Shown here one piece after another: positions 1 through 64,000 of a DNA stretch of 64,000 nt. The stretch lies in the NCBI RefSeq assembly GCF_025232395.1, contig NZ_CP065938.1:434001-498000 (forward strand). Reading direction: 5' to 3'. The notes beneath the pieces were generated by a model. That model was not told the origin of the DNA, ran no database searches, and worked only from the letters and a program-made list of their open reading frames with translations. Made by a program: the position numbers and the translations under genes. This stretch comes from Taurinivorans muris (GTDB lineage Bacteria; Desulfobacterota; Desulfovibrionia; Desulfovibrionales; Desulfovibrionaceae). Position 1 is the stretch's first letter, and each line of letters begins with the position of its first letter.

Positions 1-268
1 TATGGAAAACCCGCATATGTCCGAGTTTGTTTTCTTCGGCGTATTGCGCGTGGTTTCGGGCAAAAACATCATCCTTTTCAAGCAGCCAAAGTTTTTGGCA
101 GTCCAAAGCCCGTAAAATGGAAGTCAACGCTCCGGGACCCGGACCGATTTCCAAGATTTGATCGGCGGCGGAAAAATCGCCAAGCTCAATGATTTTATTG
201 ATAACACTTTCATTTTTCAGAAAATGTTGTCCCAAACTTTTTTTTGCTGGAATTTTTTCTGTGTTCAT
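1..268 (-). CDS. rsmA: 16S rRNA dimethyladenosine transferase RsmA/KsgA (3' part cut off)
   Basis: The protein starts at 268 and runs off the left edge, so only about 89 N-terminal residues are visible. It opens MNTEKIPAKKSLGQHFLKN, the KxxLGQHFL signature of the RsmA/KsgA/Dim1 family, followed by the AdoMet-binding motif LEIGPGPGALT and the acidic residue after strand 2 (LLEKDD). The family dimethylates two adjacent adenosines near the 3' end of 16S rRNA during late 30S assembly. Its start lies 8 bases after the stop of the EF-G-like gene, so the two are very likely cotranscribed and translationally coupled. Function is clear from the motifs although the C-terminus is not seen. Confidence 0.9.
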   Translation of the reverse strand, partial: MNTEKIPAKKSLGQHFLKNESVINKIIELGDFSAADQILEIGPGPGALTSILRALDCQKLWLLEKDDVFARNHAQYAEENKLGHMRVFH

Positions 269-276
269 ATTCAGCC

Positions 277-2295
277 CTAAAGGGTGTCATAGCGTAAAAA
301 TTGCATGCTCAGGCTTGCTCTGCCTTGCGTGGAGGAGCGCAAATTAGTGGCAAACCCGAAAAGTTCCTGCATGGGAGCCAAAGCGACAATGCTTTTTTGA
401 TTTTGTTTTTCAAAAAGCTGTTCAACCTTTGCTTTGCAAGTGTTCAAAAGGTTCATGACCGCACCGAGGTTTTCTTCCGGAACGGAAATTTCAAGTTTCA
501 TAATCGGATAGAGGGTGACGACTTTGGCTTGCGCGTACGCTTCACGCAAAGCGAAATGGAGCGCATTTTGTATACCCACCAAACTCGTGTTTTCATTTTC
601 AAGGATATTTACAAGCGTAAATTCAATATCCGCAAGCGCCAATCCATTGTTGTTCCCGCTTTCCAAAATGCTGAGGCAGTAATCTTCAACTGTTTTTACC
701 GTATCTTCTTTACTTATGTTTTTTTGTTTTTGGATAACGGTTTTCGCTTGTTCGGAAAGGCATATCGCATTGCCTTGTCCGCGTTCGCGCTTTCGCAGAC
801 TGATTTCGGCGTGTCCTTGGTGCAGTTTGTCGCCAAGCTCTCTTTCAAAACGGTAACTGGCTTGTATCGGCTCTGAATTATTGATACTTTCTTTCAATAT
901 GACCTGAGGGTTGCCGATACGGGGTTTTATTTTGTATTCACGTTCGATGCGTTCCGCCAAAACGGACAAATGCAGCTCGCCCATGCCGGAAACAAGGCGG
1001 AAGCCTTCTTCATTGTTGACAAGAAGAGTCGGATCTTCGAGGGTGTATTGGGCGAGGGCATTGTCCAAAATATCGGCTTCTTCACTGTTTTTGGGTTCAA
1101 AAGCAAGAGAAATGACCGGTTGGTATTTGTTGAAATCCTCATAGGGTTCAAGGTTCGGGTCATTGGAAAGGGTGTGTCCCGTCTGCACGGTTTTCATTCC
1201 GATAACTCCAATCAAATCACCTGCATACGCTTCTTTCACCCGTTCATGATAATCCGCATGCAATTTATAGATATGGTCTATGCGTTCATGCTTTTGCAGA
1301 TTGATATTATAGAGGGTGGAGTTTTCTTTCAAAATACCGTTATATATTCTTACAAAAGAAAATCTGTGATTATTTTCAAGCATTACTTTAAAGACGAGCG
1401 TTTTTACGGTATCGGGGTTGAATGCTTCCGATTTCAGCGGTTTCGCCTCAAGAGGGCTTGGCAGGTAATCGCAAATGGCGTCAAGCAATGGCTGAATGCC
1501 GCTGTTTTTTAATGCAGAGCCCATAAGAACGGGTGTTGCCAGTTTTGCAATGGCTATTTTACGTATGCTTTCTTTTATGTCTTCAATGCCATAGGTTTTG
1601 TTAAAATATTTTTCTAGAAAATCGTCGTCCAGTTCGGCGATTTCTTCCAGCAGTTTTTCCCTCCAAATCTCGGCTTCAATACGCTCTTCGCCTTCCAGAG
1701 GGGTATAGAGCACGGTTTCGCCTTGGTCTTCTTCCGAAAATTCAATTTTTTGCAAAGTCAGCAAATCGGCAAGTCCTGAAAAGTCTTGCCCTTGCCCCAA
1801 AGGAATTTGCAGGACAAGCGGTTTTGTCTGCAAACGTGTTTGCATGGAAGAAAGAACGGTTTCAAAATCAGCGCCTATTCTGTCTAATTTATTGATAAAG
1901 GCGAGTTTTGGTATTTGCAGGGCTTCCGATTGTTTCCATACTGTTTCCGACTGCGGTTCAACCCCGCCGACCGCGCAAAAAATCCCGACCGCCCCGTCAA
2001 GAACCTGTAAGGAGCGTTCGACTTCAATGGTGAAATCAACATGCCCGGGGGTATCGATAAGGTTGATATTGAAGTTTTTCCACTCGCAATGCGTGCTTGC
2101 CGCCGCAATTGTGATACCGCGTTCCTGTTCTTCCGGCATAAAGTCCATGGTCGCATTTCCGGTGTGGACTTCGCCCATGCGGTGAATTTTATGCGTATAA
2201 TAAAGAATGCGCTCTGAAACCGTTGTTTTTCCAGCGTCAATGTGGGCGATAATGCCGATATTCCGTGTTGATTCAATATGTTCAATTATTTTCAT
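277..2295 (-). CDS. Elongation factor G paralogue (FusA family)
   Basis: A 672-residue translational GTPase. The G motifs are intact: GIIAHIDAGKTT (G1, near residue 14), RGITI (switch I), DTPGHVDF (G3) and NKLDR (G4), then domains II-V ending in the EF-G-like stretch ELFGFATNLRSSTQGRAS. EF-G translocates tRNA and mRNA and, with RRF, recycles ribosomes. Lengths near 690 are usual. The gene is not flanked by rpsL, rpsG or tuf, so it is probably a second EF-G rather than the str-operon copy. It sits 3 bases after an unknown gene and 8 bases before rsmA, a ribosome-themed operon. Whether it acts in elongation, recycling or stress cannot be told from sequence alone. Confidence 0.88.
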   Translation of the reverse strand: MKIIEHIESTRNIGIIAHIDAGKTTVSERILYYTHKIHRMGEVHTGNATMDFMPEEQERGITIAAASTHCEWKNFNINLIDTPGHVDFTIEVERSLQVLDGAVGIFCAVGGVEPQSETVWKQSEALQIPKLAFINKLDRIGADFETVLSSMQTRLQTKPLVLQIPLGQGQDFSGLADLLTLQKIEFSEEDQGETVLYTPLEGEERIEAEIWREKLLEEIAELDDDFLEKYFNKTYGIEDIKESIRKIAIAKLATPVLMGSALKNSGIQPLLDAICDYLPSPLEAKPLKSEAFNPDTVKTLVFKVMLENNHRFSFVRIYNGILKENSTLYNINLQKHERIDHIYKLHADYHERVKEAYAGDLIGVIGMKTVQTGHTLSNDPNLEPYEDFNKYQPVISLAFEPKNSEEADILDNALAQYTLEDPTLLVNNEEGFRLVSGMGELHLSVLAERIEREYKIKPRIGNPQVILKESINNSEPIQASYRFERELGDKLHQGHAEISLRKRERGQGNAICLSEQAKTVIQKQKNISKEDTVKTVEDYCLSILESGNNNGLALADIEFTLVNILENENTSLVGIQNALHFALREAYAQAKVVTLYPIMKLEISVPEENLGAVMNLLNTCKAKVEQLFEKQNQKSIVALAPMQELFGFATNLRSSTQGRASLSMQFLRYDTL

Positions 2296-2298
2296 GGA

Positions 2299-3147
2299 TT
2301 ACTCGCTTATTGGATAATTGCTTTCCAGGTTGCTGAAAATAATCGTATCGTTAAAAAAGTTTTGTGGCAATTGCGGGTGTGTAAAGCAAAATTCCATGCC
2401 CATTCCGTAGTTTTGCTCCGCTGTTTTTGTGCTGATGAAAGAAATATCATAGCTGTCTTTGCCGTGTTCAAAGCAGTGTTCAAGAATGTTTTGAAAATGT
2501 TTTCGGGCTGTTTGGGGCGAATTTTGTGTTTGATATGTGACTGCGGCGCTTTTGCCATAGGCGAGTTCAAGGAATTTTTTTTGAGATTTTTGGGCTATGA
2601 TTTCAAGCGGAAGATTTTCCGTGAAAATATCTTTTTGTTTTAATGCAATAAAATCTTGGTTGTTTTCATTGCAGTTTATGAGTTTGACTTGTGAGCCGGC
2701 AATTTTTTGCATTTTTGCATAAAAATCATTCAATACCGCTTTATCCGGCAGATAATAGGAATTTTCTATTCCGCATAATTCCAGGCAATTGATAAAGAGA
2801 CGAAACGTTTCTTCAGGCATGTTTTTATCAATGAACACGAAGCATTGCTGCACATTTGCACGTATGGACCGGCAGAGAAGGGAAAGGAATTTTGCGGGGG
2901 AATCGTATTTTTTATCAACAAGGAAAAGCAGGGCGGATATGTTTTGCTTTTTATATCCTTGGCAAAATCCGGAAGAAGAATGTTCCGTGAATTGTTCGCA
3001 GTTTTTTGGATACACGCTTTCGGAAAAATGAAAGGCTATGGCGGTTTTCAATAAACCGCGGATTTGGGCGGAACAGTTTTCATATTCATTTGCGCAAATT
3101 TCATCAGCGATTTTATACTGTTGAATGATAGATAATATGTTTTGCAT
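2299..3147 (-). CDS. Protein of unknown function, first gene of the EF-G/rsmA operon
   Basis: A 282-residue, probably cytoplasmic protein with no signal peptide, no membrane segment and no motif I recognise. It is rich in Cys (about nine, scattered rather than in CxxC pairs), Phe and Asn. The gene stops 3 bases before the EF-G-like start, so coupling to that gene is likely, and it may be the leading cistron of a three-gene unit ending in rsmA. The upstream neighbour (cardiolipin synthase) is divergent. Codon use and composition look like the surrounding genes, so recent transfer is not suggested. No function is proposed. Confidence 0.7.
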   Translation of the reverse strand: MQNILSIIQQYKIADEICANEYENCSAQIRGLLKTAIAFHFSESVYPKNCEQFTEHSSSGFCQGYKKQNISALLFLVDKKYDSPAKFLSLLCRSIRANVQQCFVFIDKNMPEETFRLFINCLELCGIENSYYLPDKAVLNDFYAKMQKIAGSQVKLINCNENNQDFIALKQKDIFTENLPLEIIAQKSQKKFLELAYGKSAAVTYQTQNSPQTARKHFQNILEHCFEHGKDSYDISFISTKTAEQNYGMGMEFCFTHPQLPQNFFNDTIIFSNLESNYPISE

Positions 3148-3181
3148 AGTTTCTCCGTTGTTTCACTCCATTAATAACGGG

Positions 3182-3210
3182 TTGCATTAATTTTGTCCAT
3201 GATATATTTT
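3182..3210 (+). promoter_or_regulatory. Probable sigma-70 promoter for the cls-folK operon
   Basis: TTGCAT (3182-3187) and TATTTT (3205-3210) are separated by 17 bases. This would start transcription around 3217, so the in-frame TTG at 3193 cannot be the start codon and the ATG at 3232 is preferred. The -10 box is only moderately good. Confidence 0.4.
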
Positions 3211-3231
3211 TTATTAAATTCGGGAGGCGTA

Positions 3232-4677
3232 ATGTCCATTGCATTTTTAGTAACGATATTTTTGCTGATAAGCTATGCGGTCGCTTTTACGGCGATCGTT
3301 CACTGCCTGCTGCACAGCAAGTATCCGCAGGCGGCTCTTGCATGGTGCGGCGTTATCATCATGCTGCCGTTTTTAGGAGCGTTTTTTTATTTTGTTTTCG
3401 GAATCAACAGGATTGACAGCAAAGCGACGAAACTGTTCAACCAAGCGGTGGAAGCGCGGCGCCGGCACCTGGACAGCATACGGAAAAACCATTGGTCTTC
3501 CGTGCAGGCGAACCATACCCGTGAAGAATATCCCATTATGGGAATAGGAGAGCGGAGCCAAGGGCTTTCCTGCGTGGGAGGCAATACGTTCGAACCGCTT
3601 TTCAATGGGGACGAGGCTTATCCCAAAATGCTCGAAGCGATTGAAAACGCGGAGCATTATGTCTTCTTGAGCACGTATATCTTTAGCGGCAAAAGAAGCG
3701 GGGAGCGTTTTACCGAAGCTTTAATAAGGGCGCATAAACGCGGGGTTATGGTGCATGTTATTGTGGACGGACTGGGAACGTTTTGGGACTTTGCTTTTTT
3801 GCGCAGAAAATTGAAAAAAGCCGGTGTTCCGGTATATTCTTTCATTCCTTTTAAGCTTTTTCCTTTTCAAATGAGCATAAATCTGCGCAACCACAGAAAA
3901 TTGCTTATTTGCGATTCCATCGCGTTCACGGGAGGCATGAATATAGCCGACGGCAATTTATTGAAATATCACCCCCGTGACAGCGTTCAGGATGTGCATT
4001 TCAAATGCACCGGACCTATCGTGACAGGGCTTAGGGAAGTTTTTTTGCTTGATCTCGCCTTTGTTACCGGCAAAGCGCAGGATATGACCTTTACGCCTTG
4101 TCCAGCCACAGGAACCATGGATGCGCGAATAGTTATGGACGGTCCGGGAAACAGCGACGATTTGATCATTAATCTTTTATGCGGCGTGTTCAGCTGTGCA
4201 AAAAAAGAAATTATCATTATCAATCCTTATTTTTTGCCTACGCGGGAAATCATCAGCGCGCTTATGAGCGCGGTAACGAGGGGTGTCAGGGTTCGGGTTA
4301 TTTTGCCTGAAAAGTTGGACCATAATTTCGTAAGCTGGGCTGCTGACCACATTCTGCCAAGTTTGATACACGGAGGCATAGAAATGTATAAGCAGCCAAA
4401 ACCCTTTGCCCATACGAAACTTATTCTTGTCGATGAAATATATACGTTTTTGGGGTCGACAAATTTTGACCCGAGAAGTTTGAAATTAAATTTTGAATTG
4501 AATTTGGAAGTATTCTCAGTGCAATTGAATTCTTATTTGAGGTTTTTTGCGGACAGCGTTCTTGCAAGTTCTAAAAAAATCGCTTATTCTGTATTTGAAG
4601 ACGGCAAATTTCCTTTCTTGATATTTTTAAAACGATTGAGAAACGCCGCAATGTGGATATTCAGTCCTTATTTATAG
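3232..4677 (+). CDS. cls: Cardiolipin synthase (phospholipase D superfamily)
   Basis: A 481-residue inner-membrane enzyme that condenses two phosphatidylglycerols, or transfers a phosphatidyl group, to make cardiolipin. Two N-terminal membrane helices (about residues 3-24 and 36-55) are followed by a short basic loop and two PLD domains. The HKD motifs are HRKLLICDSIAFTGGMN and HTKLILVDEIYTFLGSTN, each HxK(x4)D followed by GG or GS. The ATG at 3232 was chosen because GGGAGG lies just before it; an in-frame TTG at 3193 falls in the promoter. Eight bases after its stop comes folK, probably in the same operon. Confidence 0.9.
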   Translation: MSIAFLVTIFLLISYAVAFTAIVHCLLHSKYPQAALAWCGVIIMLPFLGAFFYFVFGINRIDSKATKLFNQAVEARRRHLDSIRKNHWSSVQANHTREEYPIMGIGERSQGLSCVGGNTFEPLFNGDEAYPKMLEAIENAEHYVFLSTYIFSGKRSGERFTEALIRAHKRGVMVHVIVDGLGTFWDFAFLRRKLKKAGVPVYSFIPFKLFPFQMSINLRNHRKLLICDSIAFTGGMNIADGNLLKYHPRDSVQDVHFKCTGPIVTGLREVFLLDLAFVTGKAQDMTFTPCPATGTMDARIVMDGPGNSDDLIINLLCGVFSCAKKEIIIINPYFLPTREIISALMSAVTRGVRVRVILPEKLDHNFVSWAADHILPSLIHGGIEMYKQPKPFAHTKLILVDEIYTFLGSTNFDPRSLKLNFELNLEVFSVQLNSYLRFFADSVLASSKKIAYSVFEDGKFPFLIFLKRLRNAAMWIFSPYL

Positions 4678-4685
4678 AGGTATGT

Positions 4686-5192
4686 ATGATATGTTTTTTT
4701 TCTCTGGGTTCAAATTTGGGTGACAAGGAAAGCAATTTGGCTAAAGCCATTGAGCACATTTGCAGGCATGGGCAAATCCGTTTTCTTGCGAAATCTTCCA
4801 TTTATGAAACAGAGCCTCAAGGTGACAAAAATCAGGGGTGGTTTGCAAATCAGGTCATTGCGGTTGATTATGATTTTTCCGTGCCTCTTGATTTAGCCGT
4901 GGATAATCTTATGAATTACCTTTTGGGGATTGAAGCGGGAATGGGCAGAGTCCGAGATGAAAACAGGCGTTTTGGACCCAGAATAATTGATATAGATATT
5001 CTTTTAGTGGGAAATACGAAAATTTCGACAAATTTGGTCGAAGTTCCGCATCCGAAGGCTTTGGACCGGGCTTTTGTTTTGGTTCCTCTGCATGAAATCG
5101 CCCCCCACATCACCATTCATAATATCCATATCGAAGACGCATTGTCACAGCTTGATTATCGTCTTAAGGAAAATAAAATTTATCAAAGTTAA
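4686..5192 (+). CDS. folK: 2-amino-4-hydroxy-6-hydroxymethyldihydropteridine pyrophosphokinase
   Basis: A 168-residue HPPK. It transfers pyrophosphate from ATP to 6-hydroxymethyl-dihydropterin in folate synthesis. Visible signatures are FFSLGSNLGDKESNL at the N-terminus, SSIYETEPQG, and the family pattern RFGPRIIDIDILL with the Mg-binding DxD aspartates, followed by VPHPKALDRAFVLVPL. The ATG at 4686 is chosen because GAGG ends 5 bases before it; a longer reading frame back to 4653 would overlap the cls stop and lacks a ribosome site. No other folate genes are nearby. Confidence 0.92.
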   Translation: MICFFSLGSNLGDKESNLAKAIEHICRHGQIRFLAKSSIYETEPQGDKNQGWFANQVIAVDYDFSVPLDLAVDNLMNYLLGIEAGMGRVRDENRRFGPRIIDIDILLVGNTKISTNLVEVPHPKALDRAFVLVPLHEIAPHITIHNIHIEDALSQLDYRLKENKIYQS

Positions 5193-5207
5193 TGAAGCGA
5201 GGATGGT

Positions 5208-5483
5208 ATGATTTTTAAAATTTTGATTTTCGGTATCGCCGCGTATGCTCTTTATCGTTTATTTATGAACGATAAAAGAAAAAATATTGAAAAATCTGAA
5301 AATGATGAAGCAAAAAAAGTAGCAGACGGTATTTTGGTGCGCGACCCGGTTTGCGGTGTTTATGTGGAGAAAGAAAACAGCTTTTCCGTGCGGAACGGAG
5401 ATGTTGTGGAATATTTTTGCAGTGACGACTGCAGGCAGAAGTATATCAAACAAGTTCAGGAACAGCAAAAAATCCAAGAATAG
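5208..5483 (+). CDS. Small membrane-anchored YHS/TRASH-like metal-binding protein
   Basis: A 91-residue protein with one N-terminal membrane helix (about residues 2-18), a charged linker rich in Lys and Glu, and a C-terminal domain with DPVCGVYVEKENSF and FCSDDCRQKY. The spacing DPVCG ... YFCS..C matches the YHS/TRASH group of small zinc- or heavy-metal-binding domains; the three Cys are the likely ligands. The ribosome site is GCGAGG. It follows folK by 15 bases and ends the plus-strand unit. Role unknown; such proteins are often found by themselves in Desulfovibrio-type genomes, so metal sensing or delivery is only a guess. Confidence 0.7.
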   Translation: MIFKILIFGIAAYALYRLFMNDKRKNIEKSENDEAKKVADGILVRDPVCGVYVEKENSFSVRNGDVVEYFCSDDCRQKYIKQVQEQQKIQE

Positions 5484-5654
5484 TTGTATTTTTTATAATG
5501 CTGTAATAAAGGTCCTATTCGTGTTACATGCTTCTTTAACTTCATTGCTGTAAAATTTATGCCGATACGTTGATTTATTGATGACCGACTTTAAAGACCT
5601 TATGGTATCAACAGTTTTGTTATATATGAAATAAATATCACCTGTTTTTCATAA
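5484..5654. other. Intergenic stretch, nothing recognised
   Basis: AT-rich sequence between the YHS-like gene and the hairpin at 5659. I see no open frame with a ribosome site and no clear promoter with both boxes; TTATATAT near 5619 could be a -10 region for the hairpin RNA but has no convincing -35. Confidence 0.4.
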
Positions 5655-5658
5655 GAGG

Positions 5659-5714
5659 CTGTCCTCCTTTGGCGTTGGTTGACGAACACATCGAAACATG
5701 CCAAGGGAGGACAG
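5659..5714 (+). other. Long-loop inverted repeat upstream of a terminator; possible small RNA
   Basis: The arm at 5659-5672 (CTGTCCTCCTTTGG) pairs with 5701-5714 (CCAAGGGAGGACAG), 14 pairs with one G-T wobble, around a 28-base loop. About 25 bases later comes a strong plus-strand terminator. The pair could form a two-hairpin small RNA, an attenuator, or be the end of a decayed mobile element. The CTGTCCTCC arm could pair with AGGAGG-type ribosome sites and the other arm contains GGGAGG itself. No family is recognised. Confidence 0.4.
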
Positions 5715-5738
5715 TCTTGTATCTAACAATTTTTTGTT

Positions 5739-5767
5739 CCGCCGGCTGTATCAGCCGGTGGTTTTTT
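5739..5767 (+). terminator. Rho-independent terminator
   Basis: The stem 5739-5748 pairs with 5752-5761 (core CCGGCTG/CAGCCGG) with a 3-base loop, followed by TTTTTT (5762-5767). The T-run is on the plus strand, so it ends rightward transcription from folK/YHS or from the hairpin before it, and faces the 3' end of ilvD. Confidence 0.85.
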
Positions 5768-5813
5768 ATGCAGTCATGAAATAAGAATTTTTATCAGGTC
5801 CGGCTGGTGATTG

Positions 5814-7478
5814 TCAGTCTTTTTCATAAATGGCGCCGGTTGCGGCGGATGTTACAAGTTTTGCATAACGGCGCAAAATCGGAGTTTTGGCTTTCGGAGC
5901 AGGTGCTTGGTAATTTTTAGCCCGTTCTTCCAATTCTTCTTGGCTGACCAACAGCTTCAGACTGCGTGCTTCGATATCGAGTTTTATTTGGTCTCCGTTT
6001 TCAACAAGTCTGATTGGTCCGCCTTCGGCAGCTTCAGGGCTGATATGCCCGATAGAGGCGCCGCGGGTTGCTCCGGAAAAACGACCGTCAGTAATGAGCA
6101 TGACATCTTTATCCAAGCCCATGCCTGCAATGGCGGAGGTTGGTCCGAGCATTTCACGCATTCCCGGACCTCCTTTGGGACCTTCAAAGCGAATGACCAC
6201 GCAATCGCCTTTTTGAATTTTCCCTGTTAAAATGGCTTGCATGGCATCTTCTTCTTTATCGAAAACTTTGGCGGTAGTTGTTCTTGTGCGCATTTCGGCA
6301 GATACGGCGCTTTGCTTCACAACCGCACCAAGCGGAGCGATGTTGCCGCGTAAAATAGCGATGCCGCCTTGTTTGGAGTATGGATTGTCAACAGTGTGTA
6401 TGACTTCCGTATCAAGGATTTTGATATTATTTTCCGTTATGTACTGTTGAACGGATTTTCCGGTGACCGTCAGTTCGCCGCCAAAGATAAGATTGTTTTT
6501 CAAAAGTTCGCTCATAACGGCGGGAACGCCGCCTGCTCTGTGCAAATCTTCCACAATATGATGTTTTCCTGCGGGGGAAAGTTTGCAGAGGTTTGGTGTG
6601 ATACGGCTGACTTTATCAAAAATATCAAGGGTGAGCGGAAGGTTTGCTTCTGAAAAAACAGCGGGCAAATGTAAAACCGTATTGGTGCTGCCGCCGAGTG
6701 CCATATCAAGGGCGACCGCATTATGCACTGATTTTTCCGTAACAATATCGCGCGGGCAAATATTTTTTTCAACAAGAACCATGATTTGTTCGCCGGCTTC
6801 TTTGGCAAGGCGGATACGTGCCGCCGATGTCGCGGGAATGGTTCCGTTTCCGGGAAGTGCGAGCCCTATGGCTTCTGAAAGGCAGTTCATGGTATTGGCA
6901 GTGAACATGCCGGAACAGGAACCGCAGCCGGGGCAAGCGCTTTCTTCGATACGGGCAAGTTCTTCTTCAGCGATTTTTCCGGAATTGTATTTGCCGATAG
7001 CCTCAAAAACGCTGTTAAGGTCCGTTGCGTTCGGACCTGCCTGCATAGGACCGCCTGAAACGACAATGGCGGGAATATTCAAACGTAAGGCAGCCATGAG
7101 CATTCCCGGAACGACCTTATCGCAGTTAGGGATAAGCACAAGTCCGTCAAAGGGGTGCGCCATAGCCATAATTTCTATGGAATCGGCAATAAGATCGCGG
7201 GAAGGCAGGGAATAACGCATGCCTTCATGGTTCATGGCAATACCGTCGCAAACCGCAATGGCTGGAAATTCAATGGGAGTTCCGCCTGCGGCGCGTACGC
7301 CGGCCTTGACGGCTTCGGCGATTTTTCCAAGGTGGATATGTCCGGGAACTATTTCGTTCGCGGAATTGACAACCCCGATAAGAGGACGTTCGATTTCCTT
7401 TTTTGTAAGACCCAAGGCGGCAAGCAAAGAACGGTGGGCTGCACGTTCTTTTCCTTTTTTCATAATGTCGCTTCGCAT
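5814..7478 (-). CDS. ilvD: Dihydroxy-acid dehydratase
   Basis: A 554-residue Fe-S dehydratase of branched-chain amino-acid synthesis, converting 2,3-dihydroxy-isovalerate or -methylvalerate to the 2-oxoacid. Family motifs are present: [54 protein letters not shown] (cluster cysteines) and GGRFSG-like [15 protein letters not shown] near the C-terminus. Length is typical. [19 protein letters not shown] matches the usual IlvD N-terminus, so the ATG at 7478 is kept. It is a single gene with no ilvBNC beside it; upstream on the same strand lies the SRP RNA with its own terminator, so ilvD needs its own promoter, which I cannot place with confidence. Confidence 0.95.
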
Positions 7479-7536
7479 AGTAAAAACCCCTGTAATTGGT
7501 TGAATAAATAAGGAAATCCTAAAGTCTTATTACATA

Positions 7537-7565
7537 AAAGGCACAAAATATACTTTTGTGCCTTT
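7537..7565 (-). terminator. Rho-independent terminator of the SRP RNA
   Basis: AAAGGCACAAAA (7537-7548) pairs perfectly with TTTTGTGCCTTT (7554-7565), a 12-pair stem. Read on the minus strand it ends in a T-run directly after the SRP RNA 3' end. Confidence 0.85.
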
Positions 7566-7567
7566 CG

Positions 7568-7654
7568 GGAACTGGACACCCAATAACAATCGTTACCGTT
7601 GCTTTCTTTCGAATCTGGCGGGGTTGGCGACGTTACTGCCGTCCAGTTTCCATT
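7568..7654 (-). ncRNA. ffs: Signal recognition particle RNA (small bacterial type)
   Basis: Read on the minus strand, this stretch has the conserved helix 8 of bacterial 4.5S RNA: AACCCCGCCAGATTCGAAAG followed by AAAGCAACGGTAAC. The usual tip UCC-GGAA-GGA is here UUC-GAAA-GAA, with base pairs kept by compensating changes and a GNRA loop. The two ends pair as AACTGGAC with GTCCAGTT, giving an RNA of roughly 85 bases. It would bind Ffh and guide membrane-protein-synthesising ribosomes to FtsY. It is flanked by a near-consensus promoter and a 12-pair terminator, so it is an independent transcript between secG and ilvD; the neighbouring secG also serves the Sec route. Exact ends are inferred. Confidence 0.88.
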
Positions 7655-7660
7655 GCTTGA

Positions 7661-7689
7661 ACTATAAAGAGCTATGCTTTATTTGTCAA
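7661..7689 (-). promoter_or_regulatory. Near-consensus sigma-70 promoter of the SRP RNA
   Basis: On the minus strand TTGACA (7684-7689) and TATAGT (7661-7666) are exactly 17 bases apart. The predicted start, near 7654, coincides with the 5' end of the SRP RNA. Confidence 0.88.
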
Positions 7690-7703
7690 GTTTTAGTTTA
7701 AAA

Positions 7704-7729
7704 GAAAAAAGCCTTATTTCTAAGGCTTT
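7704..7729 (-). terminator. Rho-independent terminator of tpiA-secG
   Basis: AAAGCCTTA (7708-7716) pairs with TAAGGCTTT (7721-7729) with a 4-base loop; on the minus strand the stem is followed by TTTTTTC. It lies just after the secG stop and before the SRP RNA promoter. Confidence 0.85.
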
Positions 7730-7747
7730 CAAAGTTTTTTACATAAC

Positions 7748-8173
7748 TTATTCGGTTTTCGCACTTTCTTCGGCTGTATTTGCAATTGGCTGTGCGGCAG
7801 GCTGCTCTTGTTTGTCCGCATTTTGGTCAGGAAGCGCTTCCGGAGCCGGAGCTGTTTCAACAGGAATATCTTTTATTTCCGCAGGTACGGGATTTTCCGG
7901 AGCTGTTTCTTCAAATTGCACGTCAAGCACGGAAGAAACATTGTTTTTATTTGCAGTGAGAATATTATATCCGAGTGAGGTCACAACAAACATGACAGCT
8001 AAAAAAGCGGTGAGCTTAACCAAAATTCCGCCGGCGCCCTGACTGCCGAAAACGGAACTGTTTCCGCCTCCGCCGAAAATGACTCCCATTCCTTCACGTC
8101 CTGATTGCAAAAGAACAAGAACGATTAATATGATACATACCAAAATATGCAGAATTAAAATACCTGATTGCAC
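7748..8173 (-). CDS. secG: Protein-export membrane protein SecG
   Basis: A 141-residue SecYEG channel subunit. Helix 1 (about residues 5-22, LILHILVCIILIVLVLLQ) leads into the family motif SGREGMGVIFGGGGNSSVFGSQGAGGILVK split by the loop, then helix 2 (residues 50-66). The last 65 residues are an acidic Pro/Glu/Ala-rich tail, longer than in E. coli SecG (110 residues), as is common in this phylum. The start is GTG at 8173 behind AAGGAGC. It follows tpiA, the tpiA-secG pair seen widely in bacteria, and ends in a terminator. Confidence 0.92.
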   Translation of the reverse strand: MQSGILILHILVCIILIVLVLLQSGREGMGVIFGGGGNSSVFGSQGAGGILVKLTAFLAVMFVVTSLGYNILTANKNNVSSVLDVQFEETAPENPVPAEIKDIPVETAPAPEALPDQNADKQEQPAAQPIANTAEESAKTE

Positions 8174-8291
8174 AAACAGCTCCTTGCGGCGTCATTACAC
8201 CTTTCATTTTATCACGGAAGATAATATTAACGCATATTGAAAATTTTGCAAGAAAAAAATGCAGCCGATAAAAATTATGCGCCGACGAAAA

Positions 8292-9044
8292 TTATGCTTG
8301 GATAATTTTTGCGAAGCTTTCCGCTTTCAATGATGCGCCGCCGACCAAAAGCCCTTCCACATTGTCAAGTTCGAGAATTTCACGGGCGTTTTCGGGTTTT
8401 ACGCTGCCGCCGTATAAAATCCTTGTTTGGGAAACAGATGTTCCGATAATATCTTTTAAAAGCTCGCGGATGATTGCGTGGGCTTCGATGATGTCTTCGG
8501 TTTGGGCGGTTTTTCCGGTGCCGATTGCCCAAACGGGTTCATAGGCGATAACAAGCCGTTCCGGACTGAGGGGCGTGGGAAGTTTTGCAAGGGTTTGGTT
8601 CAATTGGGTGGTAAGAACATCATAGAGTTTGCCGGCTTCCCGTTCTTCGAGTGTTTCACCGACGCAGGCGATGACATTGAGTCCGCTTGCCAGAGCGAAG
8701 CTTGTTTTTTGCCCGACAAGCGTATTTTCTTCTTTGATGATATGTCTGCGTTCGGAATGTCCGGTCAGGACCCAAGCCGCCCCTGCATCTAAAATCATGG
8801 ACGGTGAAATTTCACCGGTAAAAGCACCGTCCTTGGCGGGATATACGTCTTGCGCCCCGAATTGCAGTACGGAGGAGGAAAGGGCATGGGTGCTCGCCTC
8901 CAAGCTTATAAAAGACGGGAATATGATGACTTCCCTTTTAGGGGGAAGGGAATTGTTTAAAAATGCTGACAGTTCTTTAATGGTTTCAGCGGCTTCTTTG
9001 GAGTTTTTATTCATTTTCCAGTTAGCTGCTATGATTTTATTCAT
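8292..9044 (-). CDS. tpiA: Triose-phosphate isomerase
   Basis: A 250-residue glycolytic enzyme interconverting dihydroxyacetone phosphate and glyceraldehyde 3-phosphate. Catalytic motifs are complete: AANWKMNK (Lys), VLTGHSERR (His electrophile), IAYEPVWAIGTGK (catalytic Glu and flexible loop 6) and ILYGGSVKPENA (phosphate loop). The ribosome site GGAGG precedes the ATG by 7 bases. secG follows 118 bases downstream in the same direction with no terminator between. Length is standard. Confidence 0.96.
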   Translation of the reverse strand: MNKIIAANWKMNKNSKEAAETIKELSAFLNNSLPPKREVIIFPSFISLEASTHALSSSVLQFGAQDVYPAKDGAFTGEISPSMILDAGAAWVLTGHSERRHIIKEENTLVGQKTSFALASGLNVIACVGETLEEREAGKLYDVLTTQLNQTLAKLPTPLSPERLVIAYEPVWAIGTGKTAQTEDIIEAHAIIRELLKDIIGTSVSQTRILYGGSVKPENAREILELDNVEGLLVGGASLKAESFAKIIQA

Positions 9045-9076
9045 ACTATGCCTCCGAAGTGCAATATTGCGTAAAT

Positions 9077-9105
9077 AGTATAGTATAGAAAAAAAAAGAA
9101 TGCAA
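9077..9105 (-). promoter_or_regulatory. Sigma-70 promoter of tpiA
   Basis: On the minus strand TTGCAT (9100-9105) and TATACT (9077-9082) are 17 bases apart. A second TATACT overlaps at 9082-9087 but would give only a 12-base spacer. Confidence 0.65.
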
Positions 9106-9129
9106 TGCGATATTTTGGGCTTTAAACCT

Positions 9130-9158
9130 TTGACAGAGAAATGCCTAACGCTTATACT
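9130..9158 (+). promoter_or_regulatory. Near-consensus sigma-70 promoter of tsaC
   Basis: TTGACA (9130-9135), 17 bases, TATACT (9153-9158). The predicted start is about 9165. The candidate ATG at 9141 lies inside this promoter spacer, so translation must begin at the ATG at 9177. Confidence 0.85.
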
Positions 9159-9176
9159 CGAATTTCGAGGTGTGTT

Positions 9177-9800
9177 ATGCTTGAGCTTGGTTTAGAAAAG
9201 GCTGTTTCCGTTTTGAATGCCGAGGGAATTATTATTTATCCCACAGAAACGTTTTATGGCATAGGCTGTAAGATTTCTTCCGAAAAAGCTATTTCGTCTA
9301 TTTTTCAAGCAAAAAAACGGCTGCTGGCTTTGCCGCTGCCCACTATTGTCAGCAATTTGGAACAGGTTTACGCTTTTACGCAATTATCAAGTGCCGTGCG
9401 AAGCGATGTTGAGGAATTGGCAAAACTTTTTTGGGCGGGACCGCTGACGCTTATTTTGCCTGCAAAGAAAAATGTTTCAGCCTTGCTTACCGGCGGAACG
9501 GGCACCCTTGCCGTGCGTTTGAGTTCGCATCCTGTTGCCGTCGCCCTTGCCGAGGGTGTTGGCGAGCCCATTGTTTCAAGCAGTGCGAATATCAGCGGAA
9601 AAGAGCCTGTTTCCGATTTCAGCGCCTTGGATGAGGAATTGTTAAAGCGGGTCAACGGTTATGTCAATTTACCGCCGAAACCGCAGGGGGGATTTGCTTC
9701 CACCATAATCAGCGTGCAGGGTGATAAGGAAATCAAAATATTGCGGCATGGGGCTGTTTCTCTTGAACAATTATCCGAACAAGGTTATAGGGCTATTTAG
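9177..9800 (+). CDS. tsaC: L-threonylcarbamoyladenylate synthase (Sua5/YrdC/TsaC family)
   Basis: A 207-residue enzyme making threonylcarbamoyl-AMP from threonine, bicarbonate and ATP, the first step of the t6A37 modification in ANN-decoding tRNAs. Motifs: IIIYPTETFYGIGC near the N-terminus, the Lys-rich KKRLLALPLPTIVS, WAGPLTLILPAK, LAVRLSSHPVA and PIVSSSANISGKEP, all typical of the YrdC fold. The Sua5 C-terminal domain is absent. ATG at 9177 is chosen because CGAGG precedes it by 6 bases and a promoter overlaps the earlier ATG. A Nudix gene follows 8 bases later. Confidence 0.9.
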   Translation: MLELGLEKAVSVLNAEGIIIYPTETFYGIGCKISSEKAISSIFQAKKRLLALPLPTIVSNLEQVYAFTQLSSAVRSDVEELAKLFWAGPLTLILPAKKNVSALLTGGTGTLAVRLSSHPVAVALAEGVGEPIVSSSANISGKEPVSDFSALDEELLKRVNGYVNLPPKPQGGFASTIISVQGDKEIKILRHGAVSLEQLSEQGYRAI

Positions 9801-9808
9801 GTGCTGTT

Positions 9809-10270
9809 ATGAAAAAATGTCCGATTTGCAAAAGTGATATTTCAAAATACGACAATCCTTATCCAACCGCTGATTGTATTATTTACGACGAGCAAAAAGG
9901 CATAGTGCTTATCGAAAGGAAAAATGAACCCCACGGTTTCGCTTTGCCCGGCGGTTTTGTGGAAACCGGAGAAAGCGTGGAACATGCCGCTGTCCGTGAG
10001 ATGAAAGAAGAAACAGGACTTGATGTTGAGCTTATCGGCATTGTCGGGGTATATTCCAAGCCTGACCGTGACCCGCGTTTTCATACGCTTACTGTTACGT
10101 ATGTGGCTAAAGCTAAAAATCCGGAGCAAATCATGGCGGGTGACGATGCTTCCAACGCCCATTTCAGAAAGCTTGAGGATATTCCGCACCTTTGTTTTGA
10201 CCATGATACGGCAGTCGCCCATTTCAAAGAATATTTGCAGGGAAAAAGACCGCTGCTGCCTGTGGAATAA
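9809..10270 (+). CDS. Nudix hydrolase (ADP-ribose pyrophosphatase-like)
   Basis: A 153-residue protein with a full Nudix box GGFVETGESVEHAAVREMKEETGLDVELIG split across residues 49-78 (pattern GX5EX7REUXEEXGU). An N-terminal CPICKSDISKY has one CxxC and no partner pair, so a complete zinc ribbon is not formed. Nudix enzymes cleave nucleoside diphosphates linked to another moiety; substrate cannot be read from sequence, though ADP-ribose-type or oxidised-nucleotide substrates are usual for this group. It is coupled to tsaC and followed by a terminator. Confidence 0.85.
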   Translation: MKKCPICKSDISKYDNPYPTADCIIYDEQKGIVLIERKNEPHGFALPGGFVETGESVEHAAVREMKEETGLDVELIGIVGVYSKPDRDPRFHTLTVTYVAKAKNPEQIMAGDDASNAHFRKLEDIPHLCFDHDTAVAHFKEYLQGKRPLLPVE

Positions 10271-10301
10271 CGGTATTTTTTGCTTTGGATTTTAAAGTGA
10301 A

Positions 10302-10338
10302 ATCCCCTCAAAGCATGAAGTTTTGAGGGGATATTTTT
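10302..10338 (+). terminator. Rho-independent terminator between convergent genes
   Basis: ATCCCCTCAAA (10302-10312) pairs with TTTGAGGGGAT (10322-10332), followed on the plus strand by TTTTTATTTT. It ends the tsaC-Nudix unit and may also serve the rubrerythrin gene coming the other way. Confidence 0.8.
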
Positions 10339-10355
10339 ATTTTCCGGCTAAAAAA

Positions 10356-10844
10356 TTAACCGACTGTGTAGAAGTTGGCGGCAGGAGCTTTACATACCGG
10401 GCAGGCTTCAGTCATCGGGCCTTCATGGGTGTAGCCGCATACGGGGCAAATGTAGAAGTCTTTGTTTGAAAGTTCGTTGGCGGCAGCTTTTTGGTAAAGT
10501 TTTGCGTGAACTTCTTCAACAGCGTTGACAAATCCCATGTATTTAGCGACAGCGTTATTGCCTTCCGCTTCCGCGTCTTTGATCATTTCAGGATACATTT
10601 TTGTAAATTCATAGGTTTCACCGCTGATCGCGTCTTGAAGGTTAGCTGCGGTGTCACTGATTTTACCGGCATTGCGAAGGTGGGTATGGGCATGAATGGT
10701 TTCAGCTTCGGCAGCGGCGCGGAAAAGCTTGGCAACCATGGTAAGACCTTCTTTATCCGCTTGTTTCGCATAAGCAAGGTATTTACGGTTAGCTTGGGAT
10801 TCACCGGCGAAAGCCGCCATTAAATTTTCTTGTGTTTTTGACAT
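10356..10844 (-). CDS. rbr: Rubrerythrin
   Basis: A 162-residue cytoplasmic peroxidase that reduces hydrogen peroxide with electrons from rubredoxin-type donors. The N-terminal four-helix domain carries the di-iron ligands (GESQANRKY, AEAETIHAHTH, AVEEVHAKLY), and the C-terminal rubredoxin-like domain has YICPVCGYTH and EACPVCKAP, the Fe(Cys)4 site. It is the compact form, shorter than the classical 191-residue protein. Monocistronic by position. A palindrome at 10880-10892 lies in its upstream region and may be an oxidative-stress operator. Confidence 0.95.
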   Translation of the reverse strand: MSKTQENLMAAFAGESQANRKYLAYAKQADKEGLTMVAKLFRAAAEAETIHAHTHLRNAGKISDTAANLQDAISGETYEFTKMYPEMIKDAEAEGNNAVAKYMGFVNAVEEVHAKLYQKAAANELSNKDFYICPVCGYTHEGPMTEACPVCKAPAANFYTVG

Positions 10845-10879
10845 GATTTTTCTCCATATTTTGTTTCTTTGTTATTATC

Positions 10880-10892
10880 AGTAACAATTACT
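10880..10892. promoter_or_regulatory. Palindrome upstream of rubrerythrin, possible operator
   Basis: AGTAA-CAA-TTACT is a perfect 5-3-5 inverted repeat about 36 bases before the rbr start. It only loosely resembles a PerR box, and no clear promoter pair could be placed around it (a TTTACA box on the minus strand lies about 20 bases further upstream). Confidence 0.35.
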
Positions 10893-10942
10893 AATTAGCT
10901 TTTTTTCAGCGTTTTGTAAAGAAATTTTTTTAATTAAATAAG

Positions 10943-11620
10943 TTATTGATTATCAAGATGTTGCAGGTCAATTATTGCAATCTTTCCTTTTGCGGCATTG
11001 GTAAAAGCCTGAATAAAAGGTTCTGCGTTATTGCTTGGAAGATTGACGGTATACCGTATCGCTTCCAAAAAATCTTCCTGAATGATTTTCGCATCAAATA
11101 ACGGCAAATGGTAGTGCAATAAATTGATATGCTCATATCCGCAGCTCAGCTGTATTTGACTATAAGGGATTTTGTCCGTGCACGGCAAAACTTCCAAGGC
11201 ATGGGCGACCGAACCCTGATAGGCTTTCACAAGTCCGCCTGTACCAAGCTTTATTCCCCCGAAATACCGTGTCACCACCGCGACAATTTCACCAATATCG
11301 GAATGGAGAAGAATATTCAGCATGGGTTTTCCGGCTGTTCCGTGGGGTTCGCCATTGTCCGATTGCCCTATGCAGGCAGTGTCTTTTGGAGCGCCAACGG
11401 CGAAAGCATAGCAATTATGGGTTGCATCGGCAAATTCCTTGCAGATTTTATCGATAAAAATTTTTGCGCTTTCTTTTGAATTTGCATGTCCTATGCTTGT
11501 GATAAAGACGCTTTTTTTTATTTCTTCCTGTATTCTGAAACAATATTCGGAATTAAGAGGAAAAGGGCTTTTGTCATCAGAGAGTTTCAGATTCGGGATT
11601 TTATACAGTTCGCTTGCCAT
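10943..11620 (-). CDS. yigZ: YigZ/IMPACT family protein
   Basis: A 225-residue member of the UPF0029/IMPACT family. It has the hallmark ATHNCYAF, DNGEPHGTAGKPML and VVTRYFGGIKLGTGGLVKAY in the N-terminal domain, and a C-terminal ferredoxin-like domain. Biochemical role in bacteria is not established; the eukaryotic relative regulates Gcn2, and bacterial members are thought to bind nucleic acid or ribosomes. A terminator hairpin (11634-11655) sits just before its start, so it is probably not simply cotranscribed with the upstream gene. The start has only a weak ribosome site. Confidence 0.85.
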   Translation of the reverse strand: MASELYKIPNLKLSDDKSPFPLNSEYCFRIQEEIKKSVFITSIGHANSKESAKIFIDKICKEFADATHNCYAFAVGAPKDTACIGQSDNGEPHGTAGKPMLNILLHSDIGEIVAVVTRYFGGIKLGTGGLVKAYQGSVAHALEVLPCTDKIPYSQIQLSCGYEHINLLHYHLPLFDAKIIQEDFLEAIRYTVNLPSNNAEPFIQAFTNAAKGKIAIIDLQHLDNQ

Positions 11621-11633
11621 ACCATAATCAAAG

Positions 11634-11655
11634 AAAAGCCCATTTCTGGGCTTTT
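11634..11655 (-). terminator. Rho-independent terminator after the DUF3426-like gene
   Basis: AAAAGCCCA (11634-11642) pairs with TGGGCTTTT (11647-11655), 4-base loop; the minus-strand continuation is CTTTG after TTTT. It separates the zinc-ribbon protein from yigZ. Confidence 0.7.
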
Positions 11656-11656
11656 G

Positions 11657-12493
11657 TTAAAAGGATGCCTGTTCCGGCTGAGGCGCTTCCATTTTTTCCG
11701 GGTTTTCAGCAGAAACAATCTTAATATTGAAATTTGCGGCATTTTGGGGCGGGTTATAAAAAATACACATGAACGGCGTGCTCGCGCCCGGCGCGATATT
11801 GGTATTTCTCTGCATGATGTCGAGATTGTTGTTGAGGGTTTGTTCCAATTCCTCTTCGTTCAATACCTGCAGTTGGAATAAGGAAAGGCTGGTTCCGGCA
11901 ATTTGTTTTTTGTCGATGAGCAATTCGCCGGATTCGCTGTACAGCGAACATTCAACTTGAATGAAACCGCGCGGTTCGTCAAAACCGTTGACAACTTTCC
12001 CCTCAATAACGGTGAGTGTGCCGATTTTATCGTTGGGCATCGTATATTGGCGCAGCCCGTTTATCTGCAGCAATTTAACCTTTTGCGTCAACTCTTCGAT
12101 ACGTTTGTTTTCCGCTTCGATTTTTTCTTGAATTTTCGCCTCATCCTTGCTGAAATATTTTTCTTTTATCGGGTCAAGGTAATCGGTGAAAGACCATAAT
12201 ATGGAAATAAAGCAAATGGAAGCGAAAAATAAAATTGCAAAAATCCGTACAGCCAGACTTTTCTTTTTCACGGATTTATCATTTGCAAAAGGCGTGTCCA
12301 AATCTATGCGGGGTATTCCGGTGTTTGAAGGACCAGCTTCCTGGGGGCTTCCTTCTTCTCCCGCTTCAAGCTTATATTCTGTTTCACGGATGGCAAAAAC
12401 CGTTTTGCAGATGGAACAGCGGAGTTTTTTGTCAATATCTTCCTGTTTGGGTAATTTAAAAACACTTTTGCAGTTTGGGCAGGTAACAAGCAT
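11657..12493 (-). CDS. MJ0042 zinc-ribbon, single-pass membrane protein (DUF3426-like)
   Basis: A 278-residue protein. The first 36 residues form a zinc ribbon, CPNCKSVFKLP and LRCSICKTVFAI (two CxxC pairs). A basic stretch KKK precedes one membrane helix (about residues 80-102), then a short coiled coil (KIEAENKRIEELTQKVKLLQ) and a C-terminal domain like DUF3426, a beta-rich periplasmic domain (VIEGKVVNGFDEPRGFIQVECSLY split here by the GKVVN core). The zinc ribbon would be cytoplasmic. Function unknown. It follows hpt by 15 bases and is followed by a terminator. Confidence 0.75.
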   Translation of the reverse strand: MLVTCPNCKSVFKLPKQEDIDKKLRCSICKTVFAIRETEYKLEAGEEGSPQEAGPSNTGIPRIDLDTPFANDKSVKKKSLAVRIFAILFFASICFISILWSFTDYLDPIKEKYFSKDEAKIQEKIEAENKRIEELTQKVKLLQINGLRQYTMPNDKIGTLTVIEGKVVNGFDEPRGFIQVECSLYSESGELLIDKKQIAGTSLSLFQLQVLNEEELEQTLNNNLDIMQRNTNIAPGASTPFMCIFYNPPQNAANFNIKIVSAENPEKMEAPQPEQASF

Positions 12494-12508
12494 GGTATGT
12501 CCTAAAAT

Positions 12509-13027
12509 TTATATTTCAAGTTCGTTGATACTTGGAAGAGAACGGTATTTTTCAGCATAATCCAAGCCATAGCCGACAAGAAATCCGTCAAGTATGTAAA
12601 AACCCACAAAGTCGATGGCGACTGATTTTTCGCGTCTGGCTTTTTTGCTGAGCAATGTTGCGACTTTTACGCTTTTCGCTTTTCTGGCATTGAACTGTGT
12701 CAGCAGAAATTCCATGGTAAGTCCGGTATCGACAATATCTTCAACAATGAGGACATGTTTTCCCTCGATATTGATTTCAATATCCTTGGTAAAAGAAATA
12801 GTGTTTGAAGAAGTGTCGCTGTTGCCGTAGCTTGCGACACGCACAAAATCAATTTCATGGGGGCAGGTTATGCTGCGGACCAAATCGCTGAAAAAAAGGA
12901 AAGCGCCTTTCAGGGTGCAGAGAATGACAAGAGGTTCCCCTTCGTACACTTTTGAAATTTCTTTGCCTAATTCTTTAACTCTTTTTTGGATTTCCTGTTC
13001 AGAGATAACTTCTTTTAATGTATGCAT
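12509..13027 (-). CDS. hpt: Hypoxanthine phosphoribosyltransferase
   Basis: A 172-residue purine-salvage enzyme that makes IMP (and usually GMP) from PRPP and the free base. The PRPP-binding motif is VLIVEDIVDTGLTM; the residues LVILCTLKGAFLFFSDLVR and the C-terminal base-binding FVGFYILDGFLVGYGLDYAE with the aromatic and YGLDY motif identify the Hpt/HGPRT branch. It sits 20 bases after a TlpA-like gene and 15 bases before a zinc-ribbon gene, an operon on the minus strand. Confidence 0.93.
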   Translation of the reverse strand: MHTLKEVISEQEIQKRVKELGKEISKVYEGEPLVILCTLKGAFLFFSDLVRSITCPHEIDFVRVASYGNSDTSSNTISFTKDIEINIEGKHVLIVEDIVDTGLTMEFLLTQFNARKAKSVKVATLLSKKARREKSVAIDFVGFYILDGFLVGYGLDYAEKYRSLPSINELEI

Positions 13028-13047
13028 GCTTTCCTCAAATATTAATG

Positions 13048-13515
13048 TTATTTTGTTAAACCGTATTCAATTAAATCGGACAGTTTTTCAAAAGGAATAG
13101 AGCCTGACTGCGCATAGACGGCTTTTCCGTTTTTGCCATAGATAATATTGAACGGGATACCCTGAAAATTAAAAAAACCGGAAATTCGCCCTTGGAAATC
13201 ATGGTACGTTTCGTAATTTATGCCTATGTCCCGATTAAAGGAACGCATTGTTTCTTCATTCTCATCCAAATTGATTCCGATGATTTTCAATTGTTCCTGA
13301 GAAAATGTTTTTCTTATTTCAATAAGGTCCGCGATCTCTTGACGGCAAGGGGAACACCATGAAGCATAAAAATTTACCAAAACAACCTGTTTTTTGCTTG
13401 CCTGGGCGATTTCATTCAATAAATCAGTGCTTGTTTGAATTTCCTTCGCGAAACATTGGAAGCCGCTTATCAAAAGAAACAGCAAACTAAAAAGCAAGCC
13501 GGTACGAATTGTCAT
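13048..13515 (-). CDS. Periplasmic TlpA/ResA-like thioredoxin
   Basis: A 155-residue exported thiol-disulfide protein. A signal peptide (hydrophobic residues 6-20, cleavage probably after CFA) precedes a thioredoxin fold with NFYASWCSPCRQE (CSPC active site near residue 55) and the cis-proline GIPFN. It has the TlpA/ResA-type insert between strand 2 and helix 2. Such proteins reduce c-type haem sites or other periplasmic thiols; the partner is not evident. First gene of the operon with hpt. Confidence 0.85.
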   Translation of the reverse strand: MTIRTGLLFSLLFLLISGFQCFAKEIQTSTDLLNEIAQASKKQVVLVNFYASWCSPCRQEIADLIEIRKTFSQEQLKIIGINLDENEETMRSFNRDIGINYETYHDFQGRISGFFNFQGIPFNIIYGKNGKAVYAQSGSIPFEKLSDLIEYGLTK

Positions 13516-13585
13516 AAGACCCTCTTTATTTTTTTCGTTCTATAATAAGTTCTGAAAATATGCAATGTGAAAAAATGCAGTCTTA

Positions 13586-16012
13586 TTATTTGCCTAAAAG
13601 CTCTTTCACAACGCGGACAGCCTCGACGGCATCGACGGAATACCCGTCGGCGCCTATGCTTTTCGCATATTCCCGGGTGACGACAGCTCCGCCGACGATC
13701 ACCTTGCAGGAAAGATTTTTTTCTTTCACAAGGCTGACGGTTTCTTCCATTCTCGGCATCGTTGTTGTCATAAGAGCCGATAAACCGATAATTTCCGCAT
13801 GGCTTGCAGCCGCTTGCTCAACAATGGTTTCGGCAGGCACATCTTTGCCCAAATCAATAACGTCATAGCCGTAATTTGAAAGCAAAAGCCCGACGATATT
13901 CTTGCCTATGTCATGAATATCCCCCTGCACTGTCGCAAGGACGATTTTTGTTCTTTCAGCAACTTGCCCGCTTTTTTCAAGCAATGGTTTCACATGTGCG
14001 AAGCCAGTCTGCATGGTTGAAGCGGAGCGGAGAAGCTGAGGAAGAAAATATTCTTTCTTTTCGTACAAGGTTCCGACTTTTTGAATGGCAGGAATAAGCC
14101 GTTCACGGACAAGCTCGAAAGGGTCTGCGCCTTTTTTCAGTTCCTCGTCGATCATGGCGACGATATGGTCCTTATCGCCAATGATGACAGCCTCTTCCAT
14201 GGTTTTAGCTCCGGCTTTCGCCTGATTTGTTCCCTGGTTTTGATTTTGGCTTTGGGAAGTCCATTTTGCATAGGAATTGGTAAAATGTTCCGCATTTTCA
14301 TCAAAACCCAAAAGGAGATTTGCGCTGTCAAGAGCTTCCCGAATACGTATGTTCGAAGGGTTGGCAATGCAGGAGGACAATCCGGAACCCGCCGCCATGG
14401 CGAAGAAAGAGGAATTGACCAAATCTCTCGCAGGCAAGCCGAAAGAAATATTGGATAAGCCGAGCGTCGTCGGCAAGTGTTCCTTATGACACCATTTTAC
14501 CGTTTCCAAGCAGGCTGCGGGCGCTTTGCCGTCAGAAGCGGCAGTCAGCGCCAAAATATCAATCATGATCAAATGGCGCGGAATGGCATATTTTTCTGCT
14601 TTAAGAAGCAGTTGTTCAATAATGCTGATACGTTCTTTGGCAGTTTTCGGCAGGTTCGCACCTGTGAGAGGCAATAAAATGAAAGGGGAGCCCCATATTT
14701 TGCAGGCAGGGGCAAGCAATTCCATTTTATTTTCTTCTCCGCTTATGGAATTGACAAGCGCGGAGCCGGCATGGAAAGGCAGTGCCCGGATAATCGCTTC
14801 AGGATTTGAAGAATCTATGCAAAGAGGTGTTTGTACACGGGAAACCAAGGTTTCAACCAAGGAGGGAAGCATGCTTTCTTCGTGAACGTGCGGCGCACCG
14901 ACATTGACATCTAAAATTTTTGTGCCCATGGCAATTTGCTCATCTGCGTATTGCAGGGCGAGGTCGAATTTTCCGGCTTGCAATTCTGCGCTGAGGGCTT
15001 TTTTTCCGGTTGGGTTTATGCGTTCGCCAATCATGATGAGGGGCTGTGTTTCACCGATTTGCACGAGGGAGGAGCGTGAGGTGAGGCGTATACCGTAAGG
15101 AAGTTTCCGTTCTGTTTTAGAAATGTCTTTTTGTATGGAAAGTACTTTTTCGCGCAAGGCTTGGATGTGTTGAGGGTTTGTTCCGCAGCATCCGCCCAGA
15201 ATATGAACTCCTTCTTTCGCGATATGGCTTGTTTGTTCTGCAAAGTCTTGCGGGTCAAGCCTGAAAACGGTTTCACCGCCGATAAGTTCCGGCAGCCCCG
15301 CATTGGGTTCAGCGAAAACAGGCAGTGTGCAGCCTGCCAAAATGCGTTTGACTACGGGAAGCATTTGTTCGGGACCCGCTCCGCAGTTGACTCCGATAGC
15401 GTCAACTCCCATGTTCTGCATAGTCGCGGCAAAAATTTCAGGGCTTGAGCCGGTTAAGCTGACACCGTCTTCAAAGGTCATGGAAACAAAAATCGGAAGG
15501 TCGGTTTCCATTTTCGCTGCGGCGACTGCTGCTCTTGCTTCTGCAAGGTCGAATTGCGTTTCGATAAAAATTAAATCAACACCGCCTTTGACCAAACCGC
15601 GGACTTGTTCACGGATAGCGGAAATGAAATCCTGCGGGTCGAGTTCGCCAAGGGGACGCAGGAATTTTCCGACAGGTCCGATATCGCCTGCGATGAAACA
15701 GGGGGCGCCGGTTTCCTGTTTCATTTGGGAAACGGCTTTTTGAGCGACTTGCGCCATTTTTATATTAAACGTTTCGACATCGAGGCTCGGCGGGAGTTTG
15801 TATTTTGTGCCGCCAAAGGTGGACGTGATAATGATATTTGCGCCGGCTTTCAAATATTCCAAATGTATTTGCTCAACGATATCAGGTCGTTCCATGCAAA
15901 ATTCGGCAGGGTTGGCGCCGTCCGGCATGCCGAGTTTTTGCAGCATTGTTCCCATTGCTCCGTCAATGAAGAGAGGAGTATCCGTTTGAATCAAGGTACG
16001 TACTAAGCCCAT
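13586..16012 (-). CDS. metH: Cobalamin-dependent methionine synthase without reactivation domain
   Basis: An 808-residue protein with, in order, the homocysteine-binding barrel (residues about 5-300, zinc motif GGCCGTNP and an upstream GVNCG), the methyltetrahydrofolate barrel (about 330-590, MIGERINPTGKK), the cap helices (about 620-700) and the B12-binding domain with GDIHDIGKNIV (the DxHxxG lower-ligand His). The C-terminal AdoMet-binding reactivation domain of the 1227-residue E. coli enzyme is absent, as in several anaerobes, where a separate reactivase is expected; none is in this window. Ribosome site CAGGAGC. Divergent from rpoH. Confidence 0.92.
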   Translation of the reverse strand: MGLVRTLIQTDTPLFIDGAMGTMLQKLGMPDGANPAEFCMERPDIVEQIHLEYLKAGANIIITSTFGGTKYKLPPSLDVETFNIKMAQVAQKAVSQMKQETGAPCFIAGDIGPVGKFLRPLGELDPQDFISAIREQVRGLVKGGVDLIFIETQFDLAEARAAVAAAKMETDLPIFVSMTFEDGVSLTGSSPEIFAATMQNMGVDAIGVNCGAGPEQMLPVVKRILAGCTLPVFAEPNAGLPELIGGETVFRLDPQDFAEQTSHIAKEGVHILGGCCGTNPQHIQALREKVLSIQKDISKTERKLPYGIRLTSRSSLVQIGETQPLIMIGERINPTGKKALSAELQAGKFDLALQYADEQIAMGTKILDVNVGAPHVHEESMLPSLVETLVSRVQTPLCIDSSNPEAIIRALPFHAGSALVNSISGEENKMELLAPACKIWGSPFILLPLTGANLPKTAKERISIIEQLLLKAEKYAIPRHLIMIDILALTAASDGKAPAACLETVKWCHKEHLPTTLGLSNISFGLPARDLVNSSFFAMAAGSGLSSCIANPSNIRIREALDSANLLLGFDENAEHFTNSYAKWTSQSQNQNQGTNQAKAGAKTMEEAVIIGDKDHIVAMIDEELKKGADPFELVRERLIPAIQKVGTLYEKKEYFLPQLLRSASTMQTGFAHVKPLLEKSGQVAERTKIVLATVQGDIHDIGKNIVGLLLSNYGYDVIDLGKDVPAETIVEQAAASHAEIIGLSALMTTTMPRMEETVSLVKEKNLSCKVIVGGAVVTREYAKSIGADGYSVDAVEAVRVVKELLGK

Positions 16013-16062
16013 GTATAGCTCCTGATAGCATAATCCGTTTATTTGTTTTGCTTTTTTAAAAC

Positions 16063-16091
16063 TTGCTAATATAAAAAATACAGACTAAAAT
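16063..16091 (+). promoter_or_regulatory. Sigma-70-type promoter for the rpoH operon
   Basis: TTGCTA (16063-16068), 17 bases, TAAAAT (16086-16091). The predicted start near 16098 leaves a leader of less than 20 bases before the first ATG at 16116. Confidence 0.6.
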
Positions 16092-16115
16092 AAGTTCCAT
16101 TAATTATAAAAACAA

Positions 16116-17285
16116 ATGGTACGAAAGTTATATAACAAGAATTTATTGACTATGGAAGAAAAAAATACAGAAAAAAAAATTGCAGGCGAAAAGAAAACCG
16201 ACGAGAAAAACGTTGTTCTTGAAGCGGAATTGCTGCCTGATGATTTTTCTGATGAAGATACAGAACAAGATGATGATTTCGATTCTTCTGAGGACATATT
16301 AGGGCAGACGGATTTCATTGATGAAAAAGATTATCTCGATGTGATGAATTATGCCAATAATTCCATTGCGCTGGAAGAAAATCATGAAGACAATGCCGTA
16401 ATGGTCGCACCCCGCCATTTGCCTGCCGTTCAAGACAATTTGCAGCTGTATCTGCGTGAGGTGAGCAAGTTTCCTTTGCTTGAACCCGATGAAGAGGTTG
16501 CGCTCGCTAGGCGTGTGCGTGACAGCGGGGACAGTGAAGCCGCGTTTCGGATCATTTCTTCACACCTGCGTTTGGTTGTGCGCGTGGCTATGGATTTTCA
16601 GCGGCGCTGGATGCAAAATGTCCTTGATTTAATTCAGGAAGGTAATGTCGGGCTTATGCGGGCTGTCAATAAATTCGACCCTGATAAGGGCATTAAATTC
16701 TCTTATTATGCCACGTTTTGGATAAAAGCTTATATTCTCAAGTTTATCATGGATAACTGGAGAATGGTTAAAATCGGCACGACGCAAGCCCAGCGCAAGC
16801 TTTTCTATAACTTGAACAAAGAACGGCAAAAGCTTATTTCCCAAGGATTCGATCCTGATGAAAAAACCTTGTCGGAAGCTCTTGGCGTGAGTGTGGAACA
16901 AGTTGTGGAAATGCAGCAGCGTCTTGATACTAGTGATTTATCCCTTGATATGCCGACGAATAGTGATGACAACAGCGGTTCGACAAAACTCGATTTTCTG
17001 CCCGCTCTGACGGCGGGAGTTGAAAACAGTTTCGCCAGTGAGGAGTTATCCGATTTGGTGCGGTACAGTTTAAAAGACTTATTGCCTGATTTGTCCGATA
17101 AGGAGCTTTTCATCTTAGAGCACAGGCTGCTTACTGACGACCCCGTGACCTTGCGTGAAATAGGGGAAAAATATCATGTGAGCCGTGAACGGATCAGGCA
17201 ATTGGAAGCCCGTTTATTGCAAAAGCTGAAAACGCACTTGGGAACGAAAATAAAAGATTTTTCGGAAGAATGGATTCAATCGTAG
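16116..17285 (+). CDS. rpoH: RNA polymerase sigma factor, RpoH (sigma-32) type, with acidic N-terminal extension
   Basis: A 389-residue sigma factor. The core (from about residue 105) has region 1.2/2 (LQLYLREVSKFPLL, DLIQEGNVGLMRAVNKFD), the RpoH box TTQAQRKLFYNLNKER after region 2.4, and region 4.2 with helix-turn-helix TLREIGEKYHVSRERIRQLE. The first about 105 residues are strongly acidic and are not part of the usual 285-residue sigma-32. It would direct heat-shock transcription. The ATG at 16116 has no clear ribosome site; an ATG at 16152 is the alternative. A TPR lipoprotein, a LolB-like protein and rpiB follow closely. Confidence 0.85.
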   Translation: MVRKLYNKNLLTMEEKNTEKKIAGEKKTDEKNVVLEAELLPDDFSDEDTEQDDDFDSSEDILGQTDFIDEKDYLDVMNYANNSIALEENHEDNAVMVAPRHLPAVQDNLQLYLREVSKFPLLEPDEEVALARRVRDSGDSEAAFRIISSHLRLVVRVAMDFQRRWMQNVLDLIQEGNVGLMRAVNKFDPDKGIKFSYYATFWIKAYILKFIMDNWRMVKIGTTQAQRKLFYNLNKERQKLISQGFDPDEKTLSEALGVSVEQVVEMQQRLDTSDLSLDMPTNSDDNSGSTKLDFLPALTAGVENSFASEELSDLVRYSLKDLLPDLSDKELFILEHRLLTDDPVTLREIGEKYHVSRERIRQLEARLLQKLKTHLGTKIKDFSEEWIQS

Positions 17286-17293
17286 AGGGAACA

Positions 17294-19018
17294 ATGCGTA
17301 TCATATCACTTTTATTTCTCTTATTGGTTTTACAGGCATGTGTGCATTCTGAAGATTTGCAGAATACGCCTTTTTTGTTTCCTTTTGAAAAAGCCGGTTC
17401 GCAAAGCGGAGAAAATCCGGGAATGGAAATTTCTGAAAACGGTATGCGGACTTTTGCTTATTTGGGTTTGTACGAAGCCGTAAAACGCGATGATTATGAT
17501 AAAATAAAACTGTATTCTGATAAAGTTGTTGAAGAAAATCCGGAACCTTTGTTTTTGGCGGAAGCTGTCACTTGGTTTTATAATAAGGGGTATATGCAGG
17601 AAGCCAAGGTTTTACTGGAAAAATGCCTGCAAGCCATGCCTGATGAATTGCCTTTCATCCTGATGTATGCGGAGTTGTTGCAAACCATGCAGGAGGGCAA
17701 TTCCGATTTGTCTCCCGCTCTTGATTTGCTGAAAGCATATATCGGAAATCATCCGCAGGATTATAATGCGTATATAGAGCTCGGTGTCATTTATTATAAA
17801 CTTTTCCAATATGAAAACGCGTATTTTTCTTTCATGCAAATTCCGGAAAAGGAAAAAACGTCGTCTGTGTACGTGTATATCGGAATTTGTTTGGAAAAAA
17901 TGAAGCGCTACGATGACGCCAAGAAATATTTCAGCCGTGTGTTGCGTGAATTTCCGGAAGAAAAATCCGCTTTGCAGCATTTAGGCATGATTGCGGAGGT
18001 GCAGGGAAATTATGCTTTGGCACGAAAATATTATTCCCGTTTGCTGGAACTGGATAATTCCAATTATGATTACCTGCTGCGTTTGATTTCCATAGCGTTT
18101 AAAGAAGGAAATCATCAGAGGGCTTTCAATATCGCAAAAGAACATTTTAATTTTGATTTCATTGTTTCTGTTTCCTCCATGCTTATCCAGGAAGGCAGGC
18201 TTGATTTGGCTGAGGAACTTCTCAATAATCTCGGAACAATGGAAAATGCCCCGCGCGAATTGTTATATTTGCACGGTGCGCTGATTTACGAAGCGGATAA
18301 AGATAAAAAGCGAGCGTTGCCTTATTTGGGGCAGCTTACGGAAGATGACGAACATTATAAAAACGCCCAAGAAATCATTACCTATATCCATTTGGATAAC
18401 AACGAGTTTGACGAGGCGCTTCCGTATATTAAAAATCTGCAGGTTCTTTCTCCCGATGCAAAAAATTATAAGATATTGGAATATCAAGTGTATTTGTTTC
18501 AGGAACAATATGAACAGGCGTATGAAATCCTCTATGAATTTTTACAGGAATATCCGGAAGATAACCGTGCGAAATTTCGCTTTGCCTATACGTGCTTTCA
18601 TCTGAACGAAAAAGAAAAAGCCATGCGGATTATGAAAGAGATTTTACTTGCCGAACCTGACAATTACGATGCTTTAAATTTTGTGGGATATACTCTTGTC
18701 GAGCAAAATAAAGATTTGAAACAAGCGGAGGAGTATCTTTTAAAAGCTGATAGGTTAAATCCTAACCATGGGTATATTAACGATTCTTTGGCTTGGCTGT
18801 ATTATAAAAAAGGCGATTACGCAAAAGCGCTCGAATTTATTGAAAAAGCTATTTCATATTCCAAAAATATCGCAAAAGAAGATGCGACCATGTGGGAACA
18901 CTACGGCGATATTGCGCAAAAGCTCGGAAATTTTGACACAGCCCGTTCCGCTTATGAAAAATCTTTAAAAATCGAAAAAAACAGCGATGTTGAATTAAAA
19001 CTTAATAAATTGCATTAA
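17294..19018 (+). CDS. TPR-repeat lipoprotein
   Basis: A 574-residue lipoprotein. The signal MRIISLLFLLLVLQACVHS has a lipobox LQAC, and the rest is a chain of at least nine tetratricopeptide-like helix pairs (for example YENAYFSFMQIPEK, YDDAKKYFSRVLREFPEE, YALARKYYSRLLELD, FDTARSAYEKSLKIE). It is expected to be anchored to a membrane facing the periplasm and to act as a scaffold. The ATG at 17294 is chosen for GAGGGA just before it and because it yields an intact signal; it lies 8 bases after rpoH. The LolB-like gene follows after 10 bases, which suggests an outer-membrane lipoprotein context. Confidence 0.85.
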   Translation: MRIISLLFLLLVLQACVHSEDLQNTPFLFPFEKAGSQSGENPGMEISENGMRTFAYLGLYEAVKRDDYDKIKLYSDKVVEENPEPLFLAEAVTWFYNKGYMQEAKVLLEKCLQAMPDELPFILMYAELLQTMQEGNSDLSPALDLLKAYIGNHPQDYNAYIELGVIYYKLFQYENAYFSFMQIPEKEKTSSVYVYIGICLEKMKRYDDAKKYFSRVLREFPEEKSALQHLGMIAEVQGNYALARKYYSRLLELDNSNYDYLLRLISIAFKEGNHQRAFNIAKEHFNFDFIVSVSSMLIQEGRLDLAEELLNNLGTMENAPRELLYLHGALIYEADKDKKRALPYLGQLTEDDEHYKNAQEIITYIHLDNNEFDEALPYIKNLQVLSPDAKNYKILEYQVYLFQEQYEQAYEILYEFLQEYPEDNRAKFRFAYTCFHLNEKEKAMRIMKEILLAEPDNYDALNFVGYTLVEQNKDLKQAEEYLLKADRLNPNHGYINDSLAWLYYKKGDYAKALEFIEKAISYSKNIAKEDATMWEHYGDIAQKLGNFDTARSAYEKSLKIEKNSDVELKLNKLH

Positions 19019-19028
19019 GGAATTTTTA

Positions 19029-19802
19029 ATGAAATTTTGGTTAAAATTTTTATTTCTTATTTGGATTTGCGTGCAGATGAGCGCATGTGCCGCAAGTTCC
19101 GTGAGTTTGCCGAACATGGAGGAACAGGAAGGCAGGTGGAAAAAGTTCATTCAGCGGAGCATAGAGGAAAAGCCGTATGCCTTGCAGGGAAGTTTTCGCT
19201 TCGGGGACAGTAAAAATACCAACCGGGTCAATTATATTTTTTGGAGCAACGGTGCTGTGCCTTTGCGTTTGGATGTCATGGCCGGAGTCGGTGCGAGCAT
19301 TGCAAAAATTCTTGAAAGCAAAGAACGGATTTTAATGTATTTTGTTCAGGACAAGCAAGCTATTCTCATGGATAATTTTGATGAAATAAATCCGCTTGTC
19401 AGCCTTGGCATGCCTGTTCCTTTTTCTTTTTATGAAATGTCGCTTTTGCTCCGCGGTGGATTTAATCAGGTTTTGCAGGATATTCATTTGGATAGTGTTA
19501 AATCCAAGAAAGCAAAAACTGATTATAAGAAATATACCTATTATTTCAGTAGCTTGAAAATGGATGGTTTGGTGCAGCTGAATAAGGACGGTTTGCCTGT
19601 GCACTGTGAAATTAACAACGAATGGGCTTTTGACATAGTGTATGACGATACCGCCAAACTCCCTTCCCGGGTTGTGATTTCATCGCTTCTTGATGATTAC
19701 AGAGCGATTTTGCTTGTGAAAGAACGGAGTTATCCTAAGGAGTATACGGAGGAAGATTTGCGGTTTCCTTTGCCTGACGGTACGGAAATTTTAAATAATT
19801 AG
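19029..19802 (+). CDS. LolB-like outer-membrane lipoprotein
   Basis: A 257-residue lipoprotein: signal peptide with lipobox MSAC (Cys at residue 20) followed by a beta-rich domain starting YALQGSFRFGD, the kind of open barrel seen in LolB, which takes lipoproteins from LolA and inserts them in the outer membrane. Similarity is by pattern only (the LQGSFRF strand and the exposed-loop region); E. coli LolB is about 207 residues, so it is longer. The last 40 residues (DDYRAILLVKERSYPKEYTE) resemble DUF4292/LolB relatives. Between the TPR lipoprotein and rpiB, all in one operon. Confidence 0.6.
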   Translation: MKFWLKFLFLIWICVQMSACAASSVSLPNMEEQEGRWKKFIQRSIEEKPYALQGSFRFGDSKNTNRVNYIFWSNGAVPLRLDVMAGVGASIAKILESKERILMYFVQDKQAILMDNFDEINPLVSLGMPVPFSFYEMSLLLRGGFNQVLQDIHLDSVKSKKAKTDYKKYTYYFSSLKMDGLVQLNKDGLPVHCEINNEWAFDIVYDDTAKLPSRVVISSLLDDYRAILLVKERSYPKEYTEEDLRFPLPDGTEILNN

Positions 19803-19810
19803 AGGTGGAT

Positions 19811-20248
19811 ATGGCTAAAAAGGTTTTTATTGCTTCAGACCATGCAGGTTTTTGTTTAAAGCAGATTCTTGTGCGGCATTTACAGGAAAAGGGGCATGAT
19901 GTCTTTGACTTGGGACCTGAGCAAGCGGTAAGCTGCGATTATCCCGACAGTGCGTTCAAAGTAACGGATAAGCTGCTTGAAAACGAGGGAGCTTTCGGCA
20001 TTCTTATTTGCGGAACCGGTATCGGTATGAGCATGGCTGCCAATAAAGTGAAAGGAATACGCGCGGCGCTTGCGTCCTGCGAGTTTCATGCCCGTGCTTG
20101 CCGTGAGCATAATAATGCGAATATTTTGTGTCTTGGCGAACGGGTAACCGGTGCGGGGCTTGCTGTGAATTTGGCGGATATTTTCCTTGAAACGGAATTT
20201 CTTGAGGGCAGGCATTTGCGCAGGATAGAATTATTCAATATGAAATAA
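19811..20248 (+). CDS. rpiB: Ribose-5-phosphate isomerase B
   Basis: A 145-residue LacAB/RpiB-family enzyme interconverting ribose 5-phosphate and ribulose 5-phosphate. Motifs: IASDHAGFCLK at the N-terminus, DYPDSAFKV, and GILICGTGIGMSMAANKVKG with the catalytic Cys, then REHNNANILCLGERV. The start ATG at 19811 has AGAGG 5 bases upstream; a GTG at 19805 overlaps the ribosome site. Last gene of the rpoH unit, followed by a terminator. Confidence 0.93.
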   Translation: MAKKVFIASDHAGFCLKQILVRHLQEKGHDVFDLGPEQAVSCDYPDSAFKVTDKLLENEGAFGILICGTGIGMSMAANKVKGIRAALASCEFHARACREHNNANILCLGERVTGAGLAVNLADIFLETEFLEGRHLRRIELFNMK

Positions 20249-20254
20249 AAAAGA

Positions 20255-20280
20255 TAAGGGTAAGAATTTACCCTTTTTCT
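20255..20280 (+). terminator. Rho-independent terminator after rpiB
   Basis: AAGGGTAA pairs with TTTACCCTT around a short GAA loop at about 20256-20275, followed by TTTCTTT. The hairpin overlaps the last codons of the convergent mutY gene. Confidence 0.75.
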
Positions 20281-21395
20281 TTATGGTTTTGATGGGCTTT
20301 TCTGTGGTGCGACGGCATGGCGGATTGTTCCGTATTTTTTGTCCAAACATACGGTCCTGTGCCGGATATGTTTTTATTGATGATTTGTTCAAATTCCTCT
20401 GTCACATGCCAAGAAAAAAAGTATGCCGTAAGTTTGTGATTGGTATAATTGGAAGTGACGCAAAATGCGTTATCCGAAATGTTTTCTTCAAGTATTGCTT
20501 TAGGTATTTTAAACGTTTCGGATATTTCAATAAGAATGCTCTGCCTTGCCACGTTCTGCTTTTCTTCCGCTGATGACGCATTGTCAAAAATGATGGTATC
20601 AATGCCGAAATATTCCCATAGGGTATTCCAAAGTTTCTGATTGGTCCTTTGCCGTAATAATTCCTCATTGTTGCTGTTGGTTATGATACAAAAACTGGCG
20701 AGAACGGGAATTATTTCTTTTTTCGCTTTTGGTACCGGGCGTTCCCGCTCAAGATTGAGTTTTTTGCTTTCACAATAGGGAACAAGAGGACAATTTGCGC
20801 ATTGCGGAATTTTTTTGCAGACAAGGGCGCCCAGTTCCATCAATGCCTGATTATAGGTTCTTGCTTTGCCGTGCGGGAGCAGTTCCTGCGCCAAGGGCTT
20901 GACCGCTTTTTTTAGATTTTTGTCAGTGCAGTTGAAAAGCCTTGCAAATACACGTTCGACATTTGCGTCGACAACAGCATAATCTTTTTCAAAGGCTATG
21001 CCCATGATAGCAGATAGCGTATATTCGCCTATTCCTGCGAGGGAGCGGATTTTAGCTTCATCGCAGGGGATTTTTCCGTTGTAAGTATTGCTGATGATTT
21101 TTGCGCTTGCGTAAATGTTTCTCGCTCTCGAATAATAGCCAAGTCCCTCCCAAAGCTGCAGGACTTTTTCAAGAGAAGACTCCGCAATGGAATCAGGAGT
21201 CGGAAATTCCTGCATCCAGCGGTTAAAATACCGCACGCCCCTTTCCATTTGGGTTTGCTGCAGCATCATTTCCGAAATCCAGACATGGTAAGGGCTATAC
21301 GTCTTACGCCAAGGCAAATCGCGTTTATTTTGTTCAAACCAAGAAAATAAACTGCATATGAAATTTTGTTTGTCGAATAAAATTTGCTTGCTCAT
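20268..21395 (-). CDS. mutY: A/G-specific adenine DNA glycosylase
   Basis: A 375-residue base-excision enzyme that removes adenine opposite 8-oxoguanine. The N-terminal domain begins with WRKTYSPYHVWISEMMLQQTQ, has the helix-hairpin-helix region LAGIGEYTLSAIMGIAF with the catalytic Asp nearby (VVDANVERVFARLF), and the [4Fe-4S] loop CKKIPQCANCPLVPYCES (Cx6Cx2Cx5C). The C-terminal third is a MutT-like domain for 8-oxoG recognition. Length is typical. Monocistronic on the minus strand; its 3' end overlaps the rpiB terminator. Confidence 0.95.
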   Translation of the reverse strand: MSKQILFDKQNFICSLFSWFEQNKRDLPWRKTYSPYHVWISEMMLQQTQMERGVRYFNRWMQEFPTPDSIAESSLEKVLQLWEGLGYYSRARNIYASAKIISNTYNGKIPCDEAKIRSLAGIGEYTLSAIMGIAFEKDYAVVDANVERVFARLFNCTDKNLKKAVKPLAQELLPHGKARTYNQALMELGALVCKKIPQCANCPLVPYCESKKLNLERERPVPKAKKEIIPVLASFCIITNSNNEELLRQRTNQKLWNTLWEYFGIDTIIFDNASSAEEKQNVARQSILIEISETFKIPKAILEENISDNAFCVTSNYTNHKLTAYFFSWHVTEEFEQIINKNISGTGPYVWTKNTEQSAMPSHHRKAHQNHKEKG

Positions 21396-21434
21396 TGCAA
21401 AAAATTTAACGTATTTTTTTTATAAATTCAAGAC

Positions 21435-21463
21435 TTGCTTTTTTCACGGCTTTTCGACACAAT
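21435..21463 (+). promoter_or_regulatory. Probable sigma-70 promoter of the cyclophilin gene
   Basis: TTGCTT (21435-21440), 17 bases, CACAAT (21458-21463). The start would be about 21470, with AAGGAATAGGT as ribosome site before ATG at 21491. Confidence 0.5.
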
Positions 21464-21490
21464 AAGAAAAATTTTATAAAAGGAATAGGT

Positions 21491-21997
21491 ATGAGCAATC
21501 CGATTATTTTAATGGAAACTTCTTCCGGGGATATTTTATTGGAATTATTTGAAGATAAAGCACCCGTCAGCGCTGCGAATTTTTTAAAATATGTTGATGA
21601 GGAATTTTACCAAAACACTATTTTTCACCGTGTGATCAAAGACTTCATGATACAGGGCGGCGGCTATACCGTGCGTTACGAAGAAAAGCCCACCCATGAG
21701 CCTATTCGCAATGAAGCCGGCAACGGCTTGAAAAATTTGCGCGGCACGCTTGCTATGGCGAGAACCGCCGATCCTCACTCCGCTTCCGCTCAATTCTTTA
21801 TCAATACTGTTGACAATCCGGATCTTGATTATCAAAGAGACGCGGATGAAGAATACGGTTATTGCGTGTTCGGGCAAGTGATTGAGGGCATGGACGTTGT
21901 GGATAAGATTCAGAAACTGAAAACAAAGCCTCAAGGCGAACACGATGATGTGCCTGTTGATATGGTCGTCATTACCGGTATGAGTCGTTTTGAATAA
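21491..21997 (+). CDS. ppiB: Cyclophilin-type peptidyl-prolyl cis-trans isomerase
   Basis: A 168-residue cytoplasmic prolyl isomerase without signal peptide. Active-site pattern FHRVIKDFMIQGGG (Arg and Phe-Gln region), RGTLAMARTADPHSASAQFFIN and CVFGQVIEGMDVVDKI are all standard for bacterial PpiB. It accelerates proline isomerisation during folding. Stands alone between mutY and the mscS gene and ends in a terminator shared with the latter. Confidence 0.93.
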   Translation: MSNPIILMETSSGDILLELFEDKAPVSAANFLKYVDEEFYQNTIFHRVIKDFMIQGGGYTVRYEEKPTHEPIRNEAGNGLKNLRGTLAMARTADPHSASAQFFINTVDNPDLDYQRDADEEYGYCVFGQVIEGMDVVDKIQKLKTKPQGEHDDVPVDMVVITGMSRFE

Positions 21998-22002
21998 AAA
22001 AT

Positions 22003-22037
22003 ACACATAAGAAAAAAAGCCTTTTTTTCTTATGTGT
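22003..22037. terminator. Bidirectional terminator between ppiB and the MscS-type gene
   Basis: ACACATAAGAAAAAAAG (22003-22019) is the reverse complement of CTTTTTTTCTTATGTGT (22021-22037), giving a long hairpin with T-runs on either strand. It touches the stop codon of the convergent channel gene. Confidence 0.8.
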
Positions 22038-24364
22038 TATTTGCCGCTTTCAAGCTGTTCAAGCTTTGTATCGGACTGGTTTTGGTGAATATGAATATCC
22101 GTTTGCGGAAATGGTATTTCAATGCCCTTTTCTTTAAAGGCGTTATTGATGGCGAGGCGCAGTTTTGCCATAATTCCCGCAGCATTGTTCAAATCAGCCA
22201 CCCAAATCCTGAGTTCGAAATCAAGGGAGCTGTCCCCGAAGTTCGTAAAAAGAAAACTAGGTTCGGGATAAGAAAGCACATCGGGATTGTTTTTCACTAC
22301 CTGCATGACTATGTCGGTCACAAGATCCAAATCTGTGTTATAGGCGACATTGATCAAAATGGTTTTTCTCACCATTTTGCCGTTATGCGTCCAGTTGGTG
22401 AACGTTGAAGATAAAAAGGCGGAGTTCGGCACGAAAATAACGGCGTTTTCAGCGGTTTTTATTTGGGTAGCCCTCAGGCTTATTTTTTGGATGACGCCGC
22501 TTATGCCCGCAACGTCGACAACGTCTCCTTCACGGATATTTTGTCCGAAAATCAAGGAAAAACCGCTGAAAATATTTTGAACGAAACTTTGCAGACCAAG
22601 ACCGATACCGACAGAAAGACCCCCGGCAACAACTGTGATGCTCGTCAGGCTGAAACCTAAGATGTTGAGGGCGTAAAGGAGAAAAAGCGCCCAACAGCCG
22701 AAGTTTATCGCTGTTTTTATAGGCGTTGTCAGGCTTGAAATCGAATTGTTCGTATTTTTATCCAGATTGTTGTCAATGAAGTTGTTCAAAACCTTGATAA
22801 TGGATTTTGTGATGTAAAAGGCGATAAAAATAGTGAAAATTTGCAAGGTGTTGACAGAAACCGTGCCGAAATTGAAATCAAGGTTGCTGAAGTTTTTAAT
22901 AAGGTAAATTCCGCCGGGATAAGCGAATATCCAAGTAAACGGAGCAAGGAGGCAAATGAGCAGGAGAACGGGAAAAAGAAATGCGTAAGCCAATTCATAG
23001 GCAAAGGTGTTTGTTGTCTTCGCCTGCAAATAATCTTGGGTGATTTTCGCCAGATGAATAACGCCGAAAGCGAGGTATATGCCGACGCCTAAGCAAATGT
23101 ACAAAAGCGTGATAAGTATGGAAAGTCTTGCGAGACCGCTTGGCGTAATCAGAATGCCGATAATGTTGACAATTAAAAATCCCCCCATGATGTATTGGCA
23201 TATTTTGGATTTTGATTTAGGTGTTTTTATCAGCGTGTAGACGGTGACAAGCAAAATAATGGTCCAAATGAAAGAAAGGGTCAGGATAAGGGGCGTAAAA
23301 GTCAAAAGGGCGAGGCTCGCGAAGAGGACAGGCACGAAAATCCGTATGGAGGGTTTGGAAGGCGCTTCAGGGTCATGCAGCGTATGCAAAATAAACGCGA
23401 GCCGAATGAGGCCGTGGCACATTAAAACAGCGCTTATGCCCATGCTGATTTGATAAATCGTATGGTTTTGAAGCGAGCCGTAGTAGAAAGCTATGCCCAG
23501 CAAGATATAAGGCATGCCTTGTTTTAAAATGCGTTTCCATGCGTTGTGAATGGTTTCCGGAAGTTTTTTGGTGAATTTGACGGAAGAATACAAAGGCACA
23601 CCAAGGATAATGAGAACGGTAAGCACCCGGATAGTGAACAAAATCCATGCTTCCGAGGTATTTGGCAAATCATTTCTGAGTGTTCTTGCCGTCGTGCTGA
23701 AAACATCTTTAAAATTTTTGATTTCGTTTTGCCAGACAAGGGAACTGAAAAGGTTGTCTGTTGCGTTCAGATAATAATCAAGCCAAAGTTTAGGCAGGAT
23801 TTCTTCGAAATTATTGGACAGTTTATTAATATCACCCAACAGTTCCTGAGTTTTGGGCAGTTGCTTGGAAAGGGTTTTGTTAAGTTCCTGATAATCCGCA
23901 AGCAGATTTTGCGCTTTTGCGTTTAATTCTTCAACATTCGGAGAATCGATGATTTTAAAATTCGTAATGATGGAATTGAGCTGGGCAATTCTTAAATCAA
24001 TGGTTTTCTGCGCCTCTTCAAGAGGAGTGTAATGGGCTTTGAGTTCTGCATGCAATTCATTGATTTGTTTTGTTAAAATAGAACGCGCATTAGGAGAGAG
24101 CGAACCGTTTTCAAAAATACTTGAAAGGCTGTGGAAATTGAGCGATATTTCATTTGTCTTATTCGTCAAATCAAGCAGGTTGTTGTTTAAATTTTTCTGC
24201 AATGCTTTGTATTCATCTTTAATTGTGTCAATTTCTCTTTTTTGGCTTTCAATCAAAGAAAGAACAATGTCAGAAACCTGTTCGGCTCTTGCGTTGGCTG
24301 TGAAAGCGAATAACCATGCAAAACAAAGAAGAAGAGAAAGTAATTTCAATTGTTTTGTTTTCAT
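22037..24364 (-). CDS. Large MscS-family mechanosensitive channel (MscK/YbdG-like layout)
   Basis: A 775-residue inner-membrane channel. A signal peptide (MKTKQLKLLSLLLC..., cleavage near ANARAE) precedes a periplasmic coiled-coil domain (residues about 30-210), then roughly eight to ten membrane helices and the MscS core: pore helix VVAGGLSVGIGLGLQSFVQN and beta domain GDVVDVAGISGVIQKISLRAT with PNSAFLSSTFTNW. It would open on membrane tension and release solutes on osmotic downshock. The ATG at 24364 is chosen over one at 24400 because it gives an intact signal and an 8-base gap from the upstream gene. It is the last gene of the tol operon. Confidence 0.88.
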   Translation of the reverse strand: MKTKQLKLLSLLLCFAWLFAFTANARAEQVSDIVLSLIESQKREIDTIKDEYKALQKNLNNNLLDLTNKTNEISLNFHSLSSIFENGSLSPNARSILTKQINELHAELKAHYTPLEEAQKTIDLRIAQLNSIITNFKIIDSPNVEELNAKAQNLLADYQELNKTLSKQLPKTQELLGDINKLSNNFEEILPKLWLDYYLNATDNLFSSLVWQNEIKNFKDVFSTTARTLRNDLPNTSEAWILFTIRVLTVLIILGVPLYSSVKFTKKLPETIHNAWKRILKQGMPYILLGIAFYYGSLQNHTIYQISMGISAVLMCHGLIRLAFILHTLHDPEAPSKPSIRIFVPVLFASLALLTFTPLILTLSFIWTIILLVTVYTLIKTPKSKSKICQYIMGGFLIVNIIGILITPSGLARLSILITLLYICLGVGIYLAFGVIHLAKITQDYLQAKTTNTFAYELAYAFLFPVLLLICLLAPFTWIFAYPGGIYLIKNFSNLDFNFGTVSVNTLQIFTIFIAFYITKSIIKVLNNFIDNNLDKNTNNSISSLTTPIKTAINFGCWALFLLYALNILGFSLTSITVVAGGLSVGIGLGLQSFVQNIFSGFSLIFGQNIREGDVVDVAGISGVIQKISLRATQIKTAENAVIFVPNSAFLSSTFTNWTHNGKMVRKTILINVAYNTDLDLVTDIVMQVVKNNPDVLSYPEPSFLFTNFGDSSLDFELRIWVADLNNAAGIMAKLRLAINNAFKEKGIEIPFPQTDIHIHQNQSDTKLEQLESGK

Positions 24365-24372
24365 ACGTATAC

Positions 24373-25353
24373 CTATTTTGTAATGTTGAATGTTAACCAA
24401 ATGCTTTGCTCCGTTTTGTCAGGCAATGGGGCATAAACCACTTCCTTTGTCAAAACGCGCAAAATTTCGCCATCAAGAATTGTGTTTGCTGAACTTTTTG
24501 TTATGGCTGCATTTTTTAATTTTCCTTCAGCCGATACGTCAATACGGGCAATGACTTGGTGTTTGCCTTGCACGTTGGAAGGAATACGAATTTTGGGAGA
24601 AGCCTGCCTCAATATGTCCTGTGAATAGGTTTGTATAAATTGCGCAGGGTCGGCTAGATCTTTAGAGGGCGGCTGCAAAGCTTCTTCTCTGGAAATGACC
24701 ATGGTCTGAGGCTGGGGTTTGGTTGCCAAAGGCAGAGAAGAGGCGGTGTTTGCCGCTGCGTCCGTTTCCGGGTTTTGCTTTTGAACTGTCTGATTTATTT
24801 TGCTTTGCCGCGGCAGGGCATTTTCATCCGTAATTGCGCTTTCATCAATATTGACTTGGGCGTTTTTTTGGATTTCGTGAATGGGATTTTCAATCGGGTT
24901 TTTTATTTTGTCAACTTGTTCTTTGCCTGATATTGTTTGTTCCGTCGCATTAACAGTCTGTTTTATGTCCTGTTTTGCCGCTGCGGGCAGAAAAGGCTTG
25001 TCGTCATGCACGAAGCTTAGGTAAATTTCTCCTGTGTCGTTTGCTTCCAATGGTGGAAATTGACCGATTTCCGCAACGGTTCGGCAAATGGAATTATCCG
25101 TATCGGGCGAACTGGAATTATGCCTGATTTCGCAGGAATAGGGTCTGCCGTCTTGTGCCATGCGTATTGTTATTGCTGTTACGCCCGTCACTTCGATTTG
25201 CGGTTTTTTCCATTTTGTCAAAATGGTGTTTAATATTCTTTCACCATAATTGGCGGCAAGAAAAGGTTTTGTTTCTGAAGACGCCGTGAGGGCATTGGCG
25301 GAATGATATGGGATCATGCCGAGGAATAAAGCAAAAAATAATGTTCTTTTCAT
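24373..25353 (-). CDS. Secreted protein with two TonB/TolA-C-like domains
   Basis: A 326-residue protein with a cleavable signal peptide (MKRTLFFALFLGMIPYHSANA) rather than a membrane anchor. Residues about 35-110 (YGERILNTILTKWKKPQIEV ... VTAITIRMAQDGRPYSCEI) and about 240-326 (YSQDILRQASPKIRIPS ... VIARIDVSAEGKLKNAAI) each resemble the C-terminal domain of TonB/TolA proteins, joined by a long polar Gln/Asn/Thr-rich linker. It directly follows tolA (2 bases), where tolB would usually lie. A soluble periplasmic link in the Tol system is inferred; no relative is known to me. Confidence 0.65.
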   Translation of the reverse strand: MKRTLFFALFLGMIPYHSANALTASSETKPFLAANYGERILNTILTKWKKPQIEVTGVTAITIRMAQDGRPYSCEIRHNSSSPDTDNSICRTVAEIGQFPPLEANDTGEIYLSFVHDDKPFLPAAAKQDIKQTVNATEQTISGKEQVDKIKNPIENPIHEIQKNAQVNIDESAITDENALPRQSKINQTVQKQNPETDAAANTASSLPLATKPQPQTMVISREEALQPPSKDLADPAQFIQTYSQDILRQASPKIRIPSNVQGKHQVIARIDVSAEGKLKNAAITKSSANTILDGEILRVLTKEVVYAPLPDKTEQSIWLTFNITK

Positions 25354-25355
25354 GG

Positions 25356-26198
25356 TTAATTTCCTGCTAATTCTAAAGAGTTAAAGGAGATGATTAAATC
25401 TTGCTGTTCCTTTGTGGGAGGTTTGGGCAGCGTTTTCGTCCTAAGAACCGCATTGACGGCGGAAGCATCAAAATCGGCCCGTCCTGAACTTTCAACTATC
25501 TCAACTTTCATGACTGTTCCTGCCAAATCCAATTTAATGCGGACTTGCACAACCAAATTTTGGCGGGAATAGGTGGGCATGCTCCAGTTGGGCTGGACCG
25601 CGAGAATGACTTGAGCCGCATAAACATCGTAAATCCCGCCGCCGCCGTTGCCGGAGCCCGTGCCGCCGCCACCGCCGGCTTCATGCATCTGTTCAAGCTC
25701 CGCCAAGGCGCTGAGGGCGGAAGAAGCTTTTGATTTTTCTTCGTTTTGAGCGGCTTTTAATGCATCGCTTATGGAATTATTTTTCTTAGGCTGCGGTTTC
25801 GCTTCCTGTTTAGGTTTTTCTTTGGGTTCCGGTTTTGATGCTTGGGCTATGTCTTTCGGAGGTTCGGGTTTCTTTTCGGGATTTTTGGGAATTGGGGTTG
25901 CGGCGGGCATTTCCTGTAAAACTTCGTGTTTCGGTGTTTCAAGAGCATTGCTTGCCTGTTTTTTCGTTTCTTGCGCCGCCGGTTTCGCTTCCGGCATTAC
26001 GGAAGGAGTCTTGTCCTGCGGAGGACGGATACCTGCAACGGGTGAAGGCAAATTTTCACCCCCCATATCGCCGATGACCATGCTGACAAGATATCTTTCA
26101 GTATCCATTTTTTTGGGTGCGGACGCAGGCCAAAAAATAATCGCCAAAAGCATGAGGGTATGTAGGACAAGTGATATTAAAAATCCAAAAGGTTGCAT
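25356..26198 (-). CDS. tolA: TolA/TonB-type energy-transducing protein
   Basis: A 280-residue protein anchored by one N-terminal helix that holds the Ser-x3-His pair (S9, H13) needed by TonB and TolA to couple to their motor. A Pro/Lys/Glu-rich linker spans residues about 50-165, followed by a Gly-rich hinge (AGGGGGTGSGNGGGG) and a C-terminal domain (IYDVYAAQVILAVQPNWSMP, VRIKLDLAGTVMKVEIVESSG) of the TolA/TonB-C fold. It would span the periplasm and pass proton-motive energy to the outer envelope. Position after tolQ and tolR favours TolA over TonB. Confidence 0.85.
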   Translation of the reverse strand: MQPFGFLISLVLHTLMLLAIIFWPASAPKKMDTERYLVSMVIGDMGGENLPSPVAGIRPPQDKTPSVMPEAKPAAQETKKQASNALETPKHEVLQEMPAATPIPKNPEKKPEPPKDIAQASKPEPKEKPKQEAKPQPKKNNSISDALKAAQNEEKSKASSALSALAELEQMHEAGGGGGTGSGNGGGGIYDVYAAQVILAVQPNWSMPTYSRQNLVVQVRIKLDLAGTVMKVEIVESSGRADFDASAVNAVLRTKTLPKPPTKEQQDLIISFNSLELAGN

Positions 26199-26200
26199 AA

Positions 26201-26668
26201 TTATTGAACTTTATTGTTGTTTTCTGCTTCATCGCTTTGCGCGTCGGCTTTTAAATCATCGGCAGTAATATCGGAAGGATTTGCGACAATGCCAAGATTT
26301 TCAATTCCGGCAGACTTTATTCTTCCCATGATGTCGACAACAACGCCATAAGGAACGTTGGAATCGGCCTTGATGAACAAGGCGCGTGATTTTTCCGTCA
26401 CCAGGATATTGACCCGTTCCTCAAGCTCGTTTAATTGCACTTCGTAGCTATCTAAAAAAAGTTTGCCGTTTTTTTGGATAGTGAGAACCAAGTGTTCGAC
26501 ATCATTGGGTAAAACTTCAACCTCTTTTGTCTGAGGCAAATCTATTTCGACACCTTGGTCAAGCATGGGTGCCGTAATCATAAAAATAATCAGCAAGACC
26601 AACACAACGTCGACAAAGGGGGTTACGTTGATTTCAGATTGATATTGTGCTTTATTTTTGCCAGCCAT
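26201..26668 (-). CDS. tolR: TolR/ExbD-type biopolymer transport protein
   Basis: A 155-residue single-pass membrane protein. The helix [20 protein letters not shown] carries the essential Asp (proton path), and the periplasmic domain includes LPQTKEVEV and [20 protein letters not shown] typical of ExbD/TolR. It forms the rotary-like motor with the TolQ-type protein. An unusual acidic Asp/Glu/Asn-rich tail covers the last 20 residues. Two bases separate it from tolA. Confidence 0.9.
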
Positions 26669-26691
26669 AGTATTCTCAAAATCTCATTTGG

Positions 26692-27354
26692 TTAATTGTT
26701 GCTGGTATTGAGTTCCCGCTGTACTCGATTTAAAAAAGTTCCTGCAAAATCCACCATCAGATTTTCCACGTAATTGATTTTCCCAAGGTAGATATTAAAA
26801 GCGACAGAAGCGGGAATGGCTACAAACAAACCAAGCGCCGTGGCGATAAGCGCTTCCGCTATCCCGGGAGCGACCGTCGCAAGGGAAGCCGATTTCATCG
26901 CTCCGATTGCGCTGAATGTGTTTAAAATGCCCCAAACCGTACCGAATAAGCCGACAAAGGGGGAAGCGTTCGCGCAGGTTGCCAAAATTGAAATGGAATG
27001 GTTGAGCTTTGCTGTTTCATTGTTGACCCCTTGGTGGAGCGAACGTCTGACGTTATCGGCAATAGTTTTGCTGTTGACTTGGCTTTCTTTGCCTTTATTA
27101 AATTCATTCACTCCGTATTGGGCGACGGAAAACAAGGGGGAAGATGTGTCACGACCCAGTTTTTGAACCGCTTCGCGTAAATTGGGTGCGTTTTCAAAAT
27201 CTTTGACGCCTTCCAGAATTTTTGATTTTGATTTTTTTAAAAGCAGGGCTTTTGAAACTATGATGCCCCAACTATATACAGAAGCGATAAGAAGCAATAG
27301 CATAATGATTTTAACAATAATACCGGCAGAAGCAATAAGTTGTAAAATATCCAT
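26692..27354 (-). CDS. tolQ: TolQ/ExbB-type proton channel
   Basis: A 220-residue three-helix inner-membrane protein. Helix 1 spans about residues 10-32, and helices 2 and 3 lie in ILATCANASPFVGLFGTVWG and IAEALIATALGLFVAIPASV, the conserved MotA/TolQ/ExbB core. It powers the TolR-TolA system in outer-membrane constriction at division. The ATG at 27354 is chosen because a consensus promoter starts transcription at about 27379, excluding the longer frame that begins at 27486. Confidence 0.92.
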   Translation of the reverse strand: MDILQLIASAGIIVKIIMLLLLIASVYSWGIIVSKALLLKKSKSKILEGVKDFENAPNLREAVQKLGRDTSSPLFSVAQYGVNEFNKGKESQVNSKTIADNVRRSLHQGVNNETAKLNHSISILATCANASPFVGLFGTVWGILNTFSAIGAMKSASLATVAPGIAEALIATALGLFVAIPASVAFNIYLGKINYVENLMVDFAGTFLNRVQRELNTSNN

Positions 27355-27385
27355 AGAAACCCCGTGAGTTTTAAAGTTCAATTTT

Positions 27386-27413
27386 AATATACCTAGCACA
27401 TAGCGGCTGTCAA
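27386..27413 (-). promoter_or_regulatory. Near-consensus sigma-70 promoter of the tol operon
   Basis: On the minus strand TTGACA (27408-27413), 16 bases, TATATT (27386-27391). It sets the tolQ start at 27354 and drives tolQRA, the tandem TonB-domain protein and the channel gene. Confidence 0.8.
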
Positions 27414-27508
27414 GTGCGCAAATTTGCATTTTTTCCGCATGCTTTACAATTTGCTTTTTATAGTGTAACAAAATAATGCATATCATGCTTTTCAGGTTTG
27501 GAGATTTT

Positions 27509-28855
27509 ATGAAAAAGCTTAGTTTATTTGCTTTTGGTTTTGTTTTATTCGGTACTCAGGCTTTTGCCGCGGAAACAACATATACGATGGAAGAGGCCGT
27601 TAAGAAAGCGCTGCTTGACAACAGAAGCATCATTTCTGCGCAAAAATCGGCTGAAGCCTCTAAATCCGCCCTTTATTCGGCAAGGGGGGCTTTCGGTCCG
27701 AGCGTGACAGCAAGTTACGCCGTTTCGCACGACCCTTATTCCGATTTTCAGAAATCATTGCTGCAAGGCAAGGATTTGGATGAAACGACATATACTTTCG
27801 GTGTGGAAGTCAGACAACCCTTATTCCAAGGTTTTCAGCTTCTCAATAATGCCCAAAAAGCGAAACTGCAGTCCGAATATGATGAACTGCAGCTGAAAAA
27901 AACAAATATCGCTGTCGCCAATCAAGTTCAAACAGCGTTTCTGCAGTTCCTTATGGCGGAAGAAAGTGTGCAGAGCGCGGAAAAAGCGGTGCGCCGCGCC
28001 GACGAGCAAAGGGCTATTGCGACGGAAGGCTATCAAATAGGCGTCAGACCCAAAATCGATGTTTTGCAGGCGGAATATGAACTTTCTTCTTCCGAAGCAA
28101 GACTTATTGAAAATGAAAACAATTTAAACAGCGTCCGTGCGCAATTAAATTCATTCTTAAATTTGCCAGTTGAAAAAGATGTTGATTATGTGGGCAAGTT
28201 GGATTCCGTTCCTTTCATGATCACGTTTGAAGAAGCCGTGAAAAAAGCGTTTGTACAGCTGCCTGATGTGAAAATGGCTGAAAAAAGCATGAATATGGCG
28301 GAAAAAGACATGGGCATAGCTCTTGGCACGTTTTTGCCCCGGATTGACGGTATCATCCAATATATGTCAACCGGCAGGAACGGCATGACAGATGAAGATT
28401 TGAGAAGTCATGGCTACGACCCCTCCTTATATGTCACAAGTCCTCTTGAAAATACGACGATCGGGCTTCAAGCCACTATGAACGTCTTTAACTCCGGACA
28501 GGATTTTTTCAAAGTCCGCCAAGCGAAACACGGTGTTGACGCATTAAAGGCGCAAGTCGAACTTGCCTATAACAATGCGGCGCTCAACGTGAAAGTAAGC
28601 TTGCTGAAACTGCAGGACGCCGCGAGAACCGTCGATGTTTCAACCCGTGCTTTGGATTCCGCCCGTCAATCTTATGATGACGCCAAGACCCGTTATGAAT
28701 ATCAAATCGGCACCAACCTTGAAATGCTGACAGCCCAATCCGATTTGGCGGATGCGGAGCTTGCGTATATTTCCTCAAAGGCTAATTATCTTATTTCCTT
28801 GTCCAATTTATATGCGGCTTTGGGTGAAATCAACGCCAGTCTGAATACGAAATAA
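27509..28855 (+). CDS. TolC-family outer-membrane efflux protein
   Basis: A 448-residue protein with signal peptide (MKKLSLFAFGFVLFGTQAFA) and two repeats of the outer-membrane efflux family: YTMEEAVKKALLDNRSIISA and, halfway, ITFEEAVKKAFVQLPDVKMA, each followed by long amphipathic helices and membrane strands. It would form the trimeric exit duct of a type I secretion or RND/MFS efflux system. No inner-membrane pump or periplasmic adaptor is beside it. The ATG at 27509 follows GGAG; it starts divergently from the tol operon, and a longer frame from 27476 is not needed. Confidence 0.9.
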   Translation: MKKLSLFAFGFVLFGTQAFAAETTYTMEEAVKKALLDNRSIISAQKSAEASKSALYSARGAFGPSVTASYAVSHDPYSDFQKSLLQGKDLDETTYTFGVEVRQPLFQGFQLLNNAQKAKLQSEYDELQLKKTNIAVANQVQTAFLQFLMAEESVQSAEKAVRRADEQRAIATEGYQIGVRPKIDVLQAEYELSSSEARLIENENNLNSVRAQLNSFLNLPVEKDVDYVGKLDSVPFMITFEEAVKKAFVQLPDVKMAEKSMNMAEKDMGIALGTFLPRIDGIIQYMSTGRNGMTDEDLRSHGYDPSLYVTSPLENTTIGLQATMNVFNSGQDFFKVRQAKHGVDALKAQVELAYNNAALNVKVSLLKLQDAARTVDVSTRALDSARQSYDDAKTRYEYQIGTNLEMLTAQSDLADAELAYISSKANYLISLSNLYAALGEINASLNTK

Positions 28856-28893
28856 TTTTTGCAATTTTTATCATTCAAGAAACAGAGATAGCT

Positions 28894-30000
28894 ATGGATT
28901 TACATGATACACTGCATGACAAAGCCATGTGCGGCGCTTTGCTCGGCAAATTGAAAAATAGTCTTGAACGGTATGGCAAGCCTATCCGTTTTATGGAAGT
29001 ATGCGGAACCCATACGGTTTCTATTTTTCAAAGCGGGCTGCGTTCCATGCTTCCGGAGGGGCTTACGCACTTGTCAGGTCCCGGCTGTCCTGTTTGCGTG
29101 ACTCATGATTCGGAAGTAGCAACGTTTTTAAAGCTGGCGGAAAAAGAAAATGTTTTATTGGCTACTTTTGGAGATTTGATCCGGGTGCCTGCTCCTGACG
29201 GCAGAAGCTTAAAAAATGCCATGGCTTCGGGGGCGAATGTCCAAATCGTGTATTCTCCTATGGACGCAATAAAGCTTGCAAAAAACAATCCGCAAAAAGA
29301 AGTTGTTTTTCTTGGCGTGGGGTTTGAAACAACAGCTCCGGCTATTGCGGCGACCGTTGTATACGCGAAGAAAAACGCCATTAAAAATTATTCCGTTTTT
29401 TCATGTCATAAGCTTGTTCCGCCTGTTTTAAAAGTTTTGCTTGATAATAACGTGCATGAACGGTATATTGACGCATTTCTGCTGCCCGGGCATGTGGCAT
29501 TGGTTTTAGGGCTCGGACCTTTTGCGTTTATGGCGGATGAATATCGGTATCCCGCTGTTGTCGCGGGATTTGAACCTGCTGAAATCATTCATGCTTTGTA
29601 TATGATTTGCGAGCAAAAAAGAACGGGACGAATCTGCGTTGAAAACGCATACACCCGTGCCGTTTGCTATGAGGGAAACGAAACTGCGAAAAATATCCTG
29701 AACACTGTTTTTGATGTTTGCGACACGAAATGGCGCGGACTTGGCGAAATACCGAAAAGCGGCTTGAAAATCCGGTCAGATTTTCAAGAGTTCGACGCCT
29801 TGGTTAAGCATGATGAAAAATTGGTCCAAACAAAAGCTTTGGCAGGCTGCAAATGCGGAGAAGTTTTGCAGGGAAAAATCACTCCGGCACAGTGCCCTTT
29901 GTTTGCAAAAGTCTGCACTCCGCAAAATCCGACGGGACCGTGCATGGTCTCAACCGAGGGCAGCTGTGCCGCATGGTACAATTATCAAGGTTTGGAATAG
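28894..30000 (+). CDS. hypD: Hydrogenase maturation protein HypD
   Basis: A 368-residue iron-sulfur protein that, with HypC, assembles the Fe(CN)2CO unit of [NiFe]-hydrogenase. Family motifs: FMEVCGTHTVSIFQSGLR, HLSGPGCPVCVT, GVGFETTAPA, SCHKLVPP and the C-terminal cysteines for the [4Fe-4S] cluster (CKCG ... QCPLFAKVC ... GPCMVSTEG). Its stop is 9 bases before hypE. No other hyp gene or hydrogenase structural gene is in the window, so the remaining maturation set must lie elsewhere. Confidence 0.96.
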   Translation: MDLHDTLHDKAMCGALLGKLKNSLERYGKPIRFMEVCGTHTVSIFQSGLRSMLPEGLTHLSGPGCPVCVTHDSEVATFLKLAEKENVLLATFGDLIRVPAPDGRSLKNAMASGANVQIVYSPMDAIKLAKNNPQKEVVFLGVGFETTAPAIAATVVYAKKNAIKNYSVFSCHKLVPPVLKVLLDNNVHERYIDAFLLPGHVALVLGLGPFAFMADEYRYPAVVAGFEPAEIIHALYMICEQKRTGRICVENAYTRAVCYEGNETAKNILNTVFDVCDTKWRGLGEIPKSGLKIRSDFQEFDALVKHDEKLVQTKALAGCKCGEVLQGKITPAQCPLFAKVCTPQNPTGPCMVSTEGSCAAWYNYQGLE

Positions 30001-30009
30001 AAGGTTGTT

Positions 30010-31029
30010 ATGAATATCTTACTTGATGCGGGCAGCGGCGGGCGTGCCTCCATGCGTTTGATCCATGAATTGTTTTTTAAATATTTTGAGAATGATATTT
30101 TGGTTAAAATGGATGATGCCGCCTATTTGGAAATGAAATCGCCTCTTGCCATGAGCACGGACAGTTACACTGTGAGTCCCCTTTTTTTCAGGGGCGGTAA
30201 TATCGGAACGCTCGCTGTCCATGGTACTGTGAACGATGTTTCCATGCTTGGCGCAAGACCTCGGTATTTGAGCTGCGGCTTTATCATTGAAGAGGGTTTT
30301 TCTTATGAAGAACTCGAAGAAATAGTGAAATCCATGGCGGAATCCGCCAAGGAAGCCGGAGTGAAAATTGTTACGGGCGATACAAAAGTCGTCACAAAAG
30401 GCGCTTGCGATAAAATTTTCATCAATACGACCGGGATCGGTGAAATTATTCCTCCCCGTTCGAAATTTGGTTCTCCGTCCGGGGCGAATGCAAAAGCCGG
30501 AGACGTGATTTTAATAAGCGGGACAATGGGCGACCATGGTCTGACAGTAATGGCGGAGCGTGAAAATCTTTCTTTTGTCAGTGATGTTCAAAGCGATAGC
30601 GCTTCATTGAACCATATGATTGAACGGCTTATGCTCGAAGTTGGCGAAGTTCATGTACTTCGTGATCCAACCCGCGGAGGCGTTGCGACCACGCTGAATG
30701 AAATTGCGGGGCAGTCAAAAGTGCGCTGCGTTCTTTTTGAAGAGAATTTGCCTGTTCGTGAAAATGTCCGTTCCGGAGCTTCCATTTTGGGAATTGACCC
30801 GCTTTATCTTGCCAATGAAGGAAAGTTGCTGTGTTTTGTGCCGAAAGAGGAAGCGGACAAAGCGCTTGCGATTATGAAAGAAGATAAAAACGGGAAAGAA
30901 GCGGCGTTAATCGGTGAAGTTGCCGAACTTCCGGAAGGTAAAAACGGGCAAGTCGTTTTGCAGACAAAAATGGGGGGCATGCGTCTTTTAAACATGCTTG
31001 AAGGGGCTGTTTTGCCTAGAATTTGCTGA
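30010..31029 (+). CDS. hypE: Hydrogenase maturation protein HypE
   Basis: A 339-residue PurM/AIR-synthase-like enzyme that dehydrates a carbamoylated C-terminal Cys to a thiocyanate, the source of the cyanide ligands. It begins with DAGSGGRASMRLI, contains MSTDSYTVSPLFF and GTVNDVSMLGA, the RDPTRGGVATTLNEIA motif, and ends in LPRIC, the essential C-terminal PRIC tail. Coupled to hypD. Full length for the family. Confidence 0.97.
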   Translation: MNILLDAGSGGRASMRLIHELFFKYFENDILVKMDDAAYLEMKSPLAMSTDSYTVSPLFFRGGNIGTLAVHGTVNDVSMLGARPRYLSCGFIIEEGFSYEELEEIVKSMAESAKEAGVKIVTGDTKVVTKGACDKIFINTTGIGEIIPPRSKFGSPSGANAKAGDVILISGTMGDHGLTVMAERENLSFVSDVQSDSASLNHMIERLMLEVGEVHVLRDPTRGGVATTLNEIAGQSKVRCVLFEENLPVRENVRSGASILGIDPLYLANEGKLLCFVPKEEADKALAIMKEDKNGKEAALIGEVAELPEGKNGQVVLQTKMGGMRLLNMLEGAVLPRIC

Positions 31030-31083
31030 AAATTCGCTGTTTTTTTGCTTGTATTTTATTTTGCTTTGTGGGAAAAAGAAAAC

Positions 31084-31626
31084 ATGAAAGTATTTTTTTG
31101 TTATTTTTTCTTTTTTTGCTTGCCGTTCGCTCTCCATGCTCAGGATTACGACAGTTTTGTTTTGAATTATCAAAGCGTGCAGGTTCTTAAAGATAAAATC
31201 CGCTTTGAACTTGTTTTCGAGCAGCCAAAAAAACATAAAATCGCCAATGTATTGAAAAAAGGTGCGATTTTAAAACTTATTGTCGATACGGAATTACAGC
31301 AAAAGAAATTTTTGAAAAATACGGTGCTTTCCTCCCATTCCCTTATGTATTATTTGCGTTACGACCCGCTTACAAAACAATTTACAGCAATGCAGGATTC
31401 AAATACCATCGCCCGCAATTCGGATGCGGAATTTTTGTTAAACCTTCTCATAAAAAATATTGTGTTTGAAATTCCTTGCCGTATTGAAAAAAGAAAACAG
31501 TATGTGCTCAAAACAAAAATTGATTTAATTCAGTCCAATGTTCAATCGTGGTTCGGGGTTGCGCAGTTGCTCGAACCCGACAAAGTCATCCAGCCTTTAG
31601 CATTTGAATATGATTTTTCATCATAA
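31084..31626 (+). CDS. Exported DUF4390-like protein
   Basis: A 180-residue protein with a signal peptide (MKVFFCYFFFFCLPFALHA) and a beta-rich mature part without Cys pairs or catalytic motifs. It resembles the DUF4390 family, which is typically found just before NtrY-type kinases, and here an NtrY-like kinase indeed follows 15 bases later. The ATG at 31084 is preferred to an in-frame TTG at 31045 because the signal starts there. A periplasmic partner for the sensor is possible but unproven. Confidence 0.65.
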   Translation: MKVFFCYFFFFCLPFALHAQDYDSFVLNYQSVQVLKDKIRFELVFEQPKKHKIANVLKKGAILKLIVDTELQQKKFLKNTVLSSHSLMYYLRYDPLTKQFTAMQDSNTIARNSDAEFLLNLLIKNIVFEIPCRIEKRKQYVLKTKIDLIQSNVQSWFGVAQLLEPDKVIQPLAFEYDFSS

Positions 31627-31641
31627 CCGTTTGGGCTCGCT

Positions 31642-34017
31642 ATGAAAAAAAAATCGGAAGAAAAAGAATTGGATGCATCGGATACGGAAGAAAAGAACGG
31701 TTCCGATACGTCTTTTGTTGAAAAAGTTTCTCTTTCCGAAGAATACAATTCACGAATGGGAAAAATAAAAAACAAGCAATTGCTTGAGCTTTTTTTGATT
31801 ATCGCAATAACATCGCTTGTTTTTTTGGTGACGTGGGGGCAGCTGAACAGCTTTAGCGCCAATACATGGGTATTTTTCGTATTGATCAATATCAACGCCA
31901 TTTTAATGCTCGTTGTTCTTTTTTTGGTCGCCCGCAATGTCATCAAGCTTATTTTGGAAAGAAAACGAAAAGTTTTCGGCGCAAAGCTGAGGACCAGACT
32001 TGTGTTCGCTTTCATTTCCGTTTCGTTTCTGCCTATTGTCTTAATGTTTTTGGCAACCAATAAAATCATCACCACCAGTGTTAATTATTGGTTTACGTCC
32101 CAAGTTGAAAATTCCATGCAGGCGGCGCTGGATGTCGGCAAAAGTTTTTATAATACCGCTGTGCTCAGGCTTAAAGCCAATGCCGATTTGATAAGCGACA
32201 AACTGTCCGTTTTGCCGCAAGAAGATTGGCAAGATGTCGTCCTGCGGAATAAAAAGGAAAATAATCTCATTTTGCATGGCATTGTTTATTTTGCGGATGA
32301 AGGGAACAATTATGTTTCCTATCAGGAAGATGTGTGGTTTATCAATCCTGAATTTGTTCCCATATGGAAATTGGCACTGCCTTCCATCAATTTCGTGAAT
32401 GCTGCCGCCAACGGGCTTGAACCGCTTTTATGGGGTGACGACAACGGCGATTATGTGATTAGTACCGTTCCATTGAAAGGGTACAAGGGATATTTCATCA
32501 TCAGTGCGGAATTGATTGGAAAAGGGCTTATCAACCAACTTGGAAAAATTTCTGACGGATTTGAAGAATATGAGGCTTTAAAAAATTTAAAACAGCCGCT
32601 CAAATTTTCCTTTTCATTGATACTCGGCTTATTGAGTTTGATTGTTTTGTTTGCGTCAGTTTGGCTCGGATTCAGGCTTTCAAGGGAAATTGTCCAGCCT
32701 ATTTTGGCATTGTCCAAAGGAACCAAGCAAATTGCTGAAGGGGATTGGAATACGCAGGTTGAAGACAGGGGCAAGGATGAATTGGGCAAATTGGTGGATT
32801 CATTCAATGCCATGGCGAAAGAAGTTTATCATAATCAGGAAAAATTAAAAATTCTTAATACGCTTATTGAAAATCAAAATAAAAGCTTAATGGACAGAAA
32901 CCAATATATCGAAGCTATTTTGGAACACGTTACCGCAGGTGTTATCACGCTTAATAAGGACGGCGTGCTTATTACCATGAATAAAGCAGCCAGCGATATT
33001 TTTCAAATCCGCCCTGAACGCTATTTGGGTTTGTCCGTGCGAACCGTGCTTGGCGGCAGTTATACCGCAATTATCGATGAAATGTATGCCTATGTTGAAA
33101 ATAATCCTGCAAAGACATGGTTTAAGGAAGTCGAAATAATACGGAAGGGAAAGTATTTGAAAATCCTTGTGCAGGCGGTTCCGTTAAATTCGTTTATTGA
33201 GAATATCCCTAAAAATATGGGAGATTCCGGTTATGTCGTGTATGAGGAAACGCCCGCTTTGTATGGCAGTTTGGTTGTCGTGCTTGAAGACATAACGGAA
33301 TTGTCGCAGGAGCAGAGGCTTGCGGCATGGAAAGAGGTTGCCAAACGTATCGCCCATGAAATAAAGAACCCTTTGACGCCCATAAAATTATCCGTGGAAC
33401 GAATTGAAAAAAAATTCGGGGCAAGCATTGACGATCCGGTTTTTAAGCAGTGTACATCGCTTATTATTAAAGAAGTGAACAGAATACAGAATATGGTTTC
33501 CGATTTTTCCGGTTTTGCCGTCATGCCCAATATTGATTTGAAAAAAGACAGTCTTTTGCCTTTATTGCAGGACTTGTTGGAAGTTTTTAAAATCAGCCAT
33601 GCGAAAATTCAATGGCGGCTTGAGATAAGCGGCGATATTCCTGACATCATGCTTGATAAAAAATCCATGCAAAGAGCTTTGTATAATATTTTATCAAATG
33701 CGGCGGAAGCGATACTTGCAAAAAATTCTCCGCCAAATAATTCTCCGGCAGAAGAGGGTATTGTTCTGATACGTGTTTATTGTTCCCATTCCTTGAGTGA
33801 AACGTTTGTTGTGCTTGATATTATCGATAACGGCAAAGGTTTGGATGAAGAGGAAATCGCAAGGCTTTTTGAACCGTATTTTTCCAAAAAGCCCGCAGGA
33901 ACAGGGCTTGGGCTTGCTATCGTGCAGTCCGTGATAACGGACCACCACGGAACAATTTCAGCCAAACAGGAGCAAGGCAAAACAGTTATTGAAATCCGTT
34001 TGCCTTTGGCTCAATGA
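31642..34017 (+). CDS. NtrY-like sensor histidine kinase
   Basis: A 791-residue kinase. After an acidic N-terminus come three membrane helices (about residues 50-72, 78-106 and 122-148), an extracytoplasmic sensor domain (150-315), a fourth helix (about 322-345), HAMP (345-400), PAS (about 425-545), HisKA with the phospho-accepting AHEIKNPLTPIKLSVERIEK and a GHKL ATPase with IIDNGKGLDEEEI (N/G1), FEPYFSKKPAGTGLGLAIVQ (F/G2). The layout matches NtrY, which senses nitrogen or redox state in other bacteria. No response regulator (NtrX) follows; an ABC ATPase starts 1 base after its stop. Signal unknown. Confidence 0.88.
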   Translation: MKKKSEEKELDASDTEEKNGSDTSFVEKVSLSEEYNSRMGKIKNKQLLELFLIIAITSLVFLVTWGQLNSFSANTWVFFVLININAILMLVVLFLVARNVIKLILERKRKVFGAKLRTRLVFAFISVSFLPIVLMFLATNKIITTSVNYWFTSQVENSMQAALDVGKSFYNTAVLRLKANADLISDKLSVLPQEDWQDVVLRNKKENNLILHGIVYFADEGNNYVSYQEDVWFINPEFVPIWKLALPSINFVNAAANGLEPLLWGDDNGDYVISTVPLKGYKGYFIISAELIGKGLINQLGKISDGFEEYEALKNLKQPLKFSFSLILGLLSLIVLFASVWLGFRLSREIVQPILALSKGTKQIAEGDWNTQVEDRGKDELGKLVDSFNAMAKEVYHNQEKLKILNTLIENQNKSLMDRNQYIEAILEHVTAGVITLNKDGVLITMNKAASDIFQIRPERYLGLSVRTVLGGSYTAIIDEMYAYVENNPAKTWFKEVEIIRKGKYLKILVQAVPLNSFIENIPKNMGDSGYVVYEETPALYGSLVVVLEDITELSQEQRLAAWKEVAKRIAHEIKNPLTPIKLSVERIEKKFGASIDDPVFKQCTSLIIKEVNRIQNMVSDFSGFAVMPNIDLKKDSLLPLLQDLLEVFKISHAKIQWRLEISGDIPDIMLDKKSMQRALYNILSNAAEAILAKNSPPNNSPAEEGIVLIRVYCSHSLSETFVVLDIIDNGKGLDEEEIARLFEPYFSKKPAGTGLGLAIVQSVITDHHGTISAKQEQGKTVIEIRLPLAQ

Positions 34018-34018
34018 G

Positions 34019-34969
34019 ATGAACATGCTTTATACCGTTGAAAATCTGTCCATACGTTTTGCCGAAAATTATGTTGTTAAGGATGTGGGCTTCACGCTTG
34101 AAGAGGGCAAAATTTTTTGCTTGGTCGGGGAATCAGGCAGCGGAAAGAGCCTTACGGCGCTTTCTTTGCTGAAATTATTGCCGGAGCAAGCCCATTGCAC
34201 GGCGGATAAATTTGATTTTTCAGGCACGAATATCTTAAAAGCAAGCGACAAAGAATTGCATGCTTTGCGCGGAAAAGAAATATCTATGATATTTCAGGAG
34301 CCTATGACAAGTTTAAATCCGGTTTTCAAAGTGAGTTCGCAAATTACGGAATCGCTGCGGTACCATTTGAACTTGTCTAAACAAGAAGCACGGGAACGGT
34401 GTGCGGAGCTTTTTAAAAAAGTAGGTATTCCGCTTGAAAAAATGGACGAATATCCCCATAAGCTTTCAGGAGGCATGCGCCAGCGGGTAATGATAGCGAT
34501 GGCGCTTGCCTGTTCACCCAAACTGCTTATTGCCGATGAGCCGACAACGGCGCTTGACGTGACTATTCAAGGGCAGATTTTATCATTGCTGAAAAAGCTT
34601 GTGCTTGAAAATAAAATGGCAATGCTTTTTATTACGCATGATTTGGGCGTTGTGAGTGAACTTGCCGATATTGTGGGGGTCATGTATGCAGGGGAGTTGG
34701 TGGAATGTGCTCCGGCAAAAGATTTTTTTACCCGTGCGTTGCATCCGTATTCAAAAGCCCTTATTTCCTGTTTGCCCAAATTGACAGGAAATCCCAAACG
34801 GTTAAACGCGATTTCCGGCACTGTTCCGAAACCGAGCCCCGATAGGGAATATTGCGCTTTTATGGACAGGTGTGCGTATAAAGTCGAGAGTTGCGCAAAA
34901 AAACAAGTTTTACAAGCGCATACCCCGCATCATCTTGTGCGTTGCGTTAGGTATGGGCATTTTTTATGA
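34019..34969 (+). CDS. Oligopeptide/dipeptide ABC transporter ATPase (DppD/OppD type), without permease neighbours
   Basis: A 316-residue ABC ATPase. Walker A is GESGSGKSLTALS, Q-loop FQEPMTSLNPVF, signature LSGGMRQRVMIAMAL, Walker B LLIADEPTTALDVT, H-loop ITHDLG, and the C-terminal oligopeptide extension with CAFMDRCAYKVESC cysteines typical of OppD/DppD. The partner ATPase, permeases and binding protein expected in a dpp/opp operon are absent on both sides; what follows is a deletion scar. The start ATG at 34019 nearly overlaps the kinase stop, so it is translationally coupled to the kinase. Confidence 0.85.
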   Translation: MNMLYTVENLSIRFAENYVVKDVGFTLEEGKIFCLVGESGSGKSLTALSLLKLLPEQAHCTADKFDFSGTNILKASDKELHALRGKEISMIFQEPMTSLNPVFKVSSQITESLRYHLNLSKQEARERCAELFKKVGIPLEKMDEYPHKLSGGMRQRVMIAMALACSPKLLIADEPTTALDVTIQGQILSLLKKLVLENKMAMLFITHDLGVVSELADIVGVMYAGELVECAPAKDFFTRALHPYSKALISCLPKLTGNPKRLNAISGTVPKPSPDREYCAFMDRCAYKVESCAKKQVLQAHTPHHLVRCVRYGHFL

Positions 34970-35059
34970 GCATGTATTTACATAGACGGCAAAATAATTT
35001 TTTCCTTTTGGAAATACTTTCCCGTTTGCTGGCATAATATTTGGTTAATAAGCATAGCA

Positions 35060-35280
35060 CTATGGCGTTTCAGTGAATTCTGATTGAAGCCGTTTCAGAA
35101 AAAACTCTGCCGCTTTTGAAAATATTTGATTTTTTTTCCAAACGATATATAAGTTCGCTTCCAGCTTCGGCGAAAGCGGTCTAAAGCATAATTCACTGCT
35201 GCCAGTCGTATTTATAAGCTTATCCAAGGTAATAATGTATCCTAATCCCGCTTTTGCGAGCCAGGAGGCATTATTGACCA
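35060..35280 (-). pseudogene. C-terminal remnant of a LysR-type regulator
   Basis: The minus-strand frame ending at 35060 reads NNASWLAKAGLGYIITLDKL, then INTTGSSELCFRPL, LEANLYIVWKK and AAEFFLKRL, the end of a LysR effector-binding domain. About 75 residues remain; the DNA-binding half is missing. The frame continues past 35280 but from there is antisense to an aldo/keto reductase remnant, so homology should end near 35280. Not functional as a regulator. Confidence 0.7.
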
Positions 35281-35461
35281 AGTCACAGCGGCGCAAGTTA
35301 TTTTGCGTTGGAATTTGCAAAAGGGAGTTGTTGTCATTCCCGGAACGGGCAATCCTGATCATATTAAGGAAAATCTCGATTTATTCGGCTTCGCTCTTGG
35401 CGCTGATGATATGGACAGGATGAATGCTCTTGACAGAAATGAAAAGCATGATTGGTATTAA
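35273..35461 (+). pseudogene. C-terminal remnant of an aldo/keto reductase
   Basis: From about 35282 the plus-strand frame reads VTAAQVILRWNLQKGVVVIP, then GTGNPDHIKENLDLFGFAL and ALDRNEKHDWY before TAA at 35459. This is the C-terminus of an aldo/keto reductase (AQVxLRW, the NADP-binding IPGTGNPxHIxEN segment). About 59 residues remain and no start codon or N-terminal barrel is present. It abuts a LysR remnant on the other strand. Confidence 0.8.
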
Positions 35462-35465
35462 AACA

Positions 35466-35493
35466 GCATAAGCCCTCTGGTGAGGGCTTATGC
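35466..35493 (-). terminator. Terminator hairpin after proS
   Basis: GCATAAGCCCTC (35466-35477) pairs perfectly with GAGGGCTTATGC (35482-35493), loop TGGT. On the minus strand it is followed by TGTTTTAAT, so it ends the proS transcript; it may have served the reductase on the other strand too. Confidence 0.75.
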
Positions 35494-35522
35494 GCTTATA
35501 GGGGGTGGAAATTTTTGGTTTG

Positions 35523-37256
35523 TTATTTCCACGCGTTGAGCATTTCTTGATATAAGTTTTCAAAATCCGCTTTATAATTCTCAGCACTGATGGAAGATTT
35601 CTCACCGATTTTACGGATTTTTGTTTCGATAACGCCTTTTTCAAGGCTTTTTCCTCCGACGATAAGCTGCAAAGGAATACCGACGAGATCCGCATCCTTA
35701 AATTTTATGCCGGGGCGTTCTTCCCTGTCGTCATAAAGGACATCGATGTTTTTTTCTTTCATATGTACGTAGAGTTCTTCACATTTTGCATTAACAGCCT
35801 GATTTTTAGGGTCAAGGTTGATGATGATGATTTCATAAGGAGCAAGCGGAGGCGGGAACATAATGCCGTTTTCGTCATTGTTTTGTTCAATGCATGCGGC
35901 AACGACACGGGAAACCCCGATGCCGTAACAGCCCATGATGATGGTGTTTTCTTTACCGTTTTCGTCAAGATACACAGCATGCATGGCTTCGCTGTATTTT
36001 GTGCCGAGTTTGAATATATGCCCGACTTCAATGCCTTTTTTCAGCTCAAGCGGTTTGCCGCAGTGAGGGCAGACATCGCCGGCTTCGGCGTTTCTGATGT
36101 CGGCATACCGGGTGATTTTGCAATCTCTTTGCAAGGATAAATGCAATACGTGGGTATCGCCTTTATTGGCACCTGCGATCCAATCGTTTGCAGTTTGCAG
36201 TTCATAGTCCGCAATAACCGTATCCACGCCGATAAGGGAATGAGGACCGGCAAAACCGACAGGAGCGTTTGTGAGCTGCTGAACCTGTTCAGGAGTTGCG
36301 AATTCAAGCTCATCAACATCGAGTAAGTTTTTGAGTTTGATAAGATTGAGTTCTCTGTCTCCGCGCAAAAGAGCCGCAACCGGTTTGCCGTCAGCCATGA
36401 AAAGAAGCGTTTTGAGAATATTTTTTGTGCTTACGTGTAAAAACTCCGCAACTTCTTCAACCGTGTGGCTGTTAGGCGTCGCCACTTCTTCCATATCGGG
36501 GCAAGAATCGGAATTGATTGTTTTGGGAGGAAGAATGGCGCAGCGTTCCACATTGGCGGCGAACGTGCAGTTCGGCCAATTGGTGCAAGCTGCGATGGTA
36601 TCTTCGCCTGTTTCCGCCAGCACCATGAATTCATGGGAGAAATTGCCTCCGATAGCTCCGGTATCAGCTTCCACGGGACGGAAATTTAAAGCCATATTGG
36701 TAAAAATTTTGTTATAGGCTTCAAACATGTTTTTATAACTTTTATCGGCGCCTTCATCATTGCAGTCAAAAGAATAGGCGTCTTTCATCAAAAATTCGCG
36801 TCCGCGCATAAGTCCGAAACGGGGGCGGATTTCATCACGGAATTTGGTTTGAATTTGATATAAATTGAGAGGAAGCTGGCGATAGGAACGGACTTCACCC
36901 CGAAGCAAATCGGTGATAACTTCTTCATGGGTCGGTCCCAAACAGTAATCCCGCTCGTGCCTGTCTTTAAAACGCAGCAGTTCTTTACCGTATTTTTGCC
37001 ATCTTCCCGATTCCTGCCATAAATCGGCAGGCTGCACGGAGGGCATTAAAATTTCTTGAGAGCCGGCATTGTTCATTTCCTGACGGATGATGTTCGCCGC
37101 CTTGTTCAAAGCTCTTAAACCGAAGGGCAGCCATGTGTAAATGCCCGAGGTTAATTTTCTGATCATTCCCGCGCGCAGCAAAAGTTTGTGGCTAATAACC
37201 TCCGCTTCGGCAGGAGCTTCTTTCAATGTGGGAATATAGGAAGAACTCCAACGCAT
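35523..37256 (-). CDS. proS: Prolyl-tRNA synthetase
   Basis: A 577-residue class II synthetase of the bacterial type. Motif 1 and 2 regions ([38 protein letters not shown]), the editing INS domain (about residues 225-400, [15 protein letters not shown]) and motif 3 ([15 protein letters not shown]) followed by the anticodon-binding domain (ILYDDR-like [19 protein letters not shown]) are all present. Length is typical. Last gene of the minus-strand rarD-ispG-proS unit; ispG stops 10 bases upstream. Confidence 0.96.
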
Positions 37257-37266
37257 ACTGTCCTCT

Positions 37267-38358
37267 TCATACTTTTTTTAGCTTGTCCAATTCAGCCATG
37301 AATGTTTGTAATAAATTTTCTTCACCTTGTATAGAGTGAATAACGGTTCCTTTTTTAAAAATCACGCCTTTGCCTCTGCCGCCCGCAAGCCCTATATCCG
37401 CCTCTTTCGCTTCTCCCGGACCGTTGACGACACACCCCATAACCGCAACTTTCAAATTGTCGGGCAATTCGATAAGTTTTTCTTCGATTTTTTCGGCTAA
37501 GGCTATGAGGTCGATCTCAGTCCGTCCGCATGTGGGGCAGGAAATAAGTTCCGCTCCGATTTGTCTTGCGCCGGATGAACGCAAAATTTCTTTGGCAACA
37601 GCAAGTTCTTCAACGGGATTGGCAGTCAAAGACACGCGTATCGTATCACCGATTCCCTGCAAAAGCAAGCTGCCTATGCCTAATGCCGATTTTACGCTGC
37701 CGCGTATTGGCGTGCCCGCTTCCGTGACGCCTAAATGAATGGGATAATCCGTTTTTTCCGATAAAAGCATATTGGCTTTTATGGTATCAATGACTGAAGA
37801 AGATTTTATGGAAACCTTGATTTGAGTGACACCTCGTTCTTCCAAATACGCGGTGTGGCGCAAAGCGCTTTCAACAAGCGCTTCTGGGCTCGGATGTCCG
37901 TATTTGTCCAATAAATCTTTTTCCACGGAGCCGGAATTTACTCCCACACGGACAGAGGCATCGCAGGCAAGGATTTGTTTTGCCAGCACATCGATAGGTT
38001 TGGTGTCCAAAATATCTTGTTCGTTTTTTTTCAGGATATTTCCGGGATTAATCCTGAGAGCGGTGAAACCGGCGTCAAGAGCCATAAGCGCCAGCCTGTA
38101 ATCAAAATGAATATCGGCGACAAGCGGAACGGGGCTTTGCCTGTTGAGCTCGGAAAGTTTTTTTCCTGTTTCCATATCAGGAACGGCAACCCTGACAATT
38201 TCGCAGCCGTTTTCCGCTAATTTGTCGATTTGTTCAAGCGTTGCTTTAATGTTTTTGGTGGAAGTATTGGTCATACTCTGAATACGGATAGGATTTTTGC
38301 CGCCGATCAGGTATTGTCCGATTTTTACTGTGCGAGTTTTTTTTCTTGGTTCAAACAT
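37267..38358 (-). CDS. ispG: 4-hydroxy-3-methylbut-2-en-1-yl diphosphate synthase
   Basis: A 363-residue iron-sulfur enzyme of the MEP isoprenoid pathway (GcpE). It shows [19 protein letters not shown] at the N-terminal TIM barrel and the cluster ligands [12 protein letters not shown], then [18 protein letters not shown] (Cys and Glu). It reductively dehydrates MEcPP to HMBPP with electrons from ferredoxin or flavodoxin. Three bases separate it from rarD upstream and 10 from proS downstream. Confidence 0.96.
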
Positions 38359-38361
38359 AGG

Positions 38362-39240
38362 CTAGCGCACCTTTTTGTTTTTATAGAGCATGTCAAGGGT
38401 ATAAATGAGCAGTGCAATCCAGACAAGCGGGAATGTTATGTAATCCGATGTTTTTATCGGTTCATGGGTATAGAAAACAGCCAGCAGGAAATTGATACTC
38501 GGAGCGGTGTATAAAATGAAACCGATGGTTGTGAACCGTACCGTTACGGTGGCGAAACTGAAAAGCATAAGCGGTATGCCCGTGTAAAAAACAGTCCCGG
38601 ACAACAGCAAATAATGCTTGAGCGGATAGTGTATGAGCCCGTAGTCCGGCTCGGTAAGAAAAAGCCATGCAAGGCTGAAAGGGAGAAGTATCAATGTTTC
38701 GGCACATAAGATGGATATTGCGTCCGCATTGATGATTTTATGCAGAAAACCGTAAATTGCGAAGGTAAAGCCTATGGCGAAACCATAATAGGGAATGTCG
38801 CCATAGGAAAGAATGCCGTACGCAACGCCGCAAAGAACAATGGTAATGGCGATAAGCTGATTTTTATTTAAAATATCATTGAAAAATATTCTTCCTAAAG
38901 CGATACTCATAAGGGGAGTCAAATAATATCCCAAACTGACTTCAATAGCTTTGCCAGAGTTTATCGCATAGGTATACACACCCCAGTTTCCGGCGATGAA
39001 TGCGGAAGCCAAGATAAGGTTGGTGAGGATTTTTTTTTCCGTAAAAAGGCTTTTTACAAGCCGAAACCGTTTTGTATAGGAAATAAGGATGATTGCAAAA
39101 ACAAAAGAACAAATAATACGCAGGCTTAAAATGCTCAGAGTATTTAAATACGCAAGTAGGGGCCAGAATAAAATTCCCGATCCCCATAAGCCTTGAGAGG
39201 CGATGCAAGCCAAAAGTCCTTTTTGTTTTTTTGAAAGCAT
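38362..39240 (-). CDS. rarD: RarD-type EamA permease
   Basis: A 292-residue membrane protein with ten predicted helices in two EamA repeats. The segment SQGLWGSGILFWPLLAYL and the central NWGVYTYAINSGKAIEVSLGYY with PLMSIALGRIFFND match the RarD branch (NWxxYxxAVNxGxxxExSLGYF). Substrate is not established; the family includes amino-acid and metabolite exporters. Only 3 bases before ispG, so likely cotranscribed. Confidence 0.85.
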   Translation of the reverse strand: MLSKKQKGLLACIASQGLWGSGILFWPLLAYLNTLSILSLRIICSFVFAIILISYTKRFRLVKSLFTEKKILTNLILASAFIAGNWGVYTYAINSGKAIEVSLGYYLTPLMSIALGRIFFNDILNKNQLIAITIVLCGVAYGILSYGDIPYYGFAIGFTFAIYGFLHKIINADAISILCAETLILLPFSLAWLFLTEPDYGLIHYPLKHYLLLSGTVFYTGIPLMLFSFATVTVRFTTIGFILYTAPSINFLLAVFYTHEPIKTSDYITFPLVWIALLIYTLDMLYKNKKVR

Positions 39241-39258
39241 ACGTATTGTTTAAAGATA

Positions 39259-39284
39259 ATAAAAGCGACCGAAGTCGCTTTTAT
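39259..39284 (-). terminator. Rho-independent terminator after the SlyB-like gene
   Basis: ATAAAAGCGAC (39259-39269) pairs with GTCGCTTTTAT (39274-39284), loop CGAA. On the minus strand it continues as TTTTATTATC, ending the slyB-like transcript before rarD. Confidence 0.8.
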
Positions 39285-39305
39285 AAAGAAAAAGATTAAG
39301 GTTTA

Positions 39306-39755
39306 TTAAATGGGTTCAACCCGTGAGAAATTATTGCCGAGCATGACTTTTACTTTTTGTCCGACAACAAGTTCGGAACTTGGACTTTCAACAACGGAAA
39401 GGGTTTGTCCTTGATCTGTTTCAATAATGATTTCAAGGGCTTTTCCGTTTATTTGTTTGCCTGTGTAAGCGCCTGCCAATAAACCTGCCGCACCGCCGAT
39501 AACTGTCGCGATAGTGCGTCCGGAACCGCTGCCGATGGCATTGCCGAGCACGGCACCTGTCGCGCCGCCGATAACACTGCCTAAAGTTTGTTCCGTTGAG
39601 TTATCAAGATCGACTTCATGGATACTGGTGATTTTTCCATAATACACATGGTAAGCCTGTGACTGGCCCACTCTTCCGCGCTGATTTGCCGTAGTGCATG
39701 CGGAAAACAGCAATACTGCCAAAAACATGGTCAATATAGCGAATTTTGTTTGCAT
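39306..39755 (-). CDS. Glycine-zipper outer-membrane lipoprotein (SlyB/Pcp family)
   Basis: A 149-residue lipoprotein with signal MQTKFAILTMFLAVLLFSAC (lipobox FSAC). The centre holds two glycine-zipper hairpins (SVIGGATGAVLGNAIGSGSG, TVIGGAAGLLAGAYTG) and the C-terminus a small beta domain (VVGQKVKVMLGNNFSRVEPI). This is the SlyB/Pcp/17-kDa-antigen layout, which stabilises the outer membrane. Between rarD and hisF but with its own terminator. Confidence 0.88.
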   Translation of the reverse strand: MQTKFAILTMFLAVLLFSACTTANQRGRVGQSQAYHVYYGKITSIHEVDLDNSTEQTLGSVIGGATGAVLGNAIGSGSGRTIATVIGGAAGLLAGAYTGKQINGKALEIIIETDQGQTLSVVESPSSELVVGQKVKVMLGNNFSRVEPI

Positions 39756-39779
39756 AGGTACCTCGAGTAAAATAGAAAA

Positions 39780-40562
39780 TTAATCTCTGACTGTTATGTT
39801 ATTCCTTTTTAATGCTGATTTCAAGTCTTTTATTGTATACATTCCATAGTGGACAATAGATGCGACAAGAGCTGCCGAAGCTTTGCCCTTTGTTACTGCT
39901 TCGTATAAATCTTCCGGTTTTCCTGCGCCTCCCGAAGCGATGACAGGAATTTGCACAGCTTCGCAGATCATTTTCGTAAGATTGATTTCGTAACCGTTTT
40001 TCGTGCCGTCCGCGTCAATGGAATTGACGCAAAGTTCTCCCGCTCCGGATTGTTCGCATTGCTTCGCCCAAGCGATTGCGTCAATTCCGCAATAGGTTCT
40101 GCCGCCATGAATGACGATTTCATAGCCGGAAGGAATTTTTTCAGTTTTTTCAACTTGTTTTATATCCATACCCACAACAATGGCTTGAGAGCCGAAGGCG
40201 TTTGCTCCTTGTTCAATGAGTTTGGGATTTTTAACCGCGGCGGAGTTTACGGATATTTTTTCAGCTCCCGCCAAAAGCACAGCCCGCATGTCTTCAACGG
40301 AGTTTATGCCGCCGCCGACACAAAAAGGAATGAAAATATTTTTTGCGACATTTTCAACGACTTCGAGCATTATGCCTCGTTTTTCGTGGGACGCCGTGAT
40401 GTCGTAAAAAACTATTTCGTCAGCCCCTTGTTTATAATATTTTTTTGCCGTTTCAACAGGGTCGCCGATATCGATATTGTTTTCAAATTTAATGCCTTTT
40501 GTCAATCTGCCGTCACGAACATCAAGGCAGGGAATAATTCTTTTACAAAGATTCGCTTTCAT
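39780..40562 (-). CDS. hisF: Imidazole glycerol phosphate synthase, cyclase subunit
   Basis: A 260-residue TIM-barrel cyclase with catalytic Asp in [20 protein letters not shown] and [14 protein letters not shown], plus phosphate loops [12 protein letters not shown]-like [13 protein letters not shown] and [14 protein letters not shown]. It uses ammonia from HisH to form IGP and AICAR in histidine synthesis. Nine bases after hisH. Only these two his genes occur here. Confidence 0.96.
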
Positions 40563-40571
40563 AATAAGACC

Positions 40572-41228
40572 TTATAGCGTATGATTCTGCATGCAGTATT
40601 CACTGAAATTTTTTAGGATTTGCAAGCCTGTTCCGCCGCTTTTTTCCGGGTGGAATTGTATCGCCCATAAGCCGTTGAAACCGTAAACGGCTGCAAATTC
40701 CTTGCCATAGGTCGAGGTTGCCAAAACAAGATTTGCGTCGGCAGGTTCGGGATAATAGCTATGGACATAATAAACCGTCTCGTTTGACCGGACATTTTTT
40801 AAAATAGGACTTTCTTTTTTTATATTGATACTGTTCCAGCCCATATGCGGAATACGGATTTTTTCGGGATTATTGTTTTCGTCCGTGCCGTCTGTCCAAT
40901 TTTCATTGAATTTTTTGCAGGTGCCTTTAATAATGCCCAGTGTTTCGGTATTGTTTTCCTCACTGTGTTCAAGAAGGATTTGACAGCCTAAGCATATTCC
41001 CAAAAGGGGTTTGTGATTGGCGGCAAGCGTTTTTAGAAGTTCGTCCTGCTTATTCTGCATAAGCCTGTCCATAGCTTGTTTGGCAGCTCCGACTCCCGGA
41101 AAAATCACCCCATGGGCTTTCATAATGGTATCGTCGTCATCGGTAATGCGGGCTTCTATGTTTAAAAATTCCAGGGCGCGCAAAACGCTTGTTTGGTTGC
41201 CGGCTTTATAATCAATAATCGCTATCAT
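40572..41228 (-). CDS. hisH: Imidazole glycerol phosphate synthase, glutaminase subunit
   Basis: A 218-residue class I glutamine amidotransferase. Catalytic Cys lies in LLGICLGCQILLEHS, His and Glu in WAIQFHPEKSGGTG, and the N-terminus IAIIDYKAGNQTSVLRAL is standard. The open frame continues upstream to 41666 but that part is antisense to serS and has no similarity, so ATG at 41228 with TTGAGGA upstream is the start. Its promoter overlaps that of the divergent serS. Confidence 0.95.
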   Translation of the reverse strand: MIAIIDYKAGNQTSVLRALEFLNIEARITDDDDTIMKAHGVIFPGVGAAKQAMDRLMQNKQDELLKTLAANHKPLLGICLGCQILLEHSEENNTETLGIIKGTCKKFNENWTDGTDENNNPEKIRIPHMGWNSINIKKESPILKNVRSNETVYYVHSYYPEPADANLVLATSTYGKEFAAVYGFNGLWAIQFHPEKSGGTGLQILKNFSEYCMQNHTL

Positions 41229-41257
41229 GGTATCCTCAAAAAAATCTGTATGGCAAA

Positions 41258-41286
41258 AGATTATCCTTGCTAATGTATTAAGTAAA
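41258..41286 (-). promoter_or_regulatory. Sigma-70 promoter of hisHF
   Basis: On the minus strand TTTACT (41281-41286), 17 bases, TAATCT (41258-41263). It shares 20 bases with the serS promoter on the other strand. Confidence 0.5.
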
Positions 41287-41295
41287 GGATAAAAT
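41267..41295 (+). promoter_or_regulatory. Sigma-70 promoter of serS
   Basis: TTGCTA (41267-41272), 17 bases, TAAAAT (41290-41295), giving a leader of about 65 bases before GTG at 41368. It overlaps the opposing hisH promoter, so only one polymerase can occupy the site at a time. Confidence 0.6.
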
Positions 41296-41367
41296 GTACG
41301 GGTAAACTTTCGGAAAACCGATAAGAGATTATTATTGATAAGGGATTGTTCCCTTAAGGAGGCTATT

Positions 41368-42636
41368 GTGCTTGATTTGAAAATTATGCAAAAAGAACCT
41401 GAACGTGTTGCAAAAGCGCTTTCTGACAGAAATTCAACAATTTCCATTGATGAATTTCTGAAACTCGACTCCCGCCGCCGCGCCGCCCTGTCGGAAGTTG
41501 AAACGCTGAAAAGCAAACGTAACAGCGAATCCGCACAAGTAGCAAAACTGAAGAAAGCCGGTGAAGACGCGAGCGCCCTTATGGCGGAACTTGGCAAATT
41601 GTCCGATAAAATCAAAGAATTGGACGCAGAAGCAGAAGCTATTAAAGCGGAACAGGAAGAATACATGCTTTGTGTTCCGAATATTCCGGATTCTTCCGTG
41701 CCTTACGGCAAAGATGAAAATGATAATGTGGAAGTCCATCGTTTCGGCGAACCGGCAAAATTTAATTTTCCGATAAAGGACCATGTGGACTTGGGTGCTC
41801 CTTTGGGACTTGATTTTGAAAGGGCTTCAAAACTTTCCGGGGCTAGATTCGCCGTTTCCATCGGCAAATTGGCACGTTTGGAAAGGGCTATCATGAATTT
41901 TTATGTGGATACGCAAACGTTGGAATTCGGGCATACGGAAGTCAATGTTCCTTTGCTTGTAACAAGAAACAGCATGAGAGGAACAGGGCAGCTTCCGAAA
42001 TTCGAGGAAGATTTATTCAAAATTCAAGGTTGGGAACATTTTCTTATTCCCACAGCAGAAGTTCCTTTGACCAATCTGCATGCGGGGGAAGTGCTTGAGG
42101 AAGACATGCTTCCTATCTGGTATACCGCCGCAAGTTCTTGTTTCCGTTCGGAAGCCGGGGCTTACGGCAAGGACACCCGCGGTCTTATCCGCCAGCACCA
42201 ATTCACGAAAGTTGAAATGGTGCATTTTTCCCATCCTGAAAAATCATGGGAAGACCTTGAAAAAATGCGCCGTTTTGCGGAAATTCTGCTTGAACGTTTG
42301 GAACTTCCTTATAGAACCATTACCCTTTGCACCGGAGATATGGGCTTTAGTTCCGCAAAAACCTATGATGTTGAAGTTTGGGTGCCTTCTCAAAACACGT
42401 ACAGGGAAATTTCTTCCTGCTCAAACTGCACGGATTTTCAAGCCCGCCGAGCCAATATCAAATTCAGACCGAAGGGCGGCGGCAAACCTGAATTTGTGCA
42501 CACTTTGAACGGTTCCGGACTTCCTACCGGCCGCTCACTTGTGGCTATTATGGAAAATTATCAGCAGGAAGACGGTTCTATCAAAGTGCCTGACGTATTG
42601 GTTCCGTATATGGGCGGATTAAAGGAAATCCGCTGA
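41368..42636 (+). CDS. serS: Seryl-tRNA synthetase
   Basis: A 422-residue class II synthetase. The N-terminal coiled-coil arm (about residues 25-105, rich in Lys/Glu) is followed by motif 2 ([20 protein letters not shown]) and motif 3 ([20 protein letters not shown]). The start is the GTG at 41368, 6 bases after AAGGAGG; a longer frame from 41335 lacks a ribosome site. Monocistronic; the desulfoferrodoxin promoter follows. Confidence 0.96.
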
Positions 42637-42673
42637 AGCAGGCGGGAATATGAGAAAGCATATAAAGCTTAAC

Positions 42674-42702
42674 TTGACTTTTTAACTAATAATGATTATT
42701 AT
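42674..42702 (+). promoter_or_regulatory. Sigma-70 promoter of dfx-rub
   Basis: TTGACT (42674-42679), 17 bases, TATTAT (42697-42702). A 15-base palindrome covers the last part of the spacer and five bases of the -10 box, so bound repressor would block polymerase. Confidence 0.75.
42687..42701. promoter_or_regulatory. PerR/Fur-like 7-1-7 operator on the dfx promoter
   Basis: TAATAAT-G-ATTATTA is a perfect inverted repeat. It matches the Bacillus PerR consensus TTANAATNATTNTAA at all but two positions and also resembles a Fur half-site array. PerR control of oxygen-defence genes is known in Desulfovibrio. No fur/perR gene is in the window. Confidence 0.65.
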
Positions 42703-42729
42703 TTATTAATATCAATTGGAGGAAAAAAA

Positions 42730-43107
42730 ATGAATCAATTGCATGACGTTTATAAGTGTGTTCACTGTGGCAATATCGTAGAGTTTGTTAATCCCGGCAA
42801 AGCCCCTCTCATGTGCTGCGGTGAAAAAATGAAACATATGGTTGAAGGCACAAGCGACGGCGCTAAAGAAAAGCATGTTCCCGTTCTTGAAAAAACCGCC
42901 AACGGTTACAAAGTGACTGTCGGTTCCTCTCTTCATGCCATGACGGAAGAACATTACATTGAATGGATTGAACTTATCGCCGACGGCGTAAGCTATAAAA
43001 AATTCTTGAAACCAGGCGACGAACCTATTGCGGAATTTTGTCTTGAAGCAAAAAACGTTTTCGCACGCGAATATTGTAATTTGCACGGTCTTTATAAATC
43101 TGTGTAA
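42730..43107 (+). CDS. dfx: Desulfoferrodoxin (2Fe superoxide reductase)
   Basis: A 125-residue cytoplasmic enzyme that reduces superoxide to peroxide. Centre I (rubredoxin-like) has Cys10, Cys13, Cys29 and Cys30; centre II has His49, His69, His75, Cys116 and His119, with Glu47-Lys48 at the active-site lid. All ligands are present at classic spacing. Rubredoxin, its electron donor, follows in the same transcript. Ribosome site TTGGAGG. The promoter carries a PerR-like operator. Confidence 0.97.
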
Positions 43108-43128
43108 TATCATAAATGGAGAAAAAAT

Positions 43129-43287
43129 ATGGAAAAGTATGTATGTGACGTATGCGGTTATGAATATGACCCGGCTCTTGGCGATCCGGACAACGGCATA
43201 GCTCCGGGAACCGCATTCAAAGACATTGATGACAGTTGGGTTTGCCCAATCTGCGGCGCACCTAAATCCCAATTCAGCCCTGCATAA
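43129..43287 (+). CDS. rub: Rubredoxin
   Basis: A 52-residue one-iron redox protein: [12 protein letters not shown] and [13 protein letters not shown] supply the four Cys ligands (two CxxCG pairs). It passes electrons to desulfoferrodoxin, rubrerythrin and the flavodiiron oxidase. It begins 21 bases after dfx with TGGAG upstream and ends in a terminator. The classic order rub-roo is kept, with roo next. Confidence 0.97.
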
Positions 43288-43292
43288 TGAAT

Positions 43293-43329
43293 AATAAGAG
43301 ATTCAATTTTGTTGAATCTCTTATTTTTT
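43293..43329 (+). terminator. Rho-independent terminator after rub
   Basis: AATAAGAGATTCAA (43293-43306) pairs with TTGAATCTCTTATT (43312-43325), then a T-run. It separates dfx-rub from roo, so roo depends on read-through or an unrecognised promoter in the 25 bases before it. Confidence 0.85.
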
Positions 43330-43354
43330 AAAAAACAATTTTTTTGAGGATAGC

Positions 43355-44563
43355 ATGAAACCTGTTTTATTGAAAGATGATATTTACTGGGTCGGCGCAG
43401 TTGATTATAATTTGCGTAATTTTCACCGTTACAGCCGTTCCCCGCAAGGTTCGACCTATAATGCCTATATTGTGAAAGATCAAAAAAACGTTCTTTTTGA
43501 CACTGTTGATGAAGAATATTGCGATGAACTTTTGAAACGTATTTCTGAAATCATGGACCCGACAGAAATTGATTATATCGTATGCAACCATATGGAAAAA
43601 GACCACGCAGGCAGTATTGAACGCATTGTTGAAGTTTGCAGGCCTGAAAAGATTTTCTGTTCCGCAATGGGTGAAAAATCCATGAAAGCGCAATTCAATA
43701 CGGAAGGCTGGCCTATTCAGGTCGTAAAAGACGGTGAACGTCTGAATATCGGCAAACGGAACATTACCTTCCTTGAAACCCGTATGCTGCACTGGCCGGA
43801 CAGCATGGTTTCTTATTTGGAGGAAGATAAGGTCTTGTTTTCAAACGATGCGTTCGGACAAAACGTTGCGACAAGCAGCCGCTTTGTTGATGAATATGAC
43901 CGTACTCTTTTGTCACATGCGATGAAAGATTATTATTACAATATTATTTTGCCTTATTCACCATTGGTTTTGAAAACAGTGGAAAGAATCGGCAAATTAG
44001 GCTTGCAGTTCGATATTATCGCACCGGATCACGGGCTTATTTTCAGAACGCAGGACGATATTAAATTTCTTTTTGACACCTATGTCGAAATGGCGACGCA
44101 GCCGTATAAACTTCGTGCTGTCATCGCTTTTGAATCTTTGTGGGGTGCAACCAAGAAAATGGCTTATGCTGTCGGTGACGGTCTGCAAAGCGTGGGCGTT
44201 CCGTTCACTATTATTGACGCGCAGGAAAATCATTGTTCAATGGTTATGAACGAGCTTGCCGATTCTTCCGCCCTTATTTTAGGCTCTTCCACAAGAAATA
44301 ACATGCCGCTCGTGAATATGCTCGGCGTAATTGCGAATGTCAAAGGCCTGAAACCTAAAAACCTTGTCGGGGCTGCTTTCGGCTCTTATGGCTGGTCAGG
44401 TGAATCTCCCAAAATGATTAATGATGAACTTGTCGCCATGGGGGTTGAAGTTGTCGCGGAACCGGTAAAAGCTTATTTCGGACCAAACGAAGCTGAATTG
44501 AAAGCTTGTTTTGAATTGGGACAAAAAGTTGGTTTGGCTCTTAAAGAAAAAGTGAACGCATAA
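43355..44563 (+). CDS. roo: Rubredoxin:oxygen oxidoreductase (flavodiiron protein)
   Basis: A 402-residue cytoplasmic oxidase that reduces oxygen to water, and often NO to N2O, with electrons from rubredoxin. The metallo-beta-lactamase domain has the di-iron ligands His79, Glu81, Asp83 and His84 (HMEKDHAGS), then LHWPDSM, FSNDAFGQN and APDHG for the remaining His/Asp ligands. The C-terminal flavodoxin domain (from about residue 255, AVIAFESLWGATKKMA) binds FMN. Numbering and length match the Desulfovibrio enzyme. Its own terminator follows. Confidence 0.96.
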   Translation: MKPVLLKDDIYWVGAVDYNLRNFHRYSRSPQGSTYNAYIVKDQKNVLFDTVDEEYCDELLKRISEIMDPTEIDYIVCNHMEKDHAGSIERIVEVCRPEKIFCSAMGEKSMKAQFNTEGWPIQVVKDGERLNIGKRNITFLETRMLHWPDSMVSYLEEDKVLFSNDAFGQNVATSSRFVDEYDRTLLSHAMKDYYYNIILPYSPLVLKTVERIGKLGLQFDIIAPDHGLIFRTQDDIKFLFDTYVEMATQPYKLRAVIAFESLWGATKKMAYAVGDGLQSVGVPFTIIDAQENHCSMVMNELADSSALILGSSTRNNMPLVNMLGVIANVKGLKPKNLVGAAFGSYGWSGESPKMINDELVAMGVEVVAEPVKAYFGPNEAELKACFELGQKVGLALKEKVNA

Positions 44564-44567
44564 GATT

Positions 44568-44608
44568 ATCCCGTATTCTTATCGTAAAGATAGGAATATG
44601 GGATTTTT
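44568..44608 (+). terminator. Rho-independent terminator after roo
   Basis: ATCCCGTATTCTTATC (44568-44583) pairs with GATAGGAATATGGGAT (44589-44604) with a few wobble pairs, followed by TTTT. Confidence 0.8.
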
Positions 44609-44629
44609 ATATTATTTTACGGAGGCATT

Positions 44630-45973
44630 ATGGATGTAGTTCTCCTTTCAAGGCTGCAATTCGCTGTTGCTGTGTTTTTCCATTTTATTTTTGTTCCCCT
44701 TACTCTCGGCATAACGGTTTTGCTTGCCATCATGGAAACAGCGTATGTGAAAACAGGCGATGAAATGTACAAAAGAATGGTGAAGTTTTGGGGAAAACTC
44801 TTTATCATTAATTTTGTGCTCGGTATTGTGACGGGTATAACGTTAGAGTTCCAGTTTGGTACCAACTGGTCGAAATACAGTACTTTTGTCGGGGATATTT
44901 TTGGCTCCTTGCTCGCCATTGAAGCGACTGTCGCTTTCTTTTTGGAATCGACTTTTGTTGCCGTATGGATTTTCGGCTGGGAAAAAGTGAGCCAAAAAGT
45001 GCACTGCGCCGCTATTTGGCTTGTTGCTTTTGCAAGCAATATTTCTGCATTGTGGATTATTTTGGCAAACGGTTTCATGCATAATCCCGTCGGTTATGTG
45101 ATGCGTAACGGCAGGGCAGAACTTGAGGATTTCGGAGCCGTGCTTTCCAACCCTTATGCTTGGGGGCAATATTTCCATACGATTTCCAGCTCTTGGATGT
45201 TGGCGGGTTTCTTTGTCCTCGGTATTTCCGCATGGCATTTATTGCGTAAAAACGAAGTTGATTTATTTAAGGCTTCCGTAAAATTCGCAGCTCCTTTTAC
45301 CCTTGTCCTTGCTTTGCTTGTCGCTCTTTTTGGTCATCACCAAGGCAATAATGTTGCGGTTTATCAGCCTGCCAAGCTTGCGGCAATGGAATCCCATTGG
45401 GAAACGGCAACGAATGCTCCTATGTTCGCGCTCGTATGGCCTGATGAAGAAAATGACAAAAACGCCGTTGAAGCGATAAAAATTCCGGGCTTGCTCAGTT
45501 TCTTGGCTTTCAATGATTTCAATGCGGAAGTGAAGGGCTTGAACGCTTTTCCTGAAGAAGACCATCCGCCGGTTTTAGCAACATTTTTATCTTTCAGGTT
45601 CATGGTCGCCATGGGCGGTCTTTTCATTCTTCTGGCGTTTTTCGCTTGGAAAAAAAGGGAAGATTTGGCAAGCAATCCTTTGCTTTGCAAAGCCTTGATG
45701 TATGGCATTCCTTTACCGTATATCACGATTATGGCAGGGTGGCTCATAGCGGAACTCGGACGGCAGCCTTGGATCGTTTACGGGCTTATGCGTACATCCG
45801 ATGCCGTTTCACCTGTTCCTGCCTCTAGCGTGGCGATTTCCTTGTTGAGTTTCATTGTTGTTTATACTGCTCTTGGTATTTTGGATATTTATCTTCTTAT
45901 TAAATATGCTCGTAAAGGTCCGCAACCTGCTGATCAGGCGGAAATTACCGAAGAGAGCGAAGGAGTTGCATGA
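44630..45973 (+). CDS. cydA: Cytochrome bd oxidase subunit I
   Basis: A 447-residue membrane subunit with nine helices. It carries the haem b595 ligand in FFHFIFVPLTLG (His18), the haem b558 ligands (QYFHTISSSWML region and a later Met) and the motif ELGRQPWIVYGLMRTSDAVS. The quinol-binding Q loop is short, so it belongs to the short-Q-loop group rather than the E. coli type (522 residues). It reduces oxygen to water with quinol and, with roo, protects the anaerobe. ATGATG overlap couples it to cydB. Confidence 0.95.
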   Translation: MDVVLLSRLQFAVAVFFHFIFVPLTLGITVLLAIMETAYVKTGDEMYKRMVKFWGKLFIINFVLGIVTGITLEFQFGTNWSKYSTFVGDIFGSLLAIEATVAFFLESTFVAVWIFGWEKVSQKVHCAAIWLVAFASNISALWIILANGFMHNPVGYVMRNGRAELEDFGAVLSNPYAWGQYFHTISSSWMLAGFFVLGISAWHLLRKNEVDLFKASVKFAAPFTLVLALLVALFGHHQGNNVAVYQPAKLAAMESHWETATNAPMFALVWPDEENDKNAVEAIKIPGLLSFLAFNDFNAEVKGLNAFPEEDHPPVLATFLSFRFMVAMGGLFILLAFFAWKKREDLASNPLLCKALMYGIPLPYITIMAGWLIAELGRQPWIVYGLMRTSDAVSPVPASSVAISLLSFIVVYTALGILDIYLLIKYARKGPQPADQAEITEESEGVA

Positions 45974-47013
45974 TGAGTTTGGAATTCTTGCTTGGTGTTT
46001 GGTTCTTTTTATGGGCTCTTTTGTGGGCTGTTTATTTCATGCTTGACGGTTTCGACCTTGGGGCTGCGACGCTCATGCCTTTTATCGCTAAAAATGATGA
46101 TGAAAAACGCACCGTGTACAATTCATCAGGTCCTTTTTGGGACGGCAATGAAGTATGGCTTATCACAGCAGGCGGCGTAACCTTTGCCGCGTTTCCTCTT
46201 GCTTATTCCGTGATGTTCAGCGCCTTATACGCACCTTTGCTTTTATTGCTGTTCGCTCTTATTTTCCGTGCTGTCGCATTTGAATTCAGAAGCAAAATCG
46301 ATACGCCGAATTGGCGTAAGCTCTGCGACATCGTGCTTTTTTTAGGTTCGTTCGTGCCCGCTTTGCTGCTCGGCGTTGCGTTTGCGAACCTTTTTATGGG
46401 TATTCCTATTGACGCGGACGGCGTTTATCATGGAAATCTCCTGATGCTGCTCAACCCTTACGGCTTGGCAGGCGGAGTATTTTTTGTCTGCATTTTCTGC
46501 ATGCACGGTGCTTTGTGGCTCCGCTTCAAAGCGGAAGGGGAACTTGCGGAAAGAGCAAGGAAAGCCGCCCATATCTTGTGGTATCTCGTGCTTTCCCTTG
46601 TTATCGCTTTCTTGGCATTGACAGCGCATTATACGTTCATTTTGGACAATATTTCCAAAAGTCCTTTTATTTATAGTTTCCTTGTTCTTGCCGTGCTTGC
46701 TTTGCTTGGCGTCCGTTTCTTCATGGTTAATGGAAAAAGCCCTGTTTCAGCTTGGTGTTGCAGCGCCTTGTTTATTGTTGCATTGACGCTTTTTGCGGTT
46801 CTCGGAATGTTCCCTAATATCATCATTTCAAGCCTTGACCCTGCATACAGTATTACTGTTTTCAACGGCGCTTCCAGTCATTTGACGCTTACGATCATGT
46901 TTATCGTGGTGCTTCTTGGCGTGCCTTTGGTCATTTGTTACCAAGCATGGGTGTATTGGGTTTTTTCCCATAAGGTTACGGCAAAAGAATTGGCGTCCGA
47001 CCATGCTTATTAG
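45970..47013 (+). CDS. cydB: Cytochrome bd oxidase subunit II
   Basis: A 347-residue eight-helix partner of CydA. Family signature near the N-terminus: YFMLDGFDLGAATLMPF and SSGPFWDGNEVWLITAGG. Starts overlap the cydA stop (ATGATGA; ATG at 45970 or 45973). No cydX-like small ORF or cydCD exporter is seen. A segment of this gene (46744-46877) is repeated as a decayed copy just downstream. Confidence 0.95.
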   Translation: MMSLEFLLGVWFFLWALLWAVYFMLDGFDLGAATLMPFIAKNDDEKRTVYNSSGPFWDGNEVWLITAGGVTFAAFPLAYSVMFSALYAPLLLLLFALIFRAVAFEFRSKIDTPNWRKLCDIVLFLGSFVPALLLGVAFANLFMGIPIDADGVYHGNLLMLLNPYGLAGGVFFVCIFCMHGALWLRFKAEGELAERARKAAHILWYLVLSLVIAFLALTAHYTFILDNISKSPFIYSFLVLAVLALLGVRFFMVNGKSPVSAWCCSALFIVALTLFAVLGMFPNIIISSLDPAYSITVFNGASSHLTLTIMFIVVLLGVPLVICYQAWVYWVFSHKVTAKELASDHAY

Positions 47014-47060
47014 TTCTGTTTTGAACTTTGAACATGGAAATATGATTTCGATTTGTTAGA

Positions 47061-47086
47061 TAAGCCCCCATGCGGGGCTTATTTTA
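47061..47086 (+). terminator. Rho-independent terminator after cydAB
   Basis: TAAGCCCC (47061-47068) pairs with GGGGCTTA (47074-47081), loop CATGC, followed by TTTTAT. It lies between cydB and the repeated cydB fragment. Confidence 0.8.
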
Positions 47087-47094
47087 TGGTTACG

Positions 47095-47229
47095 GTTTCA
47101 GCTTGGTGTTGCAGGCTTTGTTCATTGCTGCATTGACGCTTTTTGCGGTTCTCGGGATGTTCCCTAATATCATCATTTCAAGCCATGCCCCTGATACGGT
47201 ATCACTGTTTTCATCGGTGCTTCCAGCTA
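47095..47229 (+). pseudogene. Decayed duplicate of an internal cydB segment
   Basis: This 135-base stretch matches cydB 46744-46877 in the same direction, with long identical blocks such as GCATTGACGCTTTTTGCGGT and CCTAATATCATCATTTCAAG, and scattered changes and small indels elsewhere. It corresponds to the CydB segment around VALTLFAVLGMFPNIIISS. No start, no frame. It lies between the cydAB terminator and tRNA-Ala. Confidence 0.85.
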
Positions 47230-47288
47230 GCGATTGAACGTGAAAAACTTTTCCATTCATAAAAAAACATATATTAGTAAAAATTTGC

Positions 47289-47317
47289 TTGACTAAAAAG
47301 ATTTTTTTAGGCAAATT
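47289..47317 (+). promoter_or_regulatory. Promoter of tRNA-Ala inside an inverted repeat
   Basis: TTGACT (47289-47294), 17 bases, CAAATT (47312-47317), with the tRNA starting about 10 bases on. The promoter lies inside an imperfect hairpin: AATTTGC and CTAAAAA on the left pair with TTTTTAG and GCAAATT on the right (about 47282-47317). Confidence 0.55.
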
Positions 47318-47326
47318 CTTTTCATC

Positions 47327-47402
<76 letters not shown>

Positions 47403-47409
47403 GATTTCA

Positions 47410-47445
47410 AAGGCGTATATGAACTAAGTTCTTACGTCTTTTTTT
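47410..47445 (+). terminator. Terminator after tRNA-Ala
   Basis: AAGGCGTA (47410-47417) pairs with TACGTCTT (47433-47440) with an inner GAAC/GTTC stem, followed by a run of T to 47445. Confidence 0.75.
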
Positions 47446-47663
47446 GTGCTGAAGTGACAATAACTATATCAGATTTTATAAGATTATTTTTTGAAAGTAA
47501 TTATTATCGTCGTTATATTAGAGAAATAGTACAAGGAACAATGATAAATAATATGAAAGAAAATTATATTACAGAGTTTTTATTTCCTCTTCCATCACTT
47601 AGGGAACAACACGGCATAACACAAAAATTAAAAGAAATTTTTACTTTATGTGAGAAGATTTAA
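47446..47663 (+). pseudogene. C-terminal remnant of a type I restriction specificity subunit (HsdS)
   Basis: The frame ending at 47663 reads IREIVQGTMINNMKENYI, TEFLFPLPSLREQHGITQKL and EIFTLCEKI, the end of an HsdS target-recognition domain (GTxxxNM...I..FPLPPLxEQ). Only about 60 residues remain, the start of the open frame lies inside the tRNA and is not real, and no hsdR or hsdM is present. A remnant of a former restriction-modification locus or of the island's insertion. Confidence 0.75.
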
Positions 47664-48102
47664 TAATTTGTTCTTCTTCATGAATTTGGTCAATAATTTC
47701 TTTTTTACTTGTAAAAATAGAAGACAAACTTATTATATAAAATATGGAGTAACTGATTGAAATTAAAGGAATAAACTGAATTAATATTTTATTGATTATT
47801 TCAACAGAAAGTGTAAAGTAAAAGAATAGAACTAAAAAAGAATTTATTATAAAAGAAATTAAAAGATTATTTTTTTCTTTTTTTATATTATTATAAAGTG
47901 TGTTCATTAATTTATAGTTTTTAATTATTTCATAATTATATGTTGAGATATTACTAAATACTATTGAAAAAATGATTGAAGATATTGTATATGTAAAAAT
48001 TACAATATTATTATTAAAAAATCTATCAAGTTGTAATTGAAAGTAACAACTAGGAACAATAATAGTAAGTAGAATAAGTGGGGTAATGAGAAACTTTATC
48101 AT
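47641..48102 (-). CDS. Four-helix membrane protein, second gene of an AT-rich pair, function unknown
   Basis: A 153-residue protein with four predicted membrane helices (about residues 4-22, 32-52, 78-102 and 107-130) and short charged loops, with a cytoplasmic tail rich in Glu and Lys. Start overlaps the stop of the upstream gene by 4 bases (ATGA), so both are translated together. Sequence is extremely AT-rich and codons are almost all A/T-ending, unlike flanking genes. Not recognised. A small multi-helix partner of a cytosolic protein is the shape of many membrane-killing effectors, but that is inference. Confidence 0.65.
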   Translation of the reverse strand: MIKFLITPLILLTIIVPSCYFQLQLDRFFNNNIVIFTYTISSIIFSIVFSNISTYNYEIIKNYKLMNTLYNNIKKEKNNLLISFIINSFLVLFFYFTLSVEIINKILIQFIPLISISYSIFYIISLSSIFTSKKEIIDQIHEEEQIIKSSHIK

Positions 48103-48947
48103 TTAATTTCTTGTATAAATTTTTTTAAATCTTTAAAAATATCTTTTTCATTTTCAATAGTGTCGTCATATTCACTAATTGTTTCTAAAAAAAAGTTTTT
48201 ATTATTATTTATAATTTTTCCATAATTTGTATATAATCTTATATATTCAAATTGATCAATAAATTTATAAAGATAATTTTCATTTTCTTTTTGATTTTTA
48301 GGTATGTTAAAAACAATTTTTGAGTTTAATTTATTAATTATACCATTTGTTAAAGATGGAGAAAAAGCTCTTTTTAATGGCTCAGTTATAGAAGTATTAA
48401 TAAGTTCCGATGAAGAAATTTCAATTTTTTTTATTCTAGAAAGTGGTAATTTTTTAATATTTCTTTGTAATGGAACTATAGTAAAAAAAGGAAAATTTAA
48501 AAAAATTTTAATAAAATCTATAAATCTATTAAGTTGATTTCTTTGAAGAGTCACCATTATAAGATCTTTGTAGACACAAAAATAGTAATGAGAAAAATAA
48601 GATATAGAGTTATTATTTTCCTCTTGTACTATGTTTTTTAATTCTAATTGTTTTTGTAAAAATTTACTATCATCTAAAGAATCAATAGTATTAATAACGT
48701 TAAAAGTTGTTATTATTCCTGAAATACAATTATCATCTAAATCATAATTAGAAAGTAAATCAATTTGTGAGTAGTCATTTGTAATATTAATATCAATAGC
48801 AGAATTATTTTTAAAATATATTGCATTATCTTTTATATTGTTGATTGTATCAATTTTATATTTAATTTGTTCAAATATTGTATTATTAATTGAAAGTAGT
48901 GGGTTATCAAATTCATAATATCTATAAGTTAATTTATTATTTTTCAT
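48099..48947 (-). CDS. Soluble protein of unknown function, first gene of the AT-rich pair
   Basis: A 282-residue protein without signal or membrane helix, although residues about 145-165 (FIDFIKIFLNFPFFTIVPLQ) are hydrophobic. Very rich in Asn, Ile, Lys and Ser, reflecting its AT content. I see no catalytic motif. The ATG at 48947 is chosen over 48965 because AAAGG precedes it by 6 bases. It ends in the ATGA overlap with the membrane-protein gene, and lies beside an hsdS remnant and tRNA-Ala. A sensor plus membrane-effector pair is one reading; Kiwa-like systems were considered but not supported. Confidence 0.65.
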   Translation of the reverse strand: MKNNKLTYRYYEFDNPLLSINNTIFEQIKYKIDTINNIKDNAIYFKNNSAIDINITNDYSQIDLLSNYDLDDNCISGIITTFNVINTIDSLDDSKFLQKQLELKNIVQEENNNSISYFSHYYFCVYKDLIMVTLQRNQLNRFIDFIKIFLNFPFFTIVPLQRNIKKLPLSRIKKIEISSSELINTSITEPLKRAFSPSLTNGIINKLNSKIVFNIPKNQKENENYLYKFIDQFEYIRLYTNYGKIINNNKNFFLETISEYDDTIENEKDIFKDLKKFIQEIK

Positions 48948-49024
48948 AATATGCCTTTTTATCATTTTTTTATATATCTTATTATTAAAAATATAAAATG
49001 TAAATTGATAACATCATAAAAATA

Positions 49025-50299
49025 TTACATCTTCAAGCAAGAAACAGGAACAATGAAAATATCATCTTCTCGTTTATAGGCGTAATTGCCTAGTCCTGTG
49101 AGTATCATTTTAAAGCTTGGTTGTTTCATTCTTGTTGTGTCAATATCTTTAGCAAGTTTGTTGAGAGTTGCAACGCCCTCGTTAATCAGAGTATCACCGC
49201 CGAGTTTTATTTCTATCAGTCCGTATGAACCATTGCGTAAATGAATAACAGCGTCACATTCCAAGCCTGACTTGTCACGGTAATGGTAAACATTTCCGTC
49301 CAGGACTTCTGCATAAATGCGTAAATCACGCAAGCACAGGTTTTCAAAAAAAAGCCCCATTGTATTCAAATCATTGATAAGGTCTTGAGGACCAATACCC
49401 ATGGCTGCCGCTGCAATGGAAGGATCTGTGAAATAACGGGTATTGGACGTCCTGATTGCTGTTTTTGAGCGTAAATTCGGGTTCCACGCAGGACAATCTT
49501 CCACGACAAATATTTTTTTGAGAGCGTCAATATAAGAGCTTACTGTGGCGTCAGAAATGGTGTCTGCTTCACTTGTGCGGACATCTTCTTTGATAGTGGG
49601 AATCTTTGTTTGTGAACCAATAAAACGGGCATAAGACTGTAAGATTTTCTTTGTCCGTTCTGGATTTCTTTCAACATTATCAACCCTTGAAATATCCATA
49701 TTCACAACTGCGTCATAATAATCAATGGCTTGCTGTAAGGCTATTTCCTGATTGCAGTCAAGAGCCTTAGGCCAGCCGCCGCGGCAGATAAGATATGCAA
49801 TATCTTCAATCGTAAGCTTGTTTGTTCCGTCAATTTGTGCGTTGCCTGCAAAAAGTTCTTTTATTGATACACTTCCTGCACTTTCGCCAGACTCAAATAA
49901 ACTCATGGGACGCATGGTCATTCGTGCAATTCTGCCGATACCTGTGTGGGATATGTCCGCCAAATCAGCAGGAACAGCAGAGCCGGTCAAAATAAATTGG
50001 TTGAACTCGTCACGCTGGTCAACTTCAAAACGCACAGCGTCCCATAGTTTAGGGGCAAGCTGCCACTCATCAATAAGGCGTGGCGTTTCACCCTGCAAGA
50101 GTTTACCAGGGGCAATATCCGCCATTTTGAGATTTTGATTTTTCGTTGCAGGGTCTTGCATGTAAAGAATACTGTTTGCAAACTGACTTGCAGTGGTTGT
50201 TTTTCCACACCACTTAGCCCCCTCAATCAGCACTGCACCTTTGCTCTGTAATCGTTTTTGTAAAATTATATCTGCAATTCTTGTCTTATATTTATGCAT
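49025..50299 (-). CDS. AAA ATPase with DUF4143/PD-(D/E)XK-like C-terminus
   Basis: A 424-residue protein of the AAA_14-DUF4143 family. Walker A is IEGAKWCGKTTTASQF, Walker B RLIDEWQ, sensor-like FILTGSAVPA. The C-terminal part has YRDKSGLECDAVIHL and GLIEIKLGGD, the D-(x)n-ExK pattern of restriction-like nucleases. The family is widespread, often mobile, and its job is unknown. Base composition is closer to the chromosome than to the AT-rich pair next to it. A promoter and 23-bp tandem repeats lie upstream. Confidence 0.85.
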   Translation of the reverse strand: MHKYKTRIADIILQKRLQSKGAVLIEGAKWCGKTTTASQFANSILYMQDPATKNQNLKMADIAPGKLLQGETPRLIDEWQLAPKLWDAVRFEVDQRDEFNQFILTGSAVPADLADISHTGIGRIARMTMRPMSLFESGESAGSVSIKELFAGNAQIDGTNKLTIEDIAYLICRGGWPKALDCNQEIALQQAIDYYDAVVNMDISRVDNVERNPERTKKILQSYARFIGSQTKIPTIKEDVRTSEADTISDATVSSYIDALKKIFVVEDCPAWNPNLRSKTAIRTSNTRYFTDPSIAAAAMGIGPQDLINDLNTMGLFFENLCLRDLRIYAEVLDGNVYHYRDKSGLECDAVIHLRNGSYGLIEIKLGGDTLINEGVATLNKLAKDIDTTRMKQPSFKMILTGLGNYAYKREDDIFIVPVSCLKM

Positions 50300-50330
50300 A
50301 ACACTGCCTATCTAATGATTATTTTTATTT

Positions 50331-50359
50331 ATCATACTTACTAATTAGATGTTTGGCAA
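50331..50359 (-). promoter_or_regulatory. Promoter of the DUF4143 ATPase, within the first tandem repeat
   Basis: On the minus strand TTGCCA (50354-50359), 17 bases, TATGAT (50331-50336). The -35 box is part of repeat copy 1, so a protein binding the repeats could control this gene. Confidence 0.6.
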
Positions 50360-50441
50360 GTTTTTATTATGCTGTTTGGCTAATTTTTATTATAGTAATT
50401 GGCAGTTTTTTATTGTACTGTTTGACAAAAAATTTTAAATA
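50350..50441. repeat. Degenerate 23-bp tandem repeat, about 3.5 copies
   Basis: Copies begin at 50350, 50373, 50396 and 50419. The consensus is TGTTTGGCAAGTTTTTATTA followed by three variable bases; copies 1 and 2 share 19 of 23 bases, copy 3 differs more and copy 4 is half preserved. Regular 23-base spacing (about two helical turns) suggests binding sites for one protein on one face of the DNA. Confidence 0.8.
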
Positions 50442-50527
50442 TTATTGCTGGAAATTTAATATGTGCATTTATTTTATGTAAGTCAAAAAGAAACGATATA
50501 TTTTTTTAGATTAAATGTTCCGAAATG

Positions 50528-50539
50528 TCGCAAATGCGA
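50528..50539. promoter_or_regulatory. Short palindrome upstream of the transporter gene
   Basis: TCGCA-AA-TGCGA is a perfect inverted repeat about 85 bases before the transporter start, GC-rich against an AT-rich background. A regulator site is possible; none is identified. Confidence 0.35.
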
Positions 50540-50621
50540 TAGTATGAAAAAGAATAATGTGAAAAAAAGATATAAAATTGTTTCGTAAACTGTCAACCAA
50601 TGATAATGAGGAAGAAACACT

Positions 50622-52004
50622 ATGAGCGTATCACTGGTGCTGCGAAGAGGGGCAACGCTTCTTATTCCCTGTCTTATTTATTTGTTTTTTTTGGGAGAAG
50701 AAAATCATAAACTCCCGCTTTATTTTTCACTGACCGGTATGGCTGTGACTGCCTGGATGCTCAATGTTTTTCCGGCAATCGGCGTGGCCGCTCTTTTGAC
50801 CTTTGCCTATATGCTTGCGGGATTGGCGGGACCTGAAGTTGTTTTCAAGCCCTGGACAACAGTTTTGCCCTGGCTTTCTTTTGCGGCAATTATTCTTGGA
50901 ATTGCAATGGAAAAAACCAATCTGGCGAAACGGGTTGCTCTTTGGTGTATACGGCTTTCGGGCGGAAGTTTTAACGGGTTGGCTTTTGGCTTTATTTTGG
51001 GAGGGCTTTTGCTGGCTACCTTTCTTTCGTCCATATTGGCAAGAATGGTGATACTCTGTACCATTGCGGTGGGAATTATCGATGCCCTGAAAATAGACGG
51101 GAAATCCCGCATGTCTTCCGCATTGATTTTTATGGCATTCATTGCAGGAAGCGGTCCGCAGTTTTTGGTGATACATTCCAGTGAATCTAATCTTTGGGCT
51201 TTTGATGTGCTTTTTAAAGGAACGGACATTCATATGGATTTTTGGACGTATGCTTTGCAATGCACACCGTTTTCCGTGCTTTATACTATATCTTCCATGC
51301 TTCTGATTTATCTTGTGAAAGGCAAAGAAGTTCTTTCCGGGGAAGACCTGAAACTGTTTTTGAAACGTTCCTATGAGGAACTCGGACCTATGAAGGCAGA
51401 TGAATACAAACTTTCCGTAATGTGCGTTTTGCTTATCGCCGGGTTTGTTTTTCAGCCTTGGACAGGCATAGACCCCGTATATTTCCTCTGCGTTCTTGCC
51501 ATGTTCTGCTATATGCCCGGAATCGATATTTTGGACCCTAAGGAAATAAGCGGTCTTGGCATAATGTTCCTTATTTTTGTTACGGGATGTATGTCTATCG
51601 GTTTTGTGGGCGGTGCCGTCGGAGCCAATGCGTGGATTATCGGTCATCTTGTGCCTCTGCTTTCAGGCTGGAGTGAAAATGTTTCAGTGTTGATGTCTTA
51701 TGTGGTTGGCGTCATCATCAATTTTGCCCTTACACCTCTTGCCGGTTTGGGCGCGATTACTCCGTCCATCGGAGAATTGGGCAAAGCCATGAATCTGAAC
51801 CCTCTTCCCATATTTTACGCATTCAACTATGGATTGGATCAATATGTTTTTCCTTATGAAACCGTATACTTTCTTTATATTTTTGTAACGGAAAGAATAA
51901 CGCTTCGCCATGTTGTACCTGCACTGCTTGTCCGCATGGTGCTGTGCGGTCTGTTGTTGGCTTTTGTCGCCATTTCTTGGTGGAAATGTATTGGTCTTAT
52001 TTAG
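50622..52004 (+). CDS. SLC13/DASS-type anion transporter
   Basis: A 460-residue membrane protein with about eleven helices. It has the divalent-anion:sodium symporter pattern: an LPWLSFAAIILGIAME segment, LSSILARMVILCTIAVGI and a late NFALTPLAGLGAITPS that resembles the SNT/SNA ion-binding turns of the family in weakened form. Likely imports a dicarboxylate, sulfonate or inorganic anion. It is followed after 14 bases by an AprA-like flavoprotein and a ferredoxin, so its substrate is probably processed by them. Substrate unknown. Confidence 0.75.
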   Translation: MSVSLVLRRGATLLIPCLIYLFFLGEENHKLPLYFSLTGMAVTAWMLNVFPAIGVAALLTFAYMLAGLAGPEVVFKPWTTVLPWLSFAAIILGIAMEKTNLAKRVALWCIRLSGGSFNGLAFGFILGGLLLATFLSSILARMVILCTIAVGIIDALKIDGKSRMSSALIFMAFIAGSGPQFLVIHSSESNLWAFDVLFKGTDIHMDFWTYALQCTPFSVLYTISSMLLIYLVKGKEVLSGEDLKLFLKRSYEELGPMKADEYKLSVMCVLLIAGFVFQPWTGIDPVYFLCVLAMFCYMPGIDILDPKEISGLGIMFLIFVTGCMSIGFVGGAVGANAWIIGHLVPLLSGWSENVSVLMSYVVGVIINFALTPLAGLGAITPSIGELGKAMNLNPLPIFYAFNYGLDQYVFPYETVYFLYIFVTERITLRHVVPALLVRMVLCGLLLAFVAISWWKCIGLI

Positions 52005-52018
52005 TAAAGGAGTTAATC

Positions 52019-53680
52019 ATGAGTACAGATTTTTCCGTCAATCATTACGAAACGGATTTTCTCTGCATAGGCGGGGGGATTGCCGGACTTATGGCAGCTA
52101 TCCGCGCAGCGGATTTGGGAATGCAGTGTACTGTTGTCGAAAAGGCTAATGTCAGGCGTTCAGGTTCAGGAGGTTTGGGAAACGATCATTTTATCTGCTA
52201 TATTCCGGAAGTGCACGGGGATTATGAAACGTTTATCGACGATGTCCTGCGTCTGCAAAACGGCGACAGGCTCCGGCAGATGGGGGCGGACTGGGCAAGA
52301 AAATTCTTTTTCAAGACCAATGAAATCGCAAAACTTTGGGAATCATGGGGAATACCCATGAAATACAATGGGGAATATTATTTTGCGGGTCATTCTCTTC
52401 CCGGCAGAACCAGGGCTTTTCTGAAATATTCCGGCAGGGACCAAAAGCTTGTTCTCACCAAAGAAGCCCAAAAGCGTCATATACAAATCCATAACAGGCG
52501 CATGGCTTATGAGTTGCTGCATGATGAGAACGGAGCGGTCAAAGGTGCTGTTGCGGTCGATACCAGAGAAAAAGTCTTGCATGTTTACCGTGCGAAAGCC
52601 GTGCTTCTATCCACCGGTCTTGTGAATAATCTTTGGCCGTTCGGCAGGCAGTCCCATGTGGGAGCAACGCCCGATATGCTCAATCTGACTGCCGACGGAC
52701 GTATGATGGCTTTTAAAGCGGGTGCCGAGCTTTGCAATTTGGAGCTGCCTTCCCTGCATTCAGGTATAAAGTATTTTTCCCGCAACGGTCAGGCAACATG
52801 GGAGGGGGTTCTGCGCGATGTGACAGGACGTCCCCTTGGACCTTTTTTGGAAAAACCGGAACCGCTTTACGGCGATATTACGATGGAAGTCCGTAAAGAA
52901 CTGATAAAAGAAGCCAATCAAAGCGAACGCGGACCGATTTTTATGGATATGTATGGACTGTCCGAGGAACAGATGGACACCATGCATCATTGGCTTCGGC
53001 AGGAGGGCAATTATACGCTTTTGCGTCATTTTGAACAGGAAAATGTTGATCTTATGGATACAGCGGTGGAATTTGCGACCTATCCGCTGTTAATGCCTCC
53101 GTCCAGCGGCATTGCTTTTAATGCCGATTCCGAAACCAATGTGCCCGGTCTTTACGCGGCAGGCGACGAAGGATACGGAGGCATTGCCGGAGCTTGCGTG
53201 ACAGGCTGGTGGGCGGCGGAAAGCGCCGATAAATTTATAAAAGGTAAGGAACGTTGTGATGTTTCCTGTTTTGAAGAAAGGATTGCCGAAATTTCCGAAA
53301 ACTTTTCCGCAATGCTTGGCAGGGATAAGGGCGCGGACTGGAAAGAAGCTTTGCAGGCTCTTCAAAATATTACATGGGATTATTGCGGTCCGGTGCGCAG
53401 TGCCGCAAGCTTGGAACACGGTCTTTCCCATTTGCGCCGTGTGCGCCAGAAAGCCAGAGAAACGTTAAAGGCGGAAAATCCGCATGAGTTGGTGTTATGT
53501 CTTGGCATGCTTAATCTGTATGATCTTGCTGAACTTGTTTTTCTTATGGCAGATGAAAGAAAGGAAAGCCGCGGCTATCACAGGCGGGCGGATTATGTTT
53601 TGCCTGATCTCAGACTTAACGGTAAAAAACAATATATACGCAAAACCCTAAACAATGAAATTTGCATGACATGGAGATAG
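52019..53680 (+). CDS. AprA/fumarate-reductase-like FAD-dependent oxidoreductase
   Basis: A 553-residue cytoplasmic flavoprotein. The N-terminal dinucleotide motif is FLCIGGGIAGLMAAIRAADLG split at the Gly triplet, then VVEKANVRRSGSGGLGNDHF, and at the C-terminus VPGLYAAGDEGYGGIAGACV, as in adenylylsulfate reductase subunit A and its relatives. It lacks a signal peptide, unlike periplasmic fumarate reductases. The ATG at 52019 follows AAAGGAG; the open frame extends upstream into the transporter gene without similarity. It is not the canonical AprA, whose gene neighbours (sat, qmo) are missing. Confidence 0.8.
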   Translation: MSTDFSVNHYETDFLCIGGGIAGLMAAIRAADLGMQCTVVEKANVRRSGSGGLGNDHFICYIPEVHGDYETFIDDVLRLQNGDRLRQMGADWARKFFFKTNEIAKLWESWGIPMKYNGEYYFAGHSLPGRTRAFLKYSGRDQKLVLTKEAQKRHIQIHNRRMAYELLHDENGAVKGAVAVDTREKVLHVYRAKAVLLSTGLVNNLWPFGRQSHVGATPDMLNLTADGRMMAFKAGAELCNLELPSLHSGIKYFSRNGQATWEGVLRDVTGRPLGPFLEKPEPLYGDITMEVRKELIKEANQSERGPIFMDMYGLSEEQMDTMHHWLRQEGNYTLLRHFEQENVDLMDTAVEFATYPLLMPPSSGIAFNADSETNVPGLYAAGDEGYGGIAGACVTGWWAAESADKFIKGKERCDVSCFEERIAEISENFSAMLGRDKGADWKEALQALQNITWDYCGPVRSAASLEHGLSHLRRVRQKARETLKAENPHELVLCLGMLNLYDLAELVFLMADERKESRGYHRRADYVLPDLRLNGKKQYIRKTLNNEICMTWR

Positions 53681-53683
53681 AGT

Positions 53684-53920
53684 ATGCCTCCGGTAATTAA
53701 TTCTGATTTATGTTTGAAATGCGGCAGTTGTGTGGATGTTTGCCCTATGGATGTGTTTTATGGTTCCAAAAAGGGGGAAATTCCCATTGTCACGTATCCT
53801 GAAGAATGTTGGCATGCCGAAGCCTGTGCCTTGCACTGTCCGGCAAACGCCATAGATTTCAGAATTCCTTTGACTATGGTCGTTCCCATAAAAAAACTTC
53901 ATATAGAAAAAAGCTCATAG
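53684..53920 (+). CDS. Two-cluster ferredoxin (AprB-like) lacking one cysteine
   Basis: A 78-residue ferredoxin. Cluster 1 motif C10-x2-C13-x2-C16-x3-C20-P is complete. The second motif reads CWHAEACALHCP: C42, C48 and C52 are present but the expected second Cys is Ala45. Seven Cys in all, so one site is [3Fe-4S] or uses another ligand such as His44. It is 3 bases after the flavoprotein and should carry its electrons. A strong terminator follows. Confidence 0.85.
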   Translation: MPPVINSDLCLKCGSCVDVCPMDVFYGSKKGEIPIVTYPEECWHAEACALHCPANAIDFRIPLTMVVPIKKLHIEKSS

Positions 53921-53928
53921 TACTTTGA

Positions 53929-53964
53929 CATAAAAAGTCCTTTTGGGGACTTTTTATGTTTTTT
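53929..53964 (+). terminator. Rho-independent terminator of the transporter-flavoprotein-ferredoxin operon
   Basis: CATAAAAAGTCC (53929-53940) pairs with GGACTTTTTATG (53947-53958), followed by a T-run. Confidence 0.9.
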
Positions 53965-53974
53965 CGGGATTTTT

Positions 53975-54849
53975 ATGGCTGTTCCGCGTTATTTTGTACT
54001 GTCGATACTGTTCTTGAGTTATGCTGTCGGAGGCGGAGGTATGGTTGCTATGAAACTCGCCCTTGCTTCCTTTGCTCCTGCTCATATTGCTTTGGCTAGA
54101 GTTTTTTTTGCAGGCATATTTTATCTGCTGCTTTAAAAAAATGGTATCGTATTCCTTATCAAAAAGGCGATTGGAAATATTTGGCAAGCATAGGGATTTT
54201 TGACCCCGGACTTTTTTTTCTTTTACAGTCTTTTGCTATGAAGTATACCACGGCTTCTCAAGGCGGGGCTATTGCCGCTAGCTATCCCGTCATCACGGCT
54301 GTTATGGCACGTATTTTTCTAAAAGAAAAAATAAATCCGCTTACAATCTTTGCCATATTTGTATGTACGGTAGGTGTTGTCGGAAATGCGTTTTTTGCTT
54401 CCGTTGGTTCTGAAGCATTAAATCCGGTACTTGGAAACAGCCTCGTTTTGCTTGCTATGTTTTTTTCTTCCTGTTATGCGGTTTGTGCAAGAAAATTGGC
54501 TGGTAGGTATCCGTTACTTAGTATTGCTGCCATTCAAACTCTTGGAGGAATGTGCATATTTTTGCCTTTGGCTTTATGGACGCCTTTTTCACAAAAAATC
54601 ATTCCGCAGGCTTTATGGTCTATGGGGTATTTGGGGCTTTTTGCGGGGCTTTTTCTTTATTTGGCTATAAATTATGCGTTGCAGCATATACAGGCGGGTA
54701 CTGTGGCTTTGTTCAGTAACCTCATTCTGCTGTTTGTAATTGTTTTTTCCTATTTTTTGTTGGATGAGCGGCTGACGGCGGTGCAGGGTGTTTGTCTGCT
54801 GCTGACTGTCGGCGGTGTGTGTCTGGCAATTTACGGACAGAAAAAATAA
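53975..54849 (+). pseudogene. EamA-family permease broken by a frameshift at a T8 tract
   Basis: The first frame starts at 53975 (MAVPRYFVLSILFLSYAVGG) and stops at 54136; the second frame continues from about 54120 to 54849 with the rest of the permease (KYLASIGIFDPGLFFLLQSF ... AIYGQKK). Together they make a full-length ten-helix EamA (DMT superfamily) exporter of about 290 residues. The break can be repaired by one extra base in the run of eight T at 54102-54109. Pseudogene, slippage-controlled gene or assembly error. Start lies just after a terminator with no visible ribosome site. Confidence 0.75.
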
Positions 54850-55103
54850 CAAGTCTGTGCAAGATGTCGGAAGCTCTTTCGTATATTTTGCAATTAAAGC
54901 CTGTGTGTTGGGGAAGAAGCCAAAACCGAAAATGCCATATAATTTTTGTGGAAAAGTTAATAAATGCGTCTTTGTTTTGTGATATTGTTACAGCTCTATA
55001 AAATTTTTGTTAGGAGGTATTTTCAGATTATTTAAACCGGAACGTTTCCGCATGATATCCATAATAATTTATTAAAAATTATATGTTGTTGTCGCTTCAG
55101 CAA
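54850..55103. other. Intergenic stretch, nothing firm
   Basis: There is a good ribosome site (AGGAGG near 55014) but no start codon behind it; the frame after it (residues FRLFKPERFRM) stops within 20 codons and looks like chance or the trace of a lost gene. No RNA family recognised. Confidence 0.35.
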
Positions 55104-55142
55104 AAAAAAGACTTCAAGAGAATACATCGAAGTCTTTTTTTT
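55104..55142. terminator. Bidirectional terminator downstream of the Lon-like gene
   Basis: AAAAAAGACTTC (55104-55115) pairs with GAAGTCTTTTTT (55129-55140) around a 13-base loop, with T-runs on both strands. It ends the fmdB-hemC-lon-like transcript. Confidence 0.8.
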
Positions 55143-55196
55143 GAAAAACTAAAAGAAGTTTTAATCTGATAATTAAAATTTCTTTTCGGACGTTTC

Positions 55197-57635
55197 TTAT
55201 TTTTCTTTCTTTTTACGGGTTTTAAAGGAATTTTCAGCGAGCCAGCCGAGTTCGTGCAGCTCCGCATCCACGGTATGGAAAAGGGTGTTTTTAGGGAAAT
55301 TGCCGGCTTTTGTGCGTTTTCCCGCAGGAATACCCGTTAAGAGTTCCAACGCCTCTGTGACGTGGCTTACGGGGTAAATGGCGAATAAGCCTTGGGCAAC
55401 GGCATTTCTTACTCTTTCATTGAGCATAAGGTGTTCGATATTGTCTTTTGGAATAATGACACCTTGTTTGCCAGTGAGTCCGCGTTGTTCGCAAAGTTTG
55501 AAAAATCCTTCGATTTTGCGGGTAACCCCGCCAACAGCCATGATGTCGCCCGCTTGGCTGACCGCGCCTGTCATAGCAAGGCTCAGGTTGATAGGGGTTT
55601 TTGATATTGCGGAAAGCAGCGCCACAAGTTCGGCTCCGGATGCGGAGTCCCCTTCAATGCCGTTATAGCTTTGTTCAAAGCAAAGACTGCCGGTTAACAC
55701 AAGAGGTTTATTATGGGCGAATTGGTCAACCAAATAGCTTTTTAAAATCATCATGGCTTTTGTATGTATCGGTCCAGCCAGTTCCGACTCCCTTTCCAAG
55801 TCGATAATGCCGCCGTGCCCAACGCCCACGGTGCAGGAAATTTGGTGCGGCAAGCCAAATTCAAATTGTCCCGCATAGGTAACGGATAAGCCGTTGACTC
55901 TGCCCACAGCATATCCTGAAGTCTGGATTTTTATCATGTCCCTGTCATATTCTTCCATAAACAATTCTTCAATATACGCGGAACGATACATTTTTTCTTG
56001 ATATGCTTTATGGATATAGTCTTTCGTGACTGTTTCCCTTTGCTCCATTTCGGCAAGGGCGGATGCTTCAATCATGGTTTCCCGGATAAGCGGAAATTTA
56101 AGCGATATTTTCGTGTGGTCTTCGCATAACAAGGTTGAATAATCAACCAATGCCGCCAAAGCCTCTTTGTCGAAAGGGAGCAAGTCCGCCTCGTTGACAA
56201 TGTGCGCGATGTTATGCAGCCAAGCCCTGATATTCGATATTGTTCTGTCTGTGTCTATGCTCATTTGAGCTTTTATTTTGAAAAGTTTGGAAAACCTGTC
56301 GTCATTTTCCAGCAATGTTTCATAGATTTGGTCAGTTCCGATGAGAATAACTTTCAAATCCAAGTCAAAAGCGTCGGGAGAGAGTGTTTTGGTTTTGATA
56401 AGTTCGTTGCTGTCGTCTTCGACTTTGCTTTTATTGGCGCGAAGGACACGCAGCAAACCGTCCCAGGCGCTTGGGTGTGCAAGAATATCCTCGATATGAA
56501 AAGCTAAAAAACCGCCGTTTGCTTTATGAACGGAACCGGCTTTAATTAACGTGAAATTCGTTGACAACGCCCCCATTTCCGATTCCCGTTCAATGCAGCC
56601 GAGCACATTGAAAAAGGTCGGGTGGCTTTCAAAAATAATGGGAGCTCCTTTTATTTCGCTGTTATCGACAAAAAGATTGAGCTCATAGCGTGATGAATTG
56701 TCTTGAGCCGTCGGAAGGACAGGGGAGGACAATTCAGCGAGGCTGAGGGGGATCGTTCCTTCTTTGACAAGGAATAAATCCATATTTTCAAGCATATCCT
56801 TATGCATGTTGTCAAAGAATTTGTTGACGCTTTCTTGGTATATTCCGGCATTTTTACAAAATTTTTCTTGAAACGGGATGAAATATTTATGCAAAACGTC
56901 TGTCATCACTTCTTTTTCAAGATCTTTTTGATTTTGTTTGAAATCACGTTCCGCTTTGCTCAATTTTTTGATGACGGTGGTCATGGTGTGGAGCAAGTGG
57001 TCACTTTTTCGTTTGATTTCAGAGCGGATATTGACGTCTAAAAGTTCAAATTCCTCATCGTTCAGCCTTTTTCCTTCAACTAAAGGATAAAGGGTTAAAC
57101 TGCCTTGCTCGTCAATATCCAGATTAAAGCCTTGCTTTTCGGCAATAGTATCCATTTCTTTAATAAAATGTTCACGGATTCTTTGAAAATTGGATAAAAT
57201 CGTTTGCCGTTTTTTTTCATAGGCTTCTGTTTCAAAGCGCAAAGGAATTTCTTTTTTGATCTGCTGTAAAATTTTGGCAAGTTCCGATTTTAAAATTTTT
57301 CCTTGCCCCGCGGTGACTTTTAACAGAATAGGACTGTCTGTATCTTCAAAATTGTTGACATATAACAAATCAGGAGGTGTTTCTTTTTTTTGGGCTATGG
57401 GCTTTAAAAAATTATACAGCATATAGCCTCTGCCAAGGTCGTTTTCCCCTGCCAAATAAATATTATAGCCGTTATCTTTTATGTTGACGGCAAGATTTAA
57501 AGCATTGACAGCCCGAGGTTGGGAAAAATCTTTCCGTAATGATTTAGGAATATCATCACTTGTTTCCCAGGGAATTTTGTTCGCATCCAAGGAAGAGTGC
57601 AGTTTTTCAGCCGCTAAGGGAAGAATTTTAGCCAT
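55197..57635 (-). CDS. Lon-like S16-family ATP-dependent protease with degenerate Walker A
   Basis: An 812-residue protein of the proteobacterial Lon-like (LonC/YcbZ-type) group. The N-terminal ATPase motif is LAGENDLGRGYM, where classical GxxGxGKT has become GxxxLGRG; a long coiled-coil insert spans about residues 130-290. The protease domain has the catalytic Ser in EGDSASGAELVALLSAI and the Lys in VGGVTRKIEGFFKLCE. It is not house-keeping Lon (no LAN domain). It may degrade damaged proteins or act as an ATP-independent protease. Cotranscribed behind hemC (12-base gap). Confidence 0.85.
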   Translation of the reverse strand: MAKILPLAAEKLHSSLDANKIPWETSDDIPKSLRKDFSQPRAVNALNLAVNIKDNGYNIYLAGENDLGRGYMLYNFLKPIAQKKETPPDLLYVNNFEDTDSPILLKVTAGQGKILKSELAKILQQIKKEIPLRFETEAYEKKRQTILSNFQRIREHFIKEMDTIAEKQGFNLDIDEQGSLTLYPLVEGKRLNDEEFELLDVNIRSEIKRKSDHLLHTMTTVIKKLSKAERDFKQNQKDLEKEVMTDVLHKYFIPFQEKFCKNAGIYQESVNKFFDNMHKDMLENMDLFLVKEGTIPLSLAELSSPVLPTAQDNSSRYELNLFVDNSEIKGAPIIFESHPTFFNVLGCIERESEMGALSTNFTLIKAGSVHKANGGFLAFHIEDILAHPSAWDGLLRVLRANKSKVEDDSNELIKTKTLSPDAFDLDLKVILIGTDQIYETLLENDDRFSKLFKIKAQMSIDTDRTISNIRAWLHNIAHIVNEADLLPFDKEALAALVDYSTLLCEDHTKISLKFPLIRETMIEASALAEMEQRETVTKDYIHKAYQEKMYRSAYIEELFMEEYDRDMIKIQTSGYAVGRVNGLSVTYAGQFEFGLPHQISCTVGVGHGGIIDLERESELAGPIHTKAMMILKSYLVDQFAHNKPLVLTGSLCFEQSYNGIEGDSASGAELVALLSAISKTPINLSLAMTGAVSQAGDIMAVGGVTRKIEGFFKLCEQRGLTGKQGVIIPKDNIEHLMLNERVRNAVAQGLFAIYPVSHVTEALELLTGIPAGKRTKAGNFPKNTLFHTVDAELHELGWLAENSFKTRKKKEK

Positions 57636-57647
57636 GATTGTCCCTGT

Positions 57648-58571
57648 CTATTGGTTATACAAGCGTTCAAGAATTTCTTTTCCGCCATTGTTCAAAACAA
57701 GCTGCGCAAGGTTTTCGCCAAGCGCAATGTGATTGCCGATTTCGTCTTCCAAGCTGTACCGGATGATTTTGCTTGCATCGGGTTCTGCAACAAGCCCTTC
57801 CAATACTAAGGTCTTACCCTTTAATTGCGAATGGGCGGCAATGGGAACTTGACAGCCTCCGTCAAGTTTTTTGAGGAAAGCCCGTTCCGCTTCGACACAG
57901 ATTTTTGTTTCGGCGTGATTGAGAAATGCTATCATTTCAAGAATATCGCTTCTTTTTTCATTTACTTCAATGCCTAAGGCTCCCTGTCCGCAAGCAGGCA
58001 AAAATTTCGGCGCCGTGAGGGGAATTTGATGTGGGACACTTAAATTTAAGCGTTTAATTCCCGCTGCAGCAAGAATAATGGCATCATATTCGCCTGAAAG
58101 CATTTTGTTTATACGGGTTTGCACATTACCGCGAAGCATTTTTACGGATAAATCGGGGCGAAGCGCCAAAATTTGGGCTTGGCGGCGCAGACTGCTTGTT
58201 CCGAGTACGGCGTTTTGGGGAAGTTCTTCCACGGACGCATAATTTTTGGAGAGAAAAACATCGTATCTGTCTTCCCGTTCCGGAACAGCGCCCAAAACCA
58301 AGCCCTGCGGAAGTTCCATAGGCACGTCTTTCATGCTGTGAACAGCCAAATCCGCAGAGCCATTAAGCAATGCGTCTTCTATTTCCTTGACAAAAAGCCC
58401 TTTTCCGCCGACTTTTGCAAGCGGAACATCTAAAATGATGTCGCCTTTTGTTTTTATGATGTTTAATTCGACTTCTAAGTCTTCGTATTGCCGGCAAAGC
58501 AAGTCTTTAATATGGTTTGCCTGCCACAAAGCCAATGCGCTTCCTCGGGTGGCGATGATGATTTTTTTCAT
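57648..58571 (-). CDS. hemC: Porphobilinogen deaminase (hydroxymethylbilane synthase)
   Basis: A 307-residue enzyme that links four porphobilinogens into hydroxymethylbilane, the tetrapyrrole precursor of haem, sirohaem and B12. Motifs: [43 protein letters not shown] and the cofactor Cys in [13 protein letters not shown]. Length is standard. Between fmdB (24 bases) and the Lon-like gene. Relevant to the B12 need of MetH and the haem need of cytochrome bd here. Confidence 0.96.
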
Positions 58572-58595
58572 TGATAGTCCTTACGTGTTCAAATA

Positions 58596-58838
58596 TTAAT
58601 GCCCGCAAGTAGCGCAAGAGCCGCCGGAACAGCCCGCACAGCCGCCGGAGGAAGATTGGGCAGGCATTGACGGAATATCTGCGCCGGAACTGGAATTTTT
58701 ATTTCTGCAAGGTCTTGAAATGAGCTTTTCGGTCTTTGGGCTTGAGCAGTGCGGACAAGAAGGTAATTCTGTTTGAGAAAAAACAAGTTCTTCAAATTGG
58801 GTATCACAGTCCAAACAATGAAATTCATAAAGAGGCAT
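58596..58838 (-). CDS. FmdB-family zinc-ribbon protein
   Basis: An 80-residue protein. MPLYEFHCLDCDTQFEELV and PSCPHCSSPKTEKLIS give the zinc ribbon (two CxxC pairs) of the FmdB/CxxC_CxxC_SSSS family, followed by a Ser/Gly-rich tail with extra cysteines (GGCAGCSGGSCATCGH). A regulatory role was proposed for FmdB but is unproven. The ATG at 58838 is chosen (GGGAG upstream) over 58853. First gene of the fmdB-hemC unit. Confidence 0.85.
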   Translation of the reverse strand: MPLYEFHCLDCDTQFEELVFSQTELPSCPHCSSPKTEKLISRPCRNKNSSSGADIPSMPAQSSSGGCAGCSGGSCATCGH

Positions 58839-58983
58839 ATATATAACTCCCAAATTTTTTTATGATAATAAACGAAATTATTTTAATTTACAATATTAAC
58901 TTCAAGCGTTAAAAAAAATAATAAAGATATTGACAAACACTATTATTAACCAATAATTAATACTAAAAACAAGAGGAAAAACT

Positions 58984-59409
58984 ATGCGCTATTTGATTGT
59001 GACGGTAAGTTTTGTTTGTTCATTGTTTGTAGCTTCAGCCCATGCTTTTGACGAAAATTTGGAGTTTATGAATGTTACGCTGCCGCTTGGCTGGAGCGTT
59101 GCGGAATCCGATGCGGACCATGTTGTTTTTGAAACCAGAAACCAGGAAGCGAGTTTTGTCTATAAAAAAGTTCCGGTTCATTATGTGACTTTGGAGACCT
59201 ATTCCCGCGCCTTAATGAAAGCCTATGTGGGCTATAATTTTAAAAAACGCACCGAGTCCATTTATTATTTTGAATATTTGCACGGCGATAAGCGTGCATG
59301 GACGTTGGTAACGTATTTTAAAGGACGCAAAGATACTTTTGCAATTCAGACAGGAATAGGGGAAAGTTCCGATTTCATTTCCATTATGGAGTCCATAGAA
59401 CTTAAATAA
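58984..59409 (+). CDS. Small exported protein of unknown function
   Basis: A 141-residue protein with a signal peptide (MRYLIVTVSFVCSLFVASAHA). The mature part is about 120 residues, beta-rich with several Tyr and Phe, no Cys, no lipobox, no motif recognised. Ribosome site AAGAGG. Upstream TTGACA (58930-58935) with ATAATT 17 bases on is a weak promoter candidate. A single gene between fmdB (divergent) and the binding protein. Confidence 0.65.
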   Translation: MRYLIVTVSFVCSLFVASAHAFDENLEFMNVTLPLGWSVAESDADHVVFETRNQEASFVYKKVPVHYVTLETYSRALMKAYVGYNFKKRTESIYYFEYLHGDKRAWTLVTYFKGRKDTFAIQTGIGESSDFISIMESIELK

Positions 59410-59610
59410 ATTACAAAATTGTAAAAAAAATATATTCATACGATAGTTTTTCCTGTATGGTTTGAATGCGTTCATAAAAAAAGTTTCCTGCGGTTCATAT
59501 TTTTATGGACAATGATTGGCAATTATTTTATATTGACCGCAGTTGAGGGGATTTTTCAATTTTGAAAAATTATTTTGTATAACATTAACGTTACTTGTTT
59601 TGGAGTTGAA

Positions 59611-60360
59611 ATGAAAAAGATTTTATCTTCAATGTTTCTTGCTTTATCTTTGATTGCCGGTCAAGCTCAGGCTGCTGATGACGAAACCATTGTGATTGCC
59701 ACTAACCCAACATGGCCGCCAATGCAGTTTATCGACATGGATAAAAACATTATCGGCTTTGAAGTTGATCTTCTTAATGCGATTTGTGATGCTGCAAATC
59801 TCAAATGCACATGGAAAAATGCTGCTTGGGAAGGTATTTTCGGTGAAATTGAATCTCACAATGCTGATGTTATCGCTTCTTGCGTAACCATTACTGAAGC
59901 CCGTCAAAAGAAATATCTTTTCTCCGAACCGGTATACAATATGTATCAAGCTCTCGTTGTTCCTACCGATAGCCCTATCGCAAAGCCCGAAGACCTTAAA
60001 GGCGGAAAACGCGTGGGTATCCAAATCGGAACGACAGCTATCGAAGCTTTGAAAAAAATCGATGCTGATTATGAAATCGTAACATATGACGAAGTCGGTC
60101 TCGCTCTTGAAGATTTGGCTAATGGACGTCTTGACGCCGTTATGTGCGATGACCCGGTTGCAAAATTTTATGCAAGTCAAAAAGAAGGGTATAAAGGCAA
60201 GATGAAAATCGCATTCTCCAGCACTGACCCTGAAGTTTTCGGTTTCTTGGTATTGAAAGACAATACCGCTCTTATGGATAAATTGAACGCCGGTTTTAAA
60301 GCAATCAAAGAAAACGGCAAAGAAAAAGAAATCCTTACCAAGTGGTTCGGTGAATTTTAA
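59611..60360 (+). CDS. Periplasmic amino-acid-binding protein (family 3)
   Basis: A 249-residue solute-binding protein with signal peptide (MKKILSSMFLALSLIAGQAQA). Family-3 features: NPTWPPMQFIDMDKNIIGFEVDLLNAI split at the FxVDL core, WEGIFGEI, DVIASCVTITEARQK and VGIQIGTTAIEALK with the Arg and Asp binding residues. Binds a polar or basic amino acid by family likeness. No permease or ATPase beside it, so it works with a transporter encoded elsewhere. ATG at 59611 follows TTGGAG. Confidence 0.88.
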   Translation: MKKILSSMFLALSLIAGQAQAADDETIVIATNPTWPPMQFIDMDKNIIGFEVDLLNAICDAANLKCTWKNAAWEGIFGEIESHNADVIASCVTITEARQKKYLFSEPVYNMYQALVVPTDSPIAKPEDLKGGKRVGIQIGTTAIEALKKIDADYEIVTYDEVGLALEDLANGRLDAVMCDDPVAKFYASQKEGYKGKMKIAFSSTDPEVFGFLVLKDNTALMDKLNAGFKAIKENGKEKEILTKWFGEF

Positions 60361-60382
60361 TTCTTGCTTGTAATAAAAATTG

Positions 60383-60414
60383 AAAAAGCGGCTTCTTTCG
60401 ATGCCGCTTTTTTT
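60383..60414 (+). terminator. Rho-independent terminator after the binding protein
   Basis: AAAAAGCGGC (60383-60392) pairs with GCCGCTTTTT (60403-60412), followed by TT. Confidence 0.85.
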
Positions 60415-60679
60415 ATATGCAGTAAGGTGCTGCCCTGCAAAATCAAGAGCACTGTTGTATGCGCAGGAATTTCGATTGATGGTTTTTCATGTATGAACAT
60501 GCTTTTATTGAAATTGGATTTTTATTGCAATTATCGGCAATTCAGGAGTTAAAATCCGGTTTAATTAACTTGTATTAAATTTAGAGTTAGAATAAGATTA
60601 TTAAAATATGTTTAAAGCCGTTTGAACTGAAACAGGATTTAAACCAAATAATAGTATTATAAAACAAAGATAAATCGGT
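60415..60679. other. Intergenic stretch before the sugar-nucleotide cluster
   Basis: No gene, RNA or repeat recognised. It should contain the promoter of manC-gmd; TATTAT at 60655-60660 is a possible -10 but no matching -35 is seen, and no activator site is evident. Confidence 0.35.
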
Positions 60680-62078
60680 ATGAATAAATTTATAACAACT
60701 GTTGTCTTATGCGGAGGAAACGGAACAAGGCTTTGGCCTCTCAGCCGTGAGCTTATGCCTAAACAGTTCATAAAATTTTTCAATCAAGGTTCTTTGTTTC
60801 AAAAAACAATACGGCGGAATGAACTTTTTTCCGAAGAAACAATTATCATTTCCAATAAAGATCATTATTATTTAATACAAGATCAAATAACGGAAAATTG
60901 TAATGCCGTAAATCATATATATATATATATTGGAAACAATCCCCAAAAATACGGCTGCGGCACTGGCTTTTGCATGTTTGGCTGTTGATCCGGAACGTGT
61001 TTTATTGGTCACTCCCAGTGATCATCTGATTAAAAATGATGAGCTGTATGTTGAAGCGGTAAAAAAAGCGAAAACAATTGCCGAACAAGATTTTTTGGTG
61101 ACATTCGGTATAAAGCCCGTTTATCCTGAAACTGGGTATGGATATATTGAAATTGCTGAAAATTATGCTGTGCGGGCTTTTCTTGAAAAACCGACGCAAA
61201 ATGCGGCTGAAACATTAATAAAAAATGAAAATATTTTTTGGAATTCCGGAATTTTTTGTTTTAAAGCAAAGACGTTGCTTGAAGAATTAAAAAAATACGC
61301 TCCGGATGTGTATGAAACTTCTGTTATCGCTTTTAATGCTTGTTTGAAAAATGATAATACGTATCGCTTACCCGTGGAAGAAGTCAAGCAAATTCCTGAA
61401 ATAAGCATTGATTATGCCGTTTTTGAAAAATCGGAAAAAGTGAAATGTATTCCGGTTCAATTTGACTGGTCGGATTTAGGCGGTTTTGAAGCTTTATATA
61501 AGGAGTTTCAAGCAGACAATGAAAATACCGCCCATAATGTGAATCAGATAGCTATTAATTCGGCTGGCAATTTTATTTATCTCGCTCCTGAGAATAAAAA
61601 AGTCATCGCAACAGTTGATGTCAATGATTTGATTATTGCCGATACCGGTGACGCTCTTCTTGTCGCTCCTTTGAAATCATCGCAAAAAATAAAACAGGTT
61701 GCTGAAAAAGTAAAACAAATTTCGTCATTGCACAGGGAGCATAAAATTACGCACAGACCATGGGGAACATATACCGTTTTGGAAAGCAGCGATGGTTATA
61801 AAATAAAGAAAATCGTTGTTGCTCCCGGCAAACGGTTATCGCTGCAAAAACATTTTCACAGGAATGAACACTGGATAGTCGTAAGCGGTACGGCAACCGT
61901 GCAAATCGGGGATAAAACAAGTTTAGTCCGTCCGAATGAATCCATTTATATCAAAATGGGCGAACTGCACAGATTAAGCAATGAAGGGCTTGTTCCGGTG
62001 GTTATCATTGAGGCGCAAGTGGGCGAATATACGGAAGAAGACGATATAGTCCGTTTCGATGACGATTATATCCGATAG
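60680..62078 (+). CDS. manC: Mannose-1-phosphate guanylyltransferase/mannose-6-phosphate isomerase, out of frame at an (AT)8 tract
   Basis: Two frames make one protein of about 465 residues. Frame 1 (from 60680) has VVLCGGNGTRLWPLSRELMP and KQFIKF, the GTP-binding start; after the (AT)8 tract it runs into a stop at 60986. Frame 2 resumes at 60930 (LETIPKNTAAALAFACLAV), then VTPSDHLI, FVEKP-like FLEKPTQN, WNSGIFCFKAKTLLEEL and a C-terminal cupin isomerase domain (HRPWGTYTVLESSDGYKIKK, QKHFHRNEHWIVVSGTA). It makes GDP-mannose for gmd, which follows. As written, the gene is OFF; one more or two fewer AT units restores it. Confidence 0.85.
60915..60930 (+). repeat. (AT)8 dinucleotide tract inside manC
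   Basis: Eight AT units directly at the frame break, in codons for the HIYIYI stretch. Such a tract is prone to slipped-strand mispairing; (AT)6 or (AT)9 would read HIYI...LETIPKNT in one frame. Confidence 0.9.
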
Positions 62079-62090
62079 AAAGGAAATGAG

Positions 62091-63215
62091 ATGGAAAAAC
62101 AAAAAGTAGCATTAATAACCGGAGTGACAGGTCAAGACGGAGCGTATCTTGCTGAATTTCTTTTAAATAAAGGATATGTTGTTCATGGGATAAAACGCCG
62201 TGCTTCTTCGTTCAATACGGATAGGATAGACCATTTATTGTCTGACAGCCATAAAATCGATGTTAAATTTTTCCTGCATTACGGCGATATGACGGATTCA
62301 ATGAATTTAACAAAAATCATTCAGGAAACGCAGCCGGATGAAATTTACAATTTGGCGGCAATGAGCCATGTTCACGTGTCTTTTACAACGCCTGAATATG
62401 TGGCTAATGCGGACGGTATCGGCACGTTGAGAATTTTAGAGGCTGTGCGTTTTTTGGGTTTGTCAGAAAAAACCAAAATTTATCAGGCTTCAACTTCCGA
62501 ATTGTTCGGTAAGGTTCAGGAAACTCCGCAAAAAGAAACAACTCCTTTTTATCCGAGAAGCCCGTATGCGGTGGCGAAATTATATGCATACTGGATTACG
62601 AAAAATTATCGTGAAGCTTATAATATGTTCGCATGCAACGGAATATTGTTCAATCATGAAAGCCCTATTCGCGGTGAAACTTTTGTAACGCGTAAAATCA
62701 CCTTGGCGGTATCTAAAATCGCAGCGGGTTTGCAGGATAAATTGTATTTGGGCAACCTTGATGCAAAACGTGATTGGGGACATGCCAAAGATTATGTGAA
62801 AATGATGTGGATGATTTTGCAGGCTCCAAAACCGGACGATTGGGTAATTGCAACAGGCAACACAAGCTCTGTGCGGGATTTTTTGATTTTGGCTTTTCGG
62901 TATGTCGGAATTGAGCTTGAATTTAAAGGCTGCGGGGTTGATGAAAAAGCGTATGTTGCGTCTTGTTCCAATCCAAAGTACCAAGTTCCGGCAGGAAAAG
63001 AAGTCGTCTGCATTGACCCTGCGTATTTCAGACCCACGGAAGTCGATTTTTTGCTTGGCGACCCTGCCAAAGCCGAAAAGGAATTGGGCTGGAAAAGAGA
63101 TTACTCATTAAAAGAGCTTGTCGATGATATGATGAAAAGTGATTTGGAAATCGTTAAAAAACATAATTATTTAAAAAGCGGCGGTTTTGTGTTAAAAAGT
63201 TATTTCGGAGAATAA
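62091..63215 (+). CDS. gmd: GDP-mannose 4,6-dehydratase
   Basis: A 374-residue short-chain dehydrogenase converting GDP-mannose to GDP-4-keto-6-deoxymannose, the branch point to GDP-fucose, perosamine, rhamnose and colitose. NADP motif [19 protein letters not shown], catalytic Ser/Tyr/Lys in [12 protein letters not shown] and [15 protein letters not shown], and [18 protein letters not shown]. Depends on GDP-mannose from the preceding manC. Starts 12 bases after manC and 1 base before the next gene. Confidence 0.96.
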
Positions 63216-63216
63216 G

Positions 63217-63777
63217 ATGGCTTTTGATTTTATTATTGAAGAATCACAGGAAATCAAAGGGGTTCATATCATAACTCCCAGCATATCCGAAGATTTAAGA
63301 GGAAATATCTGGACCTCTTTTTATCAGGAAGAAATTGAACAATTGCTTCCCGCCGGCTTGCATTTTAAACACGACAAGTTTTCCCAATCGCGGCAAAATG
63401 TTTTACGCGGCATACATGGTGATTTCAAGACCTGGAAATATGTGACTTGTGTTTTTGGCGAAATTCATCAGTATGTTGTCGATTGCAGGAAAAATTCTCC
63501 GACCTATCTGAAATGGCAGGAGTTTTTGATCAACAAGGATAATCAAAAAATAATCCTTATTCCGCCAAGCATGGGAAACGCATATTATGTGACAAGTGAA
63601 TATGCCGTTTATCACTATAAATGCGCTTATGAAGGAGAGTATATCGACGCCGGCGAGCAATTTACCTTTGCGTGGAATGACAAGCGGATCGGTATTGCAT
63701 GGCCTGCACCCAATCCCGTTTTGTCCGACAGGGATATGCTTGCGGCTGTGAAACAGAGAAAAGGAAACGCATTATGA
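63217..63777 (+). CDS. RmlC-like sugar-nucleotide 3,5-epimerase
   Basis: A 186-residue cupin of the dTDP-4-dehydrorhamnose epimerase family: EDLRGNIWTSFYQEEIEQ, the catalytic region LRGIHGDFKTWKYVTCVFGE, VDCRKNSPTYLKWQ and PPSMGNAYYVTSEYAVYHYK. In this cluster it probably acts on a GDP- or dTDP-linked 4-keto-6-deoxy sugar from gmd. One base after gmd; stop overlaps the next start (ATGA). Confidence 0.85.
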   Translation: MAFDFIIEESQEIKGVHIITPSISEDLRGNIWTSFYQEEIEQLLPAGLHFKHDKFSQSRQNVLRGIHGDFKTWKYVTCVFGEIHQYVVDCRKNSPTYLKWQEFLINKDNQKIILIPPSMGNAYYVTSEYAVYHYKCAYEGEYIDAGEQFTFAWNDKRIGIAWPAPNPVLSDRDMLAAVKQRKGNAL

Positions 63778-64000
63778 AAGAAATCAAACTGAATGATATT
63801 GTTTTTGCAAAGCATATAACGGCTGAGGATTGGGAAGCAGGATTAAAATTTTATTCCGCTGATGATGATTTTATTCAAGTCGGTTCATGGAATTACGATA
63901 AAGGCAAAGAGCTTTTGGCGCATACTCACAATACCGTTGAAAGAATTGTGCAAAGAACGCAGGAAGTCCTTTATATCCGCAAGGGAAGAATAAAGGCAGA
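63774..64000 (+). CDS. Cupin-like protein of the polysaccharide cluster (cut by window edge)
   Basis: The first 75 residues are visible: MKEIKLNDIVFAKHITAEDW, an acidic middle, SWNYDKGKELLAHTHNTVER with a His-x-His cupin motif, and EVLYIRKGRIKA. It overlaps the RmlC-like gene by 4 bases. Probably a sugar-modifying or binding cupin of surface-glycan synthesis. The C-terminus is outside the window. Confidence 0.7.
   Translation, partial: MKEIKLNDIVFAKHITAEDWEAGLKFYSADDDFIQVGSWNYDKGKELLAHTHNTVERIVQRTQEVLYIRKGRIKA

Follow-up and report, generated by a model that had tools for sequence, protein, structure and literature searches.

The manC gene of Taurinivorans muris is broken into two reading frames at a perfect (AT)8 tract, and the arrangement is very probably, at a likelihood that we put near 85%, that of a slipped-strand ON/OFF switch, an SSR contingency locus caught in the OFF state and belonging to a genome-wide set of phase-variable AT tracts. 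The window, which is the whole 64,000-nucleotide stretch of DNA that was analysed (contig NZ_CP065938.1, positions 434,001 to 498,000), comes from a genome (G000) of 2,172,708 bp in one contig that is 99% complete.

The manC reading frame at the AT tract

The (AT)8 tract occupies exactly positions 60915–60930 of the forward strand, as confirmed by the sequence and by TRF, and is one of 28 AT tracts of 14–18 nt in the genome. The N-terminal manC frame (60680–60988, forward strand, 102 aa) starts at the ATG at 60680, carries the GGNGTRLWPLSR motif, runs into the tract, departs from the ManC frame beyond it and meets a stop at 60988. The C-terminal frame (60930–62078, forward strand, 382 aa) exits the tract and reaches 62078 stop-free, encoding the remaining guanylyltransferase domain, the beta-helix and the PMI domain without interruption. 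In a family profile search, the N-terminal half corresponds to positions 1–77 and the C-terminal half to positions 80–465 of the 467 positions of TIGR01479, and so the two halves make up a single ManC that is split at the tract. The C-terminal half alone scores 402.5 bits against the TIGR01479 cut-off of 372.95, and the N-terminal half scores 71.2 bits, the two lying in separate frames as sequenced. The Pfam matches give the same picture: the NTP_transferase domain (PF00483) is cut in two, with its positions 2–75 in the N-terminal half and the rest in the C-terminal half, where the beta-helix and PMI domains (PF22640 and PF01050) follow.

Since the two frames are united only by unit numbers divisible by three, eight units leave them out of frame, and the number of units sets the reading frame of manC, as judged from the frames and TIGR01479. 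The preliminary description had stated both that the (AT)8 tract puts manC out of frame and that eight units leave its halves in different frames, and the sequence, TRF, the open reading frames and TIGR01479 bear it out on both points. The tract is the sole long AT tract of the window, the break in manC coincides with it, and a 12-nt AT core appeared in none of 100 dinucleotide shuffles of the window.

The order of domains (GMP, beta-helix, PMI) is that of the type II bifunctional ManC/AlgA proteins described by TIGR01479, to which both halves match, but unlike those homologues the manC gene studied here is split by a repeat. The (AT)8 tract encodes a stretch just ahead of the conserved LLEP-G-RNTA motif, where homologues differ in length. 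The spacing between the GGxGTR and RNTA motifs, scored in 89 of 106 homologous ORFs with both halves in one frame (loci L006–L115), ranges from 71 to 93 and is most commonly 75 (48 of 89). In-register versions of the manC tract would give a spacing of 74–80. Since the observed range spans these values, the tract sits in a length-tolerant stretch of the protein. Seven AT runs of at least five units are present in the loci of the 106 homologous ORFs, and all seven lie outside manC.

A second complete manC elsewhere, which the preliminary description had named as a finding that would weigh against a switch, was looked for with PF00483 and TIGR01479. PF00483 is found at five places in the genome, two of which are the halves of manC; the other three were rejected as a second manC, as their matches read as RfbA-, GalU- and GlmU-like. 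The best one of three TIGR01479 matches in the genome is the C-terminal half of manC itself. Thus, no second full ManC was found among the five PF00483 places and the best one of three TIGR01479 matches. The manC of another genome of the same genus (G067) was considered as a test of the tract and set aside: it is intact, is 39% identical over the C-terminal part and lies in another neighbourhood.

The island headed by manC

The manC gene stands at the head of an island of about 8.3 kb (genome positions 494414–502703, equivalent to window positions 60414–68703), of which 60414–64000 fall within the window. The limits come from the junction and a blastn comparison of loci L158 and L116. In a draft genome of the same species that is 80% complete (G113), 83 bp replace the whole island according to blastn, and the flanks are 99.5% (left) and 99.0% (right) identical to those of G000. 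In a genome of another species (G086), the left-flank gene and the regulator-like gene of the right flank are also close together. The left-flank gene (59575–60360, forward strand), which was assigned by eye as an amino-acid-binding-type ABC transporter gene, encodes a protein with 100% identity in G113 and 94% identity in G086. These comparisons are most simply explained if the G000 lineage acquired the island. Among 184 ManC relatives in the genome collection, from a scan that may omit near relatives, the best 80 show 51–60% identity over the C-terminal part and come nearly all from Campylobacterota, which suggests transfer.

The gmd gene for GDP-mannose 4,6-dehydratase (62091–63215, forward strand; TIGR01472, 582 bits against a cut-off of 415) starts 12 nt after manC. 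It is followed on the same strand by a gene for an RmlC-like sugar 3,5-epimerase (63217–63777; PF00908, under the TIGR01221 rmlC cut-off) and by a cupin ORF (63699–64000, running beyond the window) that is weakly WbuC-like (TIGR04366, under the cut-off), has no Pfam match and, by eye, likely has its true start near 63774. Then come a short hexapeptide ORF, genes for a formyltransferase, a methyltransferase and a DegT-type aminotransferase, and a gene whose 502-aa product matches no family. This gene set would fit the synthesis of a formylated GDP-4-amino-4,6-dideoxy sugar.

The hexapeptide-transferase-like ORF (L116:8175–8420, genome positions 498175–498420) is only 81 aa long and may be a fragment. 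The left junction of the island, at 60380–60415, coincides by eye with the T-run of a hairpin that resembles a terminator and follows the transporter gene; the loop of this hairpin is about 10 nt, and the terminator scan did not report it. A promoter scan around manC gave a chance-level result, with 8 promoters found and 6.6 expected. Another copy of the manC tract turned up neither in G113, from which the island is absent, nor in viral contigs (0 matches), a scan that may omit records near the window's own genome.

AT tracts across the genome and between genomes

The whole genome contains 73 overlapping 12-nt AT matches, which resolve into the 28 tracts. Eleven of them have seven AT units and 17 have eight, none has exactly six, and the 102 matches of 10 nt leave one extra tract, of five units. 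Markov models of orders 1–4, fitted with tracts masked on 282 kb (13%) of the genome fetched around the tracts, predict 0.004–0.34 tracts of at least 14 nt where 28 were found. Under the least favourable model, of order 2, 26.5 tracts of at least 10 nt are expected and 29 were found, against 3.0 expected and 28 found at 12 nt or more. Since the order-2 expectation is near the observed number at 10 nt or more, the excess resides in the long tracts. A second species (G039) has a similar pattern, with 18 tracts of at least seven units, one of six and four of five. In a sample of the family, any AT run of 14 nt occurs in 14 of 148 genomes, and two of six genomes of the same genus lack a tract of at least 14 nt.

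AT-rich composition was considered as the cause of the tracts in G000 and rejected by comparison with an AT-rich relative (G047; GC 0.30 in the stretches examined, contig of 1,457,619 bp). In G047, there are 74 AT runs of at least six units (114 twelve-mers minus 40 fourteen-mers) and at most 40 of at least seven, whereas all 28 runs of at least six units in G000 have at least seven. Among 26 G047 tracts examined (14–16 nt), three lie in open frames of at least 150 codons and none adjoins TTGAC; in G000, 16 of the 28 tracts lie in open frames of that length.

Other repeat classes were surveyed in the same 282 kb of G000. No AG/CT or AC/GT run of at least six units was seen; 18 A/T runs of at least nine and one C9 run are present, and 10 of the 18 as well as the C9 run fall in long open frames. 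Homopolymer switches may therefore exist in this genome as well. Loss of mismatch repair was rejected as a cause of tract instability, as the genome has both MutS1 and MutL. A working repair system should restrain dinucleotide slippage, and so switching may be slow.

As judged from ORF geometry and Pfam, tracts lie inside and in register with two OafA-like acyltransferase genes and two methyltransferase-like genes. Others lie inside genes for an RgpF-like protein, a radical SAM protein and proteins that match no family, and inside genes for small proteins that adjoin a prophage tail module. Tracts are found ahead of genes for two autotransporters, PagL, an MBOAT protein, one GT2/GT8 and one GT2 protein, a GGDEF protein and an ATP-grasp protein, as well as sensor kinases and amidohydrolases. 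As a plain count from a reading of the Pfam matches, 10 of the 28 tracts lie within or ahead of genes for glycans, lipids or the envelope (manC, RgpF, the two OafA-like genes, MBOAT, PagL, GT2/GT8, GT2 and the two autotransporters). Other genes with tracts are not classic surface-variation genes (histidine kinase, GGDEF, amidohydrolase, radical SAM and ATP-grasp genes), and several have no family at all. Two genes, manC and the amidohydrolase gene at 40138, were scored as split by the tract. Around two other tracts, long frames of 158+484 and 170+502 codons are intact. The gene at 74014 was scored as spanning its tract with a start 14 codons before it, yet an upstream frame of 103 aa overlaps it, and several other assignments are likewise ambiguous.

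A prophage-like tail module at genome positions 736000–752000, with PHROG matches for baseplate, tail and tail fibre and a holin match, is followed by four tandem ORFs of about 200 aa, three of which have an AT tract before or at the start (743178, 743839 and 744477). These three paralogues begin AAAGGAG...ATG GGC AAA TCC-(TA)n, so that the shared ATG is placed just before the tract; the 18-nt tract is in register with this ATG and the two 16-nt tracts are out of register. The ORFs could form a phase-variable tail-module array. Another eight AT tracts lie within about 36 kb (652800–688809) among glycosyltransferase, methyltransferase-like, radical SAM, RgpF and PagL genes, which probably constitute a second phase-variable glycan or lipid region. 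The C9 run (L135:4154, genome position 1051153) is separated by about 35 nt from the AT tract that it precedes upstream of the MBOAT gene and is possibly a second switch at that gene.

A further group of tracts resembles promoters, the promoter calls being pattern matches. TTGAC, which forms the core of a -35 element, occurs within 6 nt of 7 of the 28 G000 tracts; short AT runs from that DNA have it in 2 of 134 cases (Fisher p=6e-5). The corresponding numbers in G039 are 6 of 18 tracts and 1 of 127 short runs (p=1e-5). One of the seven tracts, at 678217, is also in a possible coding start. The tract at 254057 reads TTGATG-(TA)8-G-TATAAT with a spacer of 17 nt, and is the one promoter-like site at which a -10 sequence was made out. 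Two autotransporter genes have near-alike TTGACA-(AT)n upstream regions (L125 and L127), whose tracts at 55955 and 141486 are 15 and 17 nt long. Sequence patterns of this kind suggest two modes of action, with promoter spacing probably governed by some tracts and the reading frame by others, the manC tract among them.

The number of units differs between strains at sister tracts of the manC tract. The separate assembly of G113 has 13 tracts of at least 14 nt, with tracts of the same size class (16–20 nt), and eight were paired with a G000 tract. In four of the eight pairs (1740172, 1524018, 2092746 and 743178, the last a less sure pairing, as it involves paralogues), the two genomes differ by exactly one unit, and in the other four (2026356, 329694, 74014 and 1255294, the last with just one of its two sides passing the flank test) the lengths are equal. 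At 743178, the G113 copy is 20 nt long instead of 18 and is out of register with the shared ATG, while the frame test also gave a frame that begins at another start and spans the tract. In seven pairs, the flanks are 94–99.7% identical, except for one 68-nt piece at 91%, and contain five gap openings in 10,718 bp, indicating that length changes per base are far more frequent in the tracts than in the DNA around them. Three G113 tracts have no one-to-one partner in the G000 stretches compared. Two others match one G000 tract, that of the amidohydrolase gene at 40138, and the stretch between them is absent in G000; the G113 amidohydrolase gene (L175 330–675) reads in a single frame through both AT tracts, which are separated by 313 bp, and the gene is split in G000 (L124). 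Tracts may also act as deletion end points.

Probable switching at manC and its meaning

Slippage at the tract would alter the number of AT units and thereby bring the N- and C-terminal frames of manC into register or take them out of it. With the gene OFF, translation would halt at 60988, and full-length guanylyltransferase would not be made. A TTG at 60930 offers an in-frame start at the tract, but by eye it has no purine run resembling a Shine-Dalgarno sequence, and a product begun there would miss the GGNGTR motif. Since no second ManC was found, the supply of GDP-mannose should stop in the OFF state, which would deprive the products of gmd and of the epimerase, aminotransferase and formyltransferase genes of their substrate and remove that sugar from the surface glycan. 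The 28 tracts would work in two ways, as frame switches within genes and through changes in -35/-10 spacing at promoters. The preliminary description had proposed phase variation by slippage, and this mechanism is very probably right as far as sequence comparison can tell: it gains support from the 28 tracts, their placement in open frames and at promoter-like sites, and the differences in four of eight pairs. Its further claim, that manC would be an unusually upstream control point, holds as far as it was tested, with no second ManC found and with gmd and the sugar genes close behind.

A one-off slip at the repeat, with no meaningful rate of reversion, would instead have made manC a pseudogene in a decaying island. 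The manC tract has been seen once only, in the broken state, the 81-aa ORF of the island may be a fragment, and mismatch repair genes are present, all of which would fit decay; in a recently gained island, little could be concluded from the scarcity of further damage. However, the remaining 382 codons of manC are uninterrupted, the break hits the one long AT tract of the window in a genome with 27 further tracts, several of them within in-register frames, and the lengths of sister tracts differ between strains, and so we regard decay as unlikely. Alternatively, the count of eight could be a sequencing or assembly error and the strain itself could have an intact manC. Long reads are prone to errors at short repeats. 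The complete 2.2-Mbp genome of T. muris LT0009, a member of the Desulfovibrionaceae, was nevertheless obtained by combined Illumina and Nanopore sequencing (PMC10507020), and short reads span a 16-nt tract. The same assembly keeps the long frames at other tracts intact (158+484 and 170+502 codons), and the separate assembly of G113 has tracts of like size. Such an error is therefore very unlikely, and manC would still contain a probable variable tract if the units had been miscounted. Programmed frameshifting, or slippage during translation or transcription, would join the two frames and yield full-length ManC from eight units, and the good conservation of both halves would agree with it. By eye, the site has neither an X-XXY-YYZ slippery heptamer nor a long A or T run, and the same type of tract occurs where no shift is needed, at promoter-like sites and in frames that can be read as they stand, so that this explanation has a negligible chance of being correct. 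A slipped-strand switch at the DNA level, caught OFF, accordingly remains the preferred reading of manC.

Dinucleotide coding switches of the CT/AG type occur in outer-membrane genes of Helicobacter pylori, and manC resembles them in having a dinucleotide in an open frame with ON and OFF states set by the frame, but the dinucleotide and the gene families are different. The Campylobacter jejuni poly-G/C, Neisseria poly-G and Haemophilus tetranucleotide loci share with the T. muris tracts an in-frame repeat whose unit number governs expression, a multiplicity of loci per genome and glycan and envelope targets; here, in contrast, the repeat is mainly an AT dinucleotide, the organism is a gut commensal of the Desulfovibrionaceae and the switched gene supplies a sugar nucleotide. 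Accounts of the repeat types of known SSR contingency loci are given in PMC4965091, PMC5953494 and PMC2651432. Tetranucleotides are described as the primary repeat class of H. influenzae, and a (TA)9-11 tract at hifA/hifB of that organism has been proposed to set the -35/-10 spacing (PMC2651432). The seven tracts adjoining TTGAC are like the hifA/hifB tract in placing an AT/TA repeat at a promoter, whereas, by comparison with that account of H. influenzae, AT is here the main class seen and is found also within coding frames, as in manC. A survey of Neisseria reports no length change at dinucleotide tracts and does not count them, while stating that such tracts do act in other Gram-negative organisms (PMC5953494). 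The term 'phase variation' is absent from the main text of the article on T. muris LT0009, which gives the genome as CP065938, RNA data under PRJNA867178 and proteomic data under PXD044449 (PMC10507020). Among the entries listed for one open library, which give weak evidence of absence, none described phase variation by AT dinucleotides in Taurinivorans, Desulfovibrio, Bilophila or Lawsonia, and none described a manC that is phase-variable. The mechanism is a known one, and what is new is the repeat class, its prominence, the presumed host and a target at the top of a pathway.

These observations lead to a plausible wider picture, which we consider likely, in which Taurinivorans, as a lineage of gut commensals, runs an AT-dinucleotide phasome, with 28 and 18 tracts in two species, despite MutS and MutL, and in which the manC switch heads a recently gained sugar-nucleotide island. 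The targets of such a phasome would be surface glycans, lipid A or O-acyl modification, autotransporters, sensor kinases, amidohydrolases and genes of a prophage tail module. The 28 tracts provide a defined list of loci for checking in existing reads. A multi-locus phasome would then be likely in an apparently commensal sulfidogen of the mouse gut, and it would rely on a repeat class that the Neisseria survey did not count, having no evidence for it in that genus (PMC5953494). At manC, a change of one AT unit would add or remove a whole sugar branch, and there is the possibility that such a switch bears on phage receptors, immune recognition and strain differences in colonisation.
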